A stretch of 64,000 nt of DNA from Natrinema thermotolerans DSM 11552. Lineage in GTDB: Archaea > Halobacteriota > Halobacteria > Halobacteriales > Natrialbaceae. Location of the stretch: contig AOIR01000031.1 of NCBI GenBank assembly GCA_000337115.1, forward strand, positions 1 through 64,000, written 5' to 3'. Position numbers and translations under genes: made by a program. Position 1 is the first letter of the stretch; every line of letters begins with the position of its first letter. The notes below the pieces were generated by a model. It had not been told where the DNA came from and ran no database searches. It saw only the letters and a program-made list of their open reading frames with translations. Positions 1 to 64,000 of this stretch are shown here, one piece after another.

Positions 1-1
1 G

Positions 2-172
2 ATCGACTCAATCGGGCGCGTTGACGAAGAGGGCGAAAACCGTTACAACGTTGCTCGGTCCGGCGTGATCTTCACGACAATCGAGGATGCCCAGCATCTT
101 GATCCGCCAAACCCGCAGCCGAACACACCCCCACAGCCGAGATACAAGAATGAGAAACTAGATAGCTACTAA
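2..172 (+). CDS. C-terminal fragment of an unknown protein (cut by window edge)
   Basis: An open frame enters from the left edge and codes for 56 residues before a TAA. The tail changes from an ordinary mixed stretch (residues like GVIFTTIEDAQHLDPP) to a proline/asparagine/glutamine-rich end. I do not recognise the family. The first half could be the end of a winged-helix or phage-type protein, but nothing here proves it. It is the first gene of the lower-GC accessory region that also holds the integrase. Confidence 0.5.
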   Translation: MDSIGRVDEEGENRYNVARSGVIFTTIEDAQHLDPPNPQPNTPPQPRYKNEKLDSY

Positions 173-241
173 TCACTACTCACTGCAGGTGTAGGTTCAT
201 TTGGGTCATACATTTATGGCCCACTAGCATGAGTGACAACT

Positions 242-463
242 ATGACGGACTATCCCGATACAAAAGAAGTTTCCTGTCCATTTTGTGGAGATACAGTAGA
301 AATTGAATTGATTGACCCCCAGAGAGGAGAATACGAAGCTGTTCCGCCGAAGGGACATTTCTGCGGCGAAGAACCAGAGATGACTGAGATTAGCGGAGAT
401 GAAGATCTCGATCCAGCACCAGAACTGTCTTCAGAGCCACCCAAACCACCAGAGGAAAGATGA
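242..463 (+). CDS. small zinc-finger protein
   Basis: The product is about 73 residues. A CPFCG motif near the N-terminus is followed about 30 residues later by HFCGEE, giving three cysteines and a histidine that could bind one zinc. The C-terminal third is a disordered, acidic and proline-rich tail. I chose the ATG at 242 over an in-frame GTG at 233 because it is the stronger codon and leaves the zinc module at the usual distance. Small CPxCG proteins like this are abundant in haloarchaea and mostly uncharacterised. The gene stands alone between the truncated gene on the left and the membrane protein. Confidence 0.6.
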   Translation: MTDYPDTKEVSCPFCGDTVEIELIDPQRGEYEAVPPKGHFCGEEPEMTEISGDEDLDPAPELSSEPPKPPEER

Positions 464-522
464 GTCACAGAACAGCAGGCATATAGCTTATTCCAGATTT
501 TTAGACAGTAAGTAGCGATAAT

Positions 523-1560
523 ATGAGTGTAAAAGAATTTGGTATATCTGTTTTTGTTATACTACGAAATCGCCCAGTTGCAGTTTTTCAGTTATTCGTT
601 GTGTCGTTGGTGACCCCATCAATATTAGCCATATATCTAACGTTGATTTTTACGCTTCCTCTCTTGAGAAGCATGGTTTCGATACCAGCAAATGTGTTGA
701 TTGGAATGTATGTGATCACCGCGATTATAACGGGATTTTTACTAAATAACCTAACAAAAGAAGGAGAGAGTAAGACAATTTGGTACAATTATATTTCAGA
801 GCTTACGTCCTCAATAATAGTGTTAGCTGTTACACTGCTAATTATACTTCTTGTGGCTGGAATGACTCCTCTTCGTCAACCCAATATTGGGCAGGTTCCA
901 ACGGAAAATGCAGATATCTTATTCTTAGTCGTTTATTTGTCACTTGGGATATTGTTGGCAAATGTATATACCTTATACCCGTCCATTAGATCTCTTGTCA
1001 GATCGTTAGTGAAATTTTGTAAATCATTTCTCATTCCTCCTTATCAAGACTCTAATGTTGATGTGCAAGGCCTAGAAAGACCGCCGATAGGAGATGAAAC
1101 TAAAACTCGACATGCCTTTAGTATAAGTATATTTTCATCAATTGGTGTTTTGAGCCTATCCTGGGTAGCACTATGGTTAGATGAATTTGAGGAGTTGATT
1201 GAGGGGCATTTGAACTTACTTTGGTATCTTAATAGTCTGGTCACAGATAGTCCAGAGAACATCTTTGATGGCACCTTAGGAGCTGTTGAAGAGATCATGG
1301 GAATTCTCACTCCGTCCGTGTTCATATTGTACATTACTATACTAATACTATCATTTTCTTATGCAACGAGTGCGATTTTCTTTGTGAGAACAATACAGGA
1401 GAAAATTCGTATTCGTATCGGACTATCCCCTCTGGGGATGACAGCGGTTACGATGATCTTTTGCATTCCATTATTGATTGTCAGTATACTGATCGCCGAG
1501 TACTTAATCGGGATGGCCCGAGTGATAGCTACTCTAGCGATTCATCCCGAGTTCTCGTAA
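523..1560 (+). CDS. multi-pass membrane protein of unknown function
   Basis: A 345-residue protein with about six hydrophobic helices. Two or three lie in the first 85 residues, one at about 95-115, one at about 130-155, one at about 205-225 and a pair at about 265-345. A soluble loop of about 50 residues lies in the middle. I see no transporter, kinase or enzyme motif. The gene is strikingly AT-rich compared with the core genome from 8 kb on, and uses codons such as ATA and TTA that the core avoids. This suggests recent transfer as part of the integrase-bearing region. The function is unknown; membrane effectors of defence systems are one possibility, but no partner supports it. Confidence 0.65.
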   Translation: MSVKEFGISVFVILRNRPVAVFQLFVVSLVTPSILAIYLTLIFTLPLLRSMVSIPANVLIGMYVITAIITGFLLNNLTKEGESKTIWYNYISELTSSIIVLAVTLLIILLVAGMTPLRQPNIGQVPTENADILFLVVYLSLGILLANVYTLYPSIRSLVRSLVKFCKSFLIPPYQDSNVDVQGLERPPIGDETKTRHAFSISIFSSIGVLSLSWVALWLDEFEELIEGHLNLLWYLNSLVTDSPENIFDGTLGAVEEIMGILTPSVFILYITILILSFSYATSAIFFVRTIQEKIRIRIGLSPLGMTAVTMIFCIPLLIVSILIAEYLIGMARVIATLAIHPEFS

Positions 1561-1720
1561 AATATTGCGGAAGAACCGTACAGCAGACAGCCGCCTTTGA
1601 GATTTATATGTTTGGGCTTAGCAGAGCTTTGTACACCGATGGACACCTACCGAGACTGTTCCGGACACTTAACACATGACAAACATGGTTGTCCGCGGTT
1701 CATACATCAATTCCACAAAC

Positions 1721-2101
1721 ATGACTGACGACTATACAGTGTTGACAGACTGGTCTGGTACCGATGAGAAGTCACATCGAGAAATCGCAGAAGAATTGCT
1801 TCCGAAATTGAGAGAAGAAATGCCCGAAGAAGAGTATCGGCTTAACTTTGGTTCCGATCTCCGAAGAGCTGTTACTGACTCGATCGCGCAGGATCTTGGG
1901 GCAAATCTGAAGACGATGGACTGGCACGAACACGGTTTCGAAGAACCAGAAGACATACTTAATGCAAAGGATGTTTCTAAAGCAATTGCTCGTGAAGCAG
2001 AGCAGTACTTTGAGGACGACCAGACAGGGAAACCTTCAGCCGTTTTCCGGGTTATTATAAAATATGCAGAAGAATACAACGTAGACGTAGGCCATCAGTG
2101 A
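1721..2101 (+). CDS. conserved-looking hypothetical acidic protein
   Basis: Codes for 126 residues from the ATG at 1721. An in-frame ATG at 1676 would add 15 residues that do not resemble the acidic body of the protein. A TATA-like CACTTAAC at about 1665 would put transcription start downstream of 1676, which supports the later start. The protein is helical and charged (about 20% Asp+Glu), without signal peptide, membrane segment or cysteines. I recognise no motif. It is convergent with the winged-helix gene ending at 2107, only 5 nt away, so the two may be a linked accessory pair. Confidence 0.55.
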   Translation: MTDDYTVLTDWSGTDEKSHREIAEELLPKLREEMPEEEYRLNFGSDLRRAVTDSIAQDLGANLKTMDWHEHGFEEPEDILNAKDVSKAIAREAEQYFEDDQTGKPSAVFRVIIKYAEEYNVDVGHQ

Positions 2102-2106
2102 CGCTT

Positions 2107-2508
2107 TCAATCTGAATTTTGTAAAGACTCAACCTCTTCAGGCGTCAAAATTCTATATGATACAAGGTCTTCTGGGCCACCGATGATTTCAGCAGGAATC
2201 TTCTGACGCATTCGAGCAAACCCTTCATCACTGATCCTGTAGTGACCCCGCTCCACTTTCTCTACCATTCCCCCTGCCTCTAAAGTATTCAACCGGTTCG
2301 AAACCGAACTGCGAGGACGATCTATGTTTTTGGCGATAATCGCAGGCGTCATAATCAGCCTTGAGTTCCCTAGAAGCGCTAATATTTCGCGGTCTAAATC
2401 GGTGATCCAGTCTGGCGGATCTAGTTCCTTCCAGTCGTATTCGTCCACTGGGATATCGACACGATGTTTATCAGCGATGGATACTTTCGAGAATTCGTCG
2501 TTACTCAT
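2107..2508 (-). CDS. winged-helix repressor, PhiH1-like
   Basis: A 133-residue protein. Residues about 30-95 form a winged helix: a helix around LDREILALLG, a recognition region around NIDRPRSSVSNRLNTLEAGG, then a wing with VERGHYRISDEG. This is the layout of the haloarchaeal phage PhiH1-repressor-like family (MarR/ArsR-like fold), whose members often sit next to integrases. The acidic C-terminal tail is typical. It probably binds DNA as a dimer and represses genes of the mobile region, perhaps the zinc-ribbon/integrase operon that diverges from it 200 nt away. The target is inferred from position only. Confidence 0.75.
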   Translation of the reverse strand: MSNDEFSKVSIADKHRVDIPVDEYDWKELDPPDWITDLDREILALLGNSRLIMTPAIIAKNIDRPRSSVSNRLNTLEAGGMVEKVERGHYRISDEGFARMRQKIPAEIIGGPEDLVSYRILTPEEVESLQNSD

Positions 2509-2666
2509 TAGTCTGTGCCAAGTAGTGAGACGCCAAAAGACTAGCCAAAAGTAGCTCTCTAATTGGAGCTAACTAATTAGCACAAACCTTTTGTGACATT
2601 AGTAGAATCTTACATCTGCGGCACCGCCAGTAGGCTGCAGAAGATTCTAGTTGGTAGGTGATGAGA

Positions 2667-2688
2667 GGCCAGCGTTAGGGCGCTGGCC
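2667..2688. other. perfect 8-bp hairpin upstream of the integrase operon
   Basis: GGCCAGCG and CGCTGGCC pair perfectly around the six-base loop TTAGGG. The stem resembles the anticodon arm of an archaeal tRNA-Leu(UAG), but the loop is one base short and I could not complete a cloverleaf. It lies 24 nt upstream of the zinc-ribbon start codon. Confidence 0.5.
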
Positions 2689-2694
2689 TAAGGT

Positions 2695-2723
2695 GGTTCC
2701 GAGTTCAAACCATGCTCAGAACC
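2695..2723 (+). promoter_or_regulatory. hairpin enclosing a start codon
   Basis: GGTTC (2695-2699) pairs with GAACC (2719-2723), and GAG (2701-2703) with CTC (2715-2717). The loop contains the ATG at 2712 of the zinc-ribbon gene. If it folds in the mRNA it would hide the start codon, and with it the coupled integrase start. This is inferred from base pairing only. Confidence 0.4.
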
Positions 2724-2873
2724 TATTGGGGTCATCATAACCCCGCTAAAAGCGACGGTCGCATTGTAGATAATTCCGACGGGACCTGTTCATACTGTAC
2801 TGACAAAGCGGAAGGTATTGATGCTGAGGAGTTGGTCGGTACCTGCAAAAAATGTGCTAATGGAGGCCGATAA
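2712..2873 (+). CDS. 53-residue zinc-ribbon protein coupled to the integrase
   Basis: A short frame starting MLRTYWGHHNPAKSDG with two CxxC knuckles (GTCSYCTDK and GTCKKCANGG) about 20 residues apart, the pattern of a rubredoxin-like or zinc-ribbon fold. Its TAA stop shares bases with the integrase start in a TAATG overlap, so the two are almost certainly translated together. That placement suggests an accessory factor for recombination, such as an excisionase-like or directionality protein, but that role is inference. No family is recognised beyond the zinc ribbon. The start codon lies inside a potential mRNA hairpin. Confidence 0.65.
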   Translation: MLRTYWGHHNPAKSDGRIVDNSDGTCSYCTDKAEGIDAEELVGTCKKCANGGR

Positions 2874-3904
2874 TGGCCGCCGACAACCCATCAAACCTCA
2901 CGCCGCGCAAAGCTTGGCACCGCTATCTTAATAGCCGACGGACGGAGCTGACCGAGGAAACAGCGTCGACGTACCACTACCGGCTGAAACTCTTCACTGA
3001 GTGGTGTGAAGACAACGGAATCGAGACGGTCGCCGAGCTGGATGGCTGGCTCCTTGACCAGTACGAATCCTTCCGAGCTGGACAGGGGATCGCTTCAACG
3101 ACGATCCATAACGAAATGGAGACGTTGAAATCGTTCGTCGAATACCTCGAACGGATCGAGGCAGTCGACGACGATCTCGGTGAGAGGGTGAACGTGCCCG
3201 ATATTCCACGCGGGGAACGCTCCCGCGAGACGAAGCTCTCAGCCGATCGAGCGATACCGCTAATCCAGAACTACCGCAACGACGAGACATTAAGCGGAAC
3301 CCGGAGTCACGCGCTTCTTGAAACAGCTTGGCATACGGGTGCCCGACTCGGTGGCCTCCGCAGCCTCGATCTCCGTGACTTTAATCGCGAAGAACGGACG
3401 CTCGAATTCGTCCACCGGCCAGAGACAGACACACCGCTGAAGAACAAGAACAACGGTGAGCGAATCGTCGGGATCAGCGAGCAGGTGAGCAAGACGATCG
3501 TCGAGTACATTCAGAGCGACCGCTGGGACAAGCACGACGAGAACGGACGGCAACCGCTGTTCACATCGATGCAGGGTCGTCCGAGTTCGAATACCGTGCG
3601 GATCTGGATGTACATGGCGACGTTCCCGTGTCTGCACGAAGAGTGCCCGCACGGCTACGAGAAAGCAGCCTGTGAGTTTCGGTGTCATTCGAAAAGCAGT
3701 CAGTGCCCGTCTTCGCGAGCCCCTCACCACGTTCGTACCGGCTCGATCACCTGGCACCGTGATCGAGGCGTTCCCAAGGAGGTCACCGAGAACCGGGTGA
3801 ACGCCTCACAAGACGTGATCGACGAGTACTACGACAAGGCATCTCGCCAAGAGCGGATGGAACAGCGCCGACGACCGCACCTACATAAACTCGACATCGA
3901 ATAA
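2873..3904 (+). CDS. tyrosine recombinase (XerCD/phage-type integrase)
   Basis: A 343-residue site-specific recombinase. Residues 10-100 form the SAM-like core-binding domain and about 120-335 the catalytic domain. The active-site residues are present: R158 in GARLGGLRSLDLRDF, HxxR at 285-288, H295, and the tyrosine nucleophile at 319 or 320 in IDEYYDKA. A five-cysteine insert (C253, C258, C267, C271, C278) looks like the zinc-binding insert seen in haloarchaeal integrases. The gene appears intact, so the element may still be mobile. Its 3' side is followed by tRNA T-arm-like repeats (3971-4096) that may be attachment-site DNA. Confidence 0.9.
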   Translation: MAADNPSNLTPRKAWHRYLNSRRTELTEETASTYHYRLKLFTEWCEDNGIETVAELDGWLLDQYESFRAGQGIASTTIHNEMETLKSFVEYLERIEAVDDDLGERVNVPDIPRGERSRETKLSADRAIPLIQNYRNDETLSGTRSHALLETAWHTGARLGGLRSLDLRDFNREERTLEFVHRPETDTPLKNKNNGERIVGISEQVSKTIVEYIQSDRWDKHDENGRQPLFTSMQGRPSSNTVRIWMYMATFPCLHEECPHGYEKAACEFRCHSKSSQCPSSRAPHHVRTGSITWHRDRGVPKEVTENRVNASQDVIDEYYDKASRQERMEQRRRPHLHKLDIE

Positions 3905-3970
3905 GACCTATGTCCACCGAAATCACCAACCTGAGAGCCGCACAGCCGCGAAAATTAGCCCGTATCAACG

Positions 3971-4096
3971 CCGGGCGATCCCATATTGCTGCTGCGAGCA
4001 AATCGCGAGCAGCAGCAATTGGAACGAGCCCGGATTCGAACGAGAGAACGGCGAGCGATAGCGAGCCGTTCGCGTGGTTCAAATCCGGGCGATCCC
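3971..4096. repeat. candidate attachment region: direct repeat with tRNA T-arm-like core
   Basis: CCGGGCGATCCC occurs at 3971-3982 and again at 4085-4096. Between the copies lie an 11-bp stem (ATTGCTGCTGC at 3985-3995 with GCAGCAGCAAT at 4009-4019) and two T-arm-like strings in opposite orientation (GCCCGGATTCGAAC and GTTCAAATCCGGGC). This layout just after an integrase gene suggests att-site DNA built from tRNA 3' ends. No complete tRNA is present here, so the partner site would lie outside the window. Confidence 0.5.
4046..4086 (+). repeat. 41-nt palindrome/T-arm repeat, copy 1
   Basis: Forty-one bases match 39065-39105 exactly in inverted orientation. The unit is a palindrome (AACGGC and GCCGTT around a 12-nt loop) joined to a tRNA T-loop string ending GGTTCAAATCC. 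The other copy abuts the tRNA-Arg gene. Confidence 0.85.
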
Positions 4097-4150
4097 TCCG
4101 TTATCGTGAACGATCGGTAAGCGGTGGCTACAAGATCGGATTCTAAGGTT

Positions 4151-4256
4151 CTGCGCGGAGCGCAGGTTCTCGAGCGTGGCTCGAGTTCCAAATGAGACGC
4201 GAGAAGCGTATGCCCTCGAGTGCGACGAGAACGCCTTGGCGGGTGTCGCCAAGGCG
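4151..4256. repeat. array of short unrelated hairpins
   Basis: Four perfect dyads follow each other: CTGCGC/GCGCAG (loop 3 nt, 4151-4165), CTCGAGC/GCTCGAG (loop 3 nt, 4169-4185), ACGC/GCGT (4197-4209) and CGCCTTGGCG/CGCCAAGGCG (loop 5 nt, 4232-4256). The stems differ in sequence, so this is not a simple tandem repeat. The rest of the gene-free stretch between 3905 and 4423 shows nothing else I can support. Confidence 0.6.
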
Positions 4257-4423
4257 ACAGCGCCAAAAAATTACAGCATCCTACCCTCACCTTTGCGCGG
4301 GATATCTAGGTGAAACACACGAACCCATAGAGATGTATATACTTACCTGTTTTTCTGTAATAATATCTTGAAAATAGCGAGGGAAAGATGGTATTTCGAT
4401 TACTTAATCAGTGAGACAAGGAT

Positions 4424-4834
4424 CTATTTTGCTCGCCGATACACACCATTCTGGACTTTTGTGAGCTGACCCTTTTCTACAAGTTGCCCGAGTGAGCGAC
4501 TGATGCTTGATTTTGGACGGTCAATCTGGTCGGCTATTTCAGCAGTAGTAAGCGTTGTTTCCTTAGAACTTCGGAAACAGTCCAGTATTTGTGTCTCAAC
4601 ACGGCTCGCCACTTTTTGTAGAAGATCATATTCATATGCAAGCTCTCTCACAGCCTGAAAGTCCATTTGAACGCCGTCTATCCGTTGGCCTTTTATTCCA
4701 CTTCCACTTCGTAGCTGTGTGTCTTCTATGATACCCCATCTTTCTAGTCGATCAATGTCCTCTGGAGTGAGATTTACCGAGCGGAACTGGAGCGTAGTCT
4801 CATTATCAATCCTATAGACCTTGTCTTGTGTCAT
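4424..4834 (-). CDS. winged-helix transcriptional regulator
   Basis: A 136-residue protein with its DNA-binding domain at the C-terminus (about residues 78-134). A helix around ILDCFRSSKETTLTTAEIAD is followed by the recognition helix in RPKSSISRSLGQLVEKGQL and a short wing ending VQNGVYRRAK. The recognition region matches the repressor at 2107-2508 in style (DRPKSSISRSL against DRPRSSVSNRL), so both belong to the haloarchaeal PhiH1/MarR-like group. The N-terminal 75 residues are not recognised and may bind a ligand or partner. It stands alone on its strand, in AT-rich DNA. Confidence 0.7.
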   Translation of the reverse strand: MTQDKVYRIDNETTLQFRSVNLTPEDIDRLERWGIIEDTQLRSGSGIKGQRIDGVQMDFQAVRELAYEYDLLQKVASRVETQILDCFRSSKETTLTTAEIADQIDRPKSSISRSLGQLVEKGQLTKVQNGVYRRAK

Positions 4835-5142
4835 ACTTGAACATCATAATGTACCTGCATATAATTATCGCATTTGTTTTGTCTATTGACCGTATCTGGA
4901 AAGAGATTAACGCTATTGTATATCCTCTAAACGGGATACGGAGAGATTGAGCATATAACATAGTTTATTTGATAATTAAGTGTTATTTGTGGATGCCTGG
5001 ATCAATACTATTCACAACTACGGTAATCTACATAACATACTGGATGATATATTTGATGTTGGCCTATATTACATTGATAGTACTGCAAACATCTGATAGA
5101 AGGACTTATGAGCAGAGAGAGGGTACTATGAGATGAGGATGC
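4835..5142. other. AT-rich gene-free stretch
   Basis: About 300 bp of low-GC sequence between the regulator start and the structured element at 5143. No frame of useful length has haloarchaeal codon use. Several TATA-like strings occur by composition alone and I do not assign them. Confidence 0.5.
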
Positions 5143-5203
5143 GGTGCTGGCGGTTAGCGTAACGCGCCGCCGCACCGGTGAGGGCAGTGAGGTAGTAGCT
5201 CAC
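5143..5203. other. two strong hairpins, possible structured RNA or terminator
   Basis: GGTGC-T-GGCGG (5143-5153) pairs with CCGCCGCACC (5167-5176), and a further GCG/CGC pair lies inside. A second stem GTGAG (5178-5182) and CTCAC (5199-5203) follows at once. The GC-rich block stands out in AT-rich surroundings and ends 19 bp after the DUF3800-like gene. It may terminate that gene or encode a small RNA on either strand. Confidence 0.45.
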
Positions 5204-5221
5204 AGCCTAATGACATCCGGT

Positions 5222-6133
5222 TCATTCCGTTTCAACTTCTGTGAGGAGATACTTCCGAACGCTCTCGTCTGTGATTTGGGTTACAATATCCCGATATGGA
5301 TCTTGTGTAGTTGGTTCGGGATCTTGTGGAATCCCTTTTCCAATTAGCCAACTCAGAATCCGGGATCGAAGGCGGTCTTCTCGAATTGGATCAAATTCGG
5401 CTAATTGATAAAATGGGACCGACTCACCTGCTGTCCGAATCCACGATGGGTCAAGCCGATGAATATTTTCGAATGGGAGATCCCCAATAGTGTGATCGTT
5501 ATCCAACTTCTCGCGTATATACCCTGCAATATAATCTGCCGCATTGGATTGTGGATATGTGCGATCGGCGTCTTGAATAAATGTCAGGTGGACAGGGCAG
5601 ATCTCATATTGAAAGCTATTATCAAAGTCTGCTGAAATCTGTTTCCGGAGGTGTTTCTCATAATCTGAATACTGGTCTTGTGTCCCATCATGGAGGAGAG
5701 CAGCAGGATCAGACTTCCCACTAAAGATATCTTGACCGATAGCGTTGGTTACTGCCTTTTTTGCTGCCATACTTGTAGCAGCGGCCTGTGACTCTATCGT
5801 AACTTCCTCTACACATGCAACTGCAGCCCATGTGACTGATGTTTGTTCTAGCGAATCTATGAAATCTTCAACACGGTTCGTTCGTTCATCAAGACACACA
5901 TCCTCATATCGGACAAGAGACGAGGATTTGTGCTTAAACGGCTTTAGATTACTTTGAATAAGAGATCGGACTAGATCCAGATCTCCACTGCGCTGAGTTC
6001 GAACTGCAACACAGACACAAATTCCATCCGTTGATGCCTCATTCCCCGATTCATCAACACCAATCAGGTGCTGGGCACGAATCTGAGTGCCGGTATTGTC
6101 ATGAATAGAGACAGGACGGAGAGGTGACGGCAT
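5222..6133 (-). CDS. DUF3800-like protein with RNase H-like fold
   Basis: A 303-residue soluble protein. Residues 24-32 (IGVDESGNE) match the DESG motif that opens DUF3800 domains, and QSNAADYIAGYI at 195-206 matches their closing Q-x-AD motif. D27 and D200 would be acidic metal ligands of an RNase H-like site, and an HDG at 148-150 could supply a third acid. DUF3800 proteins are common in prokaryotic mobile islands and defence neighbourhoods but have no firmly assigned activity. The gene is a single unit with AT-rich codon use, consistent with transfer. A nuclease-like role is inference from the fold. Confidence 0.6.
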   Translation of the reverse strand: MPSPLRPVSIHDNTGTQIRAQHLIGVDESGNEASTDGICVCVAVRTQRSGDLDLVRSLIQSNLKPFKHKSSSLVRYEDVCLDERTNRVEDFIDSLEQTSVTWAAVACVEEVTIESQAAATSMAAKKAVTNAIGQDIFSGKSDPAALLHDGTQDQYSDYEKHLRKQISADFDNSFQYEICPVHLTFIQDADRTYPQSNAADYIAGYIREKLDNDHTIGDLPFENIHRLDPSWIRTAGESVPFYQLAEFDPIREDRLRSRILSWLIGKGIPQDPEPTTQDPYRDIVTQITDESVRKYLLTEVETE

Positions 6134-6252
6134 TGAGAGTGTAGTGAATATTCGTATACTCCCTTTTAATCATATACGATTTCAGATGCAGAACATCAAT
6201 GAAAGCTCAAGCCTCCCTGTGGATGTACGTCGACAGAATCCGATCCCCGAAT

Positions 6253-6309
6253 ATGCACACGAGTCGCGACATCGCGTGTGCATCTCTCGAGTCGAGCCAC
6301 CACTCGAGA
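6253..6309. repeat. two adjacent hairpins in gene-free DNA
   Basis: ATGCACACG (6253-6261) pairs with CGTGTGCAT (6275-6283), and TCTCGAGT (6285-6292) with ACTCGAGA (6302-6309). They lie in the 495-bp stretch before the small membrane protein. That stretch holds no frame with convincing codon use. Confidence 0.5.
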
Positions 6310-6628
6310 CACTGTTCTATACGACTGGACCACGAGGGCCCGTCGTTGTTGGACTGAAACGGGGCCGTTCAGTGAGTCGAAAGCACGCGAATTTCGGGGG
6401 GCGTGTGTACGAGTCTGTGAATCCGAATCAATAGTGACGGCAACGCCGGCGGAACCGGTTCGCGCCTCGCGCGAAGGGCCCTTGCTGGGAGTCCCCGTGG
6501 CCGACAGTGCCGAAAATCACAGGGTTCGAGCTACGTCCGCTGTGTCCCAGATGCGCCGGATGACCCCAAGGCGATCCCGGAAACGGATCAACACCACGTT
6601 TTTGTCGAAGAGCCGCTGATCGAGTAGT

Positions 6629-6769
6629 ATGGACTCCGAGAGCCTCACGTATATCGTCTCTCTCGTCGTGCTGTTCCTCCTGCTTTGTGCGGCTGTGATC
6701 CTGGCGGTAGCGTACGGGGCGGTCGATGTCGTCACCGACTACTACGGGTTGGTGTCGCTCGGGTTCTGA
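6629..6769 (+). CDS. 46-residue single-span membrane protein
   Basis: The frame starts MDSESLTYIVSLVVLFLLL and has one hydrophobic helix at about residues 7-30, then a short polar tail ending YYGLVSLGF. Codon use is core-like, unlike the random frames around it, and the acidic N-terminus followed by a clean membrane span is typical of small haloarchaeal membrane proteins. No function is recognised. It is the only credible gene between 6134 and 7705. Confidence 0.55.
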   Translation: MDSESLTYIVSLVVLFLLLCAAVILAVAYGAVDVVTDYYGLVSLGF

Positions 6770-6828
6770 TTCTTCGACCGGGCACCGCCGGTGGGAGATC
6801 GACCAGCGATAGTAACGACTGAACCGAT

Positions 6829-6887
6829 TTACGCACCGATCGCACAGCCGTCGTGCGATCGGGTGTGCAATGACTTGCAGTGGCTAC
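6829..6887 (+). repeat. 59-nt double-hairpin repeat, copy 1
   Basis: Matches 7119-7177 with three differences over 59 bases, exactly 290 bp apart. Hairpin A is CCGATCGCAC (6836-6845), loop AGCCGTC, GTGCGATCGG (6853-6862). Hairpin B is TGCAA, loop TGAC, TTGCA (6866-6879). The second hairpin and the trailing GTGGCTAC are unchanged between copies. Confidence 0.85.
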
Positions 6888-7039
6888 GATAGTGCGCCGA
6901 AAAGCGAGGGCCCGTGTGGACGAGTCCGCGGTCGGAACCGTCGACACGTATCGACAGGAGACCAGTACCAGCGCGGGGACGAGTCGTTCACCGACAGTAA
7001 ATGAGAGAGGTTTTGTAGGAACGCTTGCAAGATTCGCGT

Positions 7040-7104
7040 GATCTGCCCCGGTTTGGTACCCATCCGATGGAACCAATCACTCTTGTCCAGAGGTGGGGCA
7101 GATC
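7040..7104. other. nested hairpin, candidate structured RNA
   Basis: GATCTGCCCC (7040-7049) pairs with GGGGCAGATC (7095-7104). Inside lies a second stem, TTGGT/ACCAA wrapped round CCATC/GATGG. It sits between the two double-hairpin repeats. Strand and role are unknown. Confidence 0.45.
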
Positions 7105-7118
7105 GCCGTACTCTACGG

Positions 7119-7177
7119 TTACACACCGATCACACAGCCGTCGTGCGGTCGGGTGTGCAATGACTTGCAGTGGCTAC
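7119..7177 (+). repeat. 59-nt double-hairpin repeat, copy 2
   Basis: Partner of 6829-6887. The first hairpin here reads CCGATCACAC/GTGCGGTCGG, with one wobble pair and one mismatch relative to copy 1. The loop AGCCGTC and hairpin B are identical. From 7178 to 7705 I see further CTCGAG-rich dyads (for example CGAGACG/CGTCTCG around 7238-7255) but no gene. Confidence 0.85.
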
Positions 7178-7705
7178 TATCGCGGTCACGATACCGAACG
7201 GCGGGGTCGCTCGAGCCGGCCGGTAGCGATCGAACGCTCGAGACGGGACCGTCTCGCGGTCTCGAGTGCGACGGCAACCGACGATCACGGTAGGAACAGG
7301 AGATGCCGATAGCGGGCGCTTCGATGGGACGGACGAAAACGCAGACGGTTAAACGACCGTGGATGGCGACGTTCCACGGCGGGAACAAGCGGCGTCCAGT
7401 GTCAAACCACGAGGGGTGTATGGACAAGCGGTCACAATGGCCACAGTGGGCGGGTCGGTGCTGCATTGGTCGTGTCTGTGTTCGTTGTCATCACCTCACA
7501 CTACTGTATCGTCCGTTCAATAATAAAGGTTCCCACTAGCGCAATAGATGTAGTCTATGCGGGGAAGAGAAACGAATGTCCATACAGATCAGCTCAGTAC
7601 GACACTGTTCGATTTCTGGAACACGGACACTGGTGTTTGTGACCAATTAACGCTCGAGGACAGGGGACGGCGACCGACTGCGACGGAACCGACCGACAGA
7701 CTGGG

Positions 7706-7882
7706 TCAGTGCGCGACCGTCGCGGGTCGCTCGAGTCGAACGAAACTCCCGTCGCCGCAGACGCAGTCCTCGCTGGTGCCGAGCGGACGGATCGAGTCGT
7801 CGCCCGTGATTTCCGCGACGAGGATCACGCCACAGCCCTCACAGCGGACCGCGGCTCGCGTCGGGTCGGAGTGTGTCGACAT
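7706..7882 (-). CDS. small zinc-finger protein
   Basis: The 58-residue product starts MSTHSDPTRAAVRCEGCG. CEGCG and, about 25 residues later, CVCG give four cysteines for one zinc site, with beta-strand-like sequence between (VILVAEITGDDSIRPLG). I preferred the ATG at 7882 over one nine residues upstream because the added residues are not acidic or conserved-looking. It belongs to the large group of uncharacterised small haloarchaeal zinc proteins. It is isolated on its strand at the border between the repeat-rich accessory DNA and the core genome. Confidence 0.55.
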   Translation of the reverse strand: MSTHSDPTRAAVRCEGCGVILVAEITGDDSIRPLGTSEDCVCGDGSFVRLERPATVAH

Positions 7883-8125
7883 CGAGTACAACAACGCCCT
7901 CCATCGCAATCACTGTCGTTCCAAAATGTGAAGGAGGACCAAAGCGGACCGTCCGCGAGAACGATCAGTTCGAGCCGGCGGCCACGGCCGAGCGCCGACC
8001 CACGGAACCGGAGCCCTCAGCGGCCAAACACATGACTGCGGGGGACACACTCCGACCGGAACAGGTCCGTGCTTGATCCGCCCGCAAGCCCAACGGTTTC
8101 GGCGTCACCGCAAGTGACAGGACGC

Positions 8126-8773
8126 ATGGCCGATCCTGCCTCGAGCGTCAAGCGGTTGTTCATCAACGGGGTCGTCATCACGATTCCGCTGGTTGCGACG
8201 CTACTGGTTGTCTCGGTCGTCCTCAATTTCATCCTCGGGGCCCTCGCACCGGTGATCGCGGGGATCACCTACGTCTGGCCCGACGAGCCGCCGGTGCCGG
8301 TGATCCAGTTCGCGACGCTCGCGTCGGTGATCGGGGTCTTCCTGCTAGTCGGACTGGTCGCCGAATACACTCCCGGAACCTACCTCTCCAAGCGGGTCCA
8401 CGCGACGATGGAGACGATCCCCGGCGTCAGCACCGTCTACGAGAGCGTTCGCCGCGCCAGCAAACTGCTCGTCGAGGACGAATCCGACCAGTTCCAAGAC
8501 GTGAAACTCGTCGAGTTTCCCCACGAGGGTGCGTACATGCTCGGCTTTCTCACGGCCGAGACACCCCCCATGGTCGAGGCCAGCGCGGGCGAGGACGAGA
8601 TGGTGACGCTGATGGTCCCGCTCGCGCCCAACCCCGCCACGAACGGCTACGTCATGCACATGCCCGCCGAGAAGGTCCACGAGGTCGACCTGACCGTCGA
8701 GGAGGCGTTCCGGTCGATCGCGACGCTGGGCGTGGCCGCCGACAGCCTCGGCGAGGCCAAAGCCGGCGACTGA
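8126..8773 (+). CDS. DUF502 family membrane protein
   Basis: A 215-residue protein with two membrane spans near the N-terminus (about residues 14-42 and 60-80) and a soluble C-terminal part. The stretch HATMETIPGVSTVYESVRRASKLL and the later VEFPHEGAYMLGFLT are DUF502 hallmarks. The family is widespread in bacteria and haloarchaea and its function is unknown. The start at 8126 was chosen because MADPASSVKRLF opens the conserved region, while an upstream in-frame ATG would add a proline-rich stretch. It is a single gene on the same strand as mcm and 86 nt before it. Confidence 0.8.
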   Translation: MADPASSVKRLFINGVVITIPLVATLLVVSVVLNFILGALAPVIAGITYVWPDEPPVPVIQFATLASVIGVFLLVGLVAEYTPGTYLSKRVHATMETIPGVSTVYESVRRASKLLVEDESDQFQDVKLVEFPHEGAYMLGFLTAETPPMVEASAGEDEMVTLMVPLAPNPATNGYVMHMPAEKVHEVDLTVEEAFRSIATLGVAADSLGEAKAGD

Positions 8774-8827
8774 GCGGCGGCAGGCGACGTGACTGTCCGG
8801 AACCAGTTTCGCCCCGGTATACGACCA

Positions 8828-8833
8828 TTTATA
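8828..8833 (+). promoter_or_regulatory. TATA box of mcm
   Basis: TTTATA lies 27 nt before the mcm ATG, so the transcript would start at or next to the start codon, as is usual for leaderless haloarchaeal genes. Confidence 0.65.
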
Positions 8834-8859
8834 CCCGATGGCGGCCCTAGCGGTGTGCA

Positions 8860-10962
8860 ATGGCGCAAGCGGGAAACTCCGAACTCGTCGACTCTTTCGA
8901 GCAGTTCTTCCGGAACTACTACGACAGCGAGATCAAGCAGCTTGCCCAGCAGTACCCCAACGAGCAGCGGTCGCTGCACGTCGACTGGCAGGACCTCTAC
9001 CGGTTCGATCCCGATCTTGCCGACGACTTCATCAACCAGCCCGAACAGCTGCAACGATACGCCGAGGAGGCGCTGCGGCTGTACGACCTCCCGATCGACG
9101 TGAGCCTCGGGCAGGCCCACGTCCGCGTGCGGAACCTCCCGGAGACGGAGTCGCCCGAGATCCGCGAGATCCGCGCCCGCGATATGAACTCCCTCGTGCA
9201 GGTCCACGGCATCGTCCGCAAGGCCACCGACGTCCGCCCGAAGATCGAAGAAGCCGCCTTCGAGTGCCAGCTCTGTGGGACGCTCACTCGCGTCCCCCAG
9301 TCCAGCGGCGACTTCCAGGAACCCCACGAATGTCAGGGCTGTGAGCGGCAGGGTCCCTTCCGCGTGAACTTCGACCAGTCCGAGTTCGTCGACTCCCAGA
9401 AGCTCCGCGTCCAGGAGAGTCCCGAGGGGCTTCGCGGCGGGGAGACGCCACAAGCACTGGATATCAACATCGAGGACGACATCACCGGCGAGGTCACCCC
9501 CGGCGACCACGTCTCCGCGACCGGCGTTCTCCGCCTCGAGCAACAGGGCGACCAACAGGATCCGTCGCCGGTCTTCGACTTCTACATGGAGGGCATGTCC
9601 GTCGAGATCGACGAAGAGCAGTTCGAGGACATGGACATCACCGGCGAGGACAAAGAGGAGATCGTCCGTCTCTCGAGTTCCGAGGACATCTACGAGAAGA
9701 TGGTCGCCTCCATCGCCCCCTCGATCTACGGCTACGACCAGGAGAAGCTCTCGATGATCCTCCAACTGTTCTCCGGCGTCACGAAGCAGTTGCCCGACGG
9801 CTCGCGGATCCGGGGCGACCTGCACATGCTCCTCATCGGTGATCCTGGTACCGGGAAGAGCCAGATGCTGGCATACATCGAGAACATCGCGCCACGGGCC
9901 GTCTACACCTCCGGGAAGGGCAGCAGTTCGGCGGGTCTCACCGCCGCGGCCGTTCGCGACGACTTCGGCGACGGCCAGCAGTGGAGCCTCGAGGCCGGTG
10001 CGCTCGTCCTCGCAGACCAGGGGATCGCCGCCATCGACGAACTCGACAAGATGCGACCGGAAGACCGGTCCGCCATGCACGAGGCCCTCGAGCAACAGAA
10101 GATCTCCGTCTCGAAGGCGGGCATCAACGCCACGTTGAAGTCCCGGTGTTCGCTGCTCGGCGCGGCAAACCCCAAGTACGGCCGATTCGATCAGTACGAA
10201 CCGATCAGCGAGCAGATCGACCTCGAGCCGGCCCTGATTTCGCGGTTCGACCTGATCTTTACCGTGACGGACACGCCCGACGAGGAGAAAGACCGAAATC
10301 TCGCGGAACACATCATCACGACCAACTACGCCGGCGAGTTGACCACCCAGCGCGAGGAGATGTCCAGTCTCGAGGTCAGTCAGGGAGAGATCGACGAGAT
10401 GACCGACCAGGTCGATCCGGAGATCGACGCCGAACTCCTGCGGAAATACATCGCCTACGCCAAGCAGAACTGCCACCCGCGGATGACCGAGGCGGCCCGC
10501 AATGCGATCCGGGATTTCTACGTCGATCTGCGCTCGAAAGGGACTGACGAGGACGCCGCGGTGCCGGTCACGGCCCGCAAACTCGAGGCGCTGGTGCGGC
10601 TCTCGGAGGCCAGCGCCCGCGTTCGGCTCTCGGATACGGTCGAAGAGGCGGACGCCGAGCGAGTCATCGAGATCGTCCGCTCGTGTCTACAAGACGTCGG
10701 CGTCGATCCCGAGACCGGCGAGTTCGACGCGGACATCGTCGAGGCCGGGACCTCGAAGTCCCAGCGCGACCGGATCAAGAACCTCAAACAGCTCATCGGG
10801 GACATCGAAGAGGAATACGACGACGGCGCGCCGGTCGACATCGTCATGGAGCGGGCCGAGGAGATCGGCATGGACCAGTCAAAGGCCGAACACGAGATCG
10901 ACAAGCTCAAACAGAAAGGCGAGGTCTACGAACCGAGTACGAATACGCTCCGGACGACGTGA
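8860..10962 (+). CDS. mcm: MCM replicative DNA helicase
   Basis: The 700-residue minichromosome maintenance helicase unwinds DNA at the fork as a hexamer. The N-terminal domain carries a zinc site (CQLCGTL and CQGCERQG, about residues 130-165). The AAA+ core has Walker A GDPGTGKS at about 327-334, Walker B IAAIDELDKM at about 389-398 and an arginine finger in SRFDLIF near 460. A winged helix closes the C-terminus. Length fits an intein-free MCM; many haloarchaeal mcm genes carry inteins, and none is present here. It reads alone, with a TATA box 27 nt upstream, and is convergent with the TFB gene. Confidence 0.95.
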   Translation: MAQAGNSELVDSFEQFFRNYYDSEIKQLAQQYPNEQRSLHVDWQDLYRFDPDLADDFINQPEQLQRYAEEALRLYDLPIDVSLGQAHVRVRNLPETESPEIREIRARDMNSLVQVHGIVRKATDVRPKIEEAAFECQLCGTLTRVPQSSGDFQEPHECQGCERQGPFRVNFDQSEFVDSQKLRVQESPEGLRGGETPQALDINIEDDITGEVTPGDHVSATGVLRLEQQGDQQDPSPVFDFYMEGMSVEIDEEQFEDMDITGEDKEEIVRLSSSEDIYEKMVASIAPSIYGYDQEKLSMILQLFSGVTKQLPDGSRIRGDLHMLLIGDPGTGKSQMLAYIENIAPRAVYTSGKGSSSAGLTAAAVRDDFGDGQQWSLEAGALVLADQGIAAIDELDKMRPEDRSAMHEALEQQKISVSKAGINATLKSRCSLLGAANPKYGRFDQYEPISEQIDLEPALISRFDLIFTVTDTPDEEKDRNLAEHIITTNYAGELTTQREEMSSLEVSQGEIDEMTDQVDPEIDAELLRKYIAYAKQNCHPRMTEAARNAIRDFYVDLRSKGTDEDAAVPVTARKLEALVRLSEASARVRLSDTVEEADAERVIEIVRSCLQDVGVDPETGEFDADIVEAGTSKSQRDRIKNLKQLIGDIEEEYDDGAPVDIVMERAEEIGMDQSKAEHEIDKLKQKGEVYEPSTNTLRTT

Positions 10963-11052
10963 TCGAGCGGGGCCGCTGAACGGGACGAGAGTGTTTTTAC
11001 GCGTCGAGCGAGGTGCCACTGCCACTCGGCACCGAGAAACGGTGATTGCCGG

Positions 11053-11979
11053 TCAGTCCGACGGAGCGGAGACCAGTTCGGCCGACCCGAGTTCCCTGAG
11101 ATCGACGACGGTCGACCGGATCGTCACCGGTGCGACGTCGGCGACCTCGGCCGCCGTGGCCTGCGTGAGTGTGGGCCAGTCCTCGCGTTCCCCGGCGGCT
11201 TTGTAGAGACAGGCCGCCGCAACGCCACTCGGGTTTCGCCCGCCGATCCGTCCCGACTCGAGCAGGGTTTGGACGTGATCGCGGGCGCGTTGCTCGACGG
11301 CCGTTCCGACCTCGAGTTTCGAGGCGTATCGGGGCAGGTACTCGGCGGGATCGATCGGCCCGGTCGGGAGCCCGAGTTCGCGGTTCAACGCGTCGTAGGC
11401 GACGGAGAGTTCGTCGCCGTCGGCGCGGGCCGTCTCGGCGATCTCGTCGGTCGTCCGGGCGATCGACCGGGTCCGGCAGGTCGCGTAGATGGCGGCGGCC
11501 GCAAACCCCTCGAGCGAGCGGCCCTGAAAGAGCCCCTCGGACTGTGCGGACTCGAAGAGGGCACAGGCCTGCTCTCTGGCCGATTCCGGCAGCGAGAGCG
11601 AGGCGGTAATCCGTCTGATTTCGGCGAACCCGTAGACCTGATTCCGTTCGACTTTCGAGGAGATGCGTGCGCGGTTGTGTTCCCTTCGGAGGCGAGCGAT
11701 CTGTCGGCGCTTCCGGCCGGTCAGCCGGGAGCTGTATCCCGAATCGGAGCCGGAGCCGTAGCCGATCTCCGTCGACAGTCCACGATCGTGTCTCGAGCGG
11801 GTAAGCGGCGCGCCGGTCCGTCGTCGATCGGTGTCCTCGTCCTCGAAGGACCGCCATTCCGGGCCGCGGTCGATCGAATCCTCGCCGGAGACGAGTCCGC
11901 AGTCCTCACACACGATTTCGGTACCTCTCTGCCGTAATCTGCCATCGCATTCGGGACAGACTGCAGCCGTATCTGCCAT
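11053..11979 (-). CDS. tfb: transcription initiation factor TFB
   Basis: A 308-residue archaeal TFIIB. A zinc ribbon (CPECDGRL and CEDCGLV) occupies about residues 8-28, the B-finger/linker contains GPEWRSF, and two cyclin-like repeats fill about 100-300. TFB bridges TBP-bound TATA DNA and RNA polymerase and reads the BRE. Haloarchaea carry many tfb paralogues with distinct gene sets, and I cannot tell which one this is. The promoter side has TTTAAA-type sequence at about 12020-12028 and GGGAG before the ATG, so this gene seems to have a short 5' leader. Confidence 0.9.
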   Translation of the reverse strand: MADTAAVCPECDGRLRQRGTEIVCEDCGLVSGEDSIDRGPEWRSFEDEDTDRRRTGAPLTRSRHDRGLSTEIGYGSGSDSGYSSRLTGRKRRQIARLRREHNRARISSKVERNQVYGFAEIRRITASLSLPESAREQACALFESAQSEGLFQGRSLEGFAAAAIYATCRTRSIARTTDEIAETARADGDELSVAYDALNRELGLPTGPIDPAEYLPRYASKLEVGTAVEQRARDHVQTLLESGRIGGRNPSGVAAACLYKAAGEREDWPTLTQATAAEVADVAPVTIRSTVVDLRELGSAELVSAPSD

Positions 11980-12059
11980 CGGTTATTTGTTCTCCCTACA
12001 ATAGATTGACAACCCCTGATATTTAAAATGTAGGACTGTTTGAATTAAACAGGACAGGG

Positions 12060-12398
12060 TCAGAGACTGCGTAGCTGAGCCAGCAGCGATGACGACGACG
12101 AAGTTGCGGCGTCCTGGGTCGAATCGTCTCGGTCCGCTAACAACCGTTCGTACCGGTCGATGACGGCCTGTCGGCGGGTTTCGCTCCTCGCGACGAGTCG
12201 CTCGAGCGCGGCGATTCGGAGTCGAAGTCGAGTTCGTTCGATCCGAACGGACAGCGGCAGTTCACAGGGGGCTGTCTGGTCGATGGACTCGGCCGGAGGA
12301 CGACACCGGCGTGGATCGGCTCGAACGGACCGGTTCCGGTGAGTAATACGCGTCGGTTCGTCGACGGCGGATTGGGTCGGACCTCGTTCGACGGACAT
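12060..12398 (-). CDS. hypothetical protein with C-terminal coiled coil
   Basis: A 112-residue frame with normal haloarchaeal codon use. The first half is Arg/Pro-rich and probably disordered. Residues about 50-92 form an amphipathic helix with heptad leucines (RIERTRLRLRIAALERLVAR, then RYERLLADRD), suggesting a dimerising coiled coil. I recognise no family. It lies 80 nt upstream of the TFB gene on the same strand, with its own room for a promoter. A small TFB-associated or DNA-associated protein is possible, but that is guesswork. The Arg content is high enough that a spurious frame cannot be excluded. Confidence 0.5.
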   Translation of the reverse strand: MSVERGPTQSAVDEPTRITHRNRSVRADPRRCRPPAESIDQTAPCELPLSVRIERTRLRLRIAALERLVARSETRRQAVIDRYERLLADRDDSTQDAATSSSSSLLAQLRSL

Positions 12399-12522
12399 GG
12401 CTCGCCTGCGGGTTCGACGCTGGATCGGAAAAAGGTCAGTCAGTCGGGTGTCAGACGCGTCAGACGGCGGTCGTGCATCCGGACGACGTTACTCCTGCAG
12501 GTACTCGAGGACGCCGTCGGAT

Positions 12523-13800
12523 CTATCGATCCGACGAGCCCTCACTCGCAAGACTCGCGAGGACGCCGTCGGTGTCGGCCGGCACGGGTTCGGGTTCGCT
12601 CCCCGCCGCAGCGGCGGCGTCGGGATCTTTGAGCAGGTGGCCGGTGGTCAGACAGGCGACGCGTTCGTCGTCGTCGACGATCCCCTCGGCTCGGAGTTTT
12701 CGCAGGCCGGCGACGGAGGCCGCGGAAGCCGGTTCGACGCCGATCCCTTCGGCGGCGATATCCCGCTGGGCTTCGGTGATCTCCTCGTCGGAGACCGCGA
12801 CGGCGGTCCCGCCGGTTTCTCGGATACCGGGCAGGGCCTTCGGCGCGTTGACCGGGTTCCCGATCCGGATCGCGGTCGCGCGAGTCTCGACGTCCTCCCA
12901 GCGGCGGACCTCGTCGGCCCCGTTCTCGATCGCTTCGACCATCGGCGCGGCCCCCTCGGCCTGGACGCCGGTCAGTTTCGGCACGTCGTCCTCGTCGAGC
13001 GCGCCGGCCTGGACGAGTTCGCGGAAGGCCTTGTACAGCGCCGACGTGTTGCCGGCGTTGCCGACCGGCAGCACGATTCGGTCCGGGACGGCGTCGTAGT
13101 CGGCGAGAAAGCCCTCGAGGATCTCGAGGCCGATCGTCTTCTGACCCTCGAGCCGGAAGGGGTTCAGCGAGTTCAGCAGGTAGGCCTCGCCCTGCCCCGC
13201 GAGTTCCTGGACGATGTCGAGACAGGCGTCGAAGTTGCCGTCGACCTCGAGAATGCGGGCACCGTGGAGGCTGGCCTGTGCGATCTTGCCGGCGGCGACC
13301 TTGCCCGCGGGCAAGAGGACGAGCGTCTGCATCCCGCCACGGGAGCCGTAGGCGGCCAGGGCGGCGCTGGTGTTGCCCGTCGAAGCACAGGCCAGTCGGC
13401 CGACGTCGAGTTCTTTTGCGACCTTGACGCCGACGGTCATGCCGCGGTCCTTGAACGACCCCGTCGGGTTCATCCCTTCGTGTTTGATCCGCAGCGCTTC
13501 GATCCCGATCTCGTCCTCGAGACGGGGGACCTCGTACAGCGGGGTCGCCCCTTCCTGAATCGAGACGCCGGCCTCGAACGGCAGGGCGTCGGCATAGCGC
13601 CAGACGCCCTCGCCCTCGAAATCGTCGAACGTCGGCAGTTCGGCGTAGCGGACCTCGAGGAGGCCGTCGCAGTCGTCGCAGGTGTAGCGGACGTCGTCGA
13701 ACGGAGCGAAGGTTTCGCCGCACTCGATGCACTCGAGCCAAACGCCCTCGTCGGCGTCGGCGGGTTGATCGGGTTGCTCGGCCGAGAGACTGAGACTCAT
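12523..13800 (-). CDS. thrC: threonine synthase
   Basis: A 425-residue PLP enzyme that converts O-phosphohomoserine to threonine in the cytoplasm. A zinc-ribbon-like N-terminus (CIECGETF and CDDCDGLL, about residues 20-50) is typical of archaeal ThrC. The PLP lysine is in NPTGSFKDRG, and STGNTSAALAAY is the phosphate-binding/active-site loop. The start at 13800 gives MSLSLSAEQPD; a start nine residues upstream is possible but unlikely. The winged-helix regulator just upstream on the same strand ends 55 nt away, so the two may share a transcript. Confidence 0.92.
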   Translation of the reverse strand: MSLSLSAEQPDQPADADEGVWLECIECGETFAPFDDVRYTCDDCDGLLEVRYAELPTFDDFEGEGVWRYADALPFEAGVSIQEGATPLYEVPRLEDEIGIEALRIKHEGMNPTGSFKDRGMTVGVKVAKELDVGRLACASTGNTSAALAAYGSRGGMQTLVLLPAGKVAAGKIAQASLHGARILEVDGNFDACLDIVQELAGQGEAYLLNSLNPFRLEGQKTIGLEILEGFLADYDAVPDRIVLPVGNAGNTSALYKAFRELVQAGALDEDDVPKLTGVQAEGAAPMVEAIENGADEVRRWEDVETRATAIRIGNPVNAPKALPGIRETGGTAVAVSDEEITEAQRDIAAEGIGVEPASAASVAGLRKLRAEGIVDDDERVACLTTGHLLKDPDAAAAAGSEPEPVPADTDGVLASLASEGSSDR

Positions 13801-13855
13801 TGTCGGAGGGGAGGACCGCAGGGGCAAAAAGTGGGTGGATTCCGCGGTGGGCGTC

Positions 13856-14239
13856 TCAGTCGGCCCCGTCGTCGAACTCGTCGATCACGTCGTGGACCGT
13901 CGCGGTCCAGGCGTCCAGGGCCTCGTGGAGCATTGCCTTGGCCTCGGGCAGCGACGTGGCCGTATACTGGTAGACGTCGCCGCCGCCGTCGAGCAGCCGC
14001 CGGTCCCGGTACACGAGCCCGCGGTCCCGGAGCGTCGACAGCGACCGGTTGACCGTACTCCGGTCGCGCTCGAGGGCCGTGGCCAGTTCCGCGATCGTAC
14101 TCCCGGGCCGGTCACACAGGACGAGATAGGTCCGTGTCTCGTGATCCTCGATCCCAAACACGCAACTCATCACCTCTTCGAACGCCGGGTCCGATTCCTC
14201 CATCAGTTCTCCGAGGCGATGCTGGTGGGGCTCGGCCAT
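13856..14239 (-). CDS. winged-helix regulator, TrmB/MarR-like
   Basis: A 127-residue protein with a helix-turn-helix in the centre: TIAELATALERDRSTVNRSLSTLRDRGLVYRD, then a wing ending GGGDVYQYTAT. A charged helix follows. The N-terminal part (EEVMSCVFGIEDHETRTYLVLCD) is the first helix of a TrmB-type winged helix. It has no sugar-binding domain, so it is one of the short TrmB-like proteins common in haloarchaea. A TATA-like box at about 14262-14271 fits a leaderless start at 14239. The target is unknown; thrC downstream is a candidate. Confidence 0.75.
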   Translation of the reverse strand: MAEPHQHRLGELMEESDPAFEEVMSCVFGIEDHETRTYLVLCDRPGSTIAELATALERDRSTVNRSLSTLRDRGLVYRDRRLLDGGGDVYQYTATSLPEAKAMLHEALDAWTATVHDVIDEFDDGAD

Positions 14240-14319
14240 ACGATCCCTATGGACGACCGTCTCAAAATACCCGTTGCAGTCGGAACGGTACGAACGGCTC
14301 CGGCCGTGGGTTCGCCCCG

Positions 14320-14397
14320 CTACAACAGGTAGACGACGAGTACCGCCGTCGGCCCCAGTAGCATGAGCAGTGCGGCGAGTACGAATCGAAACCACAT
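14320..14397 (-). CDS. 25-residue hydrophobic micropeptide
   Basis: The reading frame MWFRFVLAALLMLLGPTAVL continues VVYLL and stops. It is one membrane helix with a positively charged N-terminus and nothing else. A TATA-like TATTATAC at 14426-14433 lies about 30 nt upstream, consistent with a leaderless transcript, and a purine-rich BRE-like string precedes it. There is no homology I can name. The micropeptide lies 80 nt upstream of the TrmB-like gene on the same strand. Such a short frame could be chance, but composition and promoter spacing argue for expression. Confidence 0.45.
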   Translation of the reverse strand: MWFRFVLAALLMLLGPTAVLVVYLL

Positions 14398-14681
14398 TGT
14401 AAATTTCAGTGATTATCACCCGCAGTATAATACCTCCTTTCGTTTCAACAGGTATGGGAGACGTTATATCGGAGAAACAACCGATTAATCGGAAGCGGAG
14501 CGGGTCATCGGTTGACGGTCACGAAGCGGGAAGCCCCGAGCAGCGAGTCGGTTCGGCCGACCGAATAGCCACCGTATGATCAGTAGCAGGACGTTCAGGC
14601 GGGATGATACTGCCACCGTTCAACGGGCCGGAGGCCGGTTGCCGGGCGCTCGTTCCCAGCATATGGAAACGTCACTGGACG

Positions 14682-14687
14682 TATATT
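14682..14687 (+). promoter_or_regulatory. TATA box of the membrane protein gene
   Basis: TATATT lies 25 nt before the ATG at 14712, in line with a leaderless start. The following TTCGAATCCCAT looks like a tRNA T-arm, but no tRNA can be folded here. Confidence 0.5.
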
Positions 14688-14711
14688 CGAATCCCATCCC
14701 AAGCATCGCGT

Positions 14712-15197
14712 ATGTCGACTGACCATGCTCACCACGCCGACCGATCGCTCGTCGTCCACTCGTACTGGCCGTACGCAGTCCTTCTCGGGGGACTGGTCGG
14801 AGTGATTCGGCCGGCTCTGACGATCTTTGCCGATATCGGACCGACCACGGGAGTCCTCACGACGCTGCCCGAAATGCAGTTGTGGTGGGTCCTCCACATC
14901 GGATATAGCGCCGTCTTCGCGACCGGATACGGGCTGATCGTCTACCACCACCGGCTGCGGCCGTTTTCGGAATCGATTCCCATGGGTGCCGTCCTCGGCC
15001 TTGGCTACGGGGTCGCCCTGTGGTTGGGCAACATCGTCATCGGCTGGAACCTCGTTCTCGCGCCACACCTGCTCTCGATGTCGACGCCGATCGATCCGCT
15101 GGCGGCTGGCCCGATCGTCGATCACATCGTCTACGGTCTCGGCCTCGGAGTCGTGTACGCGGCCGTCGTCCCGCGGCTGGACACCTACCGTGGCTGA
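14712..15197 (+). CDS. four-span membrane protein of unknown function
   Basis: A 161-residue protein with about four membrane helices: residues about 18-38, 55-78, 90-118 and 132-152. A histidine-rich N-terminus (HAHHA) precedes them. Glycine-rich helices (GAVLGLGYGVALWLGN) suggest tight packing. I recognise no transporter or enzyme signature. The start is supported by the TATA box 25 nt upstream. It is convergent with the arginine operon and ends just before the duplicated argF tail. Confidence 0.7.
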   Translation: MSTDHAHHADRSLVVHSYWPYAVLLGGLVGVIRPALTIFADIGPTTGVLTTLPEMQLWWVLHIGYSAVFATGYGLIVYHHRLRPFSESIPMGAVLGLGYGVALWLGNIVIGWNLVLAPHLLSMSTPIDPLAAGPIVDHIVYGLGLGVVYAAVVPRLDTYRG

Positions 15198-15215
15198 GAT
15201 TCGGCACCCCGTTTC

Positions 15216-15319
15216 GCTCACCAAAAACCTGGATCAAAAACCGCCCGCACTCCGTTCGTGATCAAACGCCTACTCGAGCAGCCAACTCAACAGCGCCTTC
15301 TGGGCGTGCAGTCGGTTCT
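15216..15319. repeat. relic of an argF 3' end (direct repeat copy A)
   Basis: About 104 bp align with 15359-15466, the last codons of argF and the sequence after them. Read on the minus strand this copy ends with the same residues as ArgF (NRLHAQKALLSWLLE) plus a stop, but differs at five synonymous positions and at no amino acid. A stop codon precedes the matching stretch, so it is not translated as a gene. Confidence 0.8.
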
Positions 15320-15416
15320 ACAACCCACCTTTTTCCGTTCGGGTCAGCAGAGCTGACCGCTCACGCAAAAATCTGGACCAAAAAACCGATCACTCACTCC
15401 GTTCGTGATCGGCCGC

Positions 15417-16346
15417 TTACTCCAACAGCCAACTCAACAACGCCTTCTGCGCGTGGAGTCGGTTCTCGGCCTGATCGAAAACGATCGACCGATCGCCCTC
15501 GATGACGTCATCCGTGACCTCCTCGCCGCGGTGGGCGGGGAGACAGTGCATGACCGAGGCGTCGGGGGCGTTCTCGAGCAGGTCCACGTTGACCTGGAAA
15601 CCCTCGAAGTCGTTCATCCGGACGTCGCGTTCGTCCTCCTGGCCCATCGAGATCCAGACGTCCGTATAGATGACGTCGGCGCCGGTGGCAGCCTCGACGG
15701 GATCGGTCGTGACCGTCGGATCGCCGCCCAGTTCACGGGCCCGCTCGAGGACCTCGCCGTCGACCTCGTACCCCTCCGGCGTCGCGATCGTCAGGTCGAT
15801 GTCGGTCAGCGCACAACCGAGCGCGAACGACTGGGCGACGTTGTTGCCGTCGCCGATCCAAGCCGCCGAGACGTCCTCGAAGCCGTCCTGGTGTTCGCGG
15901 ATCGTCTGTAGATCCGCGAGCGTCTGGCAGGGGTGGGCGTCGTCGGTGAGTCCGTTGACGATCGGTACCGAGGAGTACTCCGCGAGTACCTCGACGTTCT
16001 CGTGTTTGAACACGCGGGCCATCACGGCGTCGACGTACCGCGAGAGCGCACGCGAGGTGTCTTTCAGCGGTTCGCCCCGGCCGAGCTGGATGTCGTCTTC
16101 CCCGAGGAAGATCGCGTGCCCGCCGAGTTGGGTCATGCCCGTTTCGAAAGAGACCCGGGTACGGGTACTCGCCTTCTGGAAGAGCATCCCGAGGGTCTGG
16201 CCGGACAGGTCCGCGTGGTCATCGCCGGCGTCGACGGCGCGTTTGTACTCGTCGGCCCTGTCCAGCACTGCAAGCAGTTCCGCCTCGGAGAGGTCATCGA
16301 CGTCGAGGAAGTGTCTCGGCTCCGTCTCGTTCGTTGCTGTTGTCAT
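15417..16346 (-). CDS. argF: ornithine carbamoyltransferase
   Basis: A 309-residue enzyme that joins carbamoyl phosphate to ornithine to give citrulline, step six of arginine synthesis. The carbamoyl-phosphate site is ASTRTRVSFE near residue 60, HPCQTLADL near 138 lies in the active site, and MHCLPAH near 270 is the OTCase-specific HCLP motif that separates it from aspartate transcarbamylase. It is the last gene of the argWXCBDEF operon, 23 nt after argE. Its 3' end is partly duplicated just downstream (15216-15319). Confidence 0.95.
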   Translation of the reverse strand: MTTATNETEPRHFLDVDDLSEAELLAVLDRADEYKRAVDAGDDHADLSGQTLGMLFQKASTRTRVSFETGMTQLGGHAIFLGEDDIQLGRGEPLKDTSRALSRYVDAVMARVFKHENVEVLAEYSSVPIVNGLTDDAHPCQTLADLQTIREHQDGFEDVSAAWIGDGNNVAQSFALGCALTDIDLTIATPEGYEVDGEVLERARELGGDPTVTTDPVEAATGADVIYTDVWISMGQEDERDVRMNDFEGFQVNVDLLENAPDASVMHCLPAHRGEEVTDDVIEGDRSIVFDQAENRLHAQKALLSWLLE

Positions 16347-16369
16347 GGTATGATAGCTCGTCTGAAACG

Positions 16370-17440
16370 TTATTGCTCACTGAGCGTCCGTGCGACGCGC
16401 TCGAGGACCGATACCGATCGGTCGAACTCCGACAGCGACAGTCGCTCGTCGGGCGCGTGATCGAGGTCCGAGTTGCCCGGCCCGTAGGTGACCATCGGAC
16501 AGTCCCAGGCCCCGGCATAGATGTTCATGTCGCTCGTGCCGGTCTTGCGCACCAGACGCGGATCGGCGCCCTCCTTCCGGATGGCGACCCGAAACGCCCG
16601 GGCGACCGGCGTTCGCGGACTCATCATCACCGGCGGGACCTTGTCCTTCCAGGTCACGGTCCCGACCTCGAGTTCGGCCTCGGCGGCCTCGCGGACGGTC
16701 CCGACGTCGAGGGCCGGCGGCACGCGCAACTGGACGTCCATCGTCGCCTCGACGGAGAGTCCGTCGTCGCTGACGCCGCCCTCGATGTCGACCGGTTTGG
16801 TCGTCACCTGCTCGAAGACCGGTTCGTACTCGTCGCCCTCGAAGTACGCCTCGACGGCCGACCACCAGCGGACGGCGTGTTGGATCGCGTTCGGGTCCGG
16901 CCGAGACGTGTGGCCGGACTCGCTGGTCGCGACGTAGGTGCCGGCGATCAGTCCGCGGTAGCCGAGCGTAATGCCGTCGGCGCCGGAGGGCTCGCCGTTG
17001 ACGACGGCCTTCGGTGGCTCCTCGCGGTCGTCGACAAGATAACGCGACCCCTTCGAGTCGACCTCCTCGCCGACGACGCCGACGAAGGAGACGCCGGTGC
17101 GAACGGCGGCGGCCGCCATCGCGGCGAGCGGCCCCGTCGCGTCGACGCTGCCGCGGCCCCAGAGGATCTCGTCGTCGCCGGTCTCCTCGACCTCGACGGG
17201 GATGTCCCCGGGGACAGTGTCGATATGCGAGGTCAGGAGGACGGAATCGTCCGCCGGCGCGCGGACGTTCCCGACCGCGTCGATCCAGACCTCCCGGTCG
17301 TGGGCCTCGAAGAAGTCCACGAGGCGTTTGGCCGCCTCGCGTTCCTCACGGGTCGGCGAGGGGATCGAGACGAGATCGACGAGCAACTCGCGGGCCGCCG
17401 CGGTCGACACGTCGCTCGAGGGGTCGGCGTTCGCACTCAT
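16370..17440 (-). CDS. argE: [ArgW]-L-ornithine hydrolase (M20 peptidase, LysK/ArgE type)
   Basis: A 356-residue zinc hydrolase that releases ornithine from the C-terminal glutamate of the carrier protein ArgW. M20 metal-site motifs are visible: SHIDTVPG near residue 70, GRGSVDATGPL near 95, GVVGEEVDSKG near 120 (catalytic Glu) and TSDMNIY near 310. The family fits LysK rather than bacterial ArgE because the rest of the operon is the LysW-type set. Its start overlaps the argD stop by four bases, so translation is coupled. Confidence 0.9.
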   Translation of the reverse strand: MSANADPSSDVSTAAARELLVDLVSIPSPTREEREAAKRLVDFFEAHDREVWIDAVGNVRAPADDSVLLTSHIDTVPGDIPVEVEETGDDEILWGRGSVDATGPLAAMAAAAVRTGVSFVGVVGEEVDSKGSRYLVDDREEPPKAVVNGEPSGADGITLGYRGLIAGTYVATSESGHTSRPDPNAIQHAVRWWSAVEAYFEGDEYEPVFEQVTTKPVDIEGGVSDDGLSVEATMDVQLRVPPALDVGTVREAAEAELEVGTVTWKDKVPPVMMSPRTPVARAFRVAIRKEGADPRLVRKTGTSDMNIYAGAWDCPMVTYGPGNSDLDHAPDERLSLSEFDRSVSVLERVARTLSEQ

Positions 17441-18585
17441 GAGTCGTCGGTCGCTCCGAGAACGTCGGCGATCGCGTCGACCACTCGATCGGCCTCGGCC
17501 CGCTCGAGGACGAGCGGCGGGAGCAGTCGGAGGACGGTTCGACCGGCCGGCAGCGCCAGCACCTGGTGGTTCATCGCGAGATCGCGGGCGACGCGGTTCG
17601 CGCCGCGTTTCAACTCGACGCCGACGAGCAGGCCCTCGCCGCGGACTTCACGCACCGAATCGCCAAGTGCCGCCTCGAGTTCGGTGACCAGATAGTCACC
17701 GATCTCGGCGGCGTGGGCGGGCCACTCCTCCTCGACCAGCGTCGAGACGGTCGCGTGGACCGCCGCGCCGACGACCGGGCCGCCGCTGAAGGTGGCGTTG
17801 TGGGAAGCCGCGCCGTCGGCGATCCAGTCCTGCACCGCGACCGCGCCGACGGGCAGGCCGTTGCCCAGCCCCTTCGCGGTCGTCAACACGTCGGGCGTCA
17901 CGCCCGCGTTCTGGCAGGCCCACATCTGGCCGGTGCGGCCCATTCCGGTCTGGACCTCGTCGAGAACGAGGGCCGCGCCGGCCGCCTCGGTCAGGTCGCG
18001 GGCCGTCTCGAGGTAGCCCGCCGGCGGGACGTTGATCCCGCCTTCGCCCTGGATCGGCTCGAGGATCAGGGCCGCGGTCTCGTCGTCGACGGCCGCGGCG
18101 AGTTCGTCACTATCACCGTAGGGAACGAACTCGACGTCGCCGGCCAGCGGCTCGAACGGTTTCTTGTACTTGTCCTTCCAAGTGGCCGCGAGCGAGCCCA
18201 TGGTTCGCCCGTGGAACGAGCGGGTCGCGGCGACGATCTTCGAGTCGCCGGTCGCCGAGCGGGCGAACTTCAGCGCGGCCTCGTTGGCCTCGGTCCCGGA
18301 GTTACAGAACCACGCCTGCTCGAGGCCGTCGGGCGCGGCCGCGACGAGCGAGGCGTAGGCATCCTCTCGCGCCTGCACGGGATAGGAGGAGTCGACGAAC
18401 GTCAGGTCGGCGACCTGCTCCTGTACCGCGTCGACGACCGCGGGGTGAGAGTGGCCCAGCGGCGTGCAGGCGTAGCTCGCGCCGACGTCGAGATACTCCG
18501 TGCCGTCGTCGGTGTAGAGGTACGGCCCCTCACCGCGTTCGATACCGATCGGTTTGCTTCCGGAGATGAAATCGAGGTCGCTCAT
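17437..18585 (-). CDS. argD: [ArgW]-glutamate semialdehyde aminotransferase (LysJ/ArgD)
   Basis: A 382-residue class III PLP aminotransferase. It transfers an amino group from glutamate to ArgW-bound glutamate semialdehyde, giving ArgW-ornithine. Visible motifs are NSGTEANEAALKFAR (phosphate loop), FHGRTMGSLAATWKDKY, LVLDEVQTGMGRTG (the Asp that binds the pyridine nitrogen) and the PLP lysine in LTTAKGLGNGLPVGA. It overlaps argE at its 3' end and argB at its 5' end by four bases each (ATGA), so the three are translated as a chain. Confidence 0.92.
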   Translation of the reverse strand: MSDLDFISGSKPIGIERGEGPYLYTDDGTEYLDVGASYACTPLGHSHPAVVDAVQEQVADLTFVDSSYPVQAREDAYASLVAAAPDGLEQAWFCNSGTEANEAALKFARSATGDSKIVAATRSFHGRTMGSLAATWKDKYKKPFEPLAGDVEFVPYGDSDELAAAVDDETAALILEPIQGEGGINVPPAGYLETARDLTEAAGAALVLDEVQTGMGRTGQMWACQNAGVTPDVLTTAKGLGNGLPVGAVAVQDWIADGAASHNATFSGGPVVGAAVHATVSTLVEEEWPAHAAEIGDYLVTELEAALGDSVREVRGEGLLVGVELKRGANRVARDLAMNHQVLALPAGRTVLRLLPPLVLERAEADRVVDAIADVLGATDDS

Positions 18586-19448
18586 TCGTCGGCCTCCGTT
18601 TCCGCGTCGTGTTCGTCCGCGAGCGCGCCGGGCTCGAGGGTCGTCCCCTCGCCCGCGAGCGCACTCGAGATCGGGTCGTCGGCGTTTGCCGTCGCGACGG
18701 TGACCGAAGCCGCACCACCCTCGAGGGCTTCCTCGGCGGCCATGACCTTCTTCGTCATGAACCCCTCAGCCGCCGTCTTGACGGCCGCGAACTCCTCGGG
18801 GGTCGACGCCGAGTCGATCCTGGTGGACTCGTCGTCGGGATCCTCGTAGATCCCCGAGACGTCGGTCAGCACCACGAGGTCGGCCTCGAGCGCGCCGGCG
18901 ATCGCCGCCGCAGCGCGATCGGCGTCGGCGTTGACTGCCGTGTAGCCGCCCGACTTCTCCTTGCCCAGCATGGGAACGGAGACGACGGGCGTGTAACCGC
19001 CCGAAAGCGTCGTCTCGAGGAGGTCGGCGTTGACCGACTCGATTTTGCCCGAGTGGTCGCCGCGCTTGATCTTCTTCTTGCCGTCCTCTGTGACGCGGAC
19101 GGCGGACTTGCGCTTGCCCTCGAGGAGCTTGCCGTCAGTGCCCGAGAGGCCGACGGCGTCGACGCCCTCGTTGTGCAGGCTCTCGACCAGATCGGTGTTC
19201 AACTTGCCCGGCATCACCATCTTGAAGACGTCCATCGTCTCCTCGTCGGTAAATCGCCCGACGACGCCGCCGGGCGTTTCGACGTACGTCGGCTCCTTCC
19301 CGAGGTCCTCGAGCGTCTCGTCGACGGCGGTCGAGCCGCCGTGGGTCAACACGACGTCTTCGCCGTCCTCGACGAGCGAGGCGACGTCGGAAAGCGCCCC
19401 TTCGGGATCGACGGCGCGTGCGCCGCCGATTTTGACAACGGTCGTCAT
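18582..19448 (-). CDS. argB: [ArgW]-L-glutamate kinase (LysZ/ArgB)
   Basis: A 288-residue amino-acid kinase that phosphorylates the side-chain carboxyl of the glutamate carried on ArgW. The N-terminal VVKIGGARAVDP holds the ATP-site lysine and glycine loop, VVLTHGGSTAVDE is the second glycine-rich substrate loop, and AVNADADRAAAAIA plus VLTDVSGIYED are the C-lobe nucleotide motifs. The protein ends in a short acidic tail. It starts two bases after the argC stop region and overlaps argD by four bases. Confidence 0.92.
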   Translation of the reverse strand: MTTVVKIGGARAVDPEGALSDVASLVEDGEDVVLTHGGSTAVDETLEDLGKEPTYVETPGGVVGRFTDEETMDVFKMVMPGKLNTDLVESLHNEGVDAVGLSGTDGKLLEGKRKSAVRVTEDGKKKIKRGDHSGKIESVNADLLETTLSGGYTPVVSVPMLGKEKSGGYTAVNADADRAAAAIAGALEADLVVLTDVSGIYEDPDDESTRIDSASTPEEFAAVKTAAEGFMTKKVMAAEEALEGGAASVTVATANADDPISSALAGEGTTLEPGALADEHDAETEADE

Positions 19449-19449
19449 C

Positions 19450-20526
19450 TCAGGGCGCCCCCACGGGGTGCAGCCCCGTGAACTCGAGTCCGGCCGTCTC
19501 CTCGAGGCCCAGCGCGACGTTGGCGGCGTGGACCGCCTGTCCCGCGGAGCCCTTCATCATGTTGTCGATCGCCGAGAAGACGACGATGCGCTTGTTCGAG
19601 GGATCGAGTTCGAAGCCGACCTCGGCGAGGTTGGTGCCAGCGACCGCCTTCGGTTCGGGGTAGCGATAGACGCCGGAACCGCCGGCGGCCATCCGGACGA
19701 ACGGCTCGTCCTCGTAACAGCCCCGATAGGCCTGCCAGAGGTCCCCCTTCGAGACCGGTCCCGACGGGAAGACGTGATTCGTCGCGCTCGCGCCGCGGAT
19801 CATATCCACGGCATGACAGGAGAAGGCCACCGAGGTGTCGAGGAACTGCTCGATCTCGGCCTCGTGGCGGTGGCCCGTCGGCGCGTACGGACGCACGACG
19901 CCCGAGCGCTCGGGGTGGCTCGAGGCCTCGCCGCCGCCGGCGCCGCCCTCCGAGGAGCCGACTTTCACGTCGACGACGATCTGCTCGCCGCCCTCGAGGA
20001 TGCCGTGTTCGAACAGCGGGTAGAGCCCGAGGATCGTCGCGGTGGCGTTACAGCCGCCACCCGCGATGAGTTCCGCGCCCTCGAGGTTCTCGCGGTTGAT
20101 CTCGGGGAGCGCGTACTCGGCCTGCTCGAGGTACTCGGGGGCCTCGTGGCCGTCGTACCACTCGTCGTACTGGGCCTCGCTCTCGAGGCGGAAGTCCGCC
20201 GAGAGGTCGACGACGGTGTCGGCGATCTCGAAGAAGTCGTCGATGCGGCCCATCGAGACGCCGTGGGGCGTCGCGGCGAACAGCACGTCGACCGACTCGA
20301 GGTCGTCGGGTTCGGTAAAGCGCAGGTCCGACCCGCGAAGCGGCGGGTGGACGGAGCCGACGCTCTTGCCGGCCTTCGACCGGCTCGTGACTTCGACGAG
20401 TTCGAAATTGGGGTGGCCGGCGAGCAGTCGCAGGAGTTCGCCGCCCGTGAAGCCGCTGCCGCCGATGACGCTCGCGGTGACCGCCTCGGCGTCCGGCGCA
20501 GCACCGATGTCGTTGCCTACCGTCAT
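19450..20526 (-). CDS. argC: [ArgW]-glutamate 5-phosphate reductase (LysY/ArgC)
   Basis: A 358-residue NADPH-dependent reductase that makes the semialdehyde on ArgW. ASVIGGSGFTGGELLRLL is the nucleotide-binding loop near residue 20, and the catalytic cysteine is in AGGGCNATATILGLYP near residue 160. A glycine-rich stretch, GSSEGGAGGGEASSHPERSG, lies in the NADP/phosphate loop. The open frame extends much further upstream, but ATG 20526 overlaps the argX stop as ATGA and opens the conserved domain, so I use it. Confidence 0.92.
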   Translation of the reverse strand: MTVGNDIGAAPDAEAVTASVIGGSGFTGGELLRLLAGHPNFELVEVTSRSKAGKSVGSVHPPLRGSDLRFTEPDDLESVDVLFAATPHGVSMGRIDDFFEIADTVVDLSADFRLESEAQYDEWYDGHEAPEYLEQAEYALPEINRENLEGAELIAGGGCNATATILGLYPLFEHGILEGGEQIVVDVKVGSSEGGAGGGEASSHPERSGVVRPYAPTGHRHEAEIEQFLDTSVAFSCHAVDMIRGASATNHVFPSGPVSKGDLWQAYRGCYEDEPFVRMAAGGSGVYRYPEPKAVAGTNLAEVGFELDPSNKRIVVFSAIDNMMKGSAGQAVHAANVALGLEETAGLEFTGLHPVGAP

Positions 20527-21410
20527 TTGGCGGACACCTCGAGTTCCGGATCGGCGGCCGTGGCTTTCTCCTCGAGCCAGTCGACGACGGTGCCGGCGAC
20601 GTCGGTCTCGACGGCCTCGTCGAGGGCCTTGAACTCGACGGTGTGGTTGACTTCGTGGACGGTGTAGCCGTCCGCGGTCTCCATCAGGTCGATCCCGAGC
20701 AGCCCGCCGCCGACGGCGTCGGTGGCTCGTTCGACGAGATCCAGCGCCTCGTCGTCGATCTCGAAGACGTCCGTCTCCGCGCCTTTCGCGGCGTTGGTGA
20801 TCCAGTGGTCCGAGGATCGAACCATCCCCGCGATGGGTTCGCCATCGATCGCCAGCACGCGGATGTCGCGGCCGGGCTTCTCGACGAACTCCTGGACGTA
20901 GAACACCTTGTGTTCGTAGTGGCCCAGCGTCGCCTTGTGTTCGAGGATGGCCTCGGCGGCCGACTCGGAGTCGATCTTGGCCATCAGTCGCCCCCACGAG
21001 CCGACGACCGGCTTGAGGACGCAGGGGTAGCCGAACTCCTCGATGGCGTCCATCGCGGTCTCTTTGGTGAACGCGACCTTGGTCTCGGGGGTCGGGACGC
21101 CCGCATCCTCGAGCGCGAGGCTGTTCTTTACCTTGTCCGCACAGACGTCGGCGGTCTCGTGGCTGTTGACCACGGGAATGCCGTACGATTCGAAGAACTG
21201 CGTGGCGTACAGGCTCCGGCTCGTGGCGAGACAGCGGTCGACGACGATGTCGAGCCCGTCGAACGCCGCGGGCGCTTCCGCAATGTCGAAGGTCTGCTTG
21301 CGGACGTCGATCTTCGTGATCTCGTGATCGCGCTCGCGAAGCTCGTTGAGCAGGAGCTTCTCGTCTTTGCGAATCCGTGAGTAGAGTATGCCTACGTTCA
21401 CGCGAGCCAC
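20523..21410 (-). CDS. argX: glutamate--[ArgW] ligase (LysX/ArgX, ATP-grasp)
   Basis: A 295-residue ATP-grasp ligase that attaches glutamate to the C-terminal glutamate of ArgW, the first committed step. Motifs include LYSRIRKDEKLLLNEL at the N-terminus, CVLKPVVGSWGRLMAKI (ATP-binding lysine and glycine loop), FYVQEFVEKPGRDIR and VHEVNHTVEFKALDEA (metal-binding Asn and specificity loop). The start is either GTG 21410 or GTG 21401; an AGGTGG string 6-11 nt before 21401 makes the later one equally likely. It follows argW by about 80 nt. Confidence 0.92.
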   Translation of the reverse strand: MARVNVGILYSRIRKDEKLLLNELRERDHEITKIDVRKQTFDIAEAPAAFDGLDIVVDRCLATSRSLYATQFFESYGIPVVNSHETADVCADKVKNSLALEDAGVPTPETKVAFTKETAMDAIEEFGYPCVLKPVVGSWGRLMAKIDSESAAEAILEHKATLGHYEHKVFYVQEFVEKPGRDIRVLAIDGEPIAGMVRSSDHWITNAAKGAETDVFEIDDEALDLVERATDAVGGGLLGIDLMETADGYTVHEVNHTVEFKALDEAVETDVAGTVVDWLEEKATAADPELEVSAK

Positions 21411-21489
21411 CTCTGATTGTGGGTCGCGGCGCTACGCGCCCCGCGAACCGTCGCAGCGGAGGACGGCAGTTTCCCAGCCGTCTGCAAGG

Positions 21490-21654
21490 TCACTCACCCC
21501 AGTCCTCTTCCAGCTCGGGGGCCTGTTCGAGGACTGGCGGCTCGGTATCGACGACTTCCAGCTCGGCACCGCAGGTCGTACAGTCAACGATCTCTCCCAC
21601 TTCCAGATCGTCGTGCAGGGACACTTCTGCCCCACACTCGACGCATTCGGTCAT
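21490..21654 (-). CDS. argW: amino-group carrier protein ArgW (LysW)
   Basis: This 54-residue acidic carrier protein holds the growing arginine precursor on its C-terminal glutamate, shielding the amino group. The sequence shows CVECG and CTTCG, a four-cysteine zinc knuckle (residues 4-28), and ends in the signature EDWGE; the last Glu is the attachment point. It is too short for most gene filters but is indispensable to the pathway. It is the first gene of the WXCBDEF operon. A TATA-like CTTTAAGG about 27-34 nt before the ATG suggests a leaderless operon promoter. Confidence 0.95.
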   Translation of the reverse strand: MTECVECGAEVSLHDDLEVGEIVDCTTCGAELEVVDTEPPVLEQAPELEEDWGE

Positions 21655-21680
21655 TGTACCCGAACGTGGGTGCCGGGATC

Positions 21681-21690
21681 CCTTAAAGCC
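21681..21690 (-). promoter_or_regulatory. TATA box of the argWXCBDEF operon
   Basis: On the minus strand CTTTAAGG lies about 27-34 nt before the argW start. The same intergenic region holds no other strong candidate. Confidence 0.55.
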
Positions 21691-21794
21691 TTCGAACTTA
21701 ACAGCAAAATTACACTATCCGCACGCCACGCTAACGGTCCGTCGGGCCTACGTTACGGCAGGTCTACTTTGACATATCATGTAGTCGGTAACTA

Positions 21795-21810
21795 ATCCCC
21801 TCGCGGGGAT
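21795..21810 (-). terminator. GNRA-capped hairpin after argH
   Basis: ATCCCC pairs with GGGGAT; read on the minus strand the loop is GCGA. It lies about 70 nt after the argH stop. There is no long T-tract, so its terminator role is tentative. Confidence 0.4.
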
Positions 21811-21879
21811 CGTCGTCGTCGAACCGGTCGGTCGGCACGCGGCGAGCGCGGCCGGCGTCCCGCCGACGACGTGACGAAC

Positions 21880-23436
21880 TCAGACATAGCCGTTCACCTC
21901 CGAGCGCAACCGCTCGTGGGCGGCCTCGAGCGCGTCGGTCAGCCCCGCGAGGTCGTCGGCGTCGGCCGAAAGCGACTCGCGGGCCCCCTCGATCTGGGGC
22001 GCGACCGCCTCGGGCGCGGGGCCGCCCTGCGAGTCGCGGCTCGCGACGCTCTCGACCGGGTCGAGGGCCGCTTCGACCGCCCCGCGCTCGACGTGGGCCT
22101 CAAGCGGCTCGCCGAGGACCTCCCGGGCCGCGGCCTCGAGGGCGTCGTAGTCCGCACCGCCCTCGGCAGCGACGGCCACCAACTCGTGTGCGGTCCGGAA
22201 CGGCAACCCGTTGGCCGCCAGCAGGTCCGCGACGCCGGTCGCCGTCGAGAAGCCCTCGCCGGCTTCCGCCGCGAGCGTCTCCTCGTTCCAGTCGGCGGTC
22301 GCGACCGCGCCCGCTGCGACCTCGCTGGCCTCGGTCACCGCGTCGACGGTCTCCCAGGCGTGGGTCGTCGCCCGCTGGAGGTCGCGGTTGTACGCGCGGG
22401 GCAGCCCCTTCAGCGTCGTCGTCAGCCCCTGAACGCCGCCGGCCGCGTCGCCCGCGACCGCACGAACCAGTTCCAGCGTGTCCGGGTTCTTCTTCTGGGG
22501 CATGATCGACGACGTCGAGGAGTAGTCGTCCGCCAGGTCGACGAAGCCGCGGTTCGCGAAGATGATCACGTCCTCCGCCAGCCCCGACAGCGTCGTCGCG
22601 TGGGTCGACAGCGCCTGGGTCGTCTCGAGCAGGAAATCGCGGCTCGAGGCGGCGTCCATCGAATTTTCGACGATCCCGTCAAAACCGAGCAGGTCCGCGG
22701 TGCGCTCGCGGTCGATGTCGAACGTCGTCCCCGCGAAGGCGGCCCCGCCCAGCGGCGACTCGTTGAGCCGGTCGTAGGCCGCGAGCAGCCGTTCGGTGTC
22801 GCGGCGGACCGCGCCCTCGTAGGCCAGCGCCCAGTGTGCCACGGTGGTCGGCTGGGCTGGCTGGAGGTGCGTGTAGCCGGGCATGATCGTCTCCCGGTGG
22901 GCGTCGGCGACGTCGACGAGCGACTCGCGCAGCGCGAGCGTCGTTTCGATCGCCTCGAGGACGTCCTCGCGCAGGCGATAGCGGATGCAGGCCGCGACCT
23001 CGTCGTTGCGCGAGCGCGCGGTGTGCATCTTCCCGCCCTCGGCACCGATGCGTTCGATCACGGCCGTCTCGATGGCCTCGTGGACGTCCTCGCCGTCGGG
23101 CAGGGAGCCGTGGCCGTCGACCTCGATCGCGTCCAGCGCGGTCAGGATCTCGCCGGCCACGTCGTCCCCGATGACGTCCTGTTCGGCCAGCATGACGGTG
23201 TGAGCGCGGTCGACCTCGAGGTCGGCCGCGAAGATGCGCCGATCAGCCGCGAGCGAGGAGAGGAAGCTCCGGGCGGGGCCGCCGCTGAAGCGGTCCCGGC
23301 GGACGACGCCGTCGGATCCGGGATCCGACGAGGATCGCTCACCGGCCTCGTCGTCCGTGCCGTCGGTCGGCTCGCCGCCGTCCGTCGCGATCGCCCGTTC
23401 GGCCGCGCCGCCCTCGTGAGCGCTCTCCTCGGTCAT
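21880..23436 (-). CDS. argH: argininosuccinate lyase
   Basis: A 518-residue lyase of the fumarase/aspartase superfamily that splits argininosuccinate into arginine and fumarate. The signature SSIMPQKKNPDTLELVRA is present near residue 310, HTARSRNDEVAACIR near 135 is the substrate loop, and GYTHLQPAQPTTVAHW near 190 contributes the catalytic histidine. The first 60 residues are an acidic low-complexity extension beyond the bacterial form. The ATG at 23436 lies two bases from the argG stop, so argG and argH form one unit, separate from argW. Confidence 0.95.
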   Translation of the reverse strand: MTEESAHEGGAAERAIATDGGEPTDGTDDEAGERSSSDPGSDGVVRRDRFSGGPARSFLSSLAADRRIFAADLEVDRAHTVMLAEQDVIGDDVAGEILTALDAIEVDGHGSLPDGEDVHEAIETAVIERIGAEGGKMHTARSRNDEVAACIRYRLREDVLEAIETTLALRESLVDVADAHRETIMPGYTHLQPAQPTTVAHWALAYEGAVRRDTERLLAAYDRLNESPLGGAAFAGTTFDIDRERTADLLGFDGIVENSMDAASSRDFLLETTQALSTHATTLSGLAEDVIIFANRGFVDLADDYSSTSSIMPQKKNPDTLELVRAVAGDAAGGVQGLTTTLKGLPRAYNRDLQRATTHAWETVDAVTEASEVAAGAVATADWNEETLAAEAGEGFSTATGVADLLAANGLPFRTAHELVAVAAEGGADYDALEAAAREVLGEPLEAHVERGAVEAALDPVESVASRDSQGGPAPEAVAPQIEGARESLSADADDLAGLTDALEAAHERLRSEVNGYV

Positions 23437-23438
23437 GC

Positions 23439-24638
23439 TTACTCGTCCTCGTCGGTCGCGTTCGCGGCGATGGCCTCGTTCGCGAGGCGGCGCTGGAAGC
23501 CGTGGTACTTCGCGACGCCGGTCGCGTCCTCCTGTTTGATCTTCCCGACCGTCTCGGTGTCGAAGGAGGCGTGTTCGGCCGAGTAGGCCGCGTACTTGCT
23601 GTCGCGTGCGACCGGGCGGGCCTGGCCGCCCTCGAAGCGGATCGTGACCGTGCCGGTCACGCGCTGTTGGGTCTCGTCGATGAAACTCTCGAGCGCGCTG
23701 ACGAGCGGCGCGTCGATCAGGCCCTCGTAGCCCTTCTGGGACCACTGCTGGTCGATCTGCTGCTTGAACTGGCGCTCCTCCTGGGTCAGGACGAGACCCT
23801 CGAGCGCTTCGTGGGCGTTCAACAGCGTCGTCGCACCGGGGTGTTCGTAGTTCTCGCGGACCTTCAGCCCGAGCATGCGGTCTTCCATCATGTCGGTGCG
23901 GCCGACGCCGTACCCGCCGGCGAGGTCGTTGAGGTATTCGATGAGTTCGACCGGCTCGTACTCCTCGCCGTCGACGGCGACGGGGTAGCCGTTCTCGAAG
24001 GCGATCTCGATCTCCTCGGTCTCGGTACCCGGCTCGTCGGTCCACGCGTAGATGTCACGCGGCGGGACGTAGTTGGGATCCTCGAGGGCGTCGCCCTCGA
24101 CCGAGCGGCTCCAGATGTTGGTGTCGATCGACCAGTCGCCGCCGCTGCCGCCCTCGACGGGCAGGTCACGCTCGGCGGCGTACTCCTGTTCCCACTCGCG
24201 GGTGAGTCCGAGTTCGCGAACGGGGGCGATCACTTCGAGATCGGAACTGCGCCAGACGGCCTCGAAACGCAGTTGGTCGTTGCCCTTGCCGGTACAGCCG
24301 TGGGCGATGCCGGTACAGTCCTGTTCCTCTGCGACCTCCAGGATCGCTTCCGCGATCACGGGACGGGCAAGCGCCGTGCCGAGCGGGTAGCCCTGATAGG
24401 TCGCGTTCGCGCGAACGCTCTCGAGACAGAGTTGAGCGAATTCCGCTCGCGCGTCGACGACGTAGTGTTCGAGGCCGAGCGCCTCGGCGGTTTCTTCGGC
24501 TTCGTCGAACTCTTCGGCCGGCTGGCCAACGTCGACGGTAACGCCGATCACGTCGTCATATCCGTATTCCTCCTCGAGCAGCGGGACACAGACGGTCGTG
24601 TCCAGGCCGCCCGAGAACGCGAGTGCAACGCGGGTCAT
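23439..24638 (-). CDS. argG: argininosuccinate synthase
   Basis: A 399-residue enzyme that joins citrulline and aspartate using ATP. ALAFSGGLDTTVC at residues 5-17 is the P-loop-like PP-motif of the N-type ATP pyrophosphatases, and IAHGCTGKGNDQLRFE near 115 is the second nucleotide motif. I use ATG 24638 because it opens the conserved SGG motif; a GTG six codons upstream is possible. The 5' leader is unusual: a promoter, a small arginine-rich reading frame, a hairpin and a T-tract lie between about 24910 and 24640. Confidence 0.95.
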   Translation of the reverse strand: MTRVALAFSGGLDTTVCVPLLEEEYGYDDVIGVTVDVGQPAEEFDEAEETAEALGLEHYVVDARAEFAQLCLESVRANATYQGYPLGTALARPVIAEAILEVAEEQDCTGIAHGCTGKGNDQLRFEAVWRSSDLEVIAPVRELGLTREWEQEYAAERDLPVEGGSGGDWSIDTNIWSRSVEGDALEDPNYVPPRDIYAWTDEPGTETEEIEIAFENGYPVAVDGEEYEPVELIEYLNDLAGGYGVGRTDMMEDRMLGLKVRENYEHPGATTLLNAHEALEGLVLTQEERQFKQQIDQQWSQKGYEGLIDAPLVSALESFIDETQQRVTGTVTIRFEGGQARPVARDSKYAAYSAEHASFDTETVGKIKQEDATGVAKYHGFQRRLANEAIAANATDEDE

Positions 24639-24721
24639 GTCGTACTCGAACGACACCAGCGGACGGCCTTAAGCCCATTGGTTTAGTGCTTGAAAATAAG
24701 CGGTAGAGCGTCTGCTAACCG

Positions 24722-24726
24722 AAAAA
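24722..24726 (-). terminator. T-tract in the argG leader
   Basis: On the minus strand five T residues (GATTTTTCGG context) lie between the leader-peptide hairpin and argG. A weak GTTTC/GAAAC stem (24733-24751) sits directly before it. Archaeal RNA polymerase stops at short T-runs, so this could end transcription conditionally ahead of argG. Confidence 0.45.
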
Positions 24727-24778
24727 TCTGCAGTTTCGGGATCGATGAAACGAATCGGAGACGTGGAGTGAAAGGGTA

Positions 24779-24799
24779 GACGGGCTCAAAAGGCCCGTC
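24779..24799 (-). promoter_or_regulatory. perfect hairpin at the end of the leader-peptide frame
   Basis: GACGGGC and GCCCGTC pair without mismatch around a seven-base loop. The stop codon of the arginine-rich reading frame lies in the loop, and its last two Arg codons lie in the ascending arm. A ribosome stalled on the arginine run would cover or free this stem. Confidence 0.6.
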
Positions 24800-24878
24800 G
24801 AAGTCGTCGCGGTCGCCGCCGAGCGACGGTCCCGTCGGTACCGAGAACGGCGAGCGTGGTGCCGACGGAGTGGCTCAT
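24786..24878 (-). CDS. candidate arginine leader peptide of argG
   Basis: A 30-residue frame that starts MSHSVGTTLAVLGTDGTVA and ends RRRPRRLRRAF. Seven of nine consecutive codons are arginine, all CGN. It begins 24 nt downstream of a clear TATA element, so it would be translated from the 5' end of the argG transcript. Its stop is inside a perfect hairpin, and a T-tract lies further down before argG. This matches the logic of bacterial amino-acid attenuators: scarce Arg-tRNA would stall the ribosome on the run. The idea rests on sequence alone. High-GC chance frames can be Arg-rich, but no overlapping gene explains this one. Confidence 0.55.
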   Translation of the reverse strand: MSHSVGTTLAVLGTDGTVARRRPRRLRRAF

Positions 24879-24901
24879 TGGTAGGGGATGGGGAATCCGA
24901 G

Positions 24902-24909
24902 TATTAAAA
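24902..24909 (-). promoter_or_regulatory. TATA box of the argG leader transcript
   Basis: On the minus strand TTTTAATA lies 24-31 nt before the ATG of the leader frame, with a purine-rich BRE-like GGAAAGG just upstream. This is the best promoter between the neighbouring membrane-protein gene and argG, and it puts about 240 nt of leader before argG. Confidence 0.7.
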
Positions 24910-24978
24910 CCTTTCCGAGTTCGGTTCGGCGACGACTGTGCCGACACGCCGCGAGCGGCTCGTCGATGAGGTGGCCGG

Positions 24979-26100
24979 CTACTCCTCGTCCTCTTCGGGC
25001 AGGGAGAGTACGTTCTCCCGGCCGATCCGAAAGACTTCGATCTCGTCGGCCTCGCGCAGGTCGCCGACGACCTGACTCGTCTTGGCCTCGGTCCAGCCCA
25101 GTTCCGAGACCACCGCCTGCTGTTTGATCCGACCGCCGCGTTCCTCGAGCAGGCGGAGGACGCGTTCCTCGTTGCTGAGCAGTTCCGGTGGCGGGCCGTC
25201 GGCGGCGTTCGACGCCGAACCGGTCGATCCGTCGGGCTGTGTCGGCCGTTCGGCCTCGCGTTTGCTCCCGTTGTCGGCGGTCCGTTCGCGGCCGAGCAGC
25301 CACCCGCCGGCGCCGACGGCCGCGAGCAGGGCCAGTGCCAGAACGACGATCGTCCACGGCATCGTCGGCCCCTCGTTCGAGGGCGTCGCGGTCGTGTTCG
25401 CGTTCGAGCCGCCGTCCTCGATCAGGACGACCCACGGCTGTGCCGTGGAGAAGTCGACCTCGCTCCCCCGCCAGATGACCATGTCGTCGGTCCGATTGCT
25501 CGGCGACGGATCGATCTGGGGCTGACCGTCGTTCTCGTAGATCGAGTACCCGGCCGGCCAGCGAAACTGCAATCGCGTATCGTCGTCCAGCGTGAACCCG
25601 GAGAGTGCGGGCCCCGCCGTGAGCTGGTTGATCTCGACGGCCGCGAACGATTCCCAGCGGAAAGAGACCTCGACGTGGCCGATTCTCTGTAGTGCGGTCT
25701 CGTTTTCCGTCGCGATCGAGAGGTTCGACAGCGACATGTTCTGCCCGGTCTCGTTTGCCCCGTCGGCGACGGTGTCGTTCCACTTGGTCCGCTCCGCGTC
25801 GACGTAGGCCTCAGTGTCGGACTCGACGTCCGTCCGCAGCCGTTCCCACGCCGCCTTGGACGTCCCGTTCTCGCCGTAGCGGAACTGGTAGTCGACGGTG
25901 ACCAGCGCCGAGCCGTTTTCCGCGATGAAAACGTCCATCACGATCTGATCGGCGTCCTCGAGGGCCAGTTCGTCCTCCGCTTGCAGCGCCGCTGGTCGGC
26001 TCCCCGGGTCGGCCGCGGCACCGATCGGAGCCGCCGCGGCGACGACCGAACAAACCACCACCAGCACGATACTCAGGGCTCGCAGCCCCCTCGCGTCCAT
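24979..26100 (-). CDS. membrane-anchored protein with cytoplasmic winged helix
   Basis: A 373-residue protein with an N-terminal signal segment (residues 8-28), an extracellular beta-rich domain (about 45-225) with several N-glycosylation sequons (NGS, NGT, NMS, NLS, NET), one membrane helix near 250-270, and a cytoplasmic winged helix at the C-terminus (NEERVLRLLEERGGRIKQQAVVSELGWTEAKTSQVVGDL). This one-component architecture is common in haloarchaea: it likely senses something outside and binds DNA or a partner inside. Its targets are not evident. It lies upstream of the argG leader on the same strand. Confidence 0.75.
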   Translation of the reverse strand: MDARGLRALSIVLVVVCSVVAAAAPIGAAADPGSRPAALQAEDELALEDADQIVMDVFIAENGSALVTVDYQFRYGENGTSKAAWERLRTDVESDTEAYVDAERTKWNDTVADGANETGQNMSLSNLSIATENETALQRIGHVEVSFRWESFAAVEINQLTAGPALSGFTLDDDTRLQFRWPAGYSIYENDGQPQIDPSPSNRTDDMVIWRGSEVDFSTAQPWVVLIEDGGSNANTTATPSNEGPTMPWTIVVLALALLAAVGAGGWLLGRERTADNGSKREAERPTQPDGSTGSASNAADGPPPELLSNEERVLRLLEERGGRIKQQAVVSELGWTEAKTSQVVGDLREADEIEVFRIGRENVLSLPEEDEE

Positions 26101-26184
26101 TATCGGACATGCCTCAGCCGTCCAGATAGGTTTTCCGACGAACGCGTCGGTGCGTTTTTGAGACAGTCACGCGTATCGACCGGT

Positions 26185-26370
26185 ATGCTCGACACGCGCG
26201 GCGAACTCGAGGTCGAAACGCTGCTGAAGATCGTCCTCGGACTGCTCGCCGTTTTGCTCGTTATCGAGGTTCTCGAGGCGATCGTCGGGACCATTATCGG
26301 TCTGCTGGGACCGCTGATCGCGCTGGTGATCGCCGTCCTGATCGTCCTCTGGCTGCTCGACCGACTCTGA
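26185..26370 (+). CDS. small two-helix membrane protein
   Basis: A 61-residue protein: a short polar N-terminus (MLDTRGELEVETLL), then two hydrophobic helices separated by GTIIGLLGP. Such proteins are conserved in haloarchaea as short uncharacterised membrane families. The gene diverges from the winged-helix membrane protein, with 84 nt between starts, and lies 50 nt before the 2'-5' RNA ligase-like gene on the same strand. No function can be inferred. Confidence 0.7.
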   Translation: MLDTRGELEVETLLKIVLGLLAVLLVIEVLEAIVGTIIGLLGPLIALVIAVLIVLWLLDRL

Positions 26371-26420
26371 GAGAGAGAGACCAGCAAACTGATAGCCGTC
26401 TCGAACGAAAGGGGAACGAA

Positions 26421-26921
26421 GTGTACAGCGTCAACGTCCCTCTCCCCGGTCGCGTCCGGCAACTGGCGAACCGGCTCCACCCCGAGCTGATCGGGTTCGA
26501 GACCGTCCGCGAGGACCACTCCTGTCTGCTCAAGCGACTCGGCGAGGCAGACCACGTCGCACAGCTCCAACACCGAGCCCACCGCGCGCTCGAGGGCGAG
26601 CCCGCCGTCGAGGCCGCGGTAACCGGCATCGACTACTTCGCGGACCCGCCGCTTGGCTCCGCGCCCGTCGTCTACCTGACCGTCGAGAGCCCCGGGCTCG
26701 AGCGGATCCACGCCGACCTCACCGACGCCTTCGACGCCGTCGAGGGACTCGAGGGCAGCGATTACGTCCCCCACGTGACCCTCGCGCGCGGCGGCGACCG
26801 CGAGACGGCACGGCGATTGGCCGACCGAGAGATCGAGCCCGTCCGCTGGACGGTCGGCGAACTCGAGTTCTGGGACGGGACCCACAAGCTACCGGTCAGC
26901 AGCGTTTCGCTGCCGTCCTGA
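26421..26921 (+). CDS. 2'-5' RNA ligase/phosphoesterase family protein
   Basis: A 166-residue member of the 2H phosphoesterase fold. The second catalytic motif is clear as YVPHVTLARG near residue 118. The first is less canonical: DHSCLLKRL near residue 33 has His-Ser-Cys where His-x-Thr is expected. The group includes ThpR-type RNA 2',3'-cyclic phosphodiesterases. It starts with GTG and ends one base before the stop of the convergent helicase gene. With one motif degenerate, catalytic activity is less certain than family membership. Confidence 0.75.
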   Translation: MYSVNVPLPGRVRQLANRLHPELIGFETVREDHSCLLKRLGEADHVAQLQHRAHRALEGEPAVEAAVTGIDYFADPPLGSAPVVYLTVESPGLERIHADLTDAFDAVEGLEGSDYVPHVTLARGGDRETARRLADREIEPVRWTVGELEFWDGTHKLPVSSVSLPS

Positions 26922-26922
26922 G

Positions 26923-29091
26923 TCAGGGCGTCGGCGGCTCGCCGTCGTAGGCGTCGTGGCCGCCGTAGAAGTTGAGCATCGCGAACTTGAGTTTTCCCGG
27001 CTCGATATCGATCAGCTCCTCCCGTTCCTCGTGGGGGAAGATGCCGTTGACGCTGTACTTGCCCAGATCGGGCTTTGCCTGCCGGGAGTAGCGCCGGTCG
27101 AGCAGGGCGCGAACCCCGACTTCCTCCGGCGACCGGATGACCCGGCCCAGCGCCTGTCTCGTCTTGCGGATCGTCGGGAACTCGACGGCGTAGCGCCAGC
27201 CCGTATCGGTGCCGTCGAACGCCGCGTCGTAGGCCTCCTGGACCGCCTCGGCCCGGTCATCGAGATGGGGGTACGGGACGCCGACGACCAACACCGTGTG
27301 GGCGTCGTCGCCGTCGAAGCTCACCCCCTCCGCGAGGGTGCCCCACAGCGACGTACACAGCACCGCGCCGTCGTCCGCGACGAACTGCTGGCGGAGGTCT
27401 TCGGCCGACTGGCCCGGCTCGTCCACGTATACCGTCCGGTCGGTCCGACCGACGAGTCGGTCGGCGTACCGGCTCGCCTCGCCGTAGTTGGGGAAAAAGG
27501 CCAGCGTATTACCTGGCGTCATCCGCACGGCGTCGTGGATCGTCTCGGTCACGTCCGCCTGGACCCCGGGGTCGTCGCGATCCGAGGAGAAAAGCGGCGG
27601 CGTCTCGACGGCGAACGTTCGGCGGTTTTCCTCGGCGAACTGGAGACCGTAGGCCATCGACACCGCGTCCTCGATTCCCAGTACGTCCTCGGTGACCTCG
27701 AACGGCTGGAGCGTCGCGCTCATCAGGACGGTCGCGTAGATCTCGTCGAAGAGTTGGCCGGTCACCTGCCGTGGCAGACAGGAGTACAGCTCCACGCGAC
27801 CGTATATTTCGTCCGTACCGGCGTCGCGGGTGACGGCGACGACCGGATACAACCCCTCCGTCGAACCCTCGGTCATCCACGCGCTGACGAAGGCCGCTGC
27901 CTGGAGGGTCTGACACTCCGTTCGCGTGGCCGTCTCGCCCTCCCGATAGGCCTCCTCGTACTCCTCGTCTAACTCCTGGCCCAACTTCATCGCCGCCTCC
28001 AGATCGTCGTCGATTCCCCGACCCGAGTAGCGCTGGAGGAACTCGAGCGTGAGATCGTCCTTGCGGTCGTCGTTGGCAATGGGGACGTCCGTCCAGTTCT
28101 CACCGACTCCCTCCCGATCGCCGAATCCAAAGGAGTCCTCGTAGATCTCGACGAGCGCGCGGTGGAAGGCCGAGAGGACGTTCGCGGCGTCCTCGGCCCG
28201 CGGGTCGTCGCTGTCGGCCAACTCCTCAAGCGCCGACTCGAACGTGCGCTCGGAGCAGGTCCGGGTCGCATGTTCGCGGGCGGCGTCCTCGACGTTGTGG
28301 GCCTCGTCGAAGACGGCGATCACGTCCTCGGGATCGCGACCCAGCCACCGGAAGAACTGTTCTCGAATGGTCGAATCCAACAGGTGGTGGTAGTTACAGA
28401 CGACTAGATCGACGCCCTCGATCCCCTCCTTGAGGAGTTCGTACCCGCAGAGTTCCTGCCGCTCGGCGTACTCGTAGATCTCGTCGGGCGTGCGGACGTC
28501 CTCGAAGAGCCAGCCGAAGAACTCGTCCGTATCCTGCGTGAGATTGTTCCGGTAGTAGTCACAGACGTTCTGCTCTTCGAGGTCCTCGAGTCGCTCCTCG
28601 ATGGACTCGAGTTCGTCCATCACCGCCGAGCGGGCGTCGGCCGCCGAGCCGTCGCCGTCCTGACTCTCGGCGAGCAACTCGCGCTGGCGGCGTTCGAGTT
28701 GCTCGCGATCCTGCTCGGCGTCGACGACGGCGCGGGTGTTGTCCCGGAGCGTCTGACACTCCTCGTAGCCGACGTCGATGTGACACATCGAGCCCTTCCC
28801 CTTGAAGACGACCGTGCGGATCGACTCCTCGCGGGTGATCGCGCGGGCCTCGGCGACGAACTGGCGCATCTGCTGGTGGACGTTGGTCGTGATGACGACA
28901 GTCTTGTCCTGCTCGCGAGCCACCTCGAGGGCGGGGACGAGCGACGAGAGGGTTTTGCCGGTCCCGCAGGCCCCCTCGAAGAGGACGTCCTGTCCCCGGT
29001 GGAGGGCGTTGTGGATGCGGTCCATCGCCTCGCGCTGGTTCTCGTACGGCCGATCGTACGGGAAAAAGCGCATATACCCGGTTTCGGACAC
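26923..29091 (-). CDS. XPD/Rad3-like superfamily 2 DNA helicase
   Basis: A 722-residue helicase. Motif I is LFEGACGTGKTLSS near residue 42, motif II is the DEAH box in AVFDEAHNVED near 265, and motif VI is QALGRVIRSPEEVG near 665. Cysteines at SMCHIDVGYEEC and NVCDYYRNN, plus one near 215, could form the 4Fe-4S cluster of XPD/DinG enzymes. These unwind DNA 5' to 3' in repair. A TATA-like CTTTTATC about 30 nt upstream fits a leaderless start. It is convergent with the 2H-type gene. Confidence 0.88.
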   Translation of the reverse strand: MSETGYMRFFPYDRPYENQREAMDRIHNALHRGQDVLFEGACGTGKTLSSLVPALEVAREQDKTVVITTNVHQQMRQFVAEARAITREESIRTVVFKGKGSMCHIDVGYEECQTLRDNTRAVVDAEQDREQLERRQRELLAESQDGDGSAADARSAVMDELESIEERLEDLEEQNVCDYYRNNLTQDTDEFFGWLFEDVRTPDEIYEYAERQELCGYELLKEGIEGVDLVVCNYHHLLDSTIREQFFRWLGRDPEDVIAVFDEAHNVEDAAREHATRTCSERTFESALEELADSDDPRAEDAANVLSAFHRALVEIYEDSFGFGDREGVGENWTDVPIANDDRKDDLTLEFLQRYSGRGIDDDLEAAMKLGQELDEEYEEAYREGETATRTECQTLQAAAFVSAWMTEGSTEGLYPVVAVTRDAGTDEIYGRVELYSCLPRQVTGQLFDEIYATVLMSATLQPFEVTEDVLGIEDAVSMAYGLQFAEENRRTFAVETPPLFSSDRDDPGVQADVTETIHDAVRMTPGNTLAFFPNYGEASRYADRLVGRTDRTVYVDEPGQSAEDLRQQFVADDGAVLCTSLWGTLAEGVSFDGDDAHTVLVVGVPYPHLDDRAEAVQEAYDAAFDGTDTGWRYAVEFPTIRKTRQALGRVIRSPEEVGVRALLDRRYSRQAKPDLGKYSVNGIFPHEEREELIDIEPGKLKFAMLNFYGGHDAYDGEPPTP

Positions 29092-29241
29092 ATGGGAGGA
29101 TAGGTTCGCGCTCCGATAAAAGGATTCGTCTCGATTCCGGCGGTCCCTTTAAATGTCGGCGCAGTGCCTGCCAACTCGCCGACCGGCCCGGCCGGCGAAC
29201 GCGCGCTACAGGGCCATACGTCTCGAGTACCTGCCTCCCGT

Positions 29242-29652
29242 ATGACGATTCCCGGATACGATTCCAGTACCGTCGCCGAGTATACACTCGAGCAGGTGGG
29301 AGCCCGCGTCGACCTCGTGGCCGGCGTCGTCCCGGACGCGTTCGCCCTCCGAAAGAGCGGCACGGAACCGCCGGTCGATGCGCTGGCCGACCCGGTCGAC
29401 ATCGTGGCATGCGAGGAGCTGAAGGCGATCGAGGCCGTCCGGATCGCGCTCGTCTACGACCCCTCGCGGCTGCCGGCCGGCGCGAGCCCGACCGACGTGG
29501 CCGTCGCCGTGGAAACGGAGGCGGGCTGGGAACCGCTCGAGTCGACGGTCGACTTGGAGGAGACGACGGTGACGGCGGTGTTGAACGATCGGCCGCCGGG
29601 ATCGACGGTGGTCGCGGGGTACGACGATACGGACGACGAACGTGACGCATAG
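29242..29652 (+). CDS. hypothetical haloarchaeal protein
   Basis: A 136-residue acidic protein starting MTIPGYDSSTVAEYTLEQVG. I chose this ATG because the 26 residues that an upstream ATG would add are Ala/Pro-rich and unlike the rest. The second half (ALVYDPSRLPAGASPTDVAV and GWEPLESTVDLEETTVTAVL) alternates as beta strands and resembles a small immunoglobulin-like or surface-associated domain, but it has no signal peptide. It is convergent with the CDF transporter, 20 nt apart. The function is unknown. Confidence 0.6.
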   Translation: MTIPGYDSSTVAEYTLEQVGARVDLVAGVVPDAFALRKSGTEPPVDALADPVDIVACEELKAIEAVRIALVYDPSRLPAGASPTDVAVAVETEAGWEPLESTVDLEETTVTAVLNDRPPGSTVVAGYDDTDDERDA

Positions 29653-29672
29653 CGCGGTCGGACGACAGCGAG

Positions 29673-30617
29673 CTACGTTTCGGGCTCGATGTAGACCTTC
29701 TGTACCTGCCCGTCGTGATCCATTAGCGCGAGTTCGATCTCGGTGATGCGTTCGTTGATCGTCTCGGCGTCGAGATCCGGTTCGAAGGCAACGTCGGCGG
29801 TGACGAGCAGTTCCTCGGCACCGAAGTAGACGGTCCGAAAGTCGACGAGTTCGGTGACATCGTCCCAGCCCGCGACGATTTCGCGCAGTTCGTCCTCGTC
29901 GTCTCTCGGCAGGCTCTCGCCGAGGATGAGTCGCTTGTTCTGCCAGGCGAGCGCGATTGCGAAGCCCATCAGCATGATCCCGATGAGAAGCGCGGAAGCG
30001 GCGTCGTACATCGGGTTCCCGGTGGTCCGGGTGAGGTAGATCCCGAAGAGGGCGATCCCCGCGCCGGCCAGCGCGATGGTGTCCTCGGTGAGGGCGGTCA
30101 GGGTCGTCACGTCGCTGGTCTTTGCGAAGGCCTCGCGGAGGGTCGTCCAGCCGTACTCGTCCATCTGGCGGCTGATCCCCTGATAGGCCTTCCAGAGCGC
30201 GTAGGACTCGAAGGCGATCGCGCCGAGCAACACGGCGTAGTTGACGTAGACCGGATCGAAGGTCTGACCCAACAGGGTAACGTCTTCGGCGACGCGGTGG
30301 ACGCCGCCGTGAGTCAACGCGTCGTAGCCGTGGCGCGCGCTCTCCCATCCGGCGATGCCAAAGAGCATGACGCTGACGAGCAGGCTGTAGAAGAACTGCG
30401 CTTTCCCGTGGCCGAACGGATGGGACCGGTTGGCTTCCTGTGCGCCGTACTTGATCCCGACCAACAGGAAGACCTGATTCCCCGTGTCCGAGATGGAGTG
30501 ATACGTCTCCGATAGCATCGCCGGACTGCCGGTCAACAGATACCCGCCGAACTTGAGAACCGCGATCGCGCCGTTCGCGAACAGGGCGGCGAGGACGACG
30601 GAGGTGCTACTGGCCAT
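29673..30617 (-). CDS. cation diffusion facilitator transporter
   Basis: A 314-residue metal exporter with about six membrane helices in the first 215 residues and a cytoplasmic dimerisation domain after that. SETYHSISDTGNQVFLLVG in the second helix carries the family metal-site His/Asp residues, and HPFGHGKAQFFYSLL is the conserved loop before the third helix. It probably exchanges Zn(II), Fe(II) or Mn(II) for protons; the sequence does not settle which. No metal regulator is next to it. The next gene, a phosphoesterase, diverges from it. Confidence 0.88.
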   Translation of the reverse strand: MASSTSVVLAALFANGAIAVLKFGGYLLTGSPAMLSETYHSISDTGNQVFLLVGIKYGAQEANRSHPFGHGKAQFFYSLLVSVMLFGIAGWESARHGYDALTHGGVHRVAEDVTLLGQTFDPVYVNYAVLLGAIAFESYALWKAYQGISRQMDEYGWTTLREAFAKTSDVTTLTALTEDTIALAGAGIALFGIYLTRTTGNPMYDAASALLIGIMLMGFAIALAWQNKRLILGESLPRDDEDELREIVAGWDDVTELVDFRTVYFGAEELLVTADVAFEPDLDAETINERITEIELALMDHDGQVQKVYIEPET

Positions 30618-30766
30618 CGGCGTCCTCTACGAAGGCGCGTCCCTAAAATGTAAGCCGTTCTAGAGCCGGTTTCGGCGGGGCTCGAGGCCACGGACGGGAC
30701 GTGGCCGACGGCCCGCCGGTCGGTCGCGTCCGAAAGCCACCTGTCGGCGCCGACCGAAGCCCGCCC

Positions 30767-31279
30767 ATGATCGCGATCTTTTCGGACACGCACAGCAGCG
30801 CGGGCCACGAACTCGAGGGCGCGGCCCTGACCGCCGCGCGCGAGGCGGACGTCGTCGTCCACGCGGGCGATTTCACCAGCAACGCGGCGCTCGAGGCGTT
30901 TCGAGACGAGTGTGACCGCCTGTTCGCGGTCCACGGCAACGCCGATAGCATGGCGGTCAGGGACCGGCTGCCGACGGCCCGGGTCGTCGAGGCGGGCGGC
31001 GTTCGGATCGCGGTGACCCACCGACAGGACGGCGGCGAAACGGGACTCGCGATGTTCGGCCGGTCACGCGGGGCCGACCTCGTCGTCTTCGGGCACAGCC
31101 ACCGGCCGACGGTCGTCGAGACCGAGGACGTCGTCCTGCTGAATCCGGGCAGCCACGCCGATCCGCGGGGAAACCGGCCCGGCTTCGCCGTCCTCGAGGA
31201 GCGCGGCGGGGGCCTCGAGGGGGAGATCCGCGAACCCGACGGGACGGTCCTCGAGACAGTGGCGTTCGCGGGAGAATGA
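30767..31279 (+). CDS. metallophosphoesterase, YfcE/MJ0936 type
   Basis: A 170-residue enzyme with all family motifs: FSDTHSSAGH (metal Asp and His) at residue 5, VVHAGDFTSN near 32, VHGNADSM near 57 and VVFGHSHRP near 108, with NPGSHADPRG following. These enzymes use two divalent metals to hydrolyse phosphodiesters, often cyclic nucleotides, and members are found in nearly all haloarchaea. An upstream in-frame start would add 22 residues without family character, so I use ATG 30767. It is a single gene followed by a palindrome-rich spacer. Confidence 0.88.
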   Translation: MIAIFSDTHSSAGHELEGAALTAAREADVVVHAGDFTSNAALEAFRDECDRLFAVHGNADSMAVRDRLPTARVVEAGGVRIAVTHRQDGGETGLAMFGRSRGADLVVFGHSHRPTVVETEDVVLLNPGSHADPRGNRPGFAVLEERGGGLEGEIREPDGTVLETVAFAGE

Positions 31280-31303
31280 GCGCCAGTCGGGTGGTTTCGT
31301 CCC

Positions 31304-31330
31304 CGCCGTGAACGGCGAGGCGTTCGCCTC
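31304..31330. terminator. two overlapping perfect palindromes
   Basis: CGCCGT-GA-ACGGCG (31304-31317) is followed directly, sharing one base, by GAGGCG-TT-CGCCTC (31317-31330). They lie 25 nt after the phosphoesterase stop and may end its transcript, or be a relic of a transposon end. From 31331 to 31720 I see no gene, only GC-rich sequence. Confidence 0.4.
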
Positions 31331-31720
31331 GAATCTTGCGTAAATCAGCGGGCGACGAAACAGAGAAGCGTGTAGACAGCGAACCGGTCAGTAGGAGTGC
31401 AAGCGTCAGGGGGGTCCAGGGCGGAACGGCCAGCAGTGGGAAACGACCGCCCGCGGCGGTTGGCTGTCGAACGGAGCGGGCCGCGGGCGGTCGGGGGATG
31501 ATCGGAACGGATGTCAGGGGAAGCTGGCCTCGATCCCGAGCCGACCCGAACGGGCGTGGAGGGCAGCGGGCCGGCGATCGAGGCGCATTCGGGGATACGC
31601 GCCGACCCACGTTATAGTCGGCGCAAGCTGAAACTCGAGTTTTAGTTAGGTACGTGGCCGTGCGGATACGACCGATCGAGGTCGAAACGATTAACCACGC
31701 TGACAGTGTACCGCCCGCGT

Positions 31721-31867
31721 ATGCTGGACACCCTGACCGGTCTCGTCCCCGACGATCCCGTCATCATCGCGGTCGTCGTCATCCTCCTGTCGCTGGTCTT
31801 CTTCTCGTATCTCCTCCTGCGACGGACCGTCCTGGAGTTTCGAGACGGAATGCGCGGCGAGCGGTAG
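31721..31867 (+). CDS. 48-residue single-span membrane protein
   Basis: The frame starts MLDTLTGLVPDDPVIIAVVV, continues as one membrane helix to about residue 33, and ends with a basic/acidic cytoplasmic tail (LLRRTVLEFRDGMRGER). The charge pattern predicts the C-terminus inside. Codon use is normal for the core genome. It belongs to the small uncharacterised haloarchaeal membrane proteins. It is convergent with the threonine aldolase gene, 20 nt away. Confidence 0.6.
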   Translation: MLDTLTGLVPDDPVIIAVVVILLSLVFFSYLLLRRTVLEFRDGMRGER

Positions 31868-31887
31868 CACAAACGACGCGGCCGCGA

Positions 31888-32904
31888 TCAGGCGAACTCG
31901 TCGCCGATTCGCTCGAGCGCCCGCTCTATGTCCCCGCGGGAGACGTCACGGTGCGTACAGAACCGGACCGTCGTCGGGCCGAACGGCGACGCCAGCACGT
32001 CCCGCTCACCGAGGCGGTCGACGACGGTCGACGGAGCCTCGCCCGTCCCCGAGACGTCCGCGATGACGATGTTCGTCTCGGGCTCTCGAACGTCGAACCC
32101 GTCGATGTCGTCGAGTCCCGCGGCCAGTTGCCGCGCGTTCTCGTGATCCCGCTCGAGATCGGCGACGTTCTCGAGCGCCTCGAGGGCCGGCCCGGCGACG
32201 ATCCCGGCCTGGCGCATCCCGCCGCCGAACAGTTTCCGCGTCCGGCGGGCCCGTTCGACGAACTCGTCGCTGCCGGCGAGCATCGAACCGACGGGCGCAC
32301 CCAGTCCCTTCGAGAGCGAGACCATGACGGAGTCGACCGGCGCCGCGAGTTCGGCGACGGAAACGTCGAGCGCCGTCGCGGCGTTGAACAGTCGCGCGCC
32401 GTCGAGGTGGACTGACACGCCGCGCTCGCGGGCGGCCGTAGCCGCCGCGGCGATCGCCCCGGGTTCGATCGCGAGGCCGCCGCGGGCGTTGTGCGTGTTC
32501 TCGAGACAGCACAGTCCGGTGCCGGGGCGGTGCAGGTCCTCGTCGACGATTGCCGCGTCGACCCGCGAGGGCGAAGGAACCCCGCGGTCGGCGTCGAGCG
32601 TCCGGAGCTGGAGCCCGGAGTGCTGTGCCAGCCCGCCGAGTTCGTATTTGACGACGTGGCTCTCCCGATCGGCGATCACCTCCTGCCCGGGCTCGGTGTG
32701 GACGCGGGCGGCGGTCTGGTTCGCCATCGTCCCGGTCGGAAAGTACAGCGCCGCCTCGGTACCGAGGCGGTCGGCAACGCGGGCCTCGAGTTCGTTCACC
32801 GTCGGGTCCTCGCCGTAGACGTCGTCCCCGACCGCGGCGGTGGCGGCGGCCTCGCGCATCGCCTCGTCGGGAGTGGTGACGGTATCGCTTCGGAAGTCAA
32901 TCAT
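31888..32904 (-). CDS. ltaE: low-specificity threonine aldolase
   Basis: A 338-residue PLP enzyme that splits threonine and allo-threonine into glycine and acetaldehyde. MIDFRSDTVTTPDEAMREA opens the conserved domain. VGDDVYGEDPTVNELE and FPTGTMANQTAA follow, SVHLDGARLFNAA carries the Asp that holds the PLP nitrogen, and VSLSKGLGAPVGSML has the PLP lysine. It supplies glycine when serine routes are limiting. I discarded an upstream in-frame start that adds 29 unrelated residues. It diverges from the aminopeptidase gene. Confidence 0.9.
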   Translation of the reverse strand: MIDFRSDTVTTPDEAMREAAATAAVGDDVYGEDPTVNELEARVADRLGTEAALYFPTGTMANQTAARVHTEPGQEVIADRESHVVKYELGGLAQHSGLQLRTLDADRGVPSPSRVDAAIVDEDLHRPGTGLCCLENTHNARGGLAIEPGAIAAAATAARERGVSVHLDGARLFNAATALDVSVAELAAPVDSVMVSLSKGLGAPVGSMLAGSDEFVERARRTRKLFGGGMRQAGIVAGPALEALENVADLERDHENARQLAAGLDDIDGFDVREPETNIVIADVSGTGEAPSTVVDRLGERDVLASPFGPTTVRFCTHRDVSRGDIERALERIGDEFA

Positions 32905-33029
32905 GAAACTCGATACCGGATGGAGGGTGAAATACGTCCTGTTCGCGGCGGATCGACCCAACGACGGACCACTAGATGACGGGGTCGCCATTACGAACCG
33001 TTTTTTTCCTCCCGGAGTAATGTCGGGAT

Positions 33030-34124
33030 ATGGACCCGCGCATTCGCGAACACGCCGAGATCATTGCCAACCACTCCGTCGACCTCGAGGAAGGCGACAA
33101 CGTCATTATCGACGCCCATCCGGTCGCCGAGGACCTCGTCGTCGCCCTTCACGAAGTGATCGGCGATCGGGGCGCGAACCCGATCACGACGAGCCAGCGG
33201 ACCGGGAAACGCCAGCAACGCGCGTACCTACGCGCGTCGGACGAGGAGTTCGAGACGCCCGACCACGAACTCGCGCTCGTCGAGAACACCGACGTCTACA
33301 TCGCCATCCGCGCGACGGACAACATGACCCAGACGAGCGACGTCGACCCCGAAACGCAAGCGGCCCACCAACAGGCCCACCGCCCCATCCTCGAGGAGCG
33401 CCTCTCCAAGCGGTGGTGTCTCACGCAGTACCCCGCGCCCGCAAACGCCCAGCTCGCGGAGATGAGTACCGAGGGGTACGAGCGTTTCGTCTGGGACGCC
33501 GTCAACAAGGACTGGGACGCCCAGCGCGAACACCAGGAGAACATGGTCGAGATCATGGATCCCGCCGAGGAGGTCCGGATCGTCAGCGGCGATACCACGG
33601 ACGTAACGATGTCGGTCGAGGGGAACCCGACGCTGAACGACCACGGCGAACACAACCTGCCCGGCGGCGAGGTCTTTACTGCCCCTCAGCCCGACAGCGT
33701 CGAGGGCGAGGTGCTGTTCGACATGCCGCTCTATCATCAGGGCCGGGAGATCACGGACGTCTACCTCGAGTTCGAGGGCGGCGAAGTGGTCGACCACTCG
33801 GCGGCGAAAAACGAAGACGTCCTGACGGAGGTCCTCAACACGGACGACGGCGCGCGCCGACTCGGTGAACTCGGTATCGGAATGAACCGCGACATCGACC
33901 AGTTCACCTACAACATGCTGTTCGACGAGAAGATGGGCGATACGGTCCACATGGCCGTCGGCCGCGCCTACGACGATACCGTCGGCGAGGGCAACGAGGC
34001 CAACGATTCGGCGGTCCACGTCGACATGATCGTCGACATGAGCGAGGAGTCGTTCATCGAAGTCGACGGCGAGGTCGTCCAGCGGAACGGCACCTTCCGG
34101 TTCGAAGACGGCTTCGACGCGTAG
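33030..34124 (+). CDS. M29 family aminopeptidase
   Basis: A 364-residue member of the thermophilic aminopeptidase (AmpS/M29) family, which trims N-terminal residues from peptides with two metal ions. Recognisable parts are DPRIREHAEIIANHSVDLEEGD at the start, a central NLPGGEVFTAP, AKNEDVLTEVLNTDDGARRLGELGIGMN, and HMAVGRAYDD with the following acidic residues as metal ligands. It is probably cytoplasmic and helps recycle peptides. It diverges from the threonine aldolase. The intergenic DNA contains a T7 run before GGAG. Confidence 0.85.
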   Translation: MDPRIREHAEIIANHSVDLEEGDNVIIDAHPVAEDLVVALHEVIGDRGANPITTSQRTGKRQQRAYLRASDEEFETPDHELALVENTDVYIAIRATDNMTQTSDVDPETQAAHQQAHRPILEERLSKRWCLTQYPAPANAQLAEMSTEGYERFVWDAVNKDWDAQREHQENMVEIMDPAEEVRIVSGDTTDVTMSVEGNPTLNDHGEHNLPGGEVFTAPQPDSVEGEVLFDMPLYHQGREITDVYLEFEGGEVVDHSAAKNEDVLTEVLNTDDGARRLGELGIGMNRDIDQFTYNMLFDEKMGDTVHMAVGRAYDDTVGEGNEANDSAVHVDMIVDMSEESFIEVDGEVVQRNGTFRFEDGFDA

Positions 34125-34213
34125 GGACGGCGAGCAACGGGTAAAGCGGACCGATTTTCCGGACGGTGTTTCACGAGCGGTGGCGAGCAAAGCGGGCGGG
34201 AACTACCGGACGG

Positions 34214-34220
34214 GTTTATA
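34214..34220 (+). promoter_or_regulatory. TATA box of the UspA gene
   Basis: TTTATAT lies 24-30 nt before the ATG at 34244, the standard spacing for a leaderless haloarchaeal transcript. Confidence 0.7.
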
Positions 34221-34243
34221 TTCCTGAAAGACCGACCACAGGT

Positions 34244-34663
34244 ATGGCAGTACTCGTCGCCTACGATGGTTCCGAACCGGCACAGGACGCCGTCGAACAC
34301 GCGTTTACGACCTATCCCGACGAGGAGGTCGTCCTCATTCGCGTCGTCGAAGCGGCGGAGGGATCGACCGGAGCCGGCATCAAACTCGCACAGGAGATGT
34401 TTCGGGAACGCGAGGAGAAAGTCGCCAAGGAACTCCCGAAGGATATCGCGGAGTTGATCGGCGATCCCGACAGGGAGTTCCGGACCGAGACCACCGTCGG
34501 CGACCCCGCCCGCGAGATCGTCTCGTTCGCGGACGAAAACGACGAGATCGATCACATCATCATCGGCAGCCACGGCCGGGAGGGGCTCTCTCGAGTCCTC
34601 CTGGGAAGCGTCGCCGAAAAGATCGTCCGCCGCTCGCCGGTCCCCGTGACCGTCATCCGCTGA
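34244..34663 (+). CDS. universal stress protein, UspA family
   Basis: A 139-residue single-domain Usp. MAVLVAYDGSEPAQDAVEHA carries the first strand and the Asp of the nucleotide fold. GSHGREGLSRVLLGSVAEKIVRRSPVPV is the glycine-rich ATP-binding signature (G-x2-G-x9-G-S/T), so this is probably an ATP-binding member. Usp proteins are cytoplasmic dimers that rise under stress. Haloarchaea hold dozens, and the specific role here is unknown. It reads as a single gene from its own TATA box. Confidence 0.88.
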   Translation: MAVLVAYDGSEPAQDAVEHAFTTYPDEEVVLIRVVEAAEGSTGAGIKLAQEMFREREEKVAKELPKDIAELIGDPDREFRTETTVGDPAREIVSFADENDEIDHIIIGSHGREGLSRVLLGSVAEKIVRRSPVPVTVIR

Positions 34664-34696
34664 CGCGATTCGAACCGGAGAGTCGAGCCCGTCGAC

Positions 34697-35338
34697 TCAG
34701 TCGAGCAGTTCGGCGACCATTCCGGCGACGAACTCGAGTTCGTCCTCGTTGACCCCGTGACCCATCCCCTCGTAGAGCCGCGTTGTCACGTCGGCGTTCA
34801 TCGACTCGAGGACGGCGGCCGTGTCGTGGACCCGCTTCTCGGGGATGTGTGGGTCGACGTCGCTACAGCCGAGGAAAACGGGGGTTTCCTCGAGGTCGCC
34901 GGGATACTCGTCGTCGAGTTCCTCGCCGATGAGGCCGCCGCTCAGAGCGGCCAGTCCGCCGTAGCGGCGCGGGTTTCGCGCGACGTATTCGCTGGCGAGA
35001 CAGCCCCCTTGCGAGAAGCCGACCAGCATGATCCGCTCGAGGGGGACGCCGGCACCGGTGGCCTCGTCGATGGCGTGGCGGATCGCCTGCAAGCCGGAGG
35101 TCCGGCCGGGCTCGTTGCGCTCGACCGGTGCCAGAAACGAGTTCGGGTACCAGGTCTTGCGGGCCGCCTGCGGCGCGAGGAAGGCGATGCCCTCGCGGTG
35201 GATCTCGTCGGCCAACTGGAGCATCCCCTGTGCGGTCGCCCCGCGACCGTGGGTCAGCACCAGCACAGCCTCGGCGTCGGCGAGATCGGTTCCACCGGTC
35301 ACGAGCGGCTGGCCCTGATGGGGGCCGTCGGCGCTCAT
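34697..35338 (-). CDS. alpha/beta-hydrolase, carboxylesterase type
   Basis: A 213-residue cytoplasmic hydrolase of the phospholipase/carboxylesterase family. The nucleophile elbow is LVGFSQGGCLAS (Ser near residue 110), the acid is in GCSDVDPHIPEKRV and the histidine in GMGHGVNEDEL. LVLTHGRGATAQGM supplies the oxyanion region. Such enzymes split short-chain esters. It overlaps the upstream VOC gene by four bases (ATGA), so both proteins are made from one message; that pairing is common in haloarchaea and suggests a joint detoxification task. Confidence 0.85.
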   Translation of the reverse strand: MSADGPHQGQPLVTGGTDLADAEAVLVLTHGRGATAQGMLQLADEIHREGIAFLAPQAARKTWYPNSFLAPVERNEPGRTSGLQAIRHAIDEATGAGVPLERIMLVGFSQGGCLASEYVARNPRRYGGLAALSGGLIGEELDDEYPGDLEETPVFLGCSDVDPHIPEKRVHDTAAVLESMNADVTTRLYEGMGHGVNEDELEFVAGMVAELLD

Positions 35339-35955
35339 TCGACACCACCGACGCCCGAGCTGGCCTCGGGCAGATCGTGTTCGATCACCTCGAGGCCGAG
35401 CGCTTCGATCGCGCCGCGGAGGTGTTCGTCCTTGGCGTAGTCGGCGCCGTCGTCCTCGCGGAGTTGCTGTGCCTTCGCTAAGACCTCGCCGCGGCGGTCG
35501 TCGGGAATCTCGTATTTGTCCGTCGAGAGTTCGATCACGAGCCCGTTGTTGTCGCGGGTATAGATCGAGTGGAAGATACCGCGGTCGAAGACGTTGTAGC
35601 CGTGGCCGGCGTCTTCTAAGGCCTGCATCGTCTCCTCGTACTCGTCGGGGTCGACGCTGAAACAGAGGTGATGGACCGCGCCGACGCCGGCACGCTGGCC
35701 GCGGGCGGAGGGACGGTCGTCGCTGACGAAGAACGTCAAGATGCGGCCGTCGCCCGTGTCGAAGAACAGGTGGGTCTGGGACGGGTCATCGAGGTTCGGC
35801 TGGCGAAGCACCAGCGGCATTCCGAGCAAGTCCTGATAGAACTCGATCGTGTCCTCCTCGTTGGAGCCCCAGATGGTGATGTGGTCGGTCCCCGTGGTGT
35901 GGACGGGGCTGTCGGGTAGTTCGGCGGTGACTGGATTGATTGGGTCGTCGGACAT
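35335..35955 (-). CDS. VOC superfamily (glyoxalase-like) protein
   Basis: A 206-residue protein with two beta-alpha-beta-beta-beta modules of the vicinal oxygen chelate fold. TGTDHITIWGSNEEDTIEFYQ gives the first metal His, AVHHLCFSVDPDEYEE the second, and GLVIELSTDKYEI the Glu. It could be a dioxygenase or glyoxalase-like lyase; the substrate cannot be read from the sequence. The last 40 residues form an acidic extension. Its stop overlaps the start of the esterase. Confidence 0.8.
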   Translation of the reverse strand: MSDDPINPVTAELPDSPVHTTGTDHITIWGSNEEDTIEFYQDLLGMPLVLRQPNLDDPSQTHLFFDTGDGRILTFFVSDDRPSARGQRAGVGAVHHLCFSVDPDEYEETMQALEDAGHGYNVFDRGIFHSIYTRDNNGLVIELSTDKYEIPDDRRGEVLAKAQQLREDDGADYAKDEHLRGAIEALGLEVIEHDLPEASSGVGGVE

Positions 35956-36003
35956 GGTAGCTGAATCGGGTATCGGGTCGGTCCCGCGGCCGGGTCGGTC
36001 GGA

Positions 36004-36609
36004 TTACTCCGCGAGCTGTTCGCCGAAGAGGCGCTCGGCGTCGGCGGGGACGTCGAAGTCGTGGTAGTGTTCGCCCTTGACTGCCGACAGGATGTTCAGT
36101 CCCGCGGCGGCACCGTCGCCGACGGCGATTGCCGCCTGCCACTCCTCGGCGCGGACCATCGCGCCGGTCGCGTAGACGCCCTCGAGGCTGGTCTCCATCT
36201 CGACGCCGACGTCGACGGTGCCGTCCTCGGCGAAGTCGACGCCGAGGTCTTCGGCGACGTCGCGGTTCGCGCCCGTCGCGAGGACGACGAAGTCCGCCTC
36301 GTACTCGCCGTCGTCTGTTTCGACGGAGAAGCCGTCACCGGACTCGCTCACGGCAGTCACTTCCTCGCCCTGTCGGCGCTCGGCACCGAAGTCGTCGACC
36401 TGCTGGCGGGCCGTCGCCATGAACTCGCTGCCGCCGACCGAGCCGATGCCCAGGTAGTTGAACAGGTGGGCCTTGTGCATCCAGGTTCCGTCGGTGTCGA
36501 ACACCGTCGTCTCGAGGCCGTTCTTCGCGGTGAACAGCGCAGCACTCAGTCCGGCGGGGCCGCCGCCGACTACGATCACTGACGCGTCTGCAGTCGCTTC
36601 GTCGCTCAT
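36004..36609 (-). CDS. short FAD-dependent oxidoreductase, thioredoxin-reductase-like
   Basis: A 201-residue flavoprotein. VIVVGGGPAGLSAALFTAK near residue 10 binds the FAD ADP moiety, VVLATGANRD near 110 is the second FAD motif, and GVYATGAMVRAEEWQAAIAVGDGAAAGL the third. It lacks the NADPH-binding domain and the CxxC pair of true thioredoxin reductases, so it is a single-domain relative that must receive electrons another way. A TATA-like TTTATACC 25-32 nt upstream fits a leaderless start. The partner is unknown. Confidence 0.78.
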   Translation of the reverse strand: MSDEATADASVIVVGGGPAGLSAALFTAKNGLETTVFDTDGTWMHKAHLFNYLGIGSVGGSEFMATARQQVDDFGAERRQGEEVTAVSESGDGFSVETDDGEYEADFVVLATGANRDVAEDLGVDFAEDGTVDVGVEMETSLEGVYATGAMVRAEEWQAAIAVGDGAAAGLNILSAVKGEHYHDFDVPADAERLFGEQLAE

Positions 36610-36633
36610 GTGTAGTCACATTGTGTTACCAGC

Positions 36634-36641
36634 GGTATAAA
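36634..36641 (-). promoter_or_regulatory. TATA box of the flavoprotein gene
   Basis: On the minus strand TTTATACC lies 25-32 nt before the ATG at 36609. Confidence 0.6.
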
Positions 36642-36756
36642 CCCAGCAGCAACCCGCGGGCCACCACGTAACACCGATGTCAGTGGGGACGAACGGGTTT
36701 CAGGAGAGGCGGTACCACCTATCACTGCCAGCAGCCGCAGGCTCAACCCCTTCGCA

Positions 36757-36855
36757 TTAGTCGGGCGTAGCGGCGGATCCAACAGGAGACGACGGGGTAC
36801 CGGTCCGGCCGACCCGAGTTCCCACGAAACTCGGTCGTCGATCGTCCCCGACTAA
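36757..36855. other. long-range inverted repeat with inner hairpin
   Basis: TTAGTCGGG (36757-36765) is the exact complement of CCCGACTAA (36847-36855). Inside lies a CCGAGTT/AACTCGG stem. It occupies the spacer before the glutamate-cysteine ligase gene, where I see no coding frame, and could be an RNA element on the plus strand. Confidence 0.4.
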
Positions 36856-36912
36856 CGTGGCCCAGTGACGGCTTGCTCGAGGGCCATTCGGAACGCTCCA
36901 ACGGAGACATCC

Positions 36913-38028
36913 ATGAAAACCAGCCTCGAGGTAGAGTACTGGGTCGTCGATACGGACGGTGACCTCGTCGCGCCCGAGACGCTGCTCGACGTCTCGCCGG
37001 GAGTCGATCCCGAGTTCGTCGAGCCGATGCTCGAAATCAAGACGACGCCCTGCGAGTCGATGCCCGAACTCCGCGAGGAGTTGCTCGGCCGAATCGAACG
37101 GGTCGCCGACGCGGCACGCCGACAGGACAAACGGCTCGTCCCGCTGGCGACGCCGCTGTCGGCCTCGCCCGCCGAGGTCCCGTACCGCGAGACGGCGGCC
37201 ACCGACCTCCAGCGGCGGATCGTCGGCCCGACGTTCGACGACGCCCGGGTCTGTGCCGGGACCCACCTCCACATCGAGCAGTCCAGCGTCGCTGACCAGC
37301 TCAACGCCCTGACCGCGATCGATCCGGCCTTCGCGCTGGTGACCAGCGCCTCGCACTACCGCGGCGAGCGGCTCCACCAGTGTGCCCGGCCGTTCCTCTA
37401 CCGGCGCTCGTGTTACAGGCCCTGTCCCGAACAGGGCCAGCTGCGGCCCTACGTCGACAGCGTCGCCGACTGGGAACGGCGGCTCGAGGCCGACTACGAG
37501 ACGTTCCGGGAGCGCGCGCTCGAGCGCGGCGTCGATCCGGCCCGGTTCGACGAGGCGTTCGATCCCTATGAGGCGGCCTGGAACCCGGTTCGCCTTCGCA
37601 AAGCGATGCCAACGGTCGAGTGGCGCTCGCCCGACGCGGCCCTGCCGAGTCAGGTGCTACGCCTCGCGAGCGAGGTCCGGTCGGTCGTCGCCCGCGCCGA
37701 CGCGAACGGAACGGTCGTCGACGACGGATCCGGATCGCGGACGGCGTCCGACGCAATCGTCGACTCGAACGCGGCCGACGAGCCCCTCCGGCTCCCCGCG
37801 TTCGACACCGTCGAGTCGGTCACCGACGCGGCCATCCGCGACGGCCTCGAGGGCACGGGCGTCCGCCACTACCTGCGCGGGCTCGGATTCACTCCCGCCG
37901 ACTACGACCCGATCGCCGATCACATGCCCGACGGACGGCTCACCGACCGGGAGGCGAAACGCCTGCGACTCCGGGCCGCCAACCGGCTCGAGGCCGACCT
38001 CGAGCGGCGGCGGGCTCGAGCGCCCTAG
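36913..38028 (+). CDS. gshA: GCS2-type glutamate--cysteine ligase
   Basis: A 371-residue carboxylate-amine ligase of the GCS2 family, predicted to make gamma-glutamylcysteine, the main low-molecular-weight thiol of haloarchaea. SLEVEYWVVD near the N-terminus and EPMLEIKTTPCESMPEL carry the metal-binding acids. CAGTHLHIEQSS near residue 118 and LRKAMPTVEWRSPDA near 225 are the conserved core. I use ATG 36913, which directly precedes SLEVEYW. Start-site spacing leaves room for the structured spacer above. Activity is inferred from family membership. Confidence 0.82.
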   Translation: MKTSLEVEYWVVDTDGDLVAPETLLDVSPGVDPEFVEPMLEIKTTPCESMPELREELLGRIERVADAARRQDKRLVPLATPLSASPAEVPYRETAATDLQRRIVGPTFDDARVCAGTHLHIEQSSVADQLNALTAIDPAFALVTSASHYRGERLHQCARPFLYRRSCYRPCPEQGQLRPYVDSVADWERRLEADYETFRERALERGVDPARFDEAFDPYEAAWNPVRLRKAMPTVEWRSPDAALPSQVLRLASEVRSVVARADANGTVVDDGSGSRTASDAIVDSNAADEPLRLPAFDTVESVTDAAIRDGLEGTGVRHYLRGLGFTPADYDPIADHMPDGRLTDREAKRLRLRAANRLEADLERRRARAP

Positions 38029-38690
38029 ATCGGGCCGAGAACGAGGATCGTCGGCACGGCGACGACGGCGATCGCCTGCCGGAGCGACAGTCCGCGAGCG
38101 GCCGCGACGGCGTGGGCCCACAGGTAGCCCGACCAGAGCGTACAGATCACGCCGACGGCGGTCACCGTGGCGAACAGCGGATCGAACGCAGGCGGTGACG
38201 CGTAGACCCGGGCGGGAACCGTCATGCCGAGGGCCCAGATTTCGGTCGGCGGCGACGGGAACGCGACGAGGAGGGCGGCGATCGCCGGGACGTTCGCGAC
38301 CAGTTGCGGGACGAACCCCCAGGCGACGAGTCCGGCGGTCCGGCCGAATCCCCGTTCGCTCGCGACCGGCCAGGAGAGCAGGTAAAACAACGCCGCGAAC
38401 AGGAGACAGGAGAGTACCGGCATCGCGAGTAGGGCCCCGACGAGAAGGCCGACGACGCCGGGGACGGACACCTCCCAGCCGGTCGTGACGTATCGCAGGG
38501 TCGGCAACGCATCGAGGACCACGTCGTCGGGGATCACTGGCGACCGCAACAGCGAGACGACCGGCGGGACGATTCCCAGCGAGACCACCCCGACGGCCAG
38601 CAACACGCCGCCCGACCGCGACAGCGAGGGCGACTCGGCGTCGAAAAACGCCGCGGGCTCGAGGAGGAGTCGTCGCAAGCGACCGGTCAT
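38025..38690 (-). CDS. Yip1-like membrane protein
   Basis: A 221-residue protein with about five membrane helices (residues about 25-48, 72-100, 103-118, 135-160 and 180-212) after a short cytoplasmic stretch, MTGRLRRLLLEPAAFF. That opening, followed by a first helix, is typical of archaeal Yip1-domain proteins. The function is unknown in archaea. It overlaps the last four bases of gshA on the opposite strand. No partner gene is adjacent. Confidence 0.72.
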   Translation of the reverse strand: MTGRLRRLLLEPAAFFDAESPSLSRSGGVLLAVGVVSLGIVPPVVSLLRSPVIPDDVVLDALPTLRYVTTGWEVSVPGVVGLLVGALLAMPVLSCLLFAALFYLLSWPVASERGFGRTAGLVAWGFVPQLVANVPAIAALLVAFPSPPTEIWALGMTVPARVYASPPAFDPLFATVTAVGVICTLWSGYLWAHAVAAARGLSLRQAIAVVAVPTILVLGPI

Positions 38691-39050
38691 GCCGTCGTGT
38701 CGTTGCTCCGACTATTCATGCGTTCCGGCTCGAGGACGAACGCGGACGGACCGGTATCGCTCATTCACGATCGGTGTGACGAAATCGTATGCAAGAAAGG
38801 CAGTCGCTGGCGAGGGTTCGTCGGGTATCGAAGGGTGTACACAGTCGGCAGTGGGGAATGATCGTCGTGTGGCGATGATCCGTGTCCCCCGTATCCCCTG
38901 TAGTGCCGTTCGGCCGGCGCTGCCGACGCCGTATATAACGTTAGTTGCCGACATTAGTGTACCGGAACCAGTCACTAGATGTATATTTTCGACCAAACCG
39001 TCTCGGAGAGCGCGCTCGAGCGTCGGCGATCGGCGACGAGTCCGGCGAGA
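38691..39050. other. gene-free spacer
   Basis: About 360 bp without a credible gene. A TATA-like GTATATAAC is near 38930, but no gene starts at the right distance on the plus strand. Confidence 0.4.
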
Positions 39051-39054
39051 ACCA

Positions 39055-39075
39055 GGGCGCGATGGGATTTGAACC
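39055..39075 (-). repeat. duplicated 3' end of tRNA-Arg
   Basis: GGGCGCGATGGGATTTGAAC plus one more base (39055-39075) matches 39152-39172, the acceptor and T-arm end of the tRNA gene on the other strand. The 97-bp offset between copies is what a removed or very short insertion at a tRNA 3' end would leave. Confidence 0.75.
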
Positions 39076-39105
39076 ACGCGAACGGCTCGCTATCGCTCGC
39101 CGTTC
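39065..39105 (-). repeat. 41-nt palindrome/T-arm repeat, copy 2
   Basis: The exact partner of 4046-4086 in inverted orientation. It begins inside the duplicated T-arm and runs into the AACGGC/GCCGTT palindrome. Confidence 0.85.
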
Positions 39106-39150
39106 CCTCCTTTAATCCCACGTGCCAGTTCGCTCACTTCGTTCGCTGCA

Positions 39151-39225
39151 CGGGCGCGATGGGATTTGAACCCACGACCGTCGGATTAGAAGTCCGACGC
39201 TCTTTCCGGACTGAGCTACGCGCCC
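39151..39225 (-). tRNA. tRNA-Arg (anticodon TCT)
   Basis: Folds fully as 75 nt with discriminator: acceptor GGGCGCG/CGCGCCC, D-stem GCTC/GAGC, anticodon stem TCGGA/TCCGA with loop CTTCTAA (anticodon TCT), five-base variable region and T-arm GTGGG-TTCAAAT-CCCAT. No intron and no encoded CCA. It reads AGA, a rare codon in this GC-rich genome. A TATA-like GCTTATACC lies 25-32 nt upstream. The 3' end is duplicated 97 bp further on. Confidence 0.95.
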
Positions 39226-39249
39226 TCGAGTCCGAGTCGGCGGCGAAAC

Positions 39250-39257
39250 GGTATAAG
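39250..39257 (-). promoter_or_regulatory. TATA box of tRNA-Arg
   Basis: On the minus strand CTTATACC precedes the tRNA 5' end by 25-32 nt. Confidence 0.55.
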
Positions 39258-39401
39258 CAGTTGGGGTTTCCGGTCGCAGTCGAGCCTGCTTCGAGCCCGA
39301 CCGGGAACGAAACTCGACGACGAGTCGCCGGAGCTATTCGTCGACTCGACGGAAAAAAGAGAAGCGCTCCTGACCCACGTGACCGACGCCGCTGAGAGAC
39401 G

Positions 39402-39758
39402 TCAGTAATCGATCTCCGAACCGTCGTCGCTCCCGTTTTCCGTAGCGTCGTCGGTCGAGTCGGTAGTGGACTCGTTGTCCGCGCCCATATCGTCGGACTC
39501 GTTATCGGTTCCGTCGTCGGATTCGTTTCCGATTCCGCCAGCGGACTCGTTTCCGATATTGCCGTCGGACCCGTTGTCCGCGGAGTCATCGGGCCCGAGA
39601 CCGTCGGTGTCGTTGGCTCCATCGCTCGGTCCGTCCGAGTCGTCGCTCGGCGATGCCTCGCTGGATTCGCCGTCGTCCATACATCCTGCGACCGCGGCGA
39701 CCAGTCCGGCACCGAGTCCGGCCGTGAATCGCCGCCTGTTGAGTGGCGTGTCTGTCAT
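39402..39758 (-). CDS. secreted acidic low-complexity lipoprotein
   Basis: A 118-residue protein. LNRRRFTAGLGAGLVAAVAGC at residues 6-26 combines a twin-arginine signal with a lipobox cysteine, so it is exported by Tat and anchored by lipid. The rest is a repetitive Ser/Asp/Asn/Gly tail with many GNES, DNES and DSDG units and no fold I recognise. I use ATG 39758, which places the RRRF motif correctly. Such acidic spacer lipoproteins are frequent in haloarchaea; the role is unknown. Confidence 0.72.
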   Translation of the reverse strand: MTDTPLNRRRFTAGLGAGLVAAVAGCMDDGESSEASPSDDSDGPSDGANDTDGLGPDDSADNGSDGNIGNESAGGIGNESDDGTDNESDDMGADNESTTDSTDDATENGSDDGSEIDY

Positions 39759-40058
39759 CGTGCGACACCAGTCTCCGCGACGGACAGCCACATAACGACG
39801 TAGTTCCGTTTTATCGATCAGTCAGCGTTCACCTGAATTATCTCGAGTTCGAGCGAGCGGGCGAGTCGCTACCGGCGAGATAATCGTTTCGACGCAGGCA
39901 AACCGACCGATAGCACCCGCATAAGCGTCCGACCTCGAGTGAGGCCGGATCACGCCGACCCCGCCTCGAGCGGCCACCGAGGCGGTTCCCAGCGTGGCAA
40001 TTGGCGGCTGCAAAACCGTTGCAGGGAAACAACGGACGGCCGAACGGCGAACACAGCG

Positions 40059-40065
40059 TTTATGC
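40059..40065 (+). promoter_or_regulatory. TATA box of the P-loop kinase gene
   Basis: GTTTATG lies 25-31 nt before the ATG at 40090. The 300 bp before it hold only a CTGCAA/TTGCAG stem and no gene. Confidence 0.5.
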
Positions 40066-40089
40066 CCGTCTCGCCGGTACGTGGGTTCG

Positions 40090-40668
40090 ATGCACGTCAT
40101 CGGAACGGTGGGACTCCCCGGCAGCGGCAAGGGCGAGGCGGCCACCGTCGCACGCGAGGACGGGATTCCCGTAGTGACGATGGGCGATGTCGTTCGCCAG
40201 GAGACGGCCGACCGCGGGCTCGATCCCGCAAAGGACCACGGCACGGTCGCGCAGGCGCTGCGCGAGGAGAACGGCCCGACGGCCATCGCCGAGCGGTCGC
40301 TCCCGATGATCGAGGACCGCCTCGAGGACCACGACACCGTCCTCGTGGACGGGATCCGCTCGGACGTCGAGGTCGACGTCTTCGAGGAGCGGTTCGGCGA
40401 CGCGTTCACGCTGGTCAGTATCGAGGCCCCCTTTGAGACTCGGGCCGAGCGGATCGACGAGCGCGGCCGGGACGCAGGCGAGGCCGACGGCGGCGAGAGC
40501 CTCGCGGCGCGTGACGAACGCGAACGGGGCTTCGGGATGGACGACGCGATGGACCGGGCCGACGTCGTCGTCGAGAACACCGACTCGTTGGCGGCCTTCC
40601 ACGAGTCGATCCGGTCGGTGATCCGAACCGACGACGGGAAACCCGCCGAGGCCGAAGCCGACCCATGA
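40090..40668 (+). CDS. P-loop nucleotide kinase-like protein (UPF0200)
   Basis: A 192-residue protein with Walker A GTVGLPGSGKGEAAT at residues 5-19. VTMGDVVRQET near 30 and VLVDGIRSDVEVD near 88 resemble dephospho-CoA kinase and adenylate kinase relatives. VSIEAPFETRAERIDERGRD is the lid-like region. The archaeal UPF0200 family is thought to be a nucleotide or dephospho-CoA kinase-like enzyme, unproven. Its stop overlaps the start of the next gene by four bases, so the two are co-translated. Confidence 0.82.
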   Translation: MHVIGTVGLPGSGKGEAATVAREDGIPVVTMGDVVRQETADRGLDPAKDHGTVAQALREENGPTAIAERSLPMIEDRLEDHDTVLVDGIRSDVEVDVFEERFGDAFTLVSIEAPFETRAERIDERGRDAGEADGGESLAARDERERGFGMDDAMDRADVVVENTDSLAAFHESIRSVIRTDDGKPAEAEADP

Positions 40669-41078
40669 GCGAGATCTACCGCGTCGACGTCGAGATCACG
40701 GCACCGATCTACGACACCGAAGTCACGAACCGAGTGGTCGACGCCGTGGCCAATATCTTCCCCAACGCCGACTTGGAGGAGGAGTTCGGCGAAGTCCGCG
40801 GCGAGGCCCACGCCCTCGATCACTTCTCGGACCTGCTCCACCAACAGGAGATCCTCGACACCGCCCGCGGCGAGTTCTTCGCCAATCGCGAGGGCGACAC
40901 CTTCACCTTCGCGCTGAAAAAGCAGGCGGCCTTCGAGGACTACATCAACTTCTCGGTGGGCAAACCCGACGAACTCGGCGAGATAGCCGTTCGCGTCCGC
41001 GTCGAGGATCCCAGCCTCGAGGAGTACGTCGATCACATCGCGCCGCCGACCGAAGACGGGCGGCCGGTCGACGCCTAG
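40665..41078 (+). CDS. RNA-binding domain protein (UPF0201)
   Basis: A 137-residue acidic protein that matches the archaeal UPF0201 group. VDVEITAPIYDTEVTNRVVDAV opens a ferredoxin-like alpha-beta fold; LLHQQEILDTARGEFFANREGDTF and FALKKQAAFEDYINFSVG follow. Members are small archaeal proteins linked to RNA binding. Coupling to the UPF0200 kinase is a conserved archaeal pairing. Its end overlaps the convergent lipoprotein gene by four bases. Confidence 0.8.
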   Translation: MSEIYRVDVEITAPIYDTEVTNRVVDAVANIFPNADLEEEFGEVRGEAHALDHFSDLLHQQEILDTARGEFFANREGDTFTFALKKQAAFEDYINFSVGKPDELGEIAVRVRVEDPSLEEYVDHIAPPTEDGRPVDA

Positions 41079-42070
41079 TTCGTACAGTCGCCGACGTCGT
41101 CGAGCGCCGCCTCGCCGTCGGTCCGCTTTCGTCTCGCGGTCCGATAGCGGCCGTCCTCGGCCGCCGCCGCCGCGTCGGCGAAGTGCCCCGACGCCGCCGC
41201 GAGATGCTCGTTCTGACACCGAGCCGTCTCGAAGTACTCGCCGAGTCCGTCCGGCGCGTTCTCGGTCCCGTCCTCGAGACGCCGGAGCGCGTCGCCGAAC
41301 GTCCCTTCGGCGGTTTCGAAGGACTCCTGTGCCGCTCCGAACCGCTCGTTATCCAGGTGCGTTCGGCCGTCCTCGAGCGCGCCGTATCCCGTCTCGAGAT
41401 CCAGCATCGAATCGTAGGCCCCGGTCAGCGTCTCGAGCGACGTTACCACGTCGCCGAGCGTGGCCGCGCCCTCTTCGAGATCGGCGGTATCGGTGCCGGC
41501 GATGGCCTTGAGTCGCTCGCCGTCGATCGACTGCAGGGTGTCGGTTACCCGTCCGTGTCGACCGACGGCCGCGACGACGGTCTCGTGGCGGTCGTCGACC
41601 GTCTGGTTCGCGCCCTCGATGTCCCCGTTTTCTTCGACCGCGGCGGTGACCTCATCGATGTCGTCCTCGATCGTGTCGTCCGTGACGGTCACCGTCACCG
41701 AGACCAGTCCCTCGAGGACGGACGCGTACGCGCGGATGGTCTCGAGGTCGGCCGACCGATCGTCGCCCAGTTCGGACGCGGCGGTCTCGAGGTAGTTTCG
41801 TGCGTCCGAGAGGTACTCTCGGGCTTGCGTCGAGTCGAACTCGACAGTTTCGGGGTCCTCGAACCCCTCGACTTCGTCCAGTTGCTGTGCCGCCCTGTTC
41901 AGGTTCCCGGCGGCCCGGTCGAGCGCCCGCTGGCCGCTGCGATCGGCGACCTCGATGTCGGTCTCGTCCGACGACTCCTCGAGGACGTCGAGACAGCCGG
42001 AAAGCGCCGTCACGGTCGTAAGGCTCGCACCGGCCGCGCCGGTTCGAGCGAGATACTGCCGACGATTCAT
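41075..42070 (-). CDS. lipoprotein with long helical body
   Basis: A 331-residue protein. MNRRQYLARTGAAGASLTTV followed by an LSGC lipobox near residue 25 marks a lipid-anchored export, probably Tat-dependent (NRRQYL). The rest is mainly amphipathic helix with heptads (ALDRAAGNLNRAAQQLDEVE, SFETAEGTFGDALRRLED), so it forms helical bundles or repeats on the cell surface. No enzyme motif is seen. The function is unknown. Confidence 0.72.
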   Translation of the reverse strand: MNRRQYLARTGAAGASLTTVTALSGCLDVLEESSDETDIEVADRSGQRALDRAAGNLNRAAQQLDEVEGFEDPETVEFDSTQAREYLSDARNYLETAASELGDDRSADLETIRAYASVLEGLVSVTVTVTDDTIEDDIDEVTAAVEENGDIEGANQTVDDRHETVVAAVGRHGRVTDTLQSIDGERLKAIAGTDTADLEEGAATLGDVVTSLETLTGAYDSMLDLETGYGALEDGRTHLDNERFGAAQESFETAEGTFGDALRRLEDGTENAPDGLGEYFETARCQNEHLAAASGHFADAAAAAEDGRYRTARRKRTDGEAALDDVGDCTN

Positions 42071-42182
42071 TCCTACTCGAGGGTTCGTCTAGAAGGGCAT
42101 TAACGTAGTGGCAGCGCGAGTGTCAATATCGCATACAATTCGAGGGAGAACGGTCCGTCACAATGGGTCGATGGGCGCGGCG

Positions 42183-43577
42183 TTATCCGAACGGCCCCAT
42201 GCCGCCCATCCCGCCGCCACCGCCACCGCCGCCCTGTTGCATCTGTTGCATCATGCGCTGCATCTCCTTCTCCGAGCCCATGCCCTGGAACTGCTTGATG
42301 GTGCGTTCCATCATCTTGTACTGCTGGAGCAGTTCCCGAACCTCTTCCTCGCTGGTGCCCGAGCCGCGGGCGATGCGCTGGATCTGGCTCGCACCGATGG
42401 CCTTCGGGTACTCCTTTTCGGCGTCGGTCATCGAGTCCATGATGACGCTGAAGGTCCGCATCCGCTCCTGGGTGACGTCCATCGCGTCGTCGGGGAGCTG
42501 GTCCTTGATCCCGCCGCCGAGCCCGGGGATCATGTCCATGACCTGATCGAGCGGCCCCATGTTGTTCATCGCCTCCATCTGCTTTTGCATGTCGTTCAAG
42601 GTGAACTGGCCCTGGAGCATGTCCTCGGGGTCCCAGTCGTCTTCCTCCATCTCGGTCTGCTCCATCGCGCGCTCGACGCGCTCGGCCAGCTGGGAGAGAT
42701 CGCCCATCCCGAGCAGCCGCGAGATGAAGCCGTCGGGCTCGAAGCGCTCGATGTCCTGGACCTCCTCGCCGGTCCCGAGGAAGGCGATCGAGGAGTCGGT
42801 CTGGTCGACGGCAGTCAGCGCACCGCCACCCTTCGCGGTCCCGTCGAGTTTCGTGATGACGACGCCGTCGATCCCGATCGACTCGTCGAACTGCTGGGCC
42901 TGCTCTTTGGCCCCCTGCCCGATCGCGGCGTCGAGGACGAGCAGGGAGGTGTCGGGTTCGACGACGCCCTCGATCTGCTCGATCTCGTCGATCAGGTCGT
43001 CCTCGAGCGCGTGGCGACCGGCCGTGTCCACGATGTGAACGTCGGCCTCGCTCGTCTCCTCGAGACCCTTGCGGGCGATTTCGACGGGATCTTCGCTGTC
43101 AGGGTTGCCGTAGAACTCGACCTCGGCGCGCTCGGCCATCTCCTCGGCCTGGTCGTACGCGCCGGGCCGGAAGGTGTCGGTCTGGATGACCGCCGGGCGC
43201 AGCCCCTTCGTGGAGAACCACCAGGCCATCTTCGCCGCGGAGGTCGTCTTCCCGGACCCCTGCAACCCCGCCAGCAGGATGGTCTGTTCCTCGAGGGGCA
43301 GTTCGGTCGAGTCGCCGATGAGGTCGACCAGTTCCTCGTAGACGATCCGGAGGACGAAGTCCCGCGCGGGGGTGCCGGCGGGTGGCTCTTCCTCGAGGGC
43401 GCGTTCCTTGATGCTGTCCGACAGCTCCATCACGAGCGAGACGTCGACGTCGGCGGAGAGCAGCGAGCGCTGGATCTCCTTGACGATCTCCTCGATGTCT
43501 TCCTCGCTGAGTCGCGACTTCCCGCGGAGCTTGTCGAGGGTGCCCCGCAGAGAACTCCCGAGATCGTCGAGTACCAT
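42183..43577 (-). CDS. srp54: signal recognition particle protein SRP54
   Basis: The 464-residue GTPase of the signal recognition particle binds 7S RNA and nascent signal peptides and docks on FtsY. The G-domain shows [18 protein letters not shown] (G1), [28 protein letters not shown] (G3) and [15 protein letters not shown] (G4). The C-terminal M-domain is methionine-rich ([22 protein letters not shown]) and ends in a poly-glycine GMGGMGPFG tail. A TATA-like CCTTTAAC lies 25-32 nt upstream. Its receptor gene ftsY is also in the window, at 59.8 kb. Confidence 0.95.
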
Positions 43578-43601
43578 TTGCTGGGTGTACGAGGCGATAG
43601 C

Positions 43602-43609
43602 GTTAAAGG
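43602..43609 (-). promoter_or_regulatory. TATA box of srp54
   Basis: On the minus strand CCTTTAAC lies 25-32 nt before the srp54 ATG. Confidence 0.6.
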
Positions 43610-43700
43610 CTTTTTCTACGCGCGACGCGATCGTTCGGTCCGTCGAGCGAGTCGCTTCAGTCTCGTCCGGACCGGTCGATCGCGATCGACGTGACTGCCA

Positions 43701-44150
43701 TCAGTCACGGGCATCCCATGCTCGGTCGATCCGTTCCTCGACAGCGGCGAGAGCCGTTGCGATGACATCTAGCGGATGGACGGACGGCAGTTCGAGGTCG
43801 GCCGTCTCGGTTCCATCGGGCGGGCAGTGAAAGTGCAATCGCGGGTCGTGCGGGTTCGGATGTCGATCCCAGCGACACTCCCATCGATGGCCATCGGCTC
43901 CGGTCTCGACGTAATGGATCGTGAAATCGGCGGTCGTGAACCAGCGAATATCGAACCGGGCACCGTCGATCGACGGTGGAAACAGGTCACTATCGAGACG
44001 CGCCTCGAGTACCCGCGGTTCGGTGCTATCGGGATCGAACGCGGTCTCGGCGACGAGGAGGTCGTCCGCGAGGCGACGCTCGAGGAGTCGGAGCGTCCGA
44101 CGATCGGGCGGCCCCGGTGACGATGGCCCGCTCTCCCGTTCCGGGCCCAT
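43701..44150 (-). CDS. TumE-like toxin of a toxin-antitoxin pair
   Basis: A 149-residue protein whose second half (YVETGADGHRWECRWD then RHPNPHDPRLHFHCPPDG) carries the Trp/His/Pro-rich core that I associate with the TumE toxin family (formerly DUF6516). The partner winged-helix protein is encoded immediately upstream with no gap, as expected for an antitoxin-first operon. TumE toxins stop growth when free; their target is not established. Family assignment rests on memory of the motif, and activity here is inferred. Confidence 0.68.
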   Translation of the reverse strand: MGPERESGPSSPGPPDRRTLRLLERRLADDLLVAETAFDPDSTEPRVLEARLDSDLFPPSIDGARFDIRWFTTADFTIHYVETGADGHRWECRWDRHPNPHDPRLHFHCPPDGTETADLELPSVHPLDVIATALAAVEERIDRAWDARD

Positions 44151-44687
44151 CTATGCGGGAATGAGATGCCCGTCGTTTTGGGCTAGCCGTCGCGCGAGTT
44201 CGTAGAGGCGGATGTCCCGTTCGACGGCCTCCCAGTCACTGAGCCGTTCCATCAGTTCGTGGATTTCCTCGTGGTCGTCGCGCTCGAGCAGCGACACTGC
44301 GGACGGATCGTCGGCACCGAACTGATCGACGAACGCCTCGTGGCGGGCTTCCAGCTGGCGAACGCGATCGATGATCTCCTCGACGGTCAGCTCCCTCGCG
44401 ATCCGGCTGGCTTCCTGCCACTCGAGATAGCCGTCGTCGCGCTCGTACCGGGCCGGTTGGGCGTCGGTGTCGGCCCGGACGATTCCCATCTCCGCGAGCC
44501 GGTCGAGGTGTTTCTTCGCTGCGTTGGGCGAACAGTCCGCGGTCGACGCGATCTCGGGATACGGCGTCGGCTCCGTGACCCCGAGGGCGGTCTCGTAAAC
44601 CCGGCCGAACGTATCGGTCGTCTCGCGCCACCGCTGGCGGACGTCGTTGACGGCGTCGGAATCCGGTACCGGATCGAACTCGCTCAT
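44151..44687 (-). CDS. winged-helix antitoxin-type regulator
   Basis: A 178-residue protein. Residues about 45-95 form a winged helix (PYPEIASTADCSPNAAKKHL then MGIVRADTDAQPARYERDDG), followed by charged helices up to the end. It matches the haloarchaeal HTH proteins that sit before TumE-like genes. Two identical 12-nt repeats 20 bp apart lie upstream over the promoter, a good fit for autoregulation by dimer pairs. I use ATG 44687, because an upstream start would read through that operator. Confidence 0.75.
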   Translation of the reverse strand: MSEFDPVPDSDAVNDVRQRWRETTDTFGRVYETALGVTEPTPYPEIASTADCSPNAAKKHLDRLAEMGIVRADTDAQPARYERDDGYLEWQEASRIARELTVEEIIDRVRQLEARHEAFVDQFGADDPSAVSLLERDDHEEIHELMERLSDWEAVERDIRLYELARRLAQNDGHLIPA

Positions 44688-44706
44688 GGTCGTACCGACG
44701 TGATAC

Positions 44707-44743
44707 ACAGTAATATGTGTGCGGGTTCGCAAATATGTGTGCG
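44707..44743 (-). promoter_or_regulatory. promoter with tandem 12-nt operator
   Basis: AATATGTGTGCG occurs at 44712-44723 and 44732-44743, two helical turns apart. Between and beside them, ACACA/TGTGT forms a dyad. On the minus strand CATATTAC at about 44709-44716 serves as TATA box 22-29 nt before the ATG, so bound protein would block the basal factors. Confidence 0.6.
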
Positions 44744-44832
44744 ACCACGGCGGCGGTTGCCGTCTCGATCGGCGCACGACTCGCTCGAGCGGCGTCGATG
44801 CGTATTTCACGCGACCGCGACAAGAGCCGCCC

Positions 44833-45054
44833 ATGAGTTCCGACGCGGACGTCGATCCCGACGACTACGAGGCCCTCGCGGGCGATGACGTCACCATGCG
44901 ACAGAACGAACACGGCCTGCACATCGCGGACCACGAGGCGACTGGAATCTCGAGTCAGGGCCAGACTCCCGAGGAGGCGCTGGCGAACCTCGCGGCCGCT
45001 GTCGAGACCCATCGCGAGGCCGAGTCGGACGAGACCGGCGACGACTGGCTCTGA
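44833..45054 (+). CDS. orphan HicB-like protein
   Basis: A 73-residue protein. VTMRQNEHGLHIADHEATGI and SQGQTPEEALANLAAAVETH match the partly degraded RNase H-like fold of HicB antitoxins, including the TPEEALANL helix. No HicA toxin gene lies on either side. It is divergent from the TumE-type pair, 146 nt away from its antitoxin start. It may serve as a stand-alone regulator or be a relic. Its TATA region would overlap the same intergenic operator. Confidence 0.68.
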   Translation: MSSDADVDPDDYEALAGDDVTMRQNEHGLHIADHEATGISSQGQTPEEALANLAAAVETHREAESDETGDDWL

Positions 45055-45138
45055 GCGACGAGCGACGCGGACCGGCTCGCGACCCGCGTTCGCATAGCAG
45101 GCGCTCGTTTTAGGCGGCCGTCCGTGGTCGGAGGGGGT

Positions 45139-46593
45139 ATGGAGGCGTACGACATCGTCGTGCTGGGCGGCGGCTCGGGCAGTCAGGTCGCGACCGCGGC
45201 GGCCGAGCGGGGCCTCGAGACCGCAGTCGTCGAACCCGGCCCGCTGGGCGGCGCGTGTATCACCCGCGGGTGCGTTCCCTCGAAGGCGCTCATCCACCGC
45301 GCGGACGTGATCGAGGACGTCCGCGGGGCCGAGGCGTTCGGTATCGATGCGGGGGTACACGGCGTCGACTACGACGGCATTACGGACGCGATTCACGACA
45401 CCGTCTACGCGAAGGCTGACAACCAGACCTCGAGCATGCGGGAGGCGGCGAACGTGACGCGCTACCGTGGCGAGGGACGGTTCGTCGACGACCGGACGAT
45501 AGCGGTCGACCCCGACGACGGAAGTGGAACCGCGGAGATAACGGGCGAGACGGTCGTCATCGCCGTCGGCGGTCAACCGATGGTCCCGCCGATCGACGGC
45601 CTCGAGGACGTCGATTTCCTCACCAGCGACGACGCGCTGTTCCTCGACGAGCGGCCGGACGAACTCGTGATCGTCGGCGGCGGCTACATCGGGGCCGAAC
45701 TGGGCTATTTCTTCGGCGCGCTCGGAACCGACGTCTCGCTCGTCGGCCGGAGCGATCGATTGGTGCCCCGCGAGGACGACGCCGTCAGCGCGGTCGTGAC
45801 CGACTCGCTCGCGGACTACTGTGACGTCTACACCGGCTCCGAGGCGGCCGAAGTGGAGCCGGCCGACGAGAGGCAAGGCGGGGAGGGGATCGTCGTTACC
45901 GCGGAGCCGAGCGACGACGGGAACGACGGCAACGAGGCGGTCGAACTCGCCGCCGACGATCTCCTGCTCGCGACCGGTCGCCGGCCCAACACCGACGCGC
46001 TCGGCCTCGAGGCGACGGGTGTCGAGACCGACGACGAGGGGTATATCGAGACCGACAGCCGCCTCGAGACGGCCGTGGACGGCGTCTGGGCGCTGGGCGA
46101 CGTGATCGGCCGGCAGCCGTACAAGCACGCGGCCGACTACGAGGCGCGGCTCGTCATGGCGAACGTCTTCGACGACGCGAACCGGACGGTCGACTACGAG
46201 GTGATGCCCCACGCGATCTTCACGGAGCCGCGGGTCGCGAGCGTCGGGCGAACGGAGGGCGACCTCGAGGACGCCAGCCGGGAGTACGAGGTCGTGACGG
46301 TTCCCTACGACGCCGCGCCGCTGGGACTGATCCTCGAGGCCGACGACGGGTTCGTGAAGGTCCTCGCCGGACCGGACGGCGAGATCCTGGGCTGTCACAT
46401 CGTCGGGCCACAGGCCCCGACGTTGCTACACGAGGTCGTCGTCGCGATGGACGGCGGCGGCACCGTCGATGACGTCGCCGGGCCGGTTCACGTCCACCCC
46501 GCGCTGAACGAGGTCGTCCACGCGGCGTTCGACGAACTCTCATCGCGGGCGTACTCCACGGCCCCGGACTGGCGGGATGTCGGCGACGGGTAA
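45139..46593 (+). CDS. class I pyridine nucleotide-disulfide oxidoreductase
   Basis: A 484-residue flavoenzyme. IVVLGGGSGSQVATAAAERG binds FAD, GGACITRGCVPSKALIHRA carries the redox-active C-x4-C, VIVGGGYIGAELGYFFGALG binds NAD(P)H, and HVHPALNEVVHAAF holds the C-terminal catalytic His-Glu pair. The C-terminus lacks the extra CC of mercuric reductase, so I favour bis-gamma-glutamylcystine reductase, as described for Halobacterium, or a dihydrolipoamide dehydrogenase paralogue. The gamma-glutamylcysteine ligase gene in the same window supports the first option. It is a single gene. Confidence 0.82.
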   Translation: MEAYDIVVLGGGSGSQVATAAAERGLETAVVEPGPLGGACITRGCVPSKALIHRADVIEDVRGAEAFGIDAGVHGVDYDGITDAIHDTVYAKADNQTSSMREAANVTRYRGEGRFVDDRTIAVDPDDGSGTAEITGETVVIAVGGQPMVPPIDGLEDVDFLTSDDALFLDERPDELVIVGGGYIGAELGYFFGALGTDVSLVGRSDRLVPREDDAVSAVVTDSLADYCDVYTGSEAAEVEPADERQGGEGIVVTAEPSDDGNDGNEAVELAADDLLLATGRRPNTDALGLEATGVETDDEGYIETDSRLETAVDGVWALGDVIGRQPYKHAADYEARLVMANVFDDANRTVDYEVMPHAIFTEPRVASVGRTEGDLEDASREYEVVTVPYDAAPLGLILEADDGFVKVLAGPDGEILGCHIVGPQAPTLLHEVVVAMDGGGTVDDVAGPVHVHPALNEVVHAAFDELSSRAYSTAPDWRDVGDG

Positions 46594-46620
46594 GGGCCCT
46601 CGAGGATCCCGCCCGTGGTG

Positions 46621-46628
46621 AGGCTTAA
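46621..46628 (+). promoter_or_regulatory. TATA box of the Bat-type regulator
   Basis: GCTTAACA lies 25-32 nt before the ATG at 46653. Confidence 0.5.
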
Positions 46629-46652
46629 CAGTCGAGAGCGCCAAGGGTCACT

Positions 46653-47330
46653 ATGACTTCGATCGCCGAGTTCACCCTCGCGCCGGCGGACTTTCCACTC
46701 GGGCGAGTCTTCGAGGACAGACCCGAGGTGACGCTGGATCTCGACCGCGTCGTCCCGAGCGGTGACACGGTCATGCCGTACTTCTGGGTACAAGATCCCG
46801 ACGAGGAACTGGCGGCAATCTTGGATATCTTCGAGGGGTTGCCGGAGCTTCGCTCGGCGGTTCTCATGGAGGACCTGGGTGACCGGGGCCTCTATCGCGC
46901 CGAGTGGAAGCCGGAGTACATGGGGATCATGCGAGCGATCGCGGAAACCGGCGTCACGGTCGTCTCGGCGACCGGGACCAGAACGGGCTGGGTGTTCGAA
47001 CTCCGTGCGGGGTCCGTCGATCGGTTCTCGGTGTTCCAGCAGTACTGTGCGGACCACGACATCGAGGTGACGCTCACGCGACTCAATCGCCTCTCGGAGA
47101 TGACGGCCGGAGCCGAGTACGGCCTCACGCCGGAACAGCGCGAGGCGCTGTTGCTGGCCTACAATCAGGGGTACTACAGCGATACGCGTGAGACCGATCA
47201 GGCGACGCTCGCCTCCCAGCTCGGCATCTCGAGACAGGCGTTTTCGTCCCGACTCAGGCGGGGGTATCGGAACCTCATCGAGGGAACGATCGTCGGGGAC
47301 CCACAGAGCAGCGACCAGCCGTATAAATAG
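46653..47330 (+). CDS. Bat-type HTH-10 transcriptional regulator
   Basis: A 225-residue haloarchaeal activator of the bacterio-opsin activator family. The C-terminal HTH_10 domain is clear: YGLTPEQREALLLAYNQGYY, then ATLASQLGISRQAFSSRLRRGYRNL. The N-terminal part (residues about 1-150) is the GAF-like/Bat-associated fold without recognisable ligand residues. Such proteins respond to light, oxygen or redox cues, and the sensor input here is not obvious. The HalOD1-domain gene follows 52 nt later and may be co-regulated. Confidence 0.85.
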   Translation: MTSIAEFTLAPADFPLGRVFEDRPEVTLDLDRVVPSGDTVMPYFWVQDPDEELAAILDIFEGLPELRSAVLMEDLGDRGLYRAEWKPEYMGIMRAIAETGVTVVSATGTRTGWVFELRAGSVDRFSVFQQYCADHDIEVTLTRLNRLSEMTAGAEYGLTPEQREALLLAYNQGYYSDTRETDQATLASQLGISRQAFSSRLRRGYRNLIEGTIVGDPQSSDQPYK

Positions 47331-47382
47331 ACTACATAGGTAAGACGGTGACTCACCAGTCCACCCGGAGTATCCCCACGTG

Positions 47383-47724
47383 ATGGAAACGAGCGACCAG
47401 CGGCGGGGGGAAACGGCCACGGTGTACGAGCTTGCGGACGACGAGTCGATCAGTACGGGGGTCGTGACGGCGGTTGCGACCGCTTCGGACGCCGAGATGG
47501 TTCCGACCGGCGGTACCGCCGGTGGAACGACGGCGCTCGACCCGCTGTACACTGCCGTCGACCCGGAAGCACTCGACGCACTGTTCGGAAGCGACGGCTT
47601 CGGAACGGCCGGAACACCCGATCGAGTGACGTTTACCTACCACGGATACGAGATCACGATCACCGGTGACCGACGGATCGGCCTCGAGCGACTCGAGCGA
47701 GCGGCCGGCGAACCGGCCGAGTAA
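47383..47724 (+). CDS. HalOD1-type output domain protein
   Basis: A 113-residue protein, start MMETS or METS at the adjacent GTG/ATG pair. STGVVTAVATASDAEM near residue 25 and LDPLYTAVDPEALDALFG near 52 match the haloarchaeal HalOD1 output domain, and VTFTYHGYEITITGDRRIGL gives the closing strands. HalOD1 domains occur alone or attached to signalling proteins. This one follows the Bat-type regulator, so a signalling role is likely but unproven. A GTATAAATAG string in the end of that gene may be its own promoter. Confidence 0.75.
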   Translation: METSDQRRGETATVYELADDESISTGVVTAVATASDAEMVPTGGTAGGTTALDPLYTAVDPEALDALFGSDGFGTAGTPDRVTFTYHGYEITITGDRRIGLERLERAAGEPAE

Positions 47725-47740
47725 CAGATGGACGGCGAGG

Positions 47741-48544
47741 TCACTCGGTCGAAACCGGTCCGCTCTCGGTCTCGCCGTCGTTGGCCAGCCACTCCGTGAG
47801 GCTTCCTTCGTAGAACATGACGTCCTCGTAGCCCAACGCTGTGAGGACGACGTAGGTGTGACTGATCCGGCGGGCCGTGTTACAGTAGAGGACGATCTCG
47901 CGATCGGGCGTGATCCCGTGATCGGCGAGCAGTGCGTCGAGTTCGTCTTCGGGTTTCAGTCGCCGCGTCTCGTCGTCGATGACGTCGCGCCAGTCGAACC
48001 GCACGGCACCCGGCAGACGGGTCTCCTCGAACTCGTCGCGCTCGCGGGTATCGACGAAGAGGGCGTCGCGCTCGAGGGCCGCTTCGACGGCGTCGTAGCC
48101 GACCAGCGGGCTCTCCGCGGGCTCGAGCGGGTCGGCCTCGTAGTCGACCGGGTCGATCTCGGGGGTATCGCTCGTCGTCTCGTAGGCCTGGTTCCAGGCG
48201 CTGTAGTCGCCGTCGAGCAGGCGGACGTCGTCGTGGCCGTACTCGAGGGCGGTGAGGACAAAGCGGGCCGCGAAGACGCCGTGGGTATCGTCGTAGGCGA
48301 CGATGGTGTCCTCGGGCGAGATCCCGGCGTCGCCGAGCAGGGTCGCGAAGGCGTCCGCACCGGGTAGGGTCCCGCGGTCGACGTCGCTCTCGTCGCGGTA
48401 GCTGTCGAACGGGACGTTCACCGCGCCGGGAACGTGTCCGATCCCATCGAACTCCCAGGCGTCCCTGACGTCGACGACGCGGACGGCGGGATCGTCGAGA
48501 CGCGATGCGAGCCAGTCGGGGGAGACGACGACGGATTCGTCCAT
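47741..48544 (-). CDS. two-domain sulfurtransferase (rhodanese)
   Basis: A 267-residue thiosulfate/3-mercaptopyruvate sulfurtransferase with tandem rhodanese domains. The first lacks the catalytic cysteine. The second holds it in IVLYCNTARRISH (CNTARR) near residue 225. I use ATG 48544 because MDESVVVSPDWLASRL opens the first domain. It diverges from a second sulfurtransferase at 48824, with a shared promoter region containing CTATAAATA at about 48650. Active-loop sequence differs between the two enzymes, so their substrates may differ. Confidence 0.85.
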   Translation of the reverse strand: MDESVVVSPDWLASRLDDPAVRVVDVRDAWEFDGIGHVPGAVNVPFDSYRDESDVDRGTLPGADAFATLLGDAGISPEDTIVAYDDTHGVFAARFVLTALEYGHDDVRLLDGDYSAWNQAYETTSDTPEIDPVDYEADPLEPAESPLVGYDAVEAALERDALFVDTRERDEFEETRLPGAVRFDWRDVIDDETRRLKPEDELDALLADHGITPDREIVLYCNTARRISHTYVVLTALGYEDVMFYEGSLTEWLANDGETESGPVSTE

Positions 48545-48649
48545 TGGGCCGGCATAGGAAGCCAAGCCCCGAGTACGCACCGGTTTCGGGGCGAGCGGCG
48601 GATACCGGGACAGTGGCAACTCTTGCCCCTGTTTGCCGAAGGAGCCAGC

Positions 48650-48658
48650 CTATAAATA
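48650..48658. promoter_or_regulatory. shared TATA-like element between the sulfurtransferase genes
   Basis: CTATAAATA reads TATTTATAG on the minus strand. It lies about 105 nt from the minus-strand start. The plus-strand gene has its own GGTTAAGA about 40 nt upstream. Confidence 0.35.
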
Positions 48659-48823
48659 CGGGTATCTATCGAGAGCGGCGTCTGACCGCCGAACGCGTCG
48701 CTCTTCCCGAGCGCGAGCCGAATCACGGCGAAAAGACGCGGCAAAAGTTTCCCCCACGGTCGACCGGTGTCCGAATTGACCGGTTAAGAAGTCCCTTTGT
48801 GTGTCGCCATCGTAGGACCGTCC

Positions 48824-49681
48824 ATGGCAGACGACTACGCCAAAGACGTACTCGTTTCGGCTGACTGGGTCGAGGACCGACTCGACCAGTTTCAGGACGA
48901 CGACTCCGACCTCCGACTCGTCGAAGTCGACGTCGACACGGAAGCCTACGAGGAAGAACACGCACCCGGCGCGATCGGGTTCAACTGGGAGACCCAGCTT
49001 CAGGACCAGACCCAGCGGGACATCCTCGACAAAGAGGACTTCGAGGCCCTGCTCGGCGACCACGGCATCAGCGAGGACGACACCGTCGTCCTCTACGGCG
49101 ACAACTCCAACTGGTTCGCCGCCTACGCCTACTGGCAGTTCAAGTACTACGGCCACGACGACGCGAAACTCCTCGACGGCGGCCGCGAATACTGGCTCGA
49201 GAACGACTACCCGACTACCGACGAAGAGCCCGACTTCTCCGAAACCGAGTACGACGCCGCCGGCCCGCGCGAGAGCATCCGCGCCTACCGCGACGACGTC
49301 GAGAAGGCGATCGAGCGCGGCGTGCCGCTTGTCGACGTTCGCTCGCCCGAGGAGTACTCCGGCGAGGTCCTCGCGCCCCCGGGACTCCAGGAGACCGCCC
49401 AGCGCGGCGGCCACATCCCCGGCGCGAAGAACATCTCGTGGGCCGCCGTGACCAACGACGACGGCACCTTCAAAGCCCCCGACGAACTCGAGGACCTCTA
49501 CGCCGAGGAGGACATCGACGGCGACGAAACGACCGTCGCCTACTGCCGGATCGGCGAGCGCTCGTCGGTCGCCTGGTTCGCCCTGCACGAACTGCTGGGC
49601 TACGAGGACACCGTCAACTACGACGGCTCCTGGACCGAGTGGGGCAACCTCGTCAACGCGCCGATCGAGAAGGGCAACTAA
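48824..49681 (+). CDS. two-domain sulfurtransferase (rhodanese)
   Basis: A 285-residue tandem-rhodanese protein. The active-site loop of the second domain is VAYCRIGERSSVAW near residue 235 (CRIGERSS), typical of archaeal thiosulfate sulfurtransferases. The first domain has no cysteine at the equivalent place. It starts MADDYAKDVLVSADWVEDRL; an upstream in-frame ATG adds nine unconvincing residues. Haloarchaea usually have this pair, and it moves sulfane sulfur for biosynthesis or detoxification. The siroheme reductase at 57 kb could feed the same sulfur metabolism. Confidence 0.87.
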   Translation: MADDYAKDVLVSADWVEDRLDQFQDDDSDLRLVEVDVDTEAYEEEHAPGAIGFNWETQLQDQTQRDILDKEDFEALLGDHGISEDDTVVLYGDNSNWFAAYAYWQFKYYGHDDAKLLDGGREYWLENDYPTTDEEPDFSETEYDAAGPRESIRAYRDDVEKAIERGVPLVDVRSPEEYSGEVLAPPGLQETAQRGGHIPGAKNISWAAVTNDDGTFKAPDELEDLYAEEDIDGDETTVAYCRIGERSSVAWFALHELLGYEDTVNYDGSWTEWGNLVNAPIEKGN

Positions 49682-49872
49682 CGCGGTCCTTCGCCCGTCC
49701 GACGCGGGGCGTGACCGTCGCGATCGTCCCGTCGTCGTTTCGTTCCCTGCTTCCGATCGATCAGCGGAGCGTCCCGCCGGAGACGCGATCACTCCCGACG
49801 CGGTCCTTGATCGGGGCCGACCGATCGCCCGGACCGGAACCGATATTACGAACCGATTAATTATCCGAAACG

Positions 49873-50085
49873 ATGAGCGACGGCGAAGACTCGTGGCTCG
49901 CGAGCCGCGAGACGACGAACCGACTGCTCGGGTTCGCGATCGTCGTCCTCGCCGCGGGCTTCGTCAGCGTCGGCGACATCGGCCCCGCGGCGATACGGGT
50001 CGTCGCGGAGAGCCTGCTGATCCTGATACTCGTCGCGGCGATCGTCCTGTTTCTCGGGTGGTTGCTCCGTACCGACGGCGAGTAA
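49873..50085 (+). CDS. small two-span membrane protein
   Basis: A 70-residue protein starting MSDGEDSWLASRETTNRLLG, with helices at about residues 18-36 and 43-62 and a short acidic tail. Charge placement puts both ends in the cytoplasm. It belongs to the small uncharacterised haloarchaeal membrane proteins. An ATTAATTA string directly upstream may be its TATA box. It lies 68 nt before the rubrerythrin-like gene, on the same strand. Confidence 0.68.
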   Translation: MSDGEDSWLASRETTNRLLGFAIVVLAAGFVSVGDIGPAAIRVVAESLLILILVAAIVLFLGWLLRTDGE

Positions 50086-50153
50086 TCGTCGGGTGGGCTC
50101 GCATGCCCCCTCGTGACGATAGGCCTAACACTCGGCTGCCCGAATGCCCGCCT

Positions 50154-50789
50154 ATGACCGATCCGGACGCATTCGTCGAGACCGTCAACGACGACAACCA
50201 GACCGCGCTCTCGCGACTCGGCTCCTCGAAGTCGCTCTATGCCGACACCGGCGGCGAGATCGACACCGAGCCCGTCCTCGAGGCGACGGCGGACGCCGAG
50301 TACGCCGCCTGGCAGACCTTCCTCGAGTGGGCCGACGACGAGGCCGACGACGAAGCGCGCGCGGCCTTCGAGCAAACGGCCGACGAGGAGCAAGACCACT
50401 ACGAGACCGTCGACGGGAAACTCGACGCCGACGACTACGAACCGACCGAGACGCCCCAGCTCCACGAGTACCTCCGCGACCGCGAGGACACCGTCGAACG
50501 AGTCGGCGCGCTCGTCGGCCGCATCCTCGCGAGCCAGCGCTCGAAGGACCAAGTCGTCGGCTACTTCGTCGGCGACGCCGACCCCCAGACGGCCAGCCTG
50601 TTCCGCGGCTTCGGCGAGGATCTGGACGACCAGCTCGAGCGCGCGAAAGACCTCCTCGGCGACGTTTGCGAGAGCGACGACGACTGGGAGCGCGCTCAGG
50701 AGGCCGCAAGCGGCGCGATTCAGGCCGCCTACGACGAGTACGTCGAGACGCTCGAGGGAATGGGCGCGAACCCGAAGCCGGTCTGTTAG
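50154..50789 (+). CDS. rubrerythrin-like ferritin-fold protein
   Basis: A 211-residue helical acidic protein. TADAEYAAWQTFLEWADDEADD and FEQTADEEQDHYETVDGKL look like ferritin-fold helices with the E-x2-H type iron ligands (EEQDHY), and the C-terminal helices end GMGANPKPVC. This is a haloarchaeal rubrerythrin/ferritin-like family without the rubredoxin domain. If the di-iron site is intact it could detoxify peroxide, but only part of the ligand set is certain. I use ATG 50154, which opens the acidic domain. Confidence 0.72.
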   Translation: MTDPDAFVETVNDDNQTALSRLGSSKSLYADTGGEIDTEPVLEATADAEYAAWQTFLEWADDEADDEARAAFEQTADEEQDHYETVDGKLDADDYEPTETPQLHEYLRDREDTVERVGALVGRILASQRSKDQVVGYFVGDADPQTASLFRGFGEDLDDQLERAKDLLGDVCESDDDWERAQEAASGAIQAAYDEYVETLEGMGANPKPVC

Positions 50790-51101
50790 CGGGTTCCGCC
50801 GAACTGGAAAGCCGCCATGCGGTGGCGCGCGCTGGGGCGCGGTGAGTCGTCGACGAACCGCGGCCCGATTCCGTGCGAGGGATGAGCGAGCGGTGCGAGG
50901 CCGACCGTGAGGGAGGCCTCGAAAGCGAACGGTGACCAACGGGAGCCGTGAGCAGCGAGCGAATCGGTTGGGGAGGGTGTGGTCACTCCGTGTTGCCACG
51001 ATAGCAGAACACGTCACGTTATCCGACCCGATCGACGGCCGTCCGAACGATCATCAAAAAACGGTATTTTACGAGCCGCAAGAAGCCGATCGCCGGAATC
51101 G

Positions 51102-51374
51102 CTAGACGCCCTCGACGGTCTCCCGGAACGCGCTGATCGACTCGAGCGCGTCGGCGAGCTTCGATTGGACGTCGCCGCCCTCCTCGTCGGCGATGTCGTT
51201 CAGGATATGTTCGTGACGGGCGAGTTGGCCGTGGTCCGGCCCGCGGTCGGCGTCCGCGTACTCCGCGAACTTCGCCGCCTGGTTCTCGAGTCGCTCCTGT
51301 GCCTCGTCGTCTGCTGCGGCCGCTGCCGCCGCCTCGATGGCGTCGGCCGCGTTCTCGAGTTCGTCTCGAGCCAT
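51102..51374 (-). CDS. small acidic helical protein
   Basis: A 90-residue protein, MARDELENAADAIEAAAAAA then DDEAQERLENQAAKFAEYAD, almost entirely helical, with a second conserved-looking part GPDHGQLARHEHILNDIADE. This looks like a short haloarchaeal family with a helical hairpin; no enzyme residues are evident. It is the nearest minus-strand gene downstream of the thiamine pair. Between 50790 and 51101 I see no other gene. Confidence 0.7.
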   Translation of the reverse strand: MARDELENAADAIEAAAAAAADDEAQERLENQAAKFAEYADADRGPDHGQLARHEHILNDIADEEGGDVQSKLADALESISAFRETVEGV

Positions 51375-51462
51375 ACGAACGGGTTCGCCCGGTGGGACTA
51401 AAATCGTTGCAGTACGTTCCGGGAACCGGGAACACCGGTCGAACTAACGGGTTCGCGTCGCG

Positions 51463-52293
51463 CTACAGCGCCGGTTCGAGCCGGTCCGCGAGGTCGGCCG
51501 ACTCGAGGTCGTCACCGGTGACGCCATAGACGGCGTCCTGGAAGTTCGTCCGGTAACTGCCCGGGCCCGCGTAGTCCATCGCGGCCGCACGCTCGCCGGC
51601 GATGCCGAACGCGAGCGTCCCGTGGACGGCAGCCTCGCGGGGATCCTCGAGCGCGCCGGCGAAGGTGCCGACGGTCGCGCCGAGCATACAGCCGGTGCCG
51701 ACGACCTCGCCGAGCATCTCGTGGCCGGCGGTGATGCGGACCGCGCCGTCGGCGTCGGCGACGACATCGTCGACGCCCGAGGCGACGACGACCGCGTCGG
51801 TCGAGTCGGCGACCGACTGAGCGGTCTCCTCGATCGCCTCGTAGTCGCCGACGGACTCGACGCCCTCGACGTTCGCTTCGACCCCGGCCAGGGCGCTGAT
51901 CTCGCCGTAGTTGCCCTTGATCGCGGCGAAGTCGACCGCCTCGAGGAGGCTCTCGGTGACCGCCTCGCGCGAGGGGGTCGAGCCGAGGCCGACGGGGTCG
52001 AGGACGACCGGAACCCCGCGGTCGTTGGCCTTCCGGCCGGCCTCGTGCATGGCCTCGACGCGGTCGTCGGGCACCTGCCCGATGTTGATGACGAGGGCGC
52101 GCGCGGCCGCGGTCATCTCGCCGGCGTCGCCGAAGGAGTCGGCCATCACCGGCAGTCCGCCCCAGTGCAGCGTCAGGTTCGCGACGTCGTTGATCGTCAC
52201 CGTGTTGGTCACGTGCTGGACGAGCGGCTCGGTCTCCCGGACTGTCCGGACGGCGTCGGCGAGGTCGGCCGCGGCGATGTCGGTAACGCTCAT
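51463..52293 (-). CDS. thiM: hydroxyethylthiazole kinase
   Basis: A 276-residue ribokinase-fold enzyme that phosphorylates hydroxyethylthiazole in thiamine salvage. LVQHVTNTVTINDVANLTLH opens the conserved region. VVLDPVGLGSTPSREAVT, IKGNYGEISALAG and GTGCMLGATVGTFAGA (anion hole and catalytic Cys/Asp region) are all typical of ThiM. Its start overlaps the thiE stop by four bases. It works with ThiE, which joins the product to the pyrimidine. Confidence 0.92.
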   Translation of the reverse strand: MSVTDIAAADLADAVRTVRETEPLVQHVTNTVTINDVANLTLHWGGLPVMADSFGDAGEMTAAARALVINIGQVPDDRVEAMHEAGRKANDRGVPVVLDPVGLGSTPSREAVTESLLEAVDFAAIKGNYGEISALAGVEANVEGVESVGDYEAIEETAQSVADSTDAVVVASGVDDVVADADGAVRITAGHEMLGEVVGTGCMLGATVGTFAGALEDPREAAVHGTLAFGIAGERAAAMDYAGPGSYRTNFQDAVYGVTGDDLESADLADRLEPAL

Positions 52294-52955
52294 GCGCCTC
52301 GACCTCCGTCGGCGACTCCCTTCGAAGTTTCGACGGTCTCGGCAAGCGCCTCGGTCGCCGCCACCGGATCGGGGGCCGCCGTAATCGCGCTGATGACGGC
52401 CACCCCGGCCGCACCGGCTTCGACCACCGGCGCGGCGTTGTCCGCCGTGACACCGCCGATGCCGACGACCGGGATCGAGACGGCGTCGACGATCTCGGCG
52501 ATCCGTTCCGGGCCAATTCCGTCTTTTCCGTCCTCGACGTCCTTCGAGGAGGTGCCGTAGACGGCCCCGACGCCGAGATAGTCCGCACCCTCGCGTTCGG
52601 CTTCGCGGGCTTCGGCGACCGTCGACGTCGAACAACCGACGATCGCGTCCGGCCCGAGCAGGTCGCGGGCGACCGCGACCGACAGGTCCGACTGGCCGAC
52701 GTGAACGCCGTCGGCGTCGATCGCCTGCGCGATGTCGATCCGGTCGTTGACGATCAGGTCGACGCCCGCCTCAGCAGTGAGTTCGCGTAGCTCGAGTCCC
52801 AGTTCGTACCGCGAGCGGGCACTCGTGTCCTTCTCGCGCAGTTGGACGGCGTCGACGCCGCCGTCGATGGCCGCGCGGACGATCTCGGGCGTCGACCGAC
52901 CGTCGGAGAGCGACGCCTGCGTGACGAGGTAAGTCCGCCAGTTCGAGGGGTTCAC
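52290..52955 (-). CDS. thiE: thiamine-phosphate synthase
   Basis: A 221-residue TIM-barrel enzyme that joins HMP-pyrophosphate with thiazole phosphate. VDAVQLREKDTSARSRYELG carries the pyrophosphate-binding Arg/Lys, VNDRIDIAQAIDADGVHVGQ the metal/diphosphate Asp, GCSTSTVAEAREAEREGADY the next motif and VVGIGGVTADNAAPVVEAGA the phosphate loop. thiE and thiM overlap by four bases and form a salvage operon. I see no thiamine riboswitch upstream. Confidence 0.92.
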   Translation of the reverse strand: MNPSNWRTYLVTQASLSDGRSTPEIVRAAIDGGVDAVQLREKDTSARSRYELGLELRELTAEAGVDLIVNDRIDIAQAIDADGVHVGQSDLSVAVARDLLGPDAIVGCSTSTVAEAREAEREGADYLGVGAVYGTSSKDVEDGKDGIGPERIAEIVDAVSIPVVGIGGVTADNAAPVVEAGAAGVAVISAITAAPDPVAATEALAETVETSKGVADGGRGA

Positions 52956-53039
52956 GGGCGGTACCAGTCAGTAGTGCCACTAAGCGGTGTCGGTCGGACG
53001 CCGACCGCGGGCGACCGCCACCCGCTCGCCGACCGAGCG

Positions 53040-53648
53040 CTACGGCGAGGGCTCGAGCGCGTCCTCGCCGGTCCGGACGAGCGCCTCCCAGTCGTCGTCC
53101 TCGCGGACCGACGGAAACGGCCGCGGTCGGTCGGGGGAATCGGACTTCTCGGCGAGGGGACGGCGCCACCACGCCACGTCCTGCCACTCGTCCTGGGTGT
53201 AGCCGATCGCCGGGAAGTCGACCAGCCGCTCGAATCCCATCGACTCGTGGAACCGCTCCGTCTCGGGGTTGGGGACCGTCGTCACGGCGTAGACGTCGCG
53301 GATCCCCTGGCGCTCGAGGACGGCGAACAGCGACTCGTAGAGTCCGCGGCCGACGCCGGACCCGCGGGCCGAGTCGGCGACGTAGACCGACAGTTCGACG
53401 ACCCACTCGTAGGCGCGGCGCTTCCGAAGCGGGCCGGCGTAGGCGTAGCCGACGACCGCGCCGTCGCGTTCGCAGACGAGCCACGGATGTCGCTCGAGGG
53501 TGGACTCGATCCGGTTGGCCAACTCGCTCTCGGTCGGTGGGGCCTCTTCGAAGGTGACTGCTGTCGACTCACAGAAAGGCGCGTAGATGTCGCGAGCGGC
53601 GGCCGCATCGGCCGGCGTCGCGACGCGGATCCGGACGTCGGAAGGCAT
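53040..53648 (-). CDS. GNAT acetyltransferase
   Basis: A 202-residue N-acetyltransferase of the phosphinothricin-acetyltransferase-like group. YAPFCESTAVTFEEAPPTES near residue 25 and VELSVYVADSARGSGVGRGL near 98 (acetyl-CoA loop R-G-x-G-x-G) are typical, with NPETERFHESMGFERLVDF the C-terminal motif. It probably acetylates a small amine or amino-acid analogue; the substrate is not known. It is upstream of thiE on the same strand, but 85 nt of spacer suggests a separate unit. Confidence 0.82.
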   Translation of the reverse strand: MPSDVRIRVATPADAAAARDIYAPFCESTAVTFEEAPPTESELANRIESTLERHPWLVCERDGAVVGYAYAGPLRKRRAYEWVVELSVYVADSARGSGVGRGLYESLFAVLERQGIRDVYAVTTVPNPETERFHESMGFERLVDFPAIGYTQDEWQDVAWWRRPLAEKSDSPDRPRPFPSVREDDDWEALVRTGEDALEPSP

Positions 53649-53822
53649 GGTCGTGGCTCCCGTGCGATGGCGAATAAGTCCGCCGAACGACGCCGACGAC
53701 GCGGCCGGGCGTTCCGACGACGGCCGGGACGCGTCGCTGGCCGATCGTGACTGCCTCGAGAAGGGACCGTTCTCCCGTCGTATCTACACCTTGTGACCAG
53801 AGCCACTTAAACGACGAACGCG

Positions 53823-53841
53823 GACCGCTCTCCCAGCGGTC
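53823..53841. terminator. perfect 7-bp hairpin
   Basis: GACCGCT and AGCGGTC pair around CTCCC in the spacer between the acetyltransferase and the AEC transporter, which diverge. The rest of this 324-bp spacer holds no gene. The hairpin is not next to a stop codon, so it may equally be a regulatory element. Confidence 0.35.
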
Positions 53842-53972
53842 GGCGCCGCGCCGCCATCGCAAGTGCCATACCCGGCGTGGCGAGTAGCTGCCCGCGAATG
53901 CAGCGAGCGACCGCCCACCGATCGATGAGTCCCTCGAGCCCACGAGCGCGATGCGAGGGGGCGCGCTGACCG

Positions 53973-54932
53973 ATGGCCGACCTGCTCGCCATCTTCGGCT
54001 CGGCGATCGGGCCGATCGTCGCCATCGCGGCGGTGGGCTACCTGCTGGCTACCGTCAAAGAGATCGATCCCGAGCCGCTGAACACCGCCGTCGTCTACGT
54101 CCTCGCGCCCGCGCTGGTCTTTCACAGCCTCGCTACCACCGAACTCGAGGCGGCGACGCTAGTGCGAGTGACGGTCGGGATCGGCGTCTTCACGGGGGCG
54201 ATGTGGGCGGTCGCGGAACTGACCGGCCGCGCCGTCGGCGAACGGGAACCGGCCCTGAGCGGGCTGGTACTCGTCGCGATCTTCACCAACTCCGGCAACC
54301 TCGGCGTCCCGGTCTCGGACTTCGCGTTCGGCCCGGTCGGCCGCCAGACGGCCGTCCTCTTCCTCTCGGTCCAGTCCGTGCTGATGTACACCGTCGGCGT
54401 CTACGTCGCCTCCCGGAGCAGCGGCTCCGCCGGCCTCGAGGGCGTCCGCCGGGTGTTTTACATCCCGCTGGTCTACGCCGTCGCCGCCGCGCTGGGTGCG
54501 CGGGCGCTGGGTTTCGTTCCACCCGCCGACACCGCGGCGATGGAGACCTTGGGACTCGTCGGTGACGCCTCGATCCCGCTCATGTTGCTCATCCTCGGGA
54601 TCCAACTCGCGCGAGCCGATACCGCCGCGGCGGTCTCCCGGGCCTGGCCCGCGACCGCGCTCAAGACGGTCGTTGCGCCGCTGGTCAGGCTCGGCGTCGC
54701 CGTGCTGATCGGCTTCGAGAACCCGACCGTCGCGCGCGTGTTCGTCCTCGAGACGGCCATGCCCGCCGCGGTGACGCCGCTGGTGTTGGTCATCGAGTTC
54801 GCGGACGGCGCGCGAACGGAGGGGGTCCTCGTCTCGGAGTACGTCTCGACCTGCGTCCTCCTGACGACGCTGCTGTCGGTGCCGATACTGACCGCCCTGA
54901 TCGCACTCTTGCAGTCCGGCGTCGTAATCTGA
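53973..54932 (+). CDS. AEC family transporter
   Basis: A 319-residue membrane protein with about ten helices, the auxin-efflux-carrier layout of two five-helix halves. LDPEPLNT-type spacing after the first helix (IDPEPLNTAVVYVLAPALVF), FTNSGNLGVPVSDFAFGPVG in the middle and AMPAAVTPLVLVIEF near the C-terminus are the family landmarks. Members export organic acids or related anions; the substrate is unknown. It is a single gene. Confidence 0.82.
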   Translation: MADLLAIFGSAIGPIVAIAAVGYLLATVKEIDPEPLNTAVVYVLAPALVFHSLATTELEAATLVRVTVGIGVFTGAMWAVAELTGRAVGEREPALSGLVLVAIFTNSGNLGVPVSDFAFGPVGRQTAVLFLSVQSVLMYTVGVYVASRSSGSAGLEGVRRVFYIPLVYAVAAALGARALGFVPPADTAAMETLGLVGDASIPLMLLILGIQLARADTAAAVSRAWPATALKTVVAPLVRLGVAVLIGFENPTVARVFVLETAMPAAVTPLVLVIEFADGARTEGVLVSEYVSTCVLLTTLLSVPILTALIALLQSGVVI

Positions 54933-55291
54933 ACGAGGGCGGTGGGTGACGGCTCGCGGCCACCGGTAACTCGGCCGGCTCGGAACGGAACCTCGCCGTC
55001 GCTCGGACCCGAGATCGCGTGCCTGCGCGCCGTCCATGCATAGGTCGGGCCAAAGACTATGCGTCTCGTTCCCACAGTCAACCATGGTCCGCGTCCGGAA
55101 CTGACACTGATCCGGAGGTGGATCACGCCGACCGATCCGACACCGCGAGCGCCACGATTGGGACATTGGGGGCGGCGAACCCGGGGCTCATACCCCCTTT
55201 TGGCTCGAGCGACGGAATGCGACCCACAGCGACGGCACTCGAGCGCGACGCAACCCGGCGTACAACAGCGGAAAAAGATGGACGCGACCGC
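54933..55291. other. gene-free spacer with weak dyad
   Basis: A GCATAG/CTATGC dyad lies near 55040. I find no coding frame with haloarchaeal character and no RNA gene. Confidence 0.4.
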
Positions 55292-57028
55292 TCAGTGGCC
55301 CTGGTCGTGGGGGTTCAGCGCCGTGCCGTAGTTCTCGGCGTGGTCGGTGTAGTCGATGAACCGCGGCGCGTCGGGATCGAAGGGCCGCTCGAGGCTCTCG
55401 AAGGCCTTCTTCTTGTCCCAGCCCTGGAGCTTGCCGACCGCCGACTTGTCCTCTAAGTCGTGGTAGTCGAGCTTCGGCTCGGTCAGCTCCCAGGCGTTCA
55501 TCCCCTGTTCGGTGCGGATGATGACGCTGGAGTAGTCGTCGGACGAGCCGACGGAGCCAACGGTGATGTCCGAACAGAAGCCGGTGAAGTCGGCACACTC
55601 GTCACAGCCTTTCAAGGCGGCGTCGTGGAAGTTCTCGATGTCCTCTTCGACGATCATCTCGCCGTCGTGGTCGTAGACCATCATCTTGCCGTCGAGGACG
55701 TCCATCTTGCCGATCTCCGACGGCGAGATGCCGCGTTGCTCCTCCAACTGCTCGCCCATGAGGCTGTGGTAGTTGAAGTTCTTCGTACACATCAGCGCGA
55801 TCGTGTAGTCCACGGCCCGAATACCCTCGTTCTGGGCCTGGTAGTCCCACTCGAAGTCCTGCAGGGCGCGGATACCCTCGATCTCACAGGGCGTACCGAC
55901 GATGGCCAGCGAGAGGTCGTCCCAGTCCTTGTCGGGGAGCTTGTGTTCCCACTGCTCCAAGTCGAGGTTGCCAAGCGCCAGCGTCTGGTTGTAGACGGTG
56001 CCGGCGTTTTCGATGAGTTCCTCGGTCGTGGTCGCGAGGTAACTCTCCGCTTTCCACTCCTCTTCCTCGCTCTCGGTCGCGACGAGCGCGCCGTCGATCT
56101 CGCCTTCCTCGAGCAGCGTCGAGAGGACGCCGGTGACGACGCCGCCGTCCTGGGCCCCGTCGGTCCAGTCGTCCTCGACCTTCGCGGAGAACTCCGTGAT
56201 CGGGTCGCCCGCGCCCTTGACGTTGTCCTCGCCGCCGGTGATCTTCCACTGGCGCTCGTAGCGCATGCCGCCGCGAGGACAGAAGTCCCAACACATCGAA
56301 CAGCCAGTACACATCTTGACCAGTTCCGGCAGGCCGTCGTCGCCGACGCCGATCGAGTCCGACGGGCAGGCGGCGACACAGGTCCCACACTGGATACAGC
56401 GGCCCTCGTCGATGACCGCCTCGTCCAGTTCCATGAACCAGGTCTTCTCGTCGGGCGTCTCGATGTCGTTCATTCGCGACCGGATCGAATACTCCGGCGT
56501 GTCCAGATCGACGCCCTCGGGGATCCCGACGCGCGTGTCGGGGGCGTCGTCGTAGACGTCCTGACTGACGTCTTCCGCGGGCTCGGTGAACTCGAGGTCG
56601 CCGAGTTCGCCCATCTCGTCGACGTTCGCGACGCCCGCACCGTCGGTCGCGACGGGCGGCGTTTCGGACTCGGCGTCGGGGGCCGTTTTCTCGCCGCAGG
56701 TACAGGTGTTCGGCGAGCAGCTCTCGCCCTCGGTACCCGCGTCGGCTCGCTCGCCGCCGTCCGCGGCGATGGCGCCCTCTCGAGCGTGGTCGGTATTCTC
56801 CCGGGACCGGGACGCACCGCTGTCGGCGTCGGGGACAACGACGGCGTCGTCATCGTCGTCCGAGGCCGGCACGTGGGGGAAACGCTGCTCATCCTCGCGG
56901 CTCGCGTGTCGCTTCTCGCTCGCGGTTTCACCGCTCGCATTCTCGGGATCCTCGCCTTGCTCGGATCCCGCCGCTCCCGCTCGCTTCTTCGAGGCCTCCC
57001 GTCGGTCGGCCTCGCTGTCAGTCCCCAT
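55292..57028 (-). CDS. FrhB/F420-type dehydrogenase subunit with ferredoxin domain
   Basis: A 578-residue protein. Residues 1-180 are a disordered, highly charged extension with one odd motif, CSPNTCTCG (104-112). Residues 205-255 form a ferredoxin domain (CIQCGTC...CP at 211-221 and CTGCSMCWDFCP at 240-251). The rest is the FrhB/FdhB family, which binds F420 and FAD in methanogens, with GCDECADFTGFCSDITVGSVG near residue 490 as conserved cysteine-rich region. The 11-base overlap with the siroheme reductase gene points to a complex. The cofactor F420 is inferred from the family. Confidence 0.85.
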   Translation of the reverse strand: MGTDSEADRREASKKRAGAAGSEQGEDPENASGETASEKRHASREDEQRFPHVPASDDDDDAVVVPDADSGASRSRENTDHAREGAIAADGGERADAGTEGESCSPNTCTCGEKTAPDAESETPPVATDGAGVANVDEMGELGDLEFTEPAEDVSQDVYDDAPDTRVGIPEGVDLDTPEYSIRSRMNDIETPDEKTWFMELDEAVIDEGRCIQCGTCVAACPSDSIGVGDDGLPELVKMCTGCSMCWDFCPRGGMRYERQWKITGGEDNVKGAGDPITEFSAKVEDDWTDGAQDGGVVTGVLSTLLEEGEIDGALVATESEEEEWKAESYLATTTEELIENAGTVYNQTLALGNLDLEQWEHKLPDKDWDDLSLAIVGTPCEIEGIRALQDFEWDYQAQNEGIRAVDYTIALMCTKNFNYHSLMGEQLEEQRGISPSEIGKMDVLDGKMMVYDHDGEMIVEEDIENFHDAALKGCDECADFTGFCSDITVGSVGSSDDYSSVIIRTEQGMNAWELTEPKLDYHDLEDKSAVGKLQGWDKKKAFESLERPFDPDAPRFIDYTDHAENYGTALNPHDQGH

Positions 57029-58703
57029 GGGCAACACCCCGTGCGACCGGGGCGTCGGCCCCTTGCATGATCGACCGCAGCTGCCCGTTGTCGACGCCGC
57101 GACACCACTCGTAGAACTCCTCGCCGTCGTCACGGTCCGCGGAGTAGGCCTCGAACAGCTGCTCGAGAGCGGGGATCACGGCGTCGGCGGGGACGGCGCT
57201 CTCCACCCAGTCGAGGAACTCGTTGTCGGCACCGAGCGAACCGCCGAGGCCGAAGTCCATCCCTTCGACGATGTCGTCACCGTCCTCGTCCTCGAGCTTG
57301 ACCGTCTCGCCGCGGAAACCGATGTCGGCGATCTGGGGTTGGGCACAGGAGGCCGAGCAGCCGGACATGTGCATCCGGATGGACTCGATGTCGTCGGGGA
57401 CGTCGATGCGGTCGTCGAGTTCGCGGGCCCAGCGCTTGGTCCGCTTTTTGGTCTCGATGATGGCGTAGTTACAGAACTCGTTGCCCGTACAGCCGACCGC
57501 GCCGCGGGAGAACGCCCCCGGATCGGGGCTGTACTCCTGGGCGAACGGCTCGGCCAGCAGGTCGTCGACGTTTTCGTCGGGGATATGGGTGATGAGGAAG
57601 TTCTGATCCGTCGCGAGGCGGACGGAGGCGTCCTCGGTCCCGTACGTCTCGGCGGCGCGGGCCGCTTCGGCGAACTCGTCGCCACCCATGCGGCCGGCGA
57701 TGACGTTGAAGCCGACGTAGTTGAGGCCGTCCTGTTTCTGCTCGTGGACGCCGACGTGGTCGCTCTGGTAGCCGACGGTCAGGTTCTGGCCGCCGGTCGG
57801 CAGGTCGATCGTACAGCGGTCGCGGACGGCCTCCTCGAACTTCTCGGCACCCATCTGCTCGACGAGATACCGCATGCGACAGACACCGCGGTTGTTCCGG
57901 TCGCCCAGTTCCTTGAACGTCTGGGCGACGGCGCGGCAGAACTCGACGGCGTCCTCGGGTCGGATGAAGACGTCCAGTTCCGATCCCATCCGCGGGCCGT
58001 CGGAGAGGCCGCCACCGACGCGGGCGTGGAAGCCGTAGAGGGACTCCCCGTCGATCTCTTTCTTCGCGGGGACGAGCCCGACGTCGTTGATCTGGGACTG
58101 GGCGCAGTCGTGGGCACAGCCCGTGATCGTGATCTTGAACTTCCGGGGGAGGTTGGCGTACTCGCGGTTCTCGGTGAAGAAGTCCGAGACCGCCTCGATG
58201 ACCGGCTGTGCGTTGAAACACTCGTGATCGTCGAGGCCGGCCGCGGGGCAGCCAAGGACGTTCCGGGCCGAGTCACCGCAGCCCTGGACCGTCGTCAGAC
58301 CGACCTCGTCGTATCGGTCCCACATCTCGGGGACGTCCTCGACGCGGATCCAGTGTTTCTGGATGTCCTGTCGGGTCGTGATGTCGAGGTACGCGTCGCC
58401 CCAGAGTTCGTTCTGTTCCTCGCCGCCGTACTCCTCGGGGGCGACCGCGAGGTCGTCGGTGACCTCGCCGATGACCTCGGCCTGTTCCGGCGTGAGCTTC
58501 CCGCCGGGGACCTTCGTCCGGATCATGAAGTAGCCCTCCTGCTTCTGGGCGTACATGCCGGCCCACTTCAGACGCTCCCACTCGCCGCCGCCGGCGCGCT
58601 CCTCGATCTCCTCGAAGGAGAGTTCCTCGTCGGCGTAGTCGTAGACGTCGTCGACGACGTCGAGGGGATGTTTCTCCTGTTTGTGCTGCTCGACCGTGTT
58701 CAT
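57018..58703 (-). CDS. siroheme sulfite/nitrite reductase
   Basis: A 561-residue reductase. GCTGNEFC (C405, C411) and SGCSASC (C449, C453) are the C-x5-C/C-x3-C ligands of the coupled 4Fe-4S/siroheme centre. ITGCAHDCAQSQINDVG at 194-210 is the matching half-repeat, and DITTRQDIQKHWIRVEDVP near 107 is the substrate-domain signature. The family reduces sulfite to sulfide or nitrite to ammonium with six electrons. Which substrate applies cannot be read here: no nitrate genes lie near, and two sulfurtransferases lie 8 kb away. I start at ATG 58703 rather than the GTG three codons upstream. Confidence 0.88.
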   Translation of the reverse strand: MNTVEQHKQEKHPLDVVDDVYDYADEELSFEEIEERAGGGEWERLKWAGMYAQKQEGYFMIRTKVPGGKLTPEQAEVIGEVTDDLAVAPEEYGGEEQNELWGDAYLDITTRQDIQKHWIRVEDVPEMWDRYDEVGLTTVQGCGDSARNVLGCPAAGLDDHECFNAQPVIEAVSDFFTENREYANLPRKFKITITGCAHDCAQSQINDVGLVPAKKEIDGESLYGFHARVGGGLSDGPRMGSELDVFIRPEDAVEFCRAVAQTFKELGDRNNRGVCRMRYLVEQMGAEKFEEAVRDRCTIDLPTGGQNLTVGYQSDHVGVHEQKQDGLNYVGFNVIAGRMGGDEFAEAARAAETYGTEDASVRLATDQNFLITHIPDENVDDLLAEPFAQEYSPDPGAFSRGAVGCTGNEFCNYAIIETKKRTKRWARELDDRIDVPDDIESIRMHMSGCSASCAQPQIADIGFRGETVKLEDEDGDDIVEGMDFGLGGSLGADNEFLDWVESAVPADAVIPALEQLFEAYSADRDDGEEFYEWCRGVDNGQLRSIMQGADAPVARGVAHGD

Positions 58704-59006
58704 CGGGACCACCGCCGGTCGGCAGCCACTCGAGCGGTCGGACTATCTTCAAGGACCATTGTTTAGCGGGTAATACAACCCCGTTCGTATACACCCCCGC
58801 AACTCGGCGAATCATGACGTGGGTCGTTCCCACCAGTAAATATTGCCCCGACGTGGTGCCACCGACGAGGGGGGCGGATGGAAATCGTCGGCAAGACACC
58901 GGCACGGACGGGAACGAGGCGACACCGGGACGCCACGCGTCGTCGGTAGCGGTAATTGATTCCGGTACTGTACCCGCCGGCGACGCCGGATTCGGAGCAG
59001 GGCCGG
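58704..59006. other. promoter region of the reductase operon, otherwise empty
   Basis: AT-rich strings (TGTATTACCC, CTAAACAATGG on the minus strand, 58745-58785) are possible promoter parts. I cannot fix the TATA box. No gene is seen up to the next stop at 59007. Confidence 0.4.
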
Positions 59007-59591
59007 TTAGTCGAAACAGGCGACGAGTTCGCCCTGGGTTCGTGGATCGGGCTCGAAGCGCAACTCCTCGGCGAGTCCGTGGTACCGGGATCGAAGGACG
59101 ACGTTCTCGTCGACGTAATAGACGGCGCGGATGTCCCACCTGTCACGCGGGTCGACGCTCGAGCGGCCGGTCCCGGTCGTCAGGTCGTATCGGATCGCGA
59201 CCATGACCGCGTTCGGGTTCGTCGCCGACCCGACGGCAGCCACACGGCCGTCCGTTCGGCGGAGGTCGACGGTCCGTGCTTCGGCACCGTACTGGCCGAG
59301 AAACGCGTTGTGTTGATACGCCCGCTCGAACGTCGTGACGTATTCGACCATGGTATCGTCCAGCGACGACGGCGACGACGGATACGTCCGCGGCTCGAGC
59401 GGGGCGTCGTCCGGCGGATCGGGATCGGGACGGTTGACGTCGTCACACTCGAACCAATCGGCCGGGACGGTTCCGGAGTCCAGCGGCGGGCCGGTCGGCC
59501 CGTCCGACGCGTACTCGAAACCGCCCGTCGTGACCGCGACGGTCGTGACGACCGACGCGAGAAACCCGCGGCGAGGTCGGAGGCGGTTCAT
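59007..59591 (-). CDS. secreted hypothetical protein
   Basis: A 194-residue protein whose N-terminus (MNRLRPRRGFLASVVTTVAV) is a twin-arginine signal. The mature part is Asp/Pro-rich and then strand-rich (MVAIRYDLTTGTG, RAVYYVDENVVLRSRYHGL). No lipobox cysteine follows the signal at the usual place. I recognise no domain. It lies upstream of the siroheme reductase on the same strand but is separated by 300 bp, so it is probably unrelated to it. Confidence 0.65.
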   Translation of the reverse strand: MNRLRPRRGFLASVVTTVAVTTGGFEYASDGPTGPPLDSGTVPADWFECDDVNRPDPDPPDDAPLEPRTYPSSPSSLDDTMVEYVTTFERAYQHNAFLGQYGAEARTVDLRRTDGRVAAVGSATNPNAVMVAIRYDLTTGTGRSSVDPRDRWDIRAVYYVDENVVLRSRYHGLAEELRFEPDPRTQGELVACFD

Positions 59592-59651
59592 ACGCTAACG
59601 TCTCAAACTAACAATAAGTATCTTCTGAAAGAACGATCGATCCACTGGCGC

Positions 59652-59719
59652 GGTCGGGGCTCCGACCCCCCGAACAGTCGATCGAGGTCCCGTGCCAGCG
59701 TCGGACCGACGGTCCGACG
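59652..59719. terminator. two hairpins downstream of ftsY
   Basis: GGTCGG/CCGACC (59652-59667) and CGTCGGACC/GGTCCGACG around GAC (59699-59719). The second is a perfect nine-base-pair stem 110 bp after ftsY. They probably end the ribosomal-protein/prefoldin/ftsY run. Confidence 0.45.
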
Positions 59720-59830
59720 AGGCTCACCACGGTTGGGTTCTCGTTACCCGCCGTGAGATCGGGAGAATCGTCGTTCAAGCCTTCGACTCCGGGGACGATC
59801 TTTCGAGAATCCAGCGGCGACGAATGGGCG

Positions 59831-61423
59831 TTACGCCTCGTCCTCGAGCAGCCGGTCGAGCATCTCGTCGGGATCGAACCGCTCCAAGTCGTCGTATCCC
59901 TGCCCGACGCCGAGGAACAGGATCGGCTTCCCGGTGACGTGAGCGATCGAAATCGCCGCGCCGCCGTTGGAGTCGGCGTCGGCCTTCGTCAGGATCGCGC
60001 CGTCGATCTCGGCGGCGTCGTTGAACTCCCGAGCGCGGTTGACCGCGTCCTGTCCCGCCACCGCCTCGTCGACGAACAGCGTCATGTCCGGGCCGACGAC
60101 GCGGTCGATCTTCTCGAGTTGATCCATCAGTCCCTCGTCGGTGTGGAGCCGGCCGGCGGTATCGCCCAGCACGACGTCGACGTCGTTGGCCTCGGCGTAC
60201 TCGACGGCGTCGTACAACACCGCAGCGGGGTCGCCGCCCTGTTCGTGACTGATGAGTTTCGTCTCGAGCGCGTCGGCGTGTTCCTGGATCTGCTCGTTGG
60301 CACCGGCGCGGTAGGTGTCGCCGTTGGCCATCACTGTCGAGTAGCCCCGCTCCTCGAAGTAGCGGCTCAGTTTGGCGATCGAGGTCGTCTTCCCGACACC
60401 GTTGACGCCGGTGAAGACGATGGTGACCGGCTTGTCGGCCTCGGCGATGCGCTCGTCGAAGTCGAACTGACCGACGCTGATCACGTCGTAGATCGCGTTG
60501 TGTAGCGCGTCCTCGACGACCTCGCCGGTCGAGGTCGTGAAGGTCCGGGTCTCCCCGATCAGTTCGTCGCGGATGTTGTCGAGGATCTCCTCGGCGACGC
60601 CCATCTCGACGTCGCTGGAAAGCAGCGCCATCTCGAGTTCGTGCAGCGGCCCCTCGAGGTCCTCTTCCTCGATGACGAACTTCCCCTTGACGAGGGACTT
60701 GGCCTTCGCGCCGAAGCCGGTCCCGCCGTTGTCGGCGGTCGCATCGTCCTCGTCGGCGTCGGCCTCATCCGTGGTCTCGTCGGCGTCCCCGGCGACTGGC
60801 CCCTCGTCGACCGCCGTTTCGGCGGCCGGGTCGTCGACCGTCGCCGTCTCTGCCGCCGCCTCGTCCGGCGTCGCGGCGTCGACCGGCTCGTCGTCGGAAC
60901 CGGTTTCGTCGGCATCGGATTCGGCGTCGTCGGACGACCCCGAAAAGAGCGAGCGGGCTCTGGCACCGAGCCCGGTCCGACCGCCGTCGTCTTCGTCGTC
61001 CGCCGCGGCCTCGTCGTCTTCGTCGACGGCCGGCCCCTCGTCCGAGACCGGTTCGTCCGGGGCCGAACCGGCGTCGTCGGCCTCGAGATCGGGGCCGGTC
61101 GCTGGTTCCTGCCCCGCGGATTCGGCCGCGTCCGCGGTGGCGGTCTCGGTCGTCGGCTCCGTTCCCGACTCGGAGGTGACCGACGCGTCCGGTTCGACCG
61201 TGGCGGCCGCCGTCTCGGCGTCGGCGGTAGTATCGGTGGCTTCCGCGTCCGCCGACCTCGCCGGTTCCGCGTCGGCCGACTCCGTCGGTTCGGTATCGGC
61301 GTCGCCGTCGGCGAGTTCGTCCGCTTCGAGGTCTTCCTCGTCGACCTCCTCGACGTTCTCCTCGGCGGCTTCTTCGGCGTCGTCGCGGAAGCTTCCGAGC
61401 TTGTCCTTCAGGTTATCGAACAT
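59831..61423 (-). CDS. ftsY: signal recognition particle receptor FtsY
   Basis: A 530-residue SRP receptor GTPase. The C-terminal NG domain shows FTGVNGVGKTTSIAKLSRYF (G1), NGDTYRAGANEQI, VLGDTAGRLHTDEGLMDQLE (G3) and AILTKADADSNGGAAI (G4). The N-terminal 220 residues are an extremely acidic, Ala/Asp/Glu/Thr-rich low-complexity arm, longer than in most haloarchaeal FtsY proteins that I know of, which may lie along the membrane surface. It closes the rpl18a-pfdA-ftsY run, 28 nt after pfdA. FtsY brings SRP-bound ribosomes to SecY. Confidence 0.93.
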   Translation of the reverse strand: MFDNLKDKLGSFRDDAEEAAEENVEEVDEEDLEADELADGDADTEPTESADAEPARSADAEATDTTADAETAAATVEPDASVTSESGTEPTTETATADAAESAGQEPATGPDLEADDAGSAPDEPVSDEGPAVDEDDEAAADDEDDGGRTGLGARARSLFSGSSDDAESDADETGSDDEPVDAATPDEAAAETATVDDPAAETAVDEGPVAGDADETTDEADADEDDATADNGGTGFGAKAKSLVKGKFVIEEEDLEGPLHELEMALLSSDVEMGVAEEILDNIRDELIGETRTFTTSTGEVVEDALHNAIYDVISVGQFDFDERIAEADKPVTIVFTGVNGVGKTTSIAKLSRYFEERGYSTVMANGDTYRAGANEQIQEHADALETKLISHEQGGDPAAVLYDAVEYAEANDVDVVLGDTAGRLHTDEGLMDQLEKIDRVVGPDMTLFVDEAVAGQDAVNRAREFNDAAEIDGAILTKADADSNGGAAISIAHVTGKPILFLGVGQGYDDLERFDPDEMLDRLLEDEA

Positions 61424-61451
61424 GGCTGGCGATGAAAGTATCTACGCCGCG

Positions 61452-61898
61452 TTACTCGTCGGGCTGGCCCTGGCCCATTCCCTGCATCTGCTGTTGCATC
61501 GCCTGCTGCTGGAGCTGCTGGGCCTGCTGCTCGAGTTCGTCGCTCTCGGTCTCGAGTTCCGAGATCTCCTCGTTGAGTTCGTCGATCTGGTCGTCGAGGT
61601 GATCCTTCTTGTTCTCGAGGGCGTCGACGGCGTCGCCCTCCTCGAACTCCGCGGCGTAGTCGGCGCCGAGGTCGACGATGACCTCGTCGATGTTTTCGAT
61701 CGTCGTTCGCAGGTAGGCACCGCCGCCAAGCGGCATCTGGACCGTCGAGCCGGTCTCGAGGGTCTCGATCGCTTCGATGGCCTCGTCGACCTCGGTCTGT
61801 TCCTGTCGCAGGGCTTCGACGTTCGCCTGCAGACCTTCGATCTGTTCTTCGATCTCCTGAAGCTCCTGGGACAGCTGCTGGAGTTGCTGCTGACCCAT
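61452..61898 (-). CDS. pfdA: prefoldin subunit alpha
   Basis: A 148-residue chaperone subunit with two long coiled coils (residues 2-45 and 95-140) around a beta hairpin region (VQMPLGGGAYLRTTIENIDE). It forms the hexamer that hands unfolded proteins to the thermosome. The C-terminus is Gln/Met-rich (QQQAMQQQMQGMGQGQ). Its ATG shares one base with the rpl18a stop (TAATG), so both are translated together. Confidence 0.93.
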   Translation of the reverse strand: MGQQQLQQLSQELQEIEEQIEGLQANVEALRQEQTEVDEAIEAIETLETGSTVQMPLGGGAYLRTTIENIDEVIVDLGADYAAEFEEGDAVDALENKKDHLDDQIDELNEEISELETESDELEQQAQQLQQQAMQQQMQGMGQGQPDE

Positions 61899-62071
61899 TA
61901 TTGGGATACCTCCTCGAGTTCGATCTCGGTACGTTTGAGCCCGTGCTGGCTTCCGAGCTGCGTGTAGGCGTATTCGCGAGCGACGTTCTCGTTCTCGGCG
62001 TCGATGGTCGTCTCGAACTCCGCGAACCCGTCGCGGTTCTTGAACCGACCACTGACCGTAAATTGACTCAT
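61898..62071 (-). CDS. rpl18a: 50S ribosomal protein LX (L18a/L20e)
   Basis: A 57-residue ribosomal protein starting MSQFTVSGRFKNRDGFAEFE and continuing with the LX pattern (YTQLGSQHGLKRTEIELEEV). It belongs to the L18ae/LX family of the archaeal large subunit. It is shorter than usual gene cut-offs but shows clear coupling to pfdA through TAATG. Gene order rpl18a-pfdA-ftsY is conserved across haloarchaea. Confidence 0.93.
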   Translation of the reverse strand: MSQFTVSGRFKNRDGFAEFETTIDAENENVAREYAYTQLGSQHGLKRTEIELEEVSQ

Positions 62072-62221
62072 GCCTATCCCTCCGGCAGGCAGTCGGAAGA
62101 ATCTTCCCTTCCCATTCGACGGCCGCCGACCGACGCGAGGTGCCGGAACGAGGGTCTCTCCCCGACGTTCCCCACGAGCGAAGGGTCAAGCGTTTTCCGA
62201 CGGGCGATCGAACCCGGCCGC

Positions 62222-62533
62222 ATGAGCGAACTCGATCCCGACGAGTTGTTGCCCAGCGAGCGAATGCGAGAGCAGGCCCTCGAGGGCGCGGTCACCCAGA
62301 TCCATCGCGGCCAGCAGTATGCCGACGAAGGAGACACGTTCGTGATCGACGACACGACCTTCGAGGTGACTGCGGTTCGGGAGCGGACGCTCGGGGACCT
62401 GACCGACGAGGACGCCCGAGCCGAAGGGATGGACGACCTCGAGGGGTATCGACGCATGCTCGATCACGCTCACGAGAACTTCGAGTGGGACGACGACAGC
62501 GACGTCGTCCGCCATCGGTTCGAACGGCAGTAA
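62222..62533 (+). CDS. ASCH-like domain protein
   Basis: A 103-residue acidic protein starting MSELDPDELLPSERMREQAL. GDTFVIDDTTFEVTAVRERT then LGDLTDEDARAEGMDDLEGY matches the strand-helix end of an ASCH domain, a fold used for RNA binding in other lineages. The last residues (DDDSDVVRHRFERQ) are typical. Inserted between tif6 and rpl18a on the opposite strand, it may be a translation-related accessory gene, but that is only position. It is directly convergent with the next gene. Confidence 0.68.
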   Translation: MSELDPDELLPSERMREQALEGAVTQIHRGQQYADEGDTFVIDDTTFEVTAVRERTLGDLTDEDARAEGMDDLEGYRRMLDHAHENFEWDDDSDVVRHRFERQ

Positions 62534-62857
62534 TCAGTCCTCGAGTCGCCGAAGCGGCCGTTGTCCATCGTTTTCGACCGTACCGACCGGCACGTTCGGG
62601 CGAGAGCGAGCGGGCGCGGGCGACGACGGCGACCGGGACGCCGCGAGCAGCCCCCACATGAGCCCGGTTGCGAGGAGGCCGACCGCGGCCAGCGACATGC
62701 CCATCGTCGCGAACGTGATCGCGTAGACGCCACCCAGCGCCATTTTGGGAACGCTCGTCGCGAGAGGGATCCGCGCGTTTACGTCCCGAAGCGCGGGCGC
62801 GAGAACGACCACCGAGAGCAGACTACCGGCCATGAAGAGCAAATCCTGCCAGACCAT
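62534..62857 (-). CDS. small three-span membrane protein
   Basis: A 107-residue protein with helices at about residues 6-24, 38-54 and 55-73, then a Pro/Arg-rich cytoplasmic tail (SPSSPAPARSRPNVPVG). The first helix follows MVWQDLLFMAGSLLSVVVLA. No signature of a known family is visible, and the type is common in haloarchaea. It follows tif6 by about 135 nt on the same strand. Its stop abuts the stop of the ASCH-like gene, with no spacer. Confidence 0.65.
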   Translation of the reverse strand: MVWQDLLFMAGSLLSVVVLAPALRDVNARIPLATSVPKMALGGVYAITFATMGMSLAAVGLLATGLMWGLLAASRSPSSPAPARSRPNVPVGTVENDGQRPLRRLED

Positions 62858-62992
62858 ACAGAGAGTACTCGCTACCGAGTAAATATAGACATCGGTCGGG
62901 AACGGTCTCGAGAAGACGAAATACCGGCGTCAAGCGGCGTCGATCGCGGCCGCTCGAGAAGACGTGAGAATCGAAATCGGGGGGACTGACCG

Positions 62993-63658
62993 TCAGTCGA
63001 GATAGCCCAGCGCGTCCTCGATCCGGCCGAGTTCGGGGCCGGTCGTGTCCTCGCCGACGACGTAGCCGGCCTCGTTGGCGATCAGGCCGGAGCCGACCAA
63101 CGGCGCGCCGTAGTTGACCGTGCCGACGTCGGCCCGAACGTCCAGGGCCTCCTCGAGCGCGTCGAGTTCCTCGTCGGTGGCTTTCGGGTGACAGAGGACG
63201 CCGGTGTTGGTCGCCACCGCGGCGGTTCCGACGGTCCGGACGCCGGCGAGGTCGCCGCGTTCGACGGGGACCTCGAGGGTGTCTTCGACGATCCCGATCG
63301 CCTCGCGGGGCAGATCCGGATGGACGTAGGCCCCGTAATCGTTCGCGAGGACGACGTTGCCGGCGGCATTGATACTGCCGGGCAGTTCGGCGACGGGCAC
63401 GTCGATCTCGTCCGCGAGGGTCTCGAGTTCGTACTCGAGGACCCGGGAGCTGACGAGCAGGCCGTTCTCGTTACCCGTCGCTAGGGCACCGACCGTCGAG
63501 GAGCCGCCGACGGTCGTGGGAACGACGGGGACCTCGAGTTCGTCGGACAGATCGGCGACGACGTCGTCGTCGACATCGTGGCGAACGAGTACGCACGAGT
63601 CGGTCGCGCGGGCGAAGACGCCGACGTAGGCCGACCCGGCGAAGGCGAGGCGTTGCAA
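62993..63658 (-). CDS. tif6: translation initiation factor aIF6
   Basis: A 221-residue factor that binds the large ribosomal subunit and keeps subunits apart. [20 protein letters not shown] opens the first of five repeat blades, and [60 protein letters not shown] and [20 protein letters not shown] mark the others. It begins with TTG, two bases after the rpl31e stop; no ATG or GTG in the correct region gives the conserved N-terminus. It is translated with rpl31e. Confidence 0.93.
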
Positions 63659-63660
63659 GT

Positions 63661-63939
63661 TTAGTCGGCGACCTCGGCTTCGACGACCGCTTCGCCCTCT
63701 TCGTCGAAGCGGGCCGCGCGGACGCGAAGCTTTCGCGGCGGGTTCGAACGCCCGTTCGACCAGACTTCCTCGTTGATCGAGGGGTCCAGTCGGATGGCGT
63801 CTTCCTCGACCGCGAAGTGTTTCGCGAGGTGTTCGCGGACCAGTCGCATCGCGTAGTCGGCGGCCTCGTGGTTCGCGCCCTTCTTGACGTCTCGCAGGGG
63901 AACGGTGACGACGCGTTCCTCGAAATCACTTGCACTCAT
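63661..63939 (-). CDS. rpl31e: 50S ribosomal protein L31e
   Basis: A 92-residue large-subunit protein, [20 protein letters not shown] then [40 protein letters not shown] and [19 protein letters not shown], which is the full L31e pattern, acidic as usual in halophiles. It starts two bases after the rpl39e stop and ends two bases before tif6, so the three form a tight operon. Confidence 0.95.
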
Positions 63940-63941
63940 CG

Positions 63942-64000
63942 TTACTCGTCAGTGTCGTTGCGCCGCCAGTTGCGTCGCTTGGGGTTGCGCTGGACTTCCA
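63942..64000 (-). CDS. rpl39e: 50S ribosomal protein L39e, C-terminal part
   Basis: Nineteen residues plus a stop, ending EVQRNPKRRNWRRNDTDE, the known C-terminus of haloarchaeal L39e. The rest lies beyond the window edge. It is the first gene of the rpl39e-rpl31e-tif6 operon. Confidence 0.9.
   Translation of the reverse strand, partial: EVQRNPKRRNWRRNDTDE

Follow-up and report, generated by a model that had tools for sequence, protein, structure and literature searches.

What does an open reading frame of 30 codons, with arginine at seven of the nine codons in its last part, do ahead of the arginine biosynthesis genes of a haloarchaeon? The question arises in a stretch of 64,000 nucleotides from Natrinema thermotolerans DSM 11552 (hereafter the window), and our findings point toward an arginine attenuator of the leader-peptide type that controls the haloarchaeal arginine cluster, a reading to which we give a probability of roughly 0.6. 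Its sensor part, a ribosome positioned on Arg codons, is well supported, and we infer that the frame is translated in the cell, that charged tRNA is sensed, which way the response goes and that its output is termination. The features of the locus are as follows:

15417-23442, minus strand: arginine cluster after argG, with argH, lysW, argX, argC, argB, argD, argE and argF in this order
15417-16346, minus strand: argF
16370-17440, minus strand: argE
21490-21654, minus strand: lysW
23439-24638, minus strand: argG (argininosuccinate synthase), which heads the arginine cluster, ATG at 24638
24764-24780, minus strand: G-less pyrimidine-rich tract, directly after H2
24779-24799, minus strand: H2, a perfect 7-bp GC hairpin (GACGGGC-CTTTTGA-GCCCGTC) with the leader stop codon in its loop
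24786-24878, minus strand: leader peptide ORF of 30 codons (MSHSVGTTLAVLGTDGTVARRRPRRLRRAF, then stop), ATG at 24878, TGA at 24788-24786
24795-24821, minus strand: run of Arg codons (RRRPRRLRR, CGR codons), the presumed sensor
24831-24869, minus strand: H1, N-terminal hairpin with arms at 24869-24862 (TCCGTCGG) and 24838-24831 (CCGACGGG)
24902-24909, minus strand: TATA box TTTTAATA of the leader promoter P1, with a predicted transcription start at or a few nucleotides from the leader ATG (leaderless)

The identities of argH, argX, argC, argB and argD come from Pfam, and lysW, argE and argF were named from their sequence and from the gene order of the arginine cluster in Haloferax (PMC8305020). 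A preliminary description of this DNA had noted the TATA box, the leader frame with its seven Arg codons in nine, the 7-bp hairpin around the stop codon and the argG ATG, and all of these coordinates are correct. The TATA box lies about 31 nt ahead of the leader ATG in the window; among the 136 regions with a recognised box this distance is 29-34 nt in 133, with a mode of 31 nt (73 regions). Such a spacing of about 31 nt is the ground for predicting that the leader transcript is leaderless.

With ArgG as the query, argG loci were collected from 29 genomes within the genus, 80 named Halobacteria contigs and 60 further regions across other families. A leader was scored when an ATG frame of 14-60 codons had a TATA box 18-36 nt upstream, ended 55-170 nt before argG and held at least 3 Arg in 9 codons. 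By these automatic criteria it is present in 151 of the 158 unique Halobacteria argG upstream regions, and in 136 and 91 of them when at least 4 or at least 5 Arg in 9 codons are demanded. Dinucleotide shuffles satisfy the three thresholds in 2.9%, 1.2% and 0.2% of cases, and the reverse complements in 5, 1 and 0 of 158. The seven regions that failed, when inspected by eye, mostly carry the run and the hairpin too, but their frame starts at GTG or is longer, or their TATA box is degenerate. The preliminary description had proposed an alignment of haloarchaeal argG upstream regions as a check, and this alignment bears it out: the leader frame and its Arg run are conserved class-wide, with compensatory changes in the stem around the stop. 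Conservation of the leader over the whole class Halobacteria, with an Arg run in frame and a conserved stop-codon hairpin, is strongly supported.

Selection on the leader is concentrated on its arginine codons. When 60 Natrialbaceae leaders are placed on the ArgG tree, parsimony needs 1, 2 and 47 changes at the first, second and third codon positions of the five Arg columns, compared with 158, 146 and 160 for the 18 N-terminal columns; arginine is thus held, and the N-terminal half is near-neutral, yet open and in frame. In line with this notion, dN/dS within the genus is about 0.39 in the Arg run and about 1.0 in the N-terminal part. Placement of the stop is less strict. Four leaders from Natronorubrum and Salinadaptatus (L037, L038, L043 and L045) no longer have a stop codon in the H2 loop, so that the frame continues to 76-88 nt before argG, and they keep the Arg run despite this loss, which indicates that exact stop placement is non-essential.

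The leader is also confined to one kind of locus. A covariance model built from the Arg run, H2 and the tract finds one strong match per genome, at argG (E 1.6e-7 at 24762-24821 in the genome of the window, and likewise in relatives), with weaker matches elsewhere in the genomes at E 1e-3 to 1e-2; the statement of one leader per genome rests on this model. No such leaders were seen before trpC, hisG or carA in the same genomes (30 loci each, operon starts not being mapped gene by gene). At argG loci of the other archaeal classes tested within the phylum there is no leader of the halobacterial kind, and the few weak Arg-containing GTG or TTG frames found there misfit in start or position. Rfam holds no relevant family for the region, the sole match being sub-threshold, irrelevant and on the opposite strand.

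H2 encloses the stop codon in its loop in 116 of the 151 leaders, and in most of the others the stop lies downstream of the 3' arm. The arms vary with their pairing kept (GGGCC/GGCCC, GGGGTC/GACCCC, GGCCC/GGGCC, GGGGC/GCCCC, GGGCTC/GAGCCC), and so does the length of the loop. In a gap-free alignment of 60 leaders the stem is paired in 72.8% of cells against 68.9% after shuffling, and its covariation score is 0.140, against 0.102 after shuffling (none of 500 shuffles reaches 0.140) and at most 0.114 in slid versions; this score is an underestimate because loop lengths differ. H1 has family-specific sequences in a common layout, and each arm matches its native partner (-24.1) better than foreign ones (-20.4). 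Such a hairpin would account for the partial N-terminal conservation inside families. The mean folding z-scores are -1.4 for the N-terminal half, -1.3 for H2 and about -0.2 (-0.17) for the 60 nt after H2.

Downstream of H2 the transcript is marked by composition. Guanine occurs 0.48 times per 15 nt at 5-20 nt past the leader stop, against 4.77 after control genes, and 86% of the leaders but 2% of the controls have at most one G in this post-stop 15 nt, the controls being long ORFs of which some are probably on the wrong strand. No conserved hairpin-plus-T terminator was found before argG, the tract past H2 being C/T-rich and G-less without a T run, and a scan for sigma-type promoters and T-tail terminators, which is ill-suited to archaea, found nothing. 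The T5 tract (24726-24722) that had been noted ahead of argG is present in the window, but it is T3-T4 in most close relatives and unconserved in other families, and it was rejected as a conserved terminator. Likewise, no pair of mutually exclusive downstream structures competing with H2 is conserved across families; repeated GACGGG/CCGTC segments allow alternative pairings in Natrinema, none of them shared across families. As a separate observation, Haloferax loci (e.g. L085 and L091) carry a genus-conserved mini-hairpin with a UUCG-type tetraloop, TCC-TTCG-GGA, about 25 nt past the leader stop.

These features allow us to propose a model. Transcription from P1 would produce a leaderless mRNA starting at the leader ATG, to be translated co-transcriptionally by a ribosome whose speed over the CGR (mostly CGA) run would read out charged tRNA-Arg. 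When arginine is ample, the ribosome would complete the leader and exit at the stop within H2, H2 would form, and the pyrimidine-rich, G-less RNA left bare behind the polymerase would permit termination, so that few P1 transcripts would reach argG. Given that a conserved T-tract terminator is absent, this termination would probably be factor-dependent, FttA/aCPSF1 being the probable factor. When arginine is short, the ribosome would stall in the Arg run with its footprint over the 5' arm of H2, preventing formation of H2 and/or access of the termination factor, and P1 transcripts would extend through argG and the cluster. H1 would probably pace ribosome and polymerase, or refold behind the stalled ribosome.

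The geometry of the leader is compatible with such a switch. The first Arg codon usually lies 7-12 codons before the leader stop; if the footprint is of bacterial size and reaches some 15 nt past the P site, a ribosome on this codon would just spare H2 and one on later Arg codons would cover its 5' arm. With this footprint, stalling within the run would block H2 and departure of the ribosome would allow it. The response direction expected of a biosynthetic operon would follow on condition that H2 or the downstream tract promotes termination. We favour termination as the output on account of the G-less tract, the lack of a conserved hairpin hiding the argG start and the known biology of FttA, which acts at U-rich RNA and cuts some 22 nt upstream of the 3' end of the transcript (PMC11616081), and has been proposed to be mutually exclusive with a coupled ribosome (PMC8116511). 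A classical two-structure mechanism is possible in single genera, for instance through the GACGGG/CCGTC repeats of Natrinema. The original proposal, that argGH is tuned to charged Arg-tRNA by ribosome position, is supported in part, namely for the Arg-codon leader as sensor; its alternative structures and terminator are not conserved, and a second promoter may offer a bypass:

24668-24673, minus strand: P2, a further TATA-like box that reads CTTAAG here and GAATTTAAG/GAATTTAT in relatives, some 30 nt upstream of the argG start

This box (24673-24668), which the preliminary description did not include, has a counterpart about 30 nt before the argG ATG in 58 of 58 Natrialbaceae regions counted and in 10 of 11 from Haloferax. 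Among other regions it occurs in 27 of the 36 whose leader-to-argG gap is at least 125 nt, and in 3 of the 46 with a gap below 125 nt, where a few short gaps reflect a misassigned argG start. Short-gap regions mostly have an ACA-rich stretch before argG, and P1 is their only visible promoter. Since P2 sits between leader and argG, argG in the genus of the window need not rely on read-through. In Natrialbaceae and Haloferacaceae, P2 would supply an extra, probably basal, argG transcript, and read-through from P1 may be only part of argG expression in the genus of the window. In single-promoter lineages the leader stands between the sole visible promoter and the arginine cluster.

Two further elements were seen in the leader-to-argG gap. 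Directly upstream of P2, Natrialbaceae and Haloferax share the conserved element CTCTAYCn(2-4)TTAATTTC/TTATTTTC (24691-24708 in the window), which could bind a regulator of P2 or mark the 3' end of the leader transcript. L076, L102, L138, L148 and other single-promoter loci have a further GC hairpin 30-60 nt before argG, followed by an ACA-rich unstructured stretch that runs to the argG ATG.

The same arginine-sensing leader might act not through termination but through re-initiation at argG or decay from the 5' end. In single-promoter lineages argG begins 58-160 nt past the leader stop, on one presumed transcript and in an unstructured ACA-rich start region, an arrangement that would suit such an output, as does the absence of a recognisable terminator; there is also a precedent in an Arg-codon leader that acts through RNase G on Salmonella speF (PMC6386406). 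However, neither H1 nor H2 shows conserved pairing with the argG start, the gap is mostly unstructured, and lineages with P2 can make leaderless argG mRNA without the leader. We judge this output unlikely.

A different explanation would dispense with translation, the CGR repeats and the palindrome forming a conserved RNA or DNA motif, such as an operator or a protein-binding hairpin, in which the frame is incidental. H2 is indeed palindromic, CGACGACCGGGCC shows high nucleotide conservation, and the third positions of the Arg codons are mostly A or G, a purine bias to which an RNA-level constraint could contribute in part. Against this, a frame-coupling test that starts from the TATA box and the CGR run, independently of the ORF, shows that the ATG to which the box points shares the frame of the run in 115 of the 116 regions that have a single such ATG, where one third is expected; because the regions are related, a p-value for this count should not be read at face value. 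In addition, among related leaders 31 of 49 length changes between TATA box and stop are multiples of three, compared with 8 of 62 between stop and argG (Fisher p 3e-8). The stop-free, frame-keeping yet neutral N-terminal half, and a hairpin whose loop length and arm sequence change as pairing persists, likewise speak against a motif, which we regard as improbable. These frame tests, together with the shuffles and reverse complements, rule out a chance ORF. That the Arg run was selected as codons ahead of the arginine cluster is strongly supported.

Could the peptide itself be the signal, its basic Arg/Pro-rich chain stalling the ribosome alone or with free arginine, in the manner of fungal AAP or TnaC, rather than through uncharged tRNA? 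An Arg/Pro-rich C terminus does recur among leaders (RRPRPGR, RRRPGSP). Yet leaders contain 2-8 arginines, the shortest runs being of only 2-3 Arg codons, with widely varying spacing and surrounding residues, and the choice of codons is as would be expected for codon sensing: with argG itself as the control, in place of the long-ORF set, CGA and CGG make up 61% and 27% of Arg codons in leader tails and 3% and 6% in argG. Such rare codons fit a sensor, and an arrest peptide appears very improbable. Hardly credible at all is an ordinary small protein gene unrelated to argG regulation, which could claim its own promoter P1 and, in some families, a P2 for argG, but would have to combine a neutral N-terminal half, on which an independent microprotein was rejected, with a length of about 21 to 50 codons and occurrence at argG only.

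The codon-sensing leader that we favour can be set beside known systems. Like the his, trp, leu and thr attenuators, it has a short ORF immediately upstream of a biosynthetic operon, a run of codons in this ORF for the amino acid that the operon makes, and a hairpin coupled to ribosome position. It differs from them in its predicted leaderless start, its stop codon inside the hairpin loop, arginine as the amino acid, an archaeal polymerase with archaeal termination factors, and the lack of both a recognisable hairpin-plus-T terminator and a conserved alternative 2:3/3:4 pairing. The haloarchaeal element would work like a bacterial leader attenuator, but no intrinsic terminator was found for it, and its regulatory response is a prediction from sequence. 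The fungal AAP (the CPA1/arg-2 uORF) is a fixed arrest sequence that acts on scanning ribosomes. It too is a uORF before an arginine-biosynthesis gene and responds to arginine, whereas the haloarchaeal peptide is free to vary outside the Arg run. In E. coli tnaC, free Trp is sensed through the nascent chain and a catabolic operon is controlled. Common to tnaC/Rho and the haloarchaeal leader would be a ribosome stalled near the leader end beside a C-rich, G-poor stretch able to load a termination factor; the haloarchaeal leader differs in that it has a run of codons and belongs to a biosynthetic operon.

Among bacterial systems with Arg codons, orf34 (speFL) of Salmonella speF comes nearest (PMC6386406). 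Both leaders have Arg codons in about 30 codons, which in orf34 report on arginine and in the haloarchaeal leader would do so, and in orf34 the position of the stop matters (PMC6386406); termination there is factor-dependent (Rho) at a pyrimidine-rich stretch, and a similar tract lies next to the end of the haloarchaeal leader. Features of orf34 alone are a pair of adjacent Arg codons within a conserved peptide domain (DUF2618), control of ornithine decarboxylase and an RNase G output, and the two leaders have no apparent relation in sequence or pathway, as judged by description rather than alignment.

No archaeal mechanism of transcription attenuation or antitermination was known as of 2021 (PMC8448881). 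This agrees with the initial impression that an archaeal arginine attenuator had not been described, for which we found no counterpart in searchable open-access papers; no later archaeal attenuation case was found in open-access full text, and PMC12482152 makes no mention of argG or leader peptides. The locus may represent the first case in archaea of transcription attenuation by a ribosome: a leaderless Arg leader would decide FttA/aCPSF1-dependent termination of the arginine cluster, would be old enough for all Halobacteria to share and would have arisen independently of the bacterial systems. We put this proposal forward tentatively and at somewhat less than even odds. In archaea, hardly any regulation that acts after RNA polymerase has been recruited is described. 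If true, a class-wide leader peptide would show that archaea sense amino acids by coupled translation, in genetically tractable organisms such as Haloferax volcanii, and would be a natural, arginine-tunable substrate for the question of whether ribosome and FttA compete on the archaeal elongation complex.

Two other genes complete the picture of the window. Upstream of the leader, at 24979-26100 and oriented like argG, lies a gene for a haloarchaeal DUF7345/DUF7343 protein with DUF7343 at its C terminus, for which no link to arginine was seen. The sole tRNA gene of the window, at 39151-39225, encodes a tRNA-Arg with anticodon TCT, by which the CGR codons of the leader would not be read.
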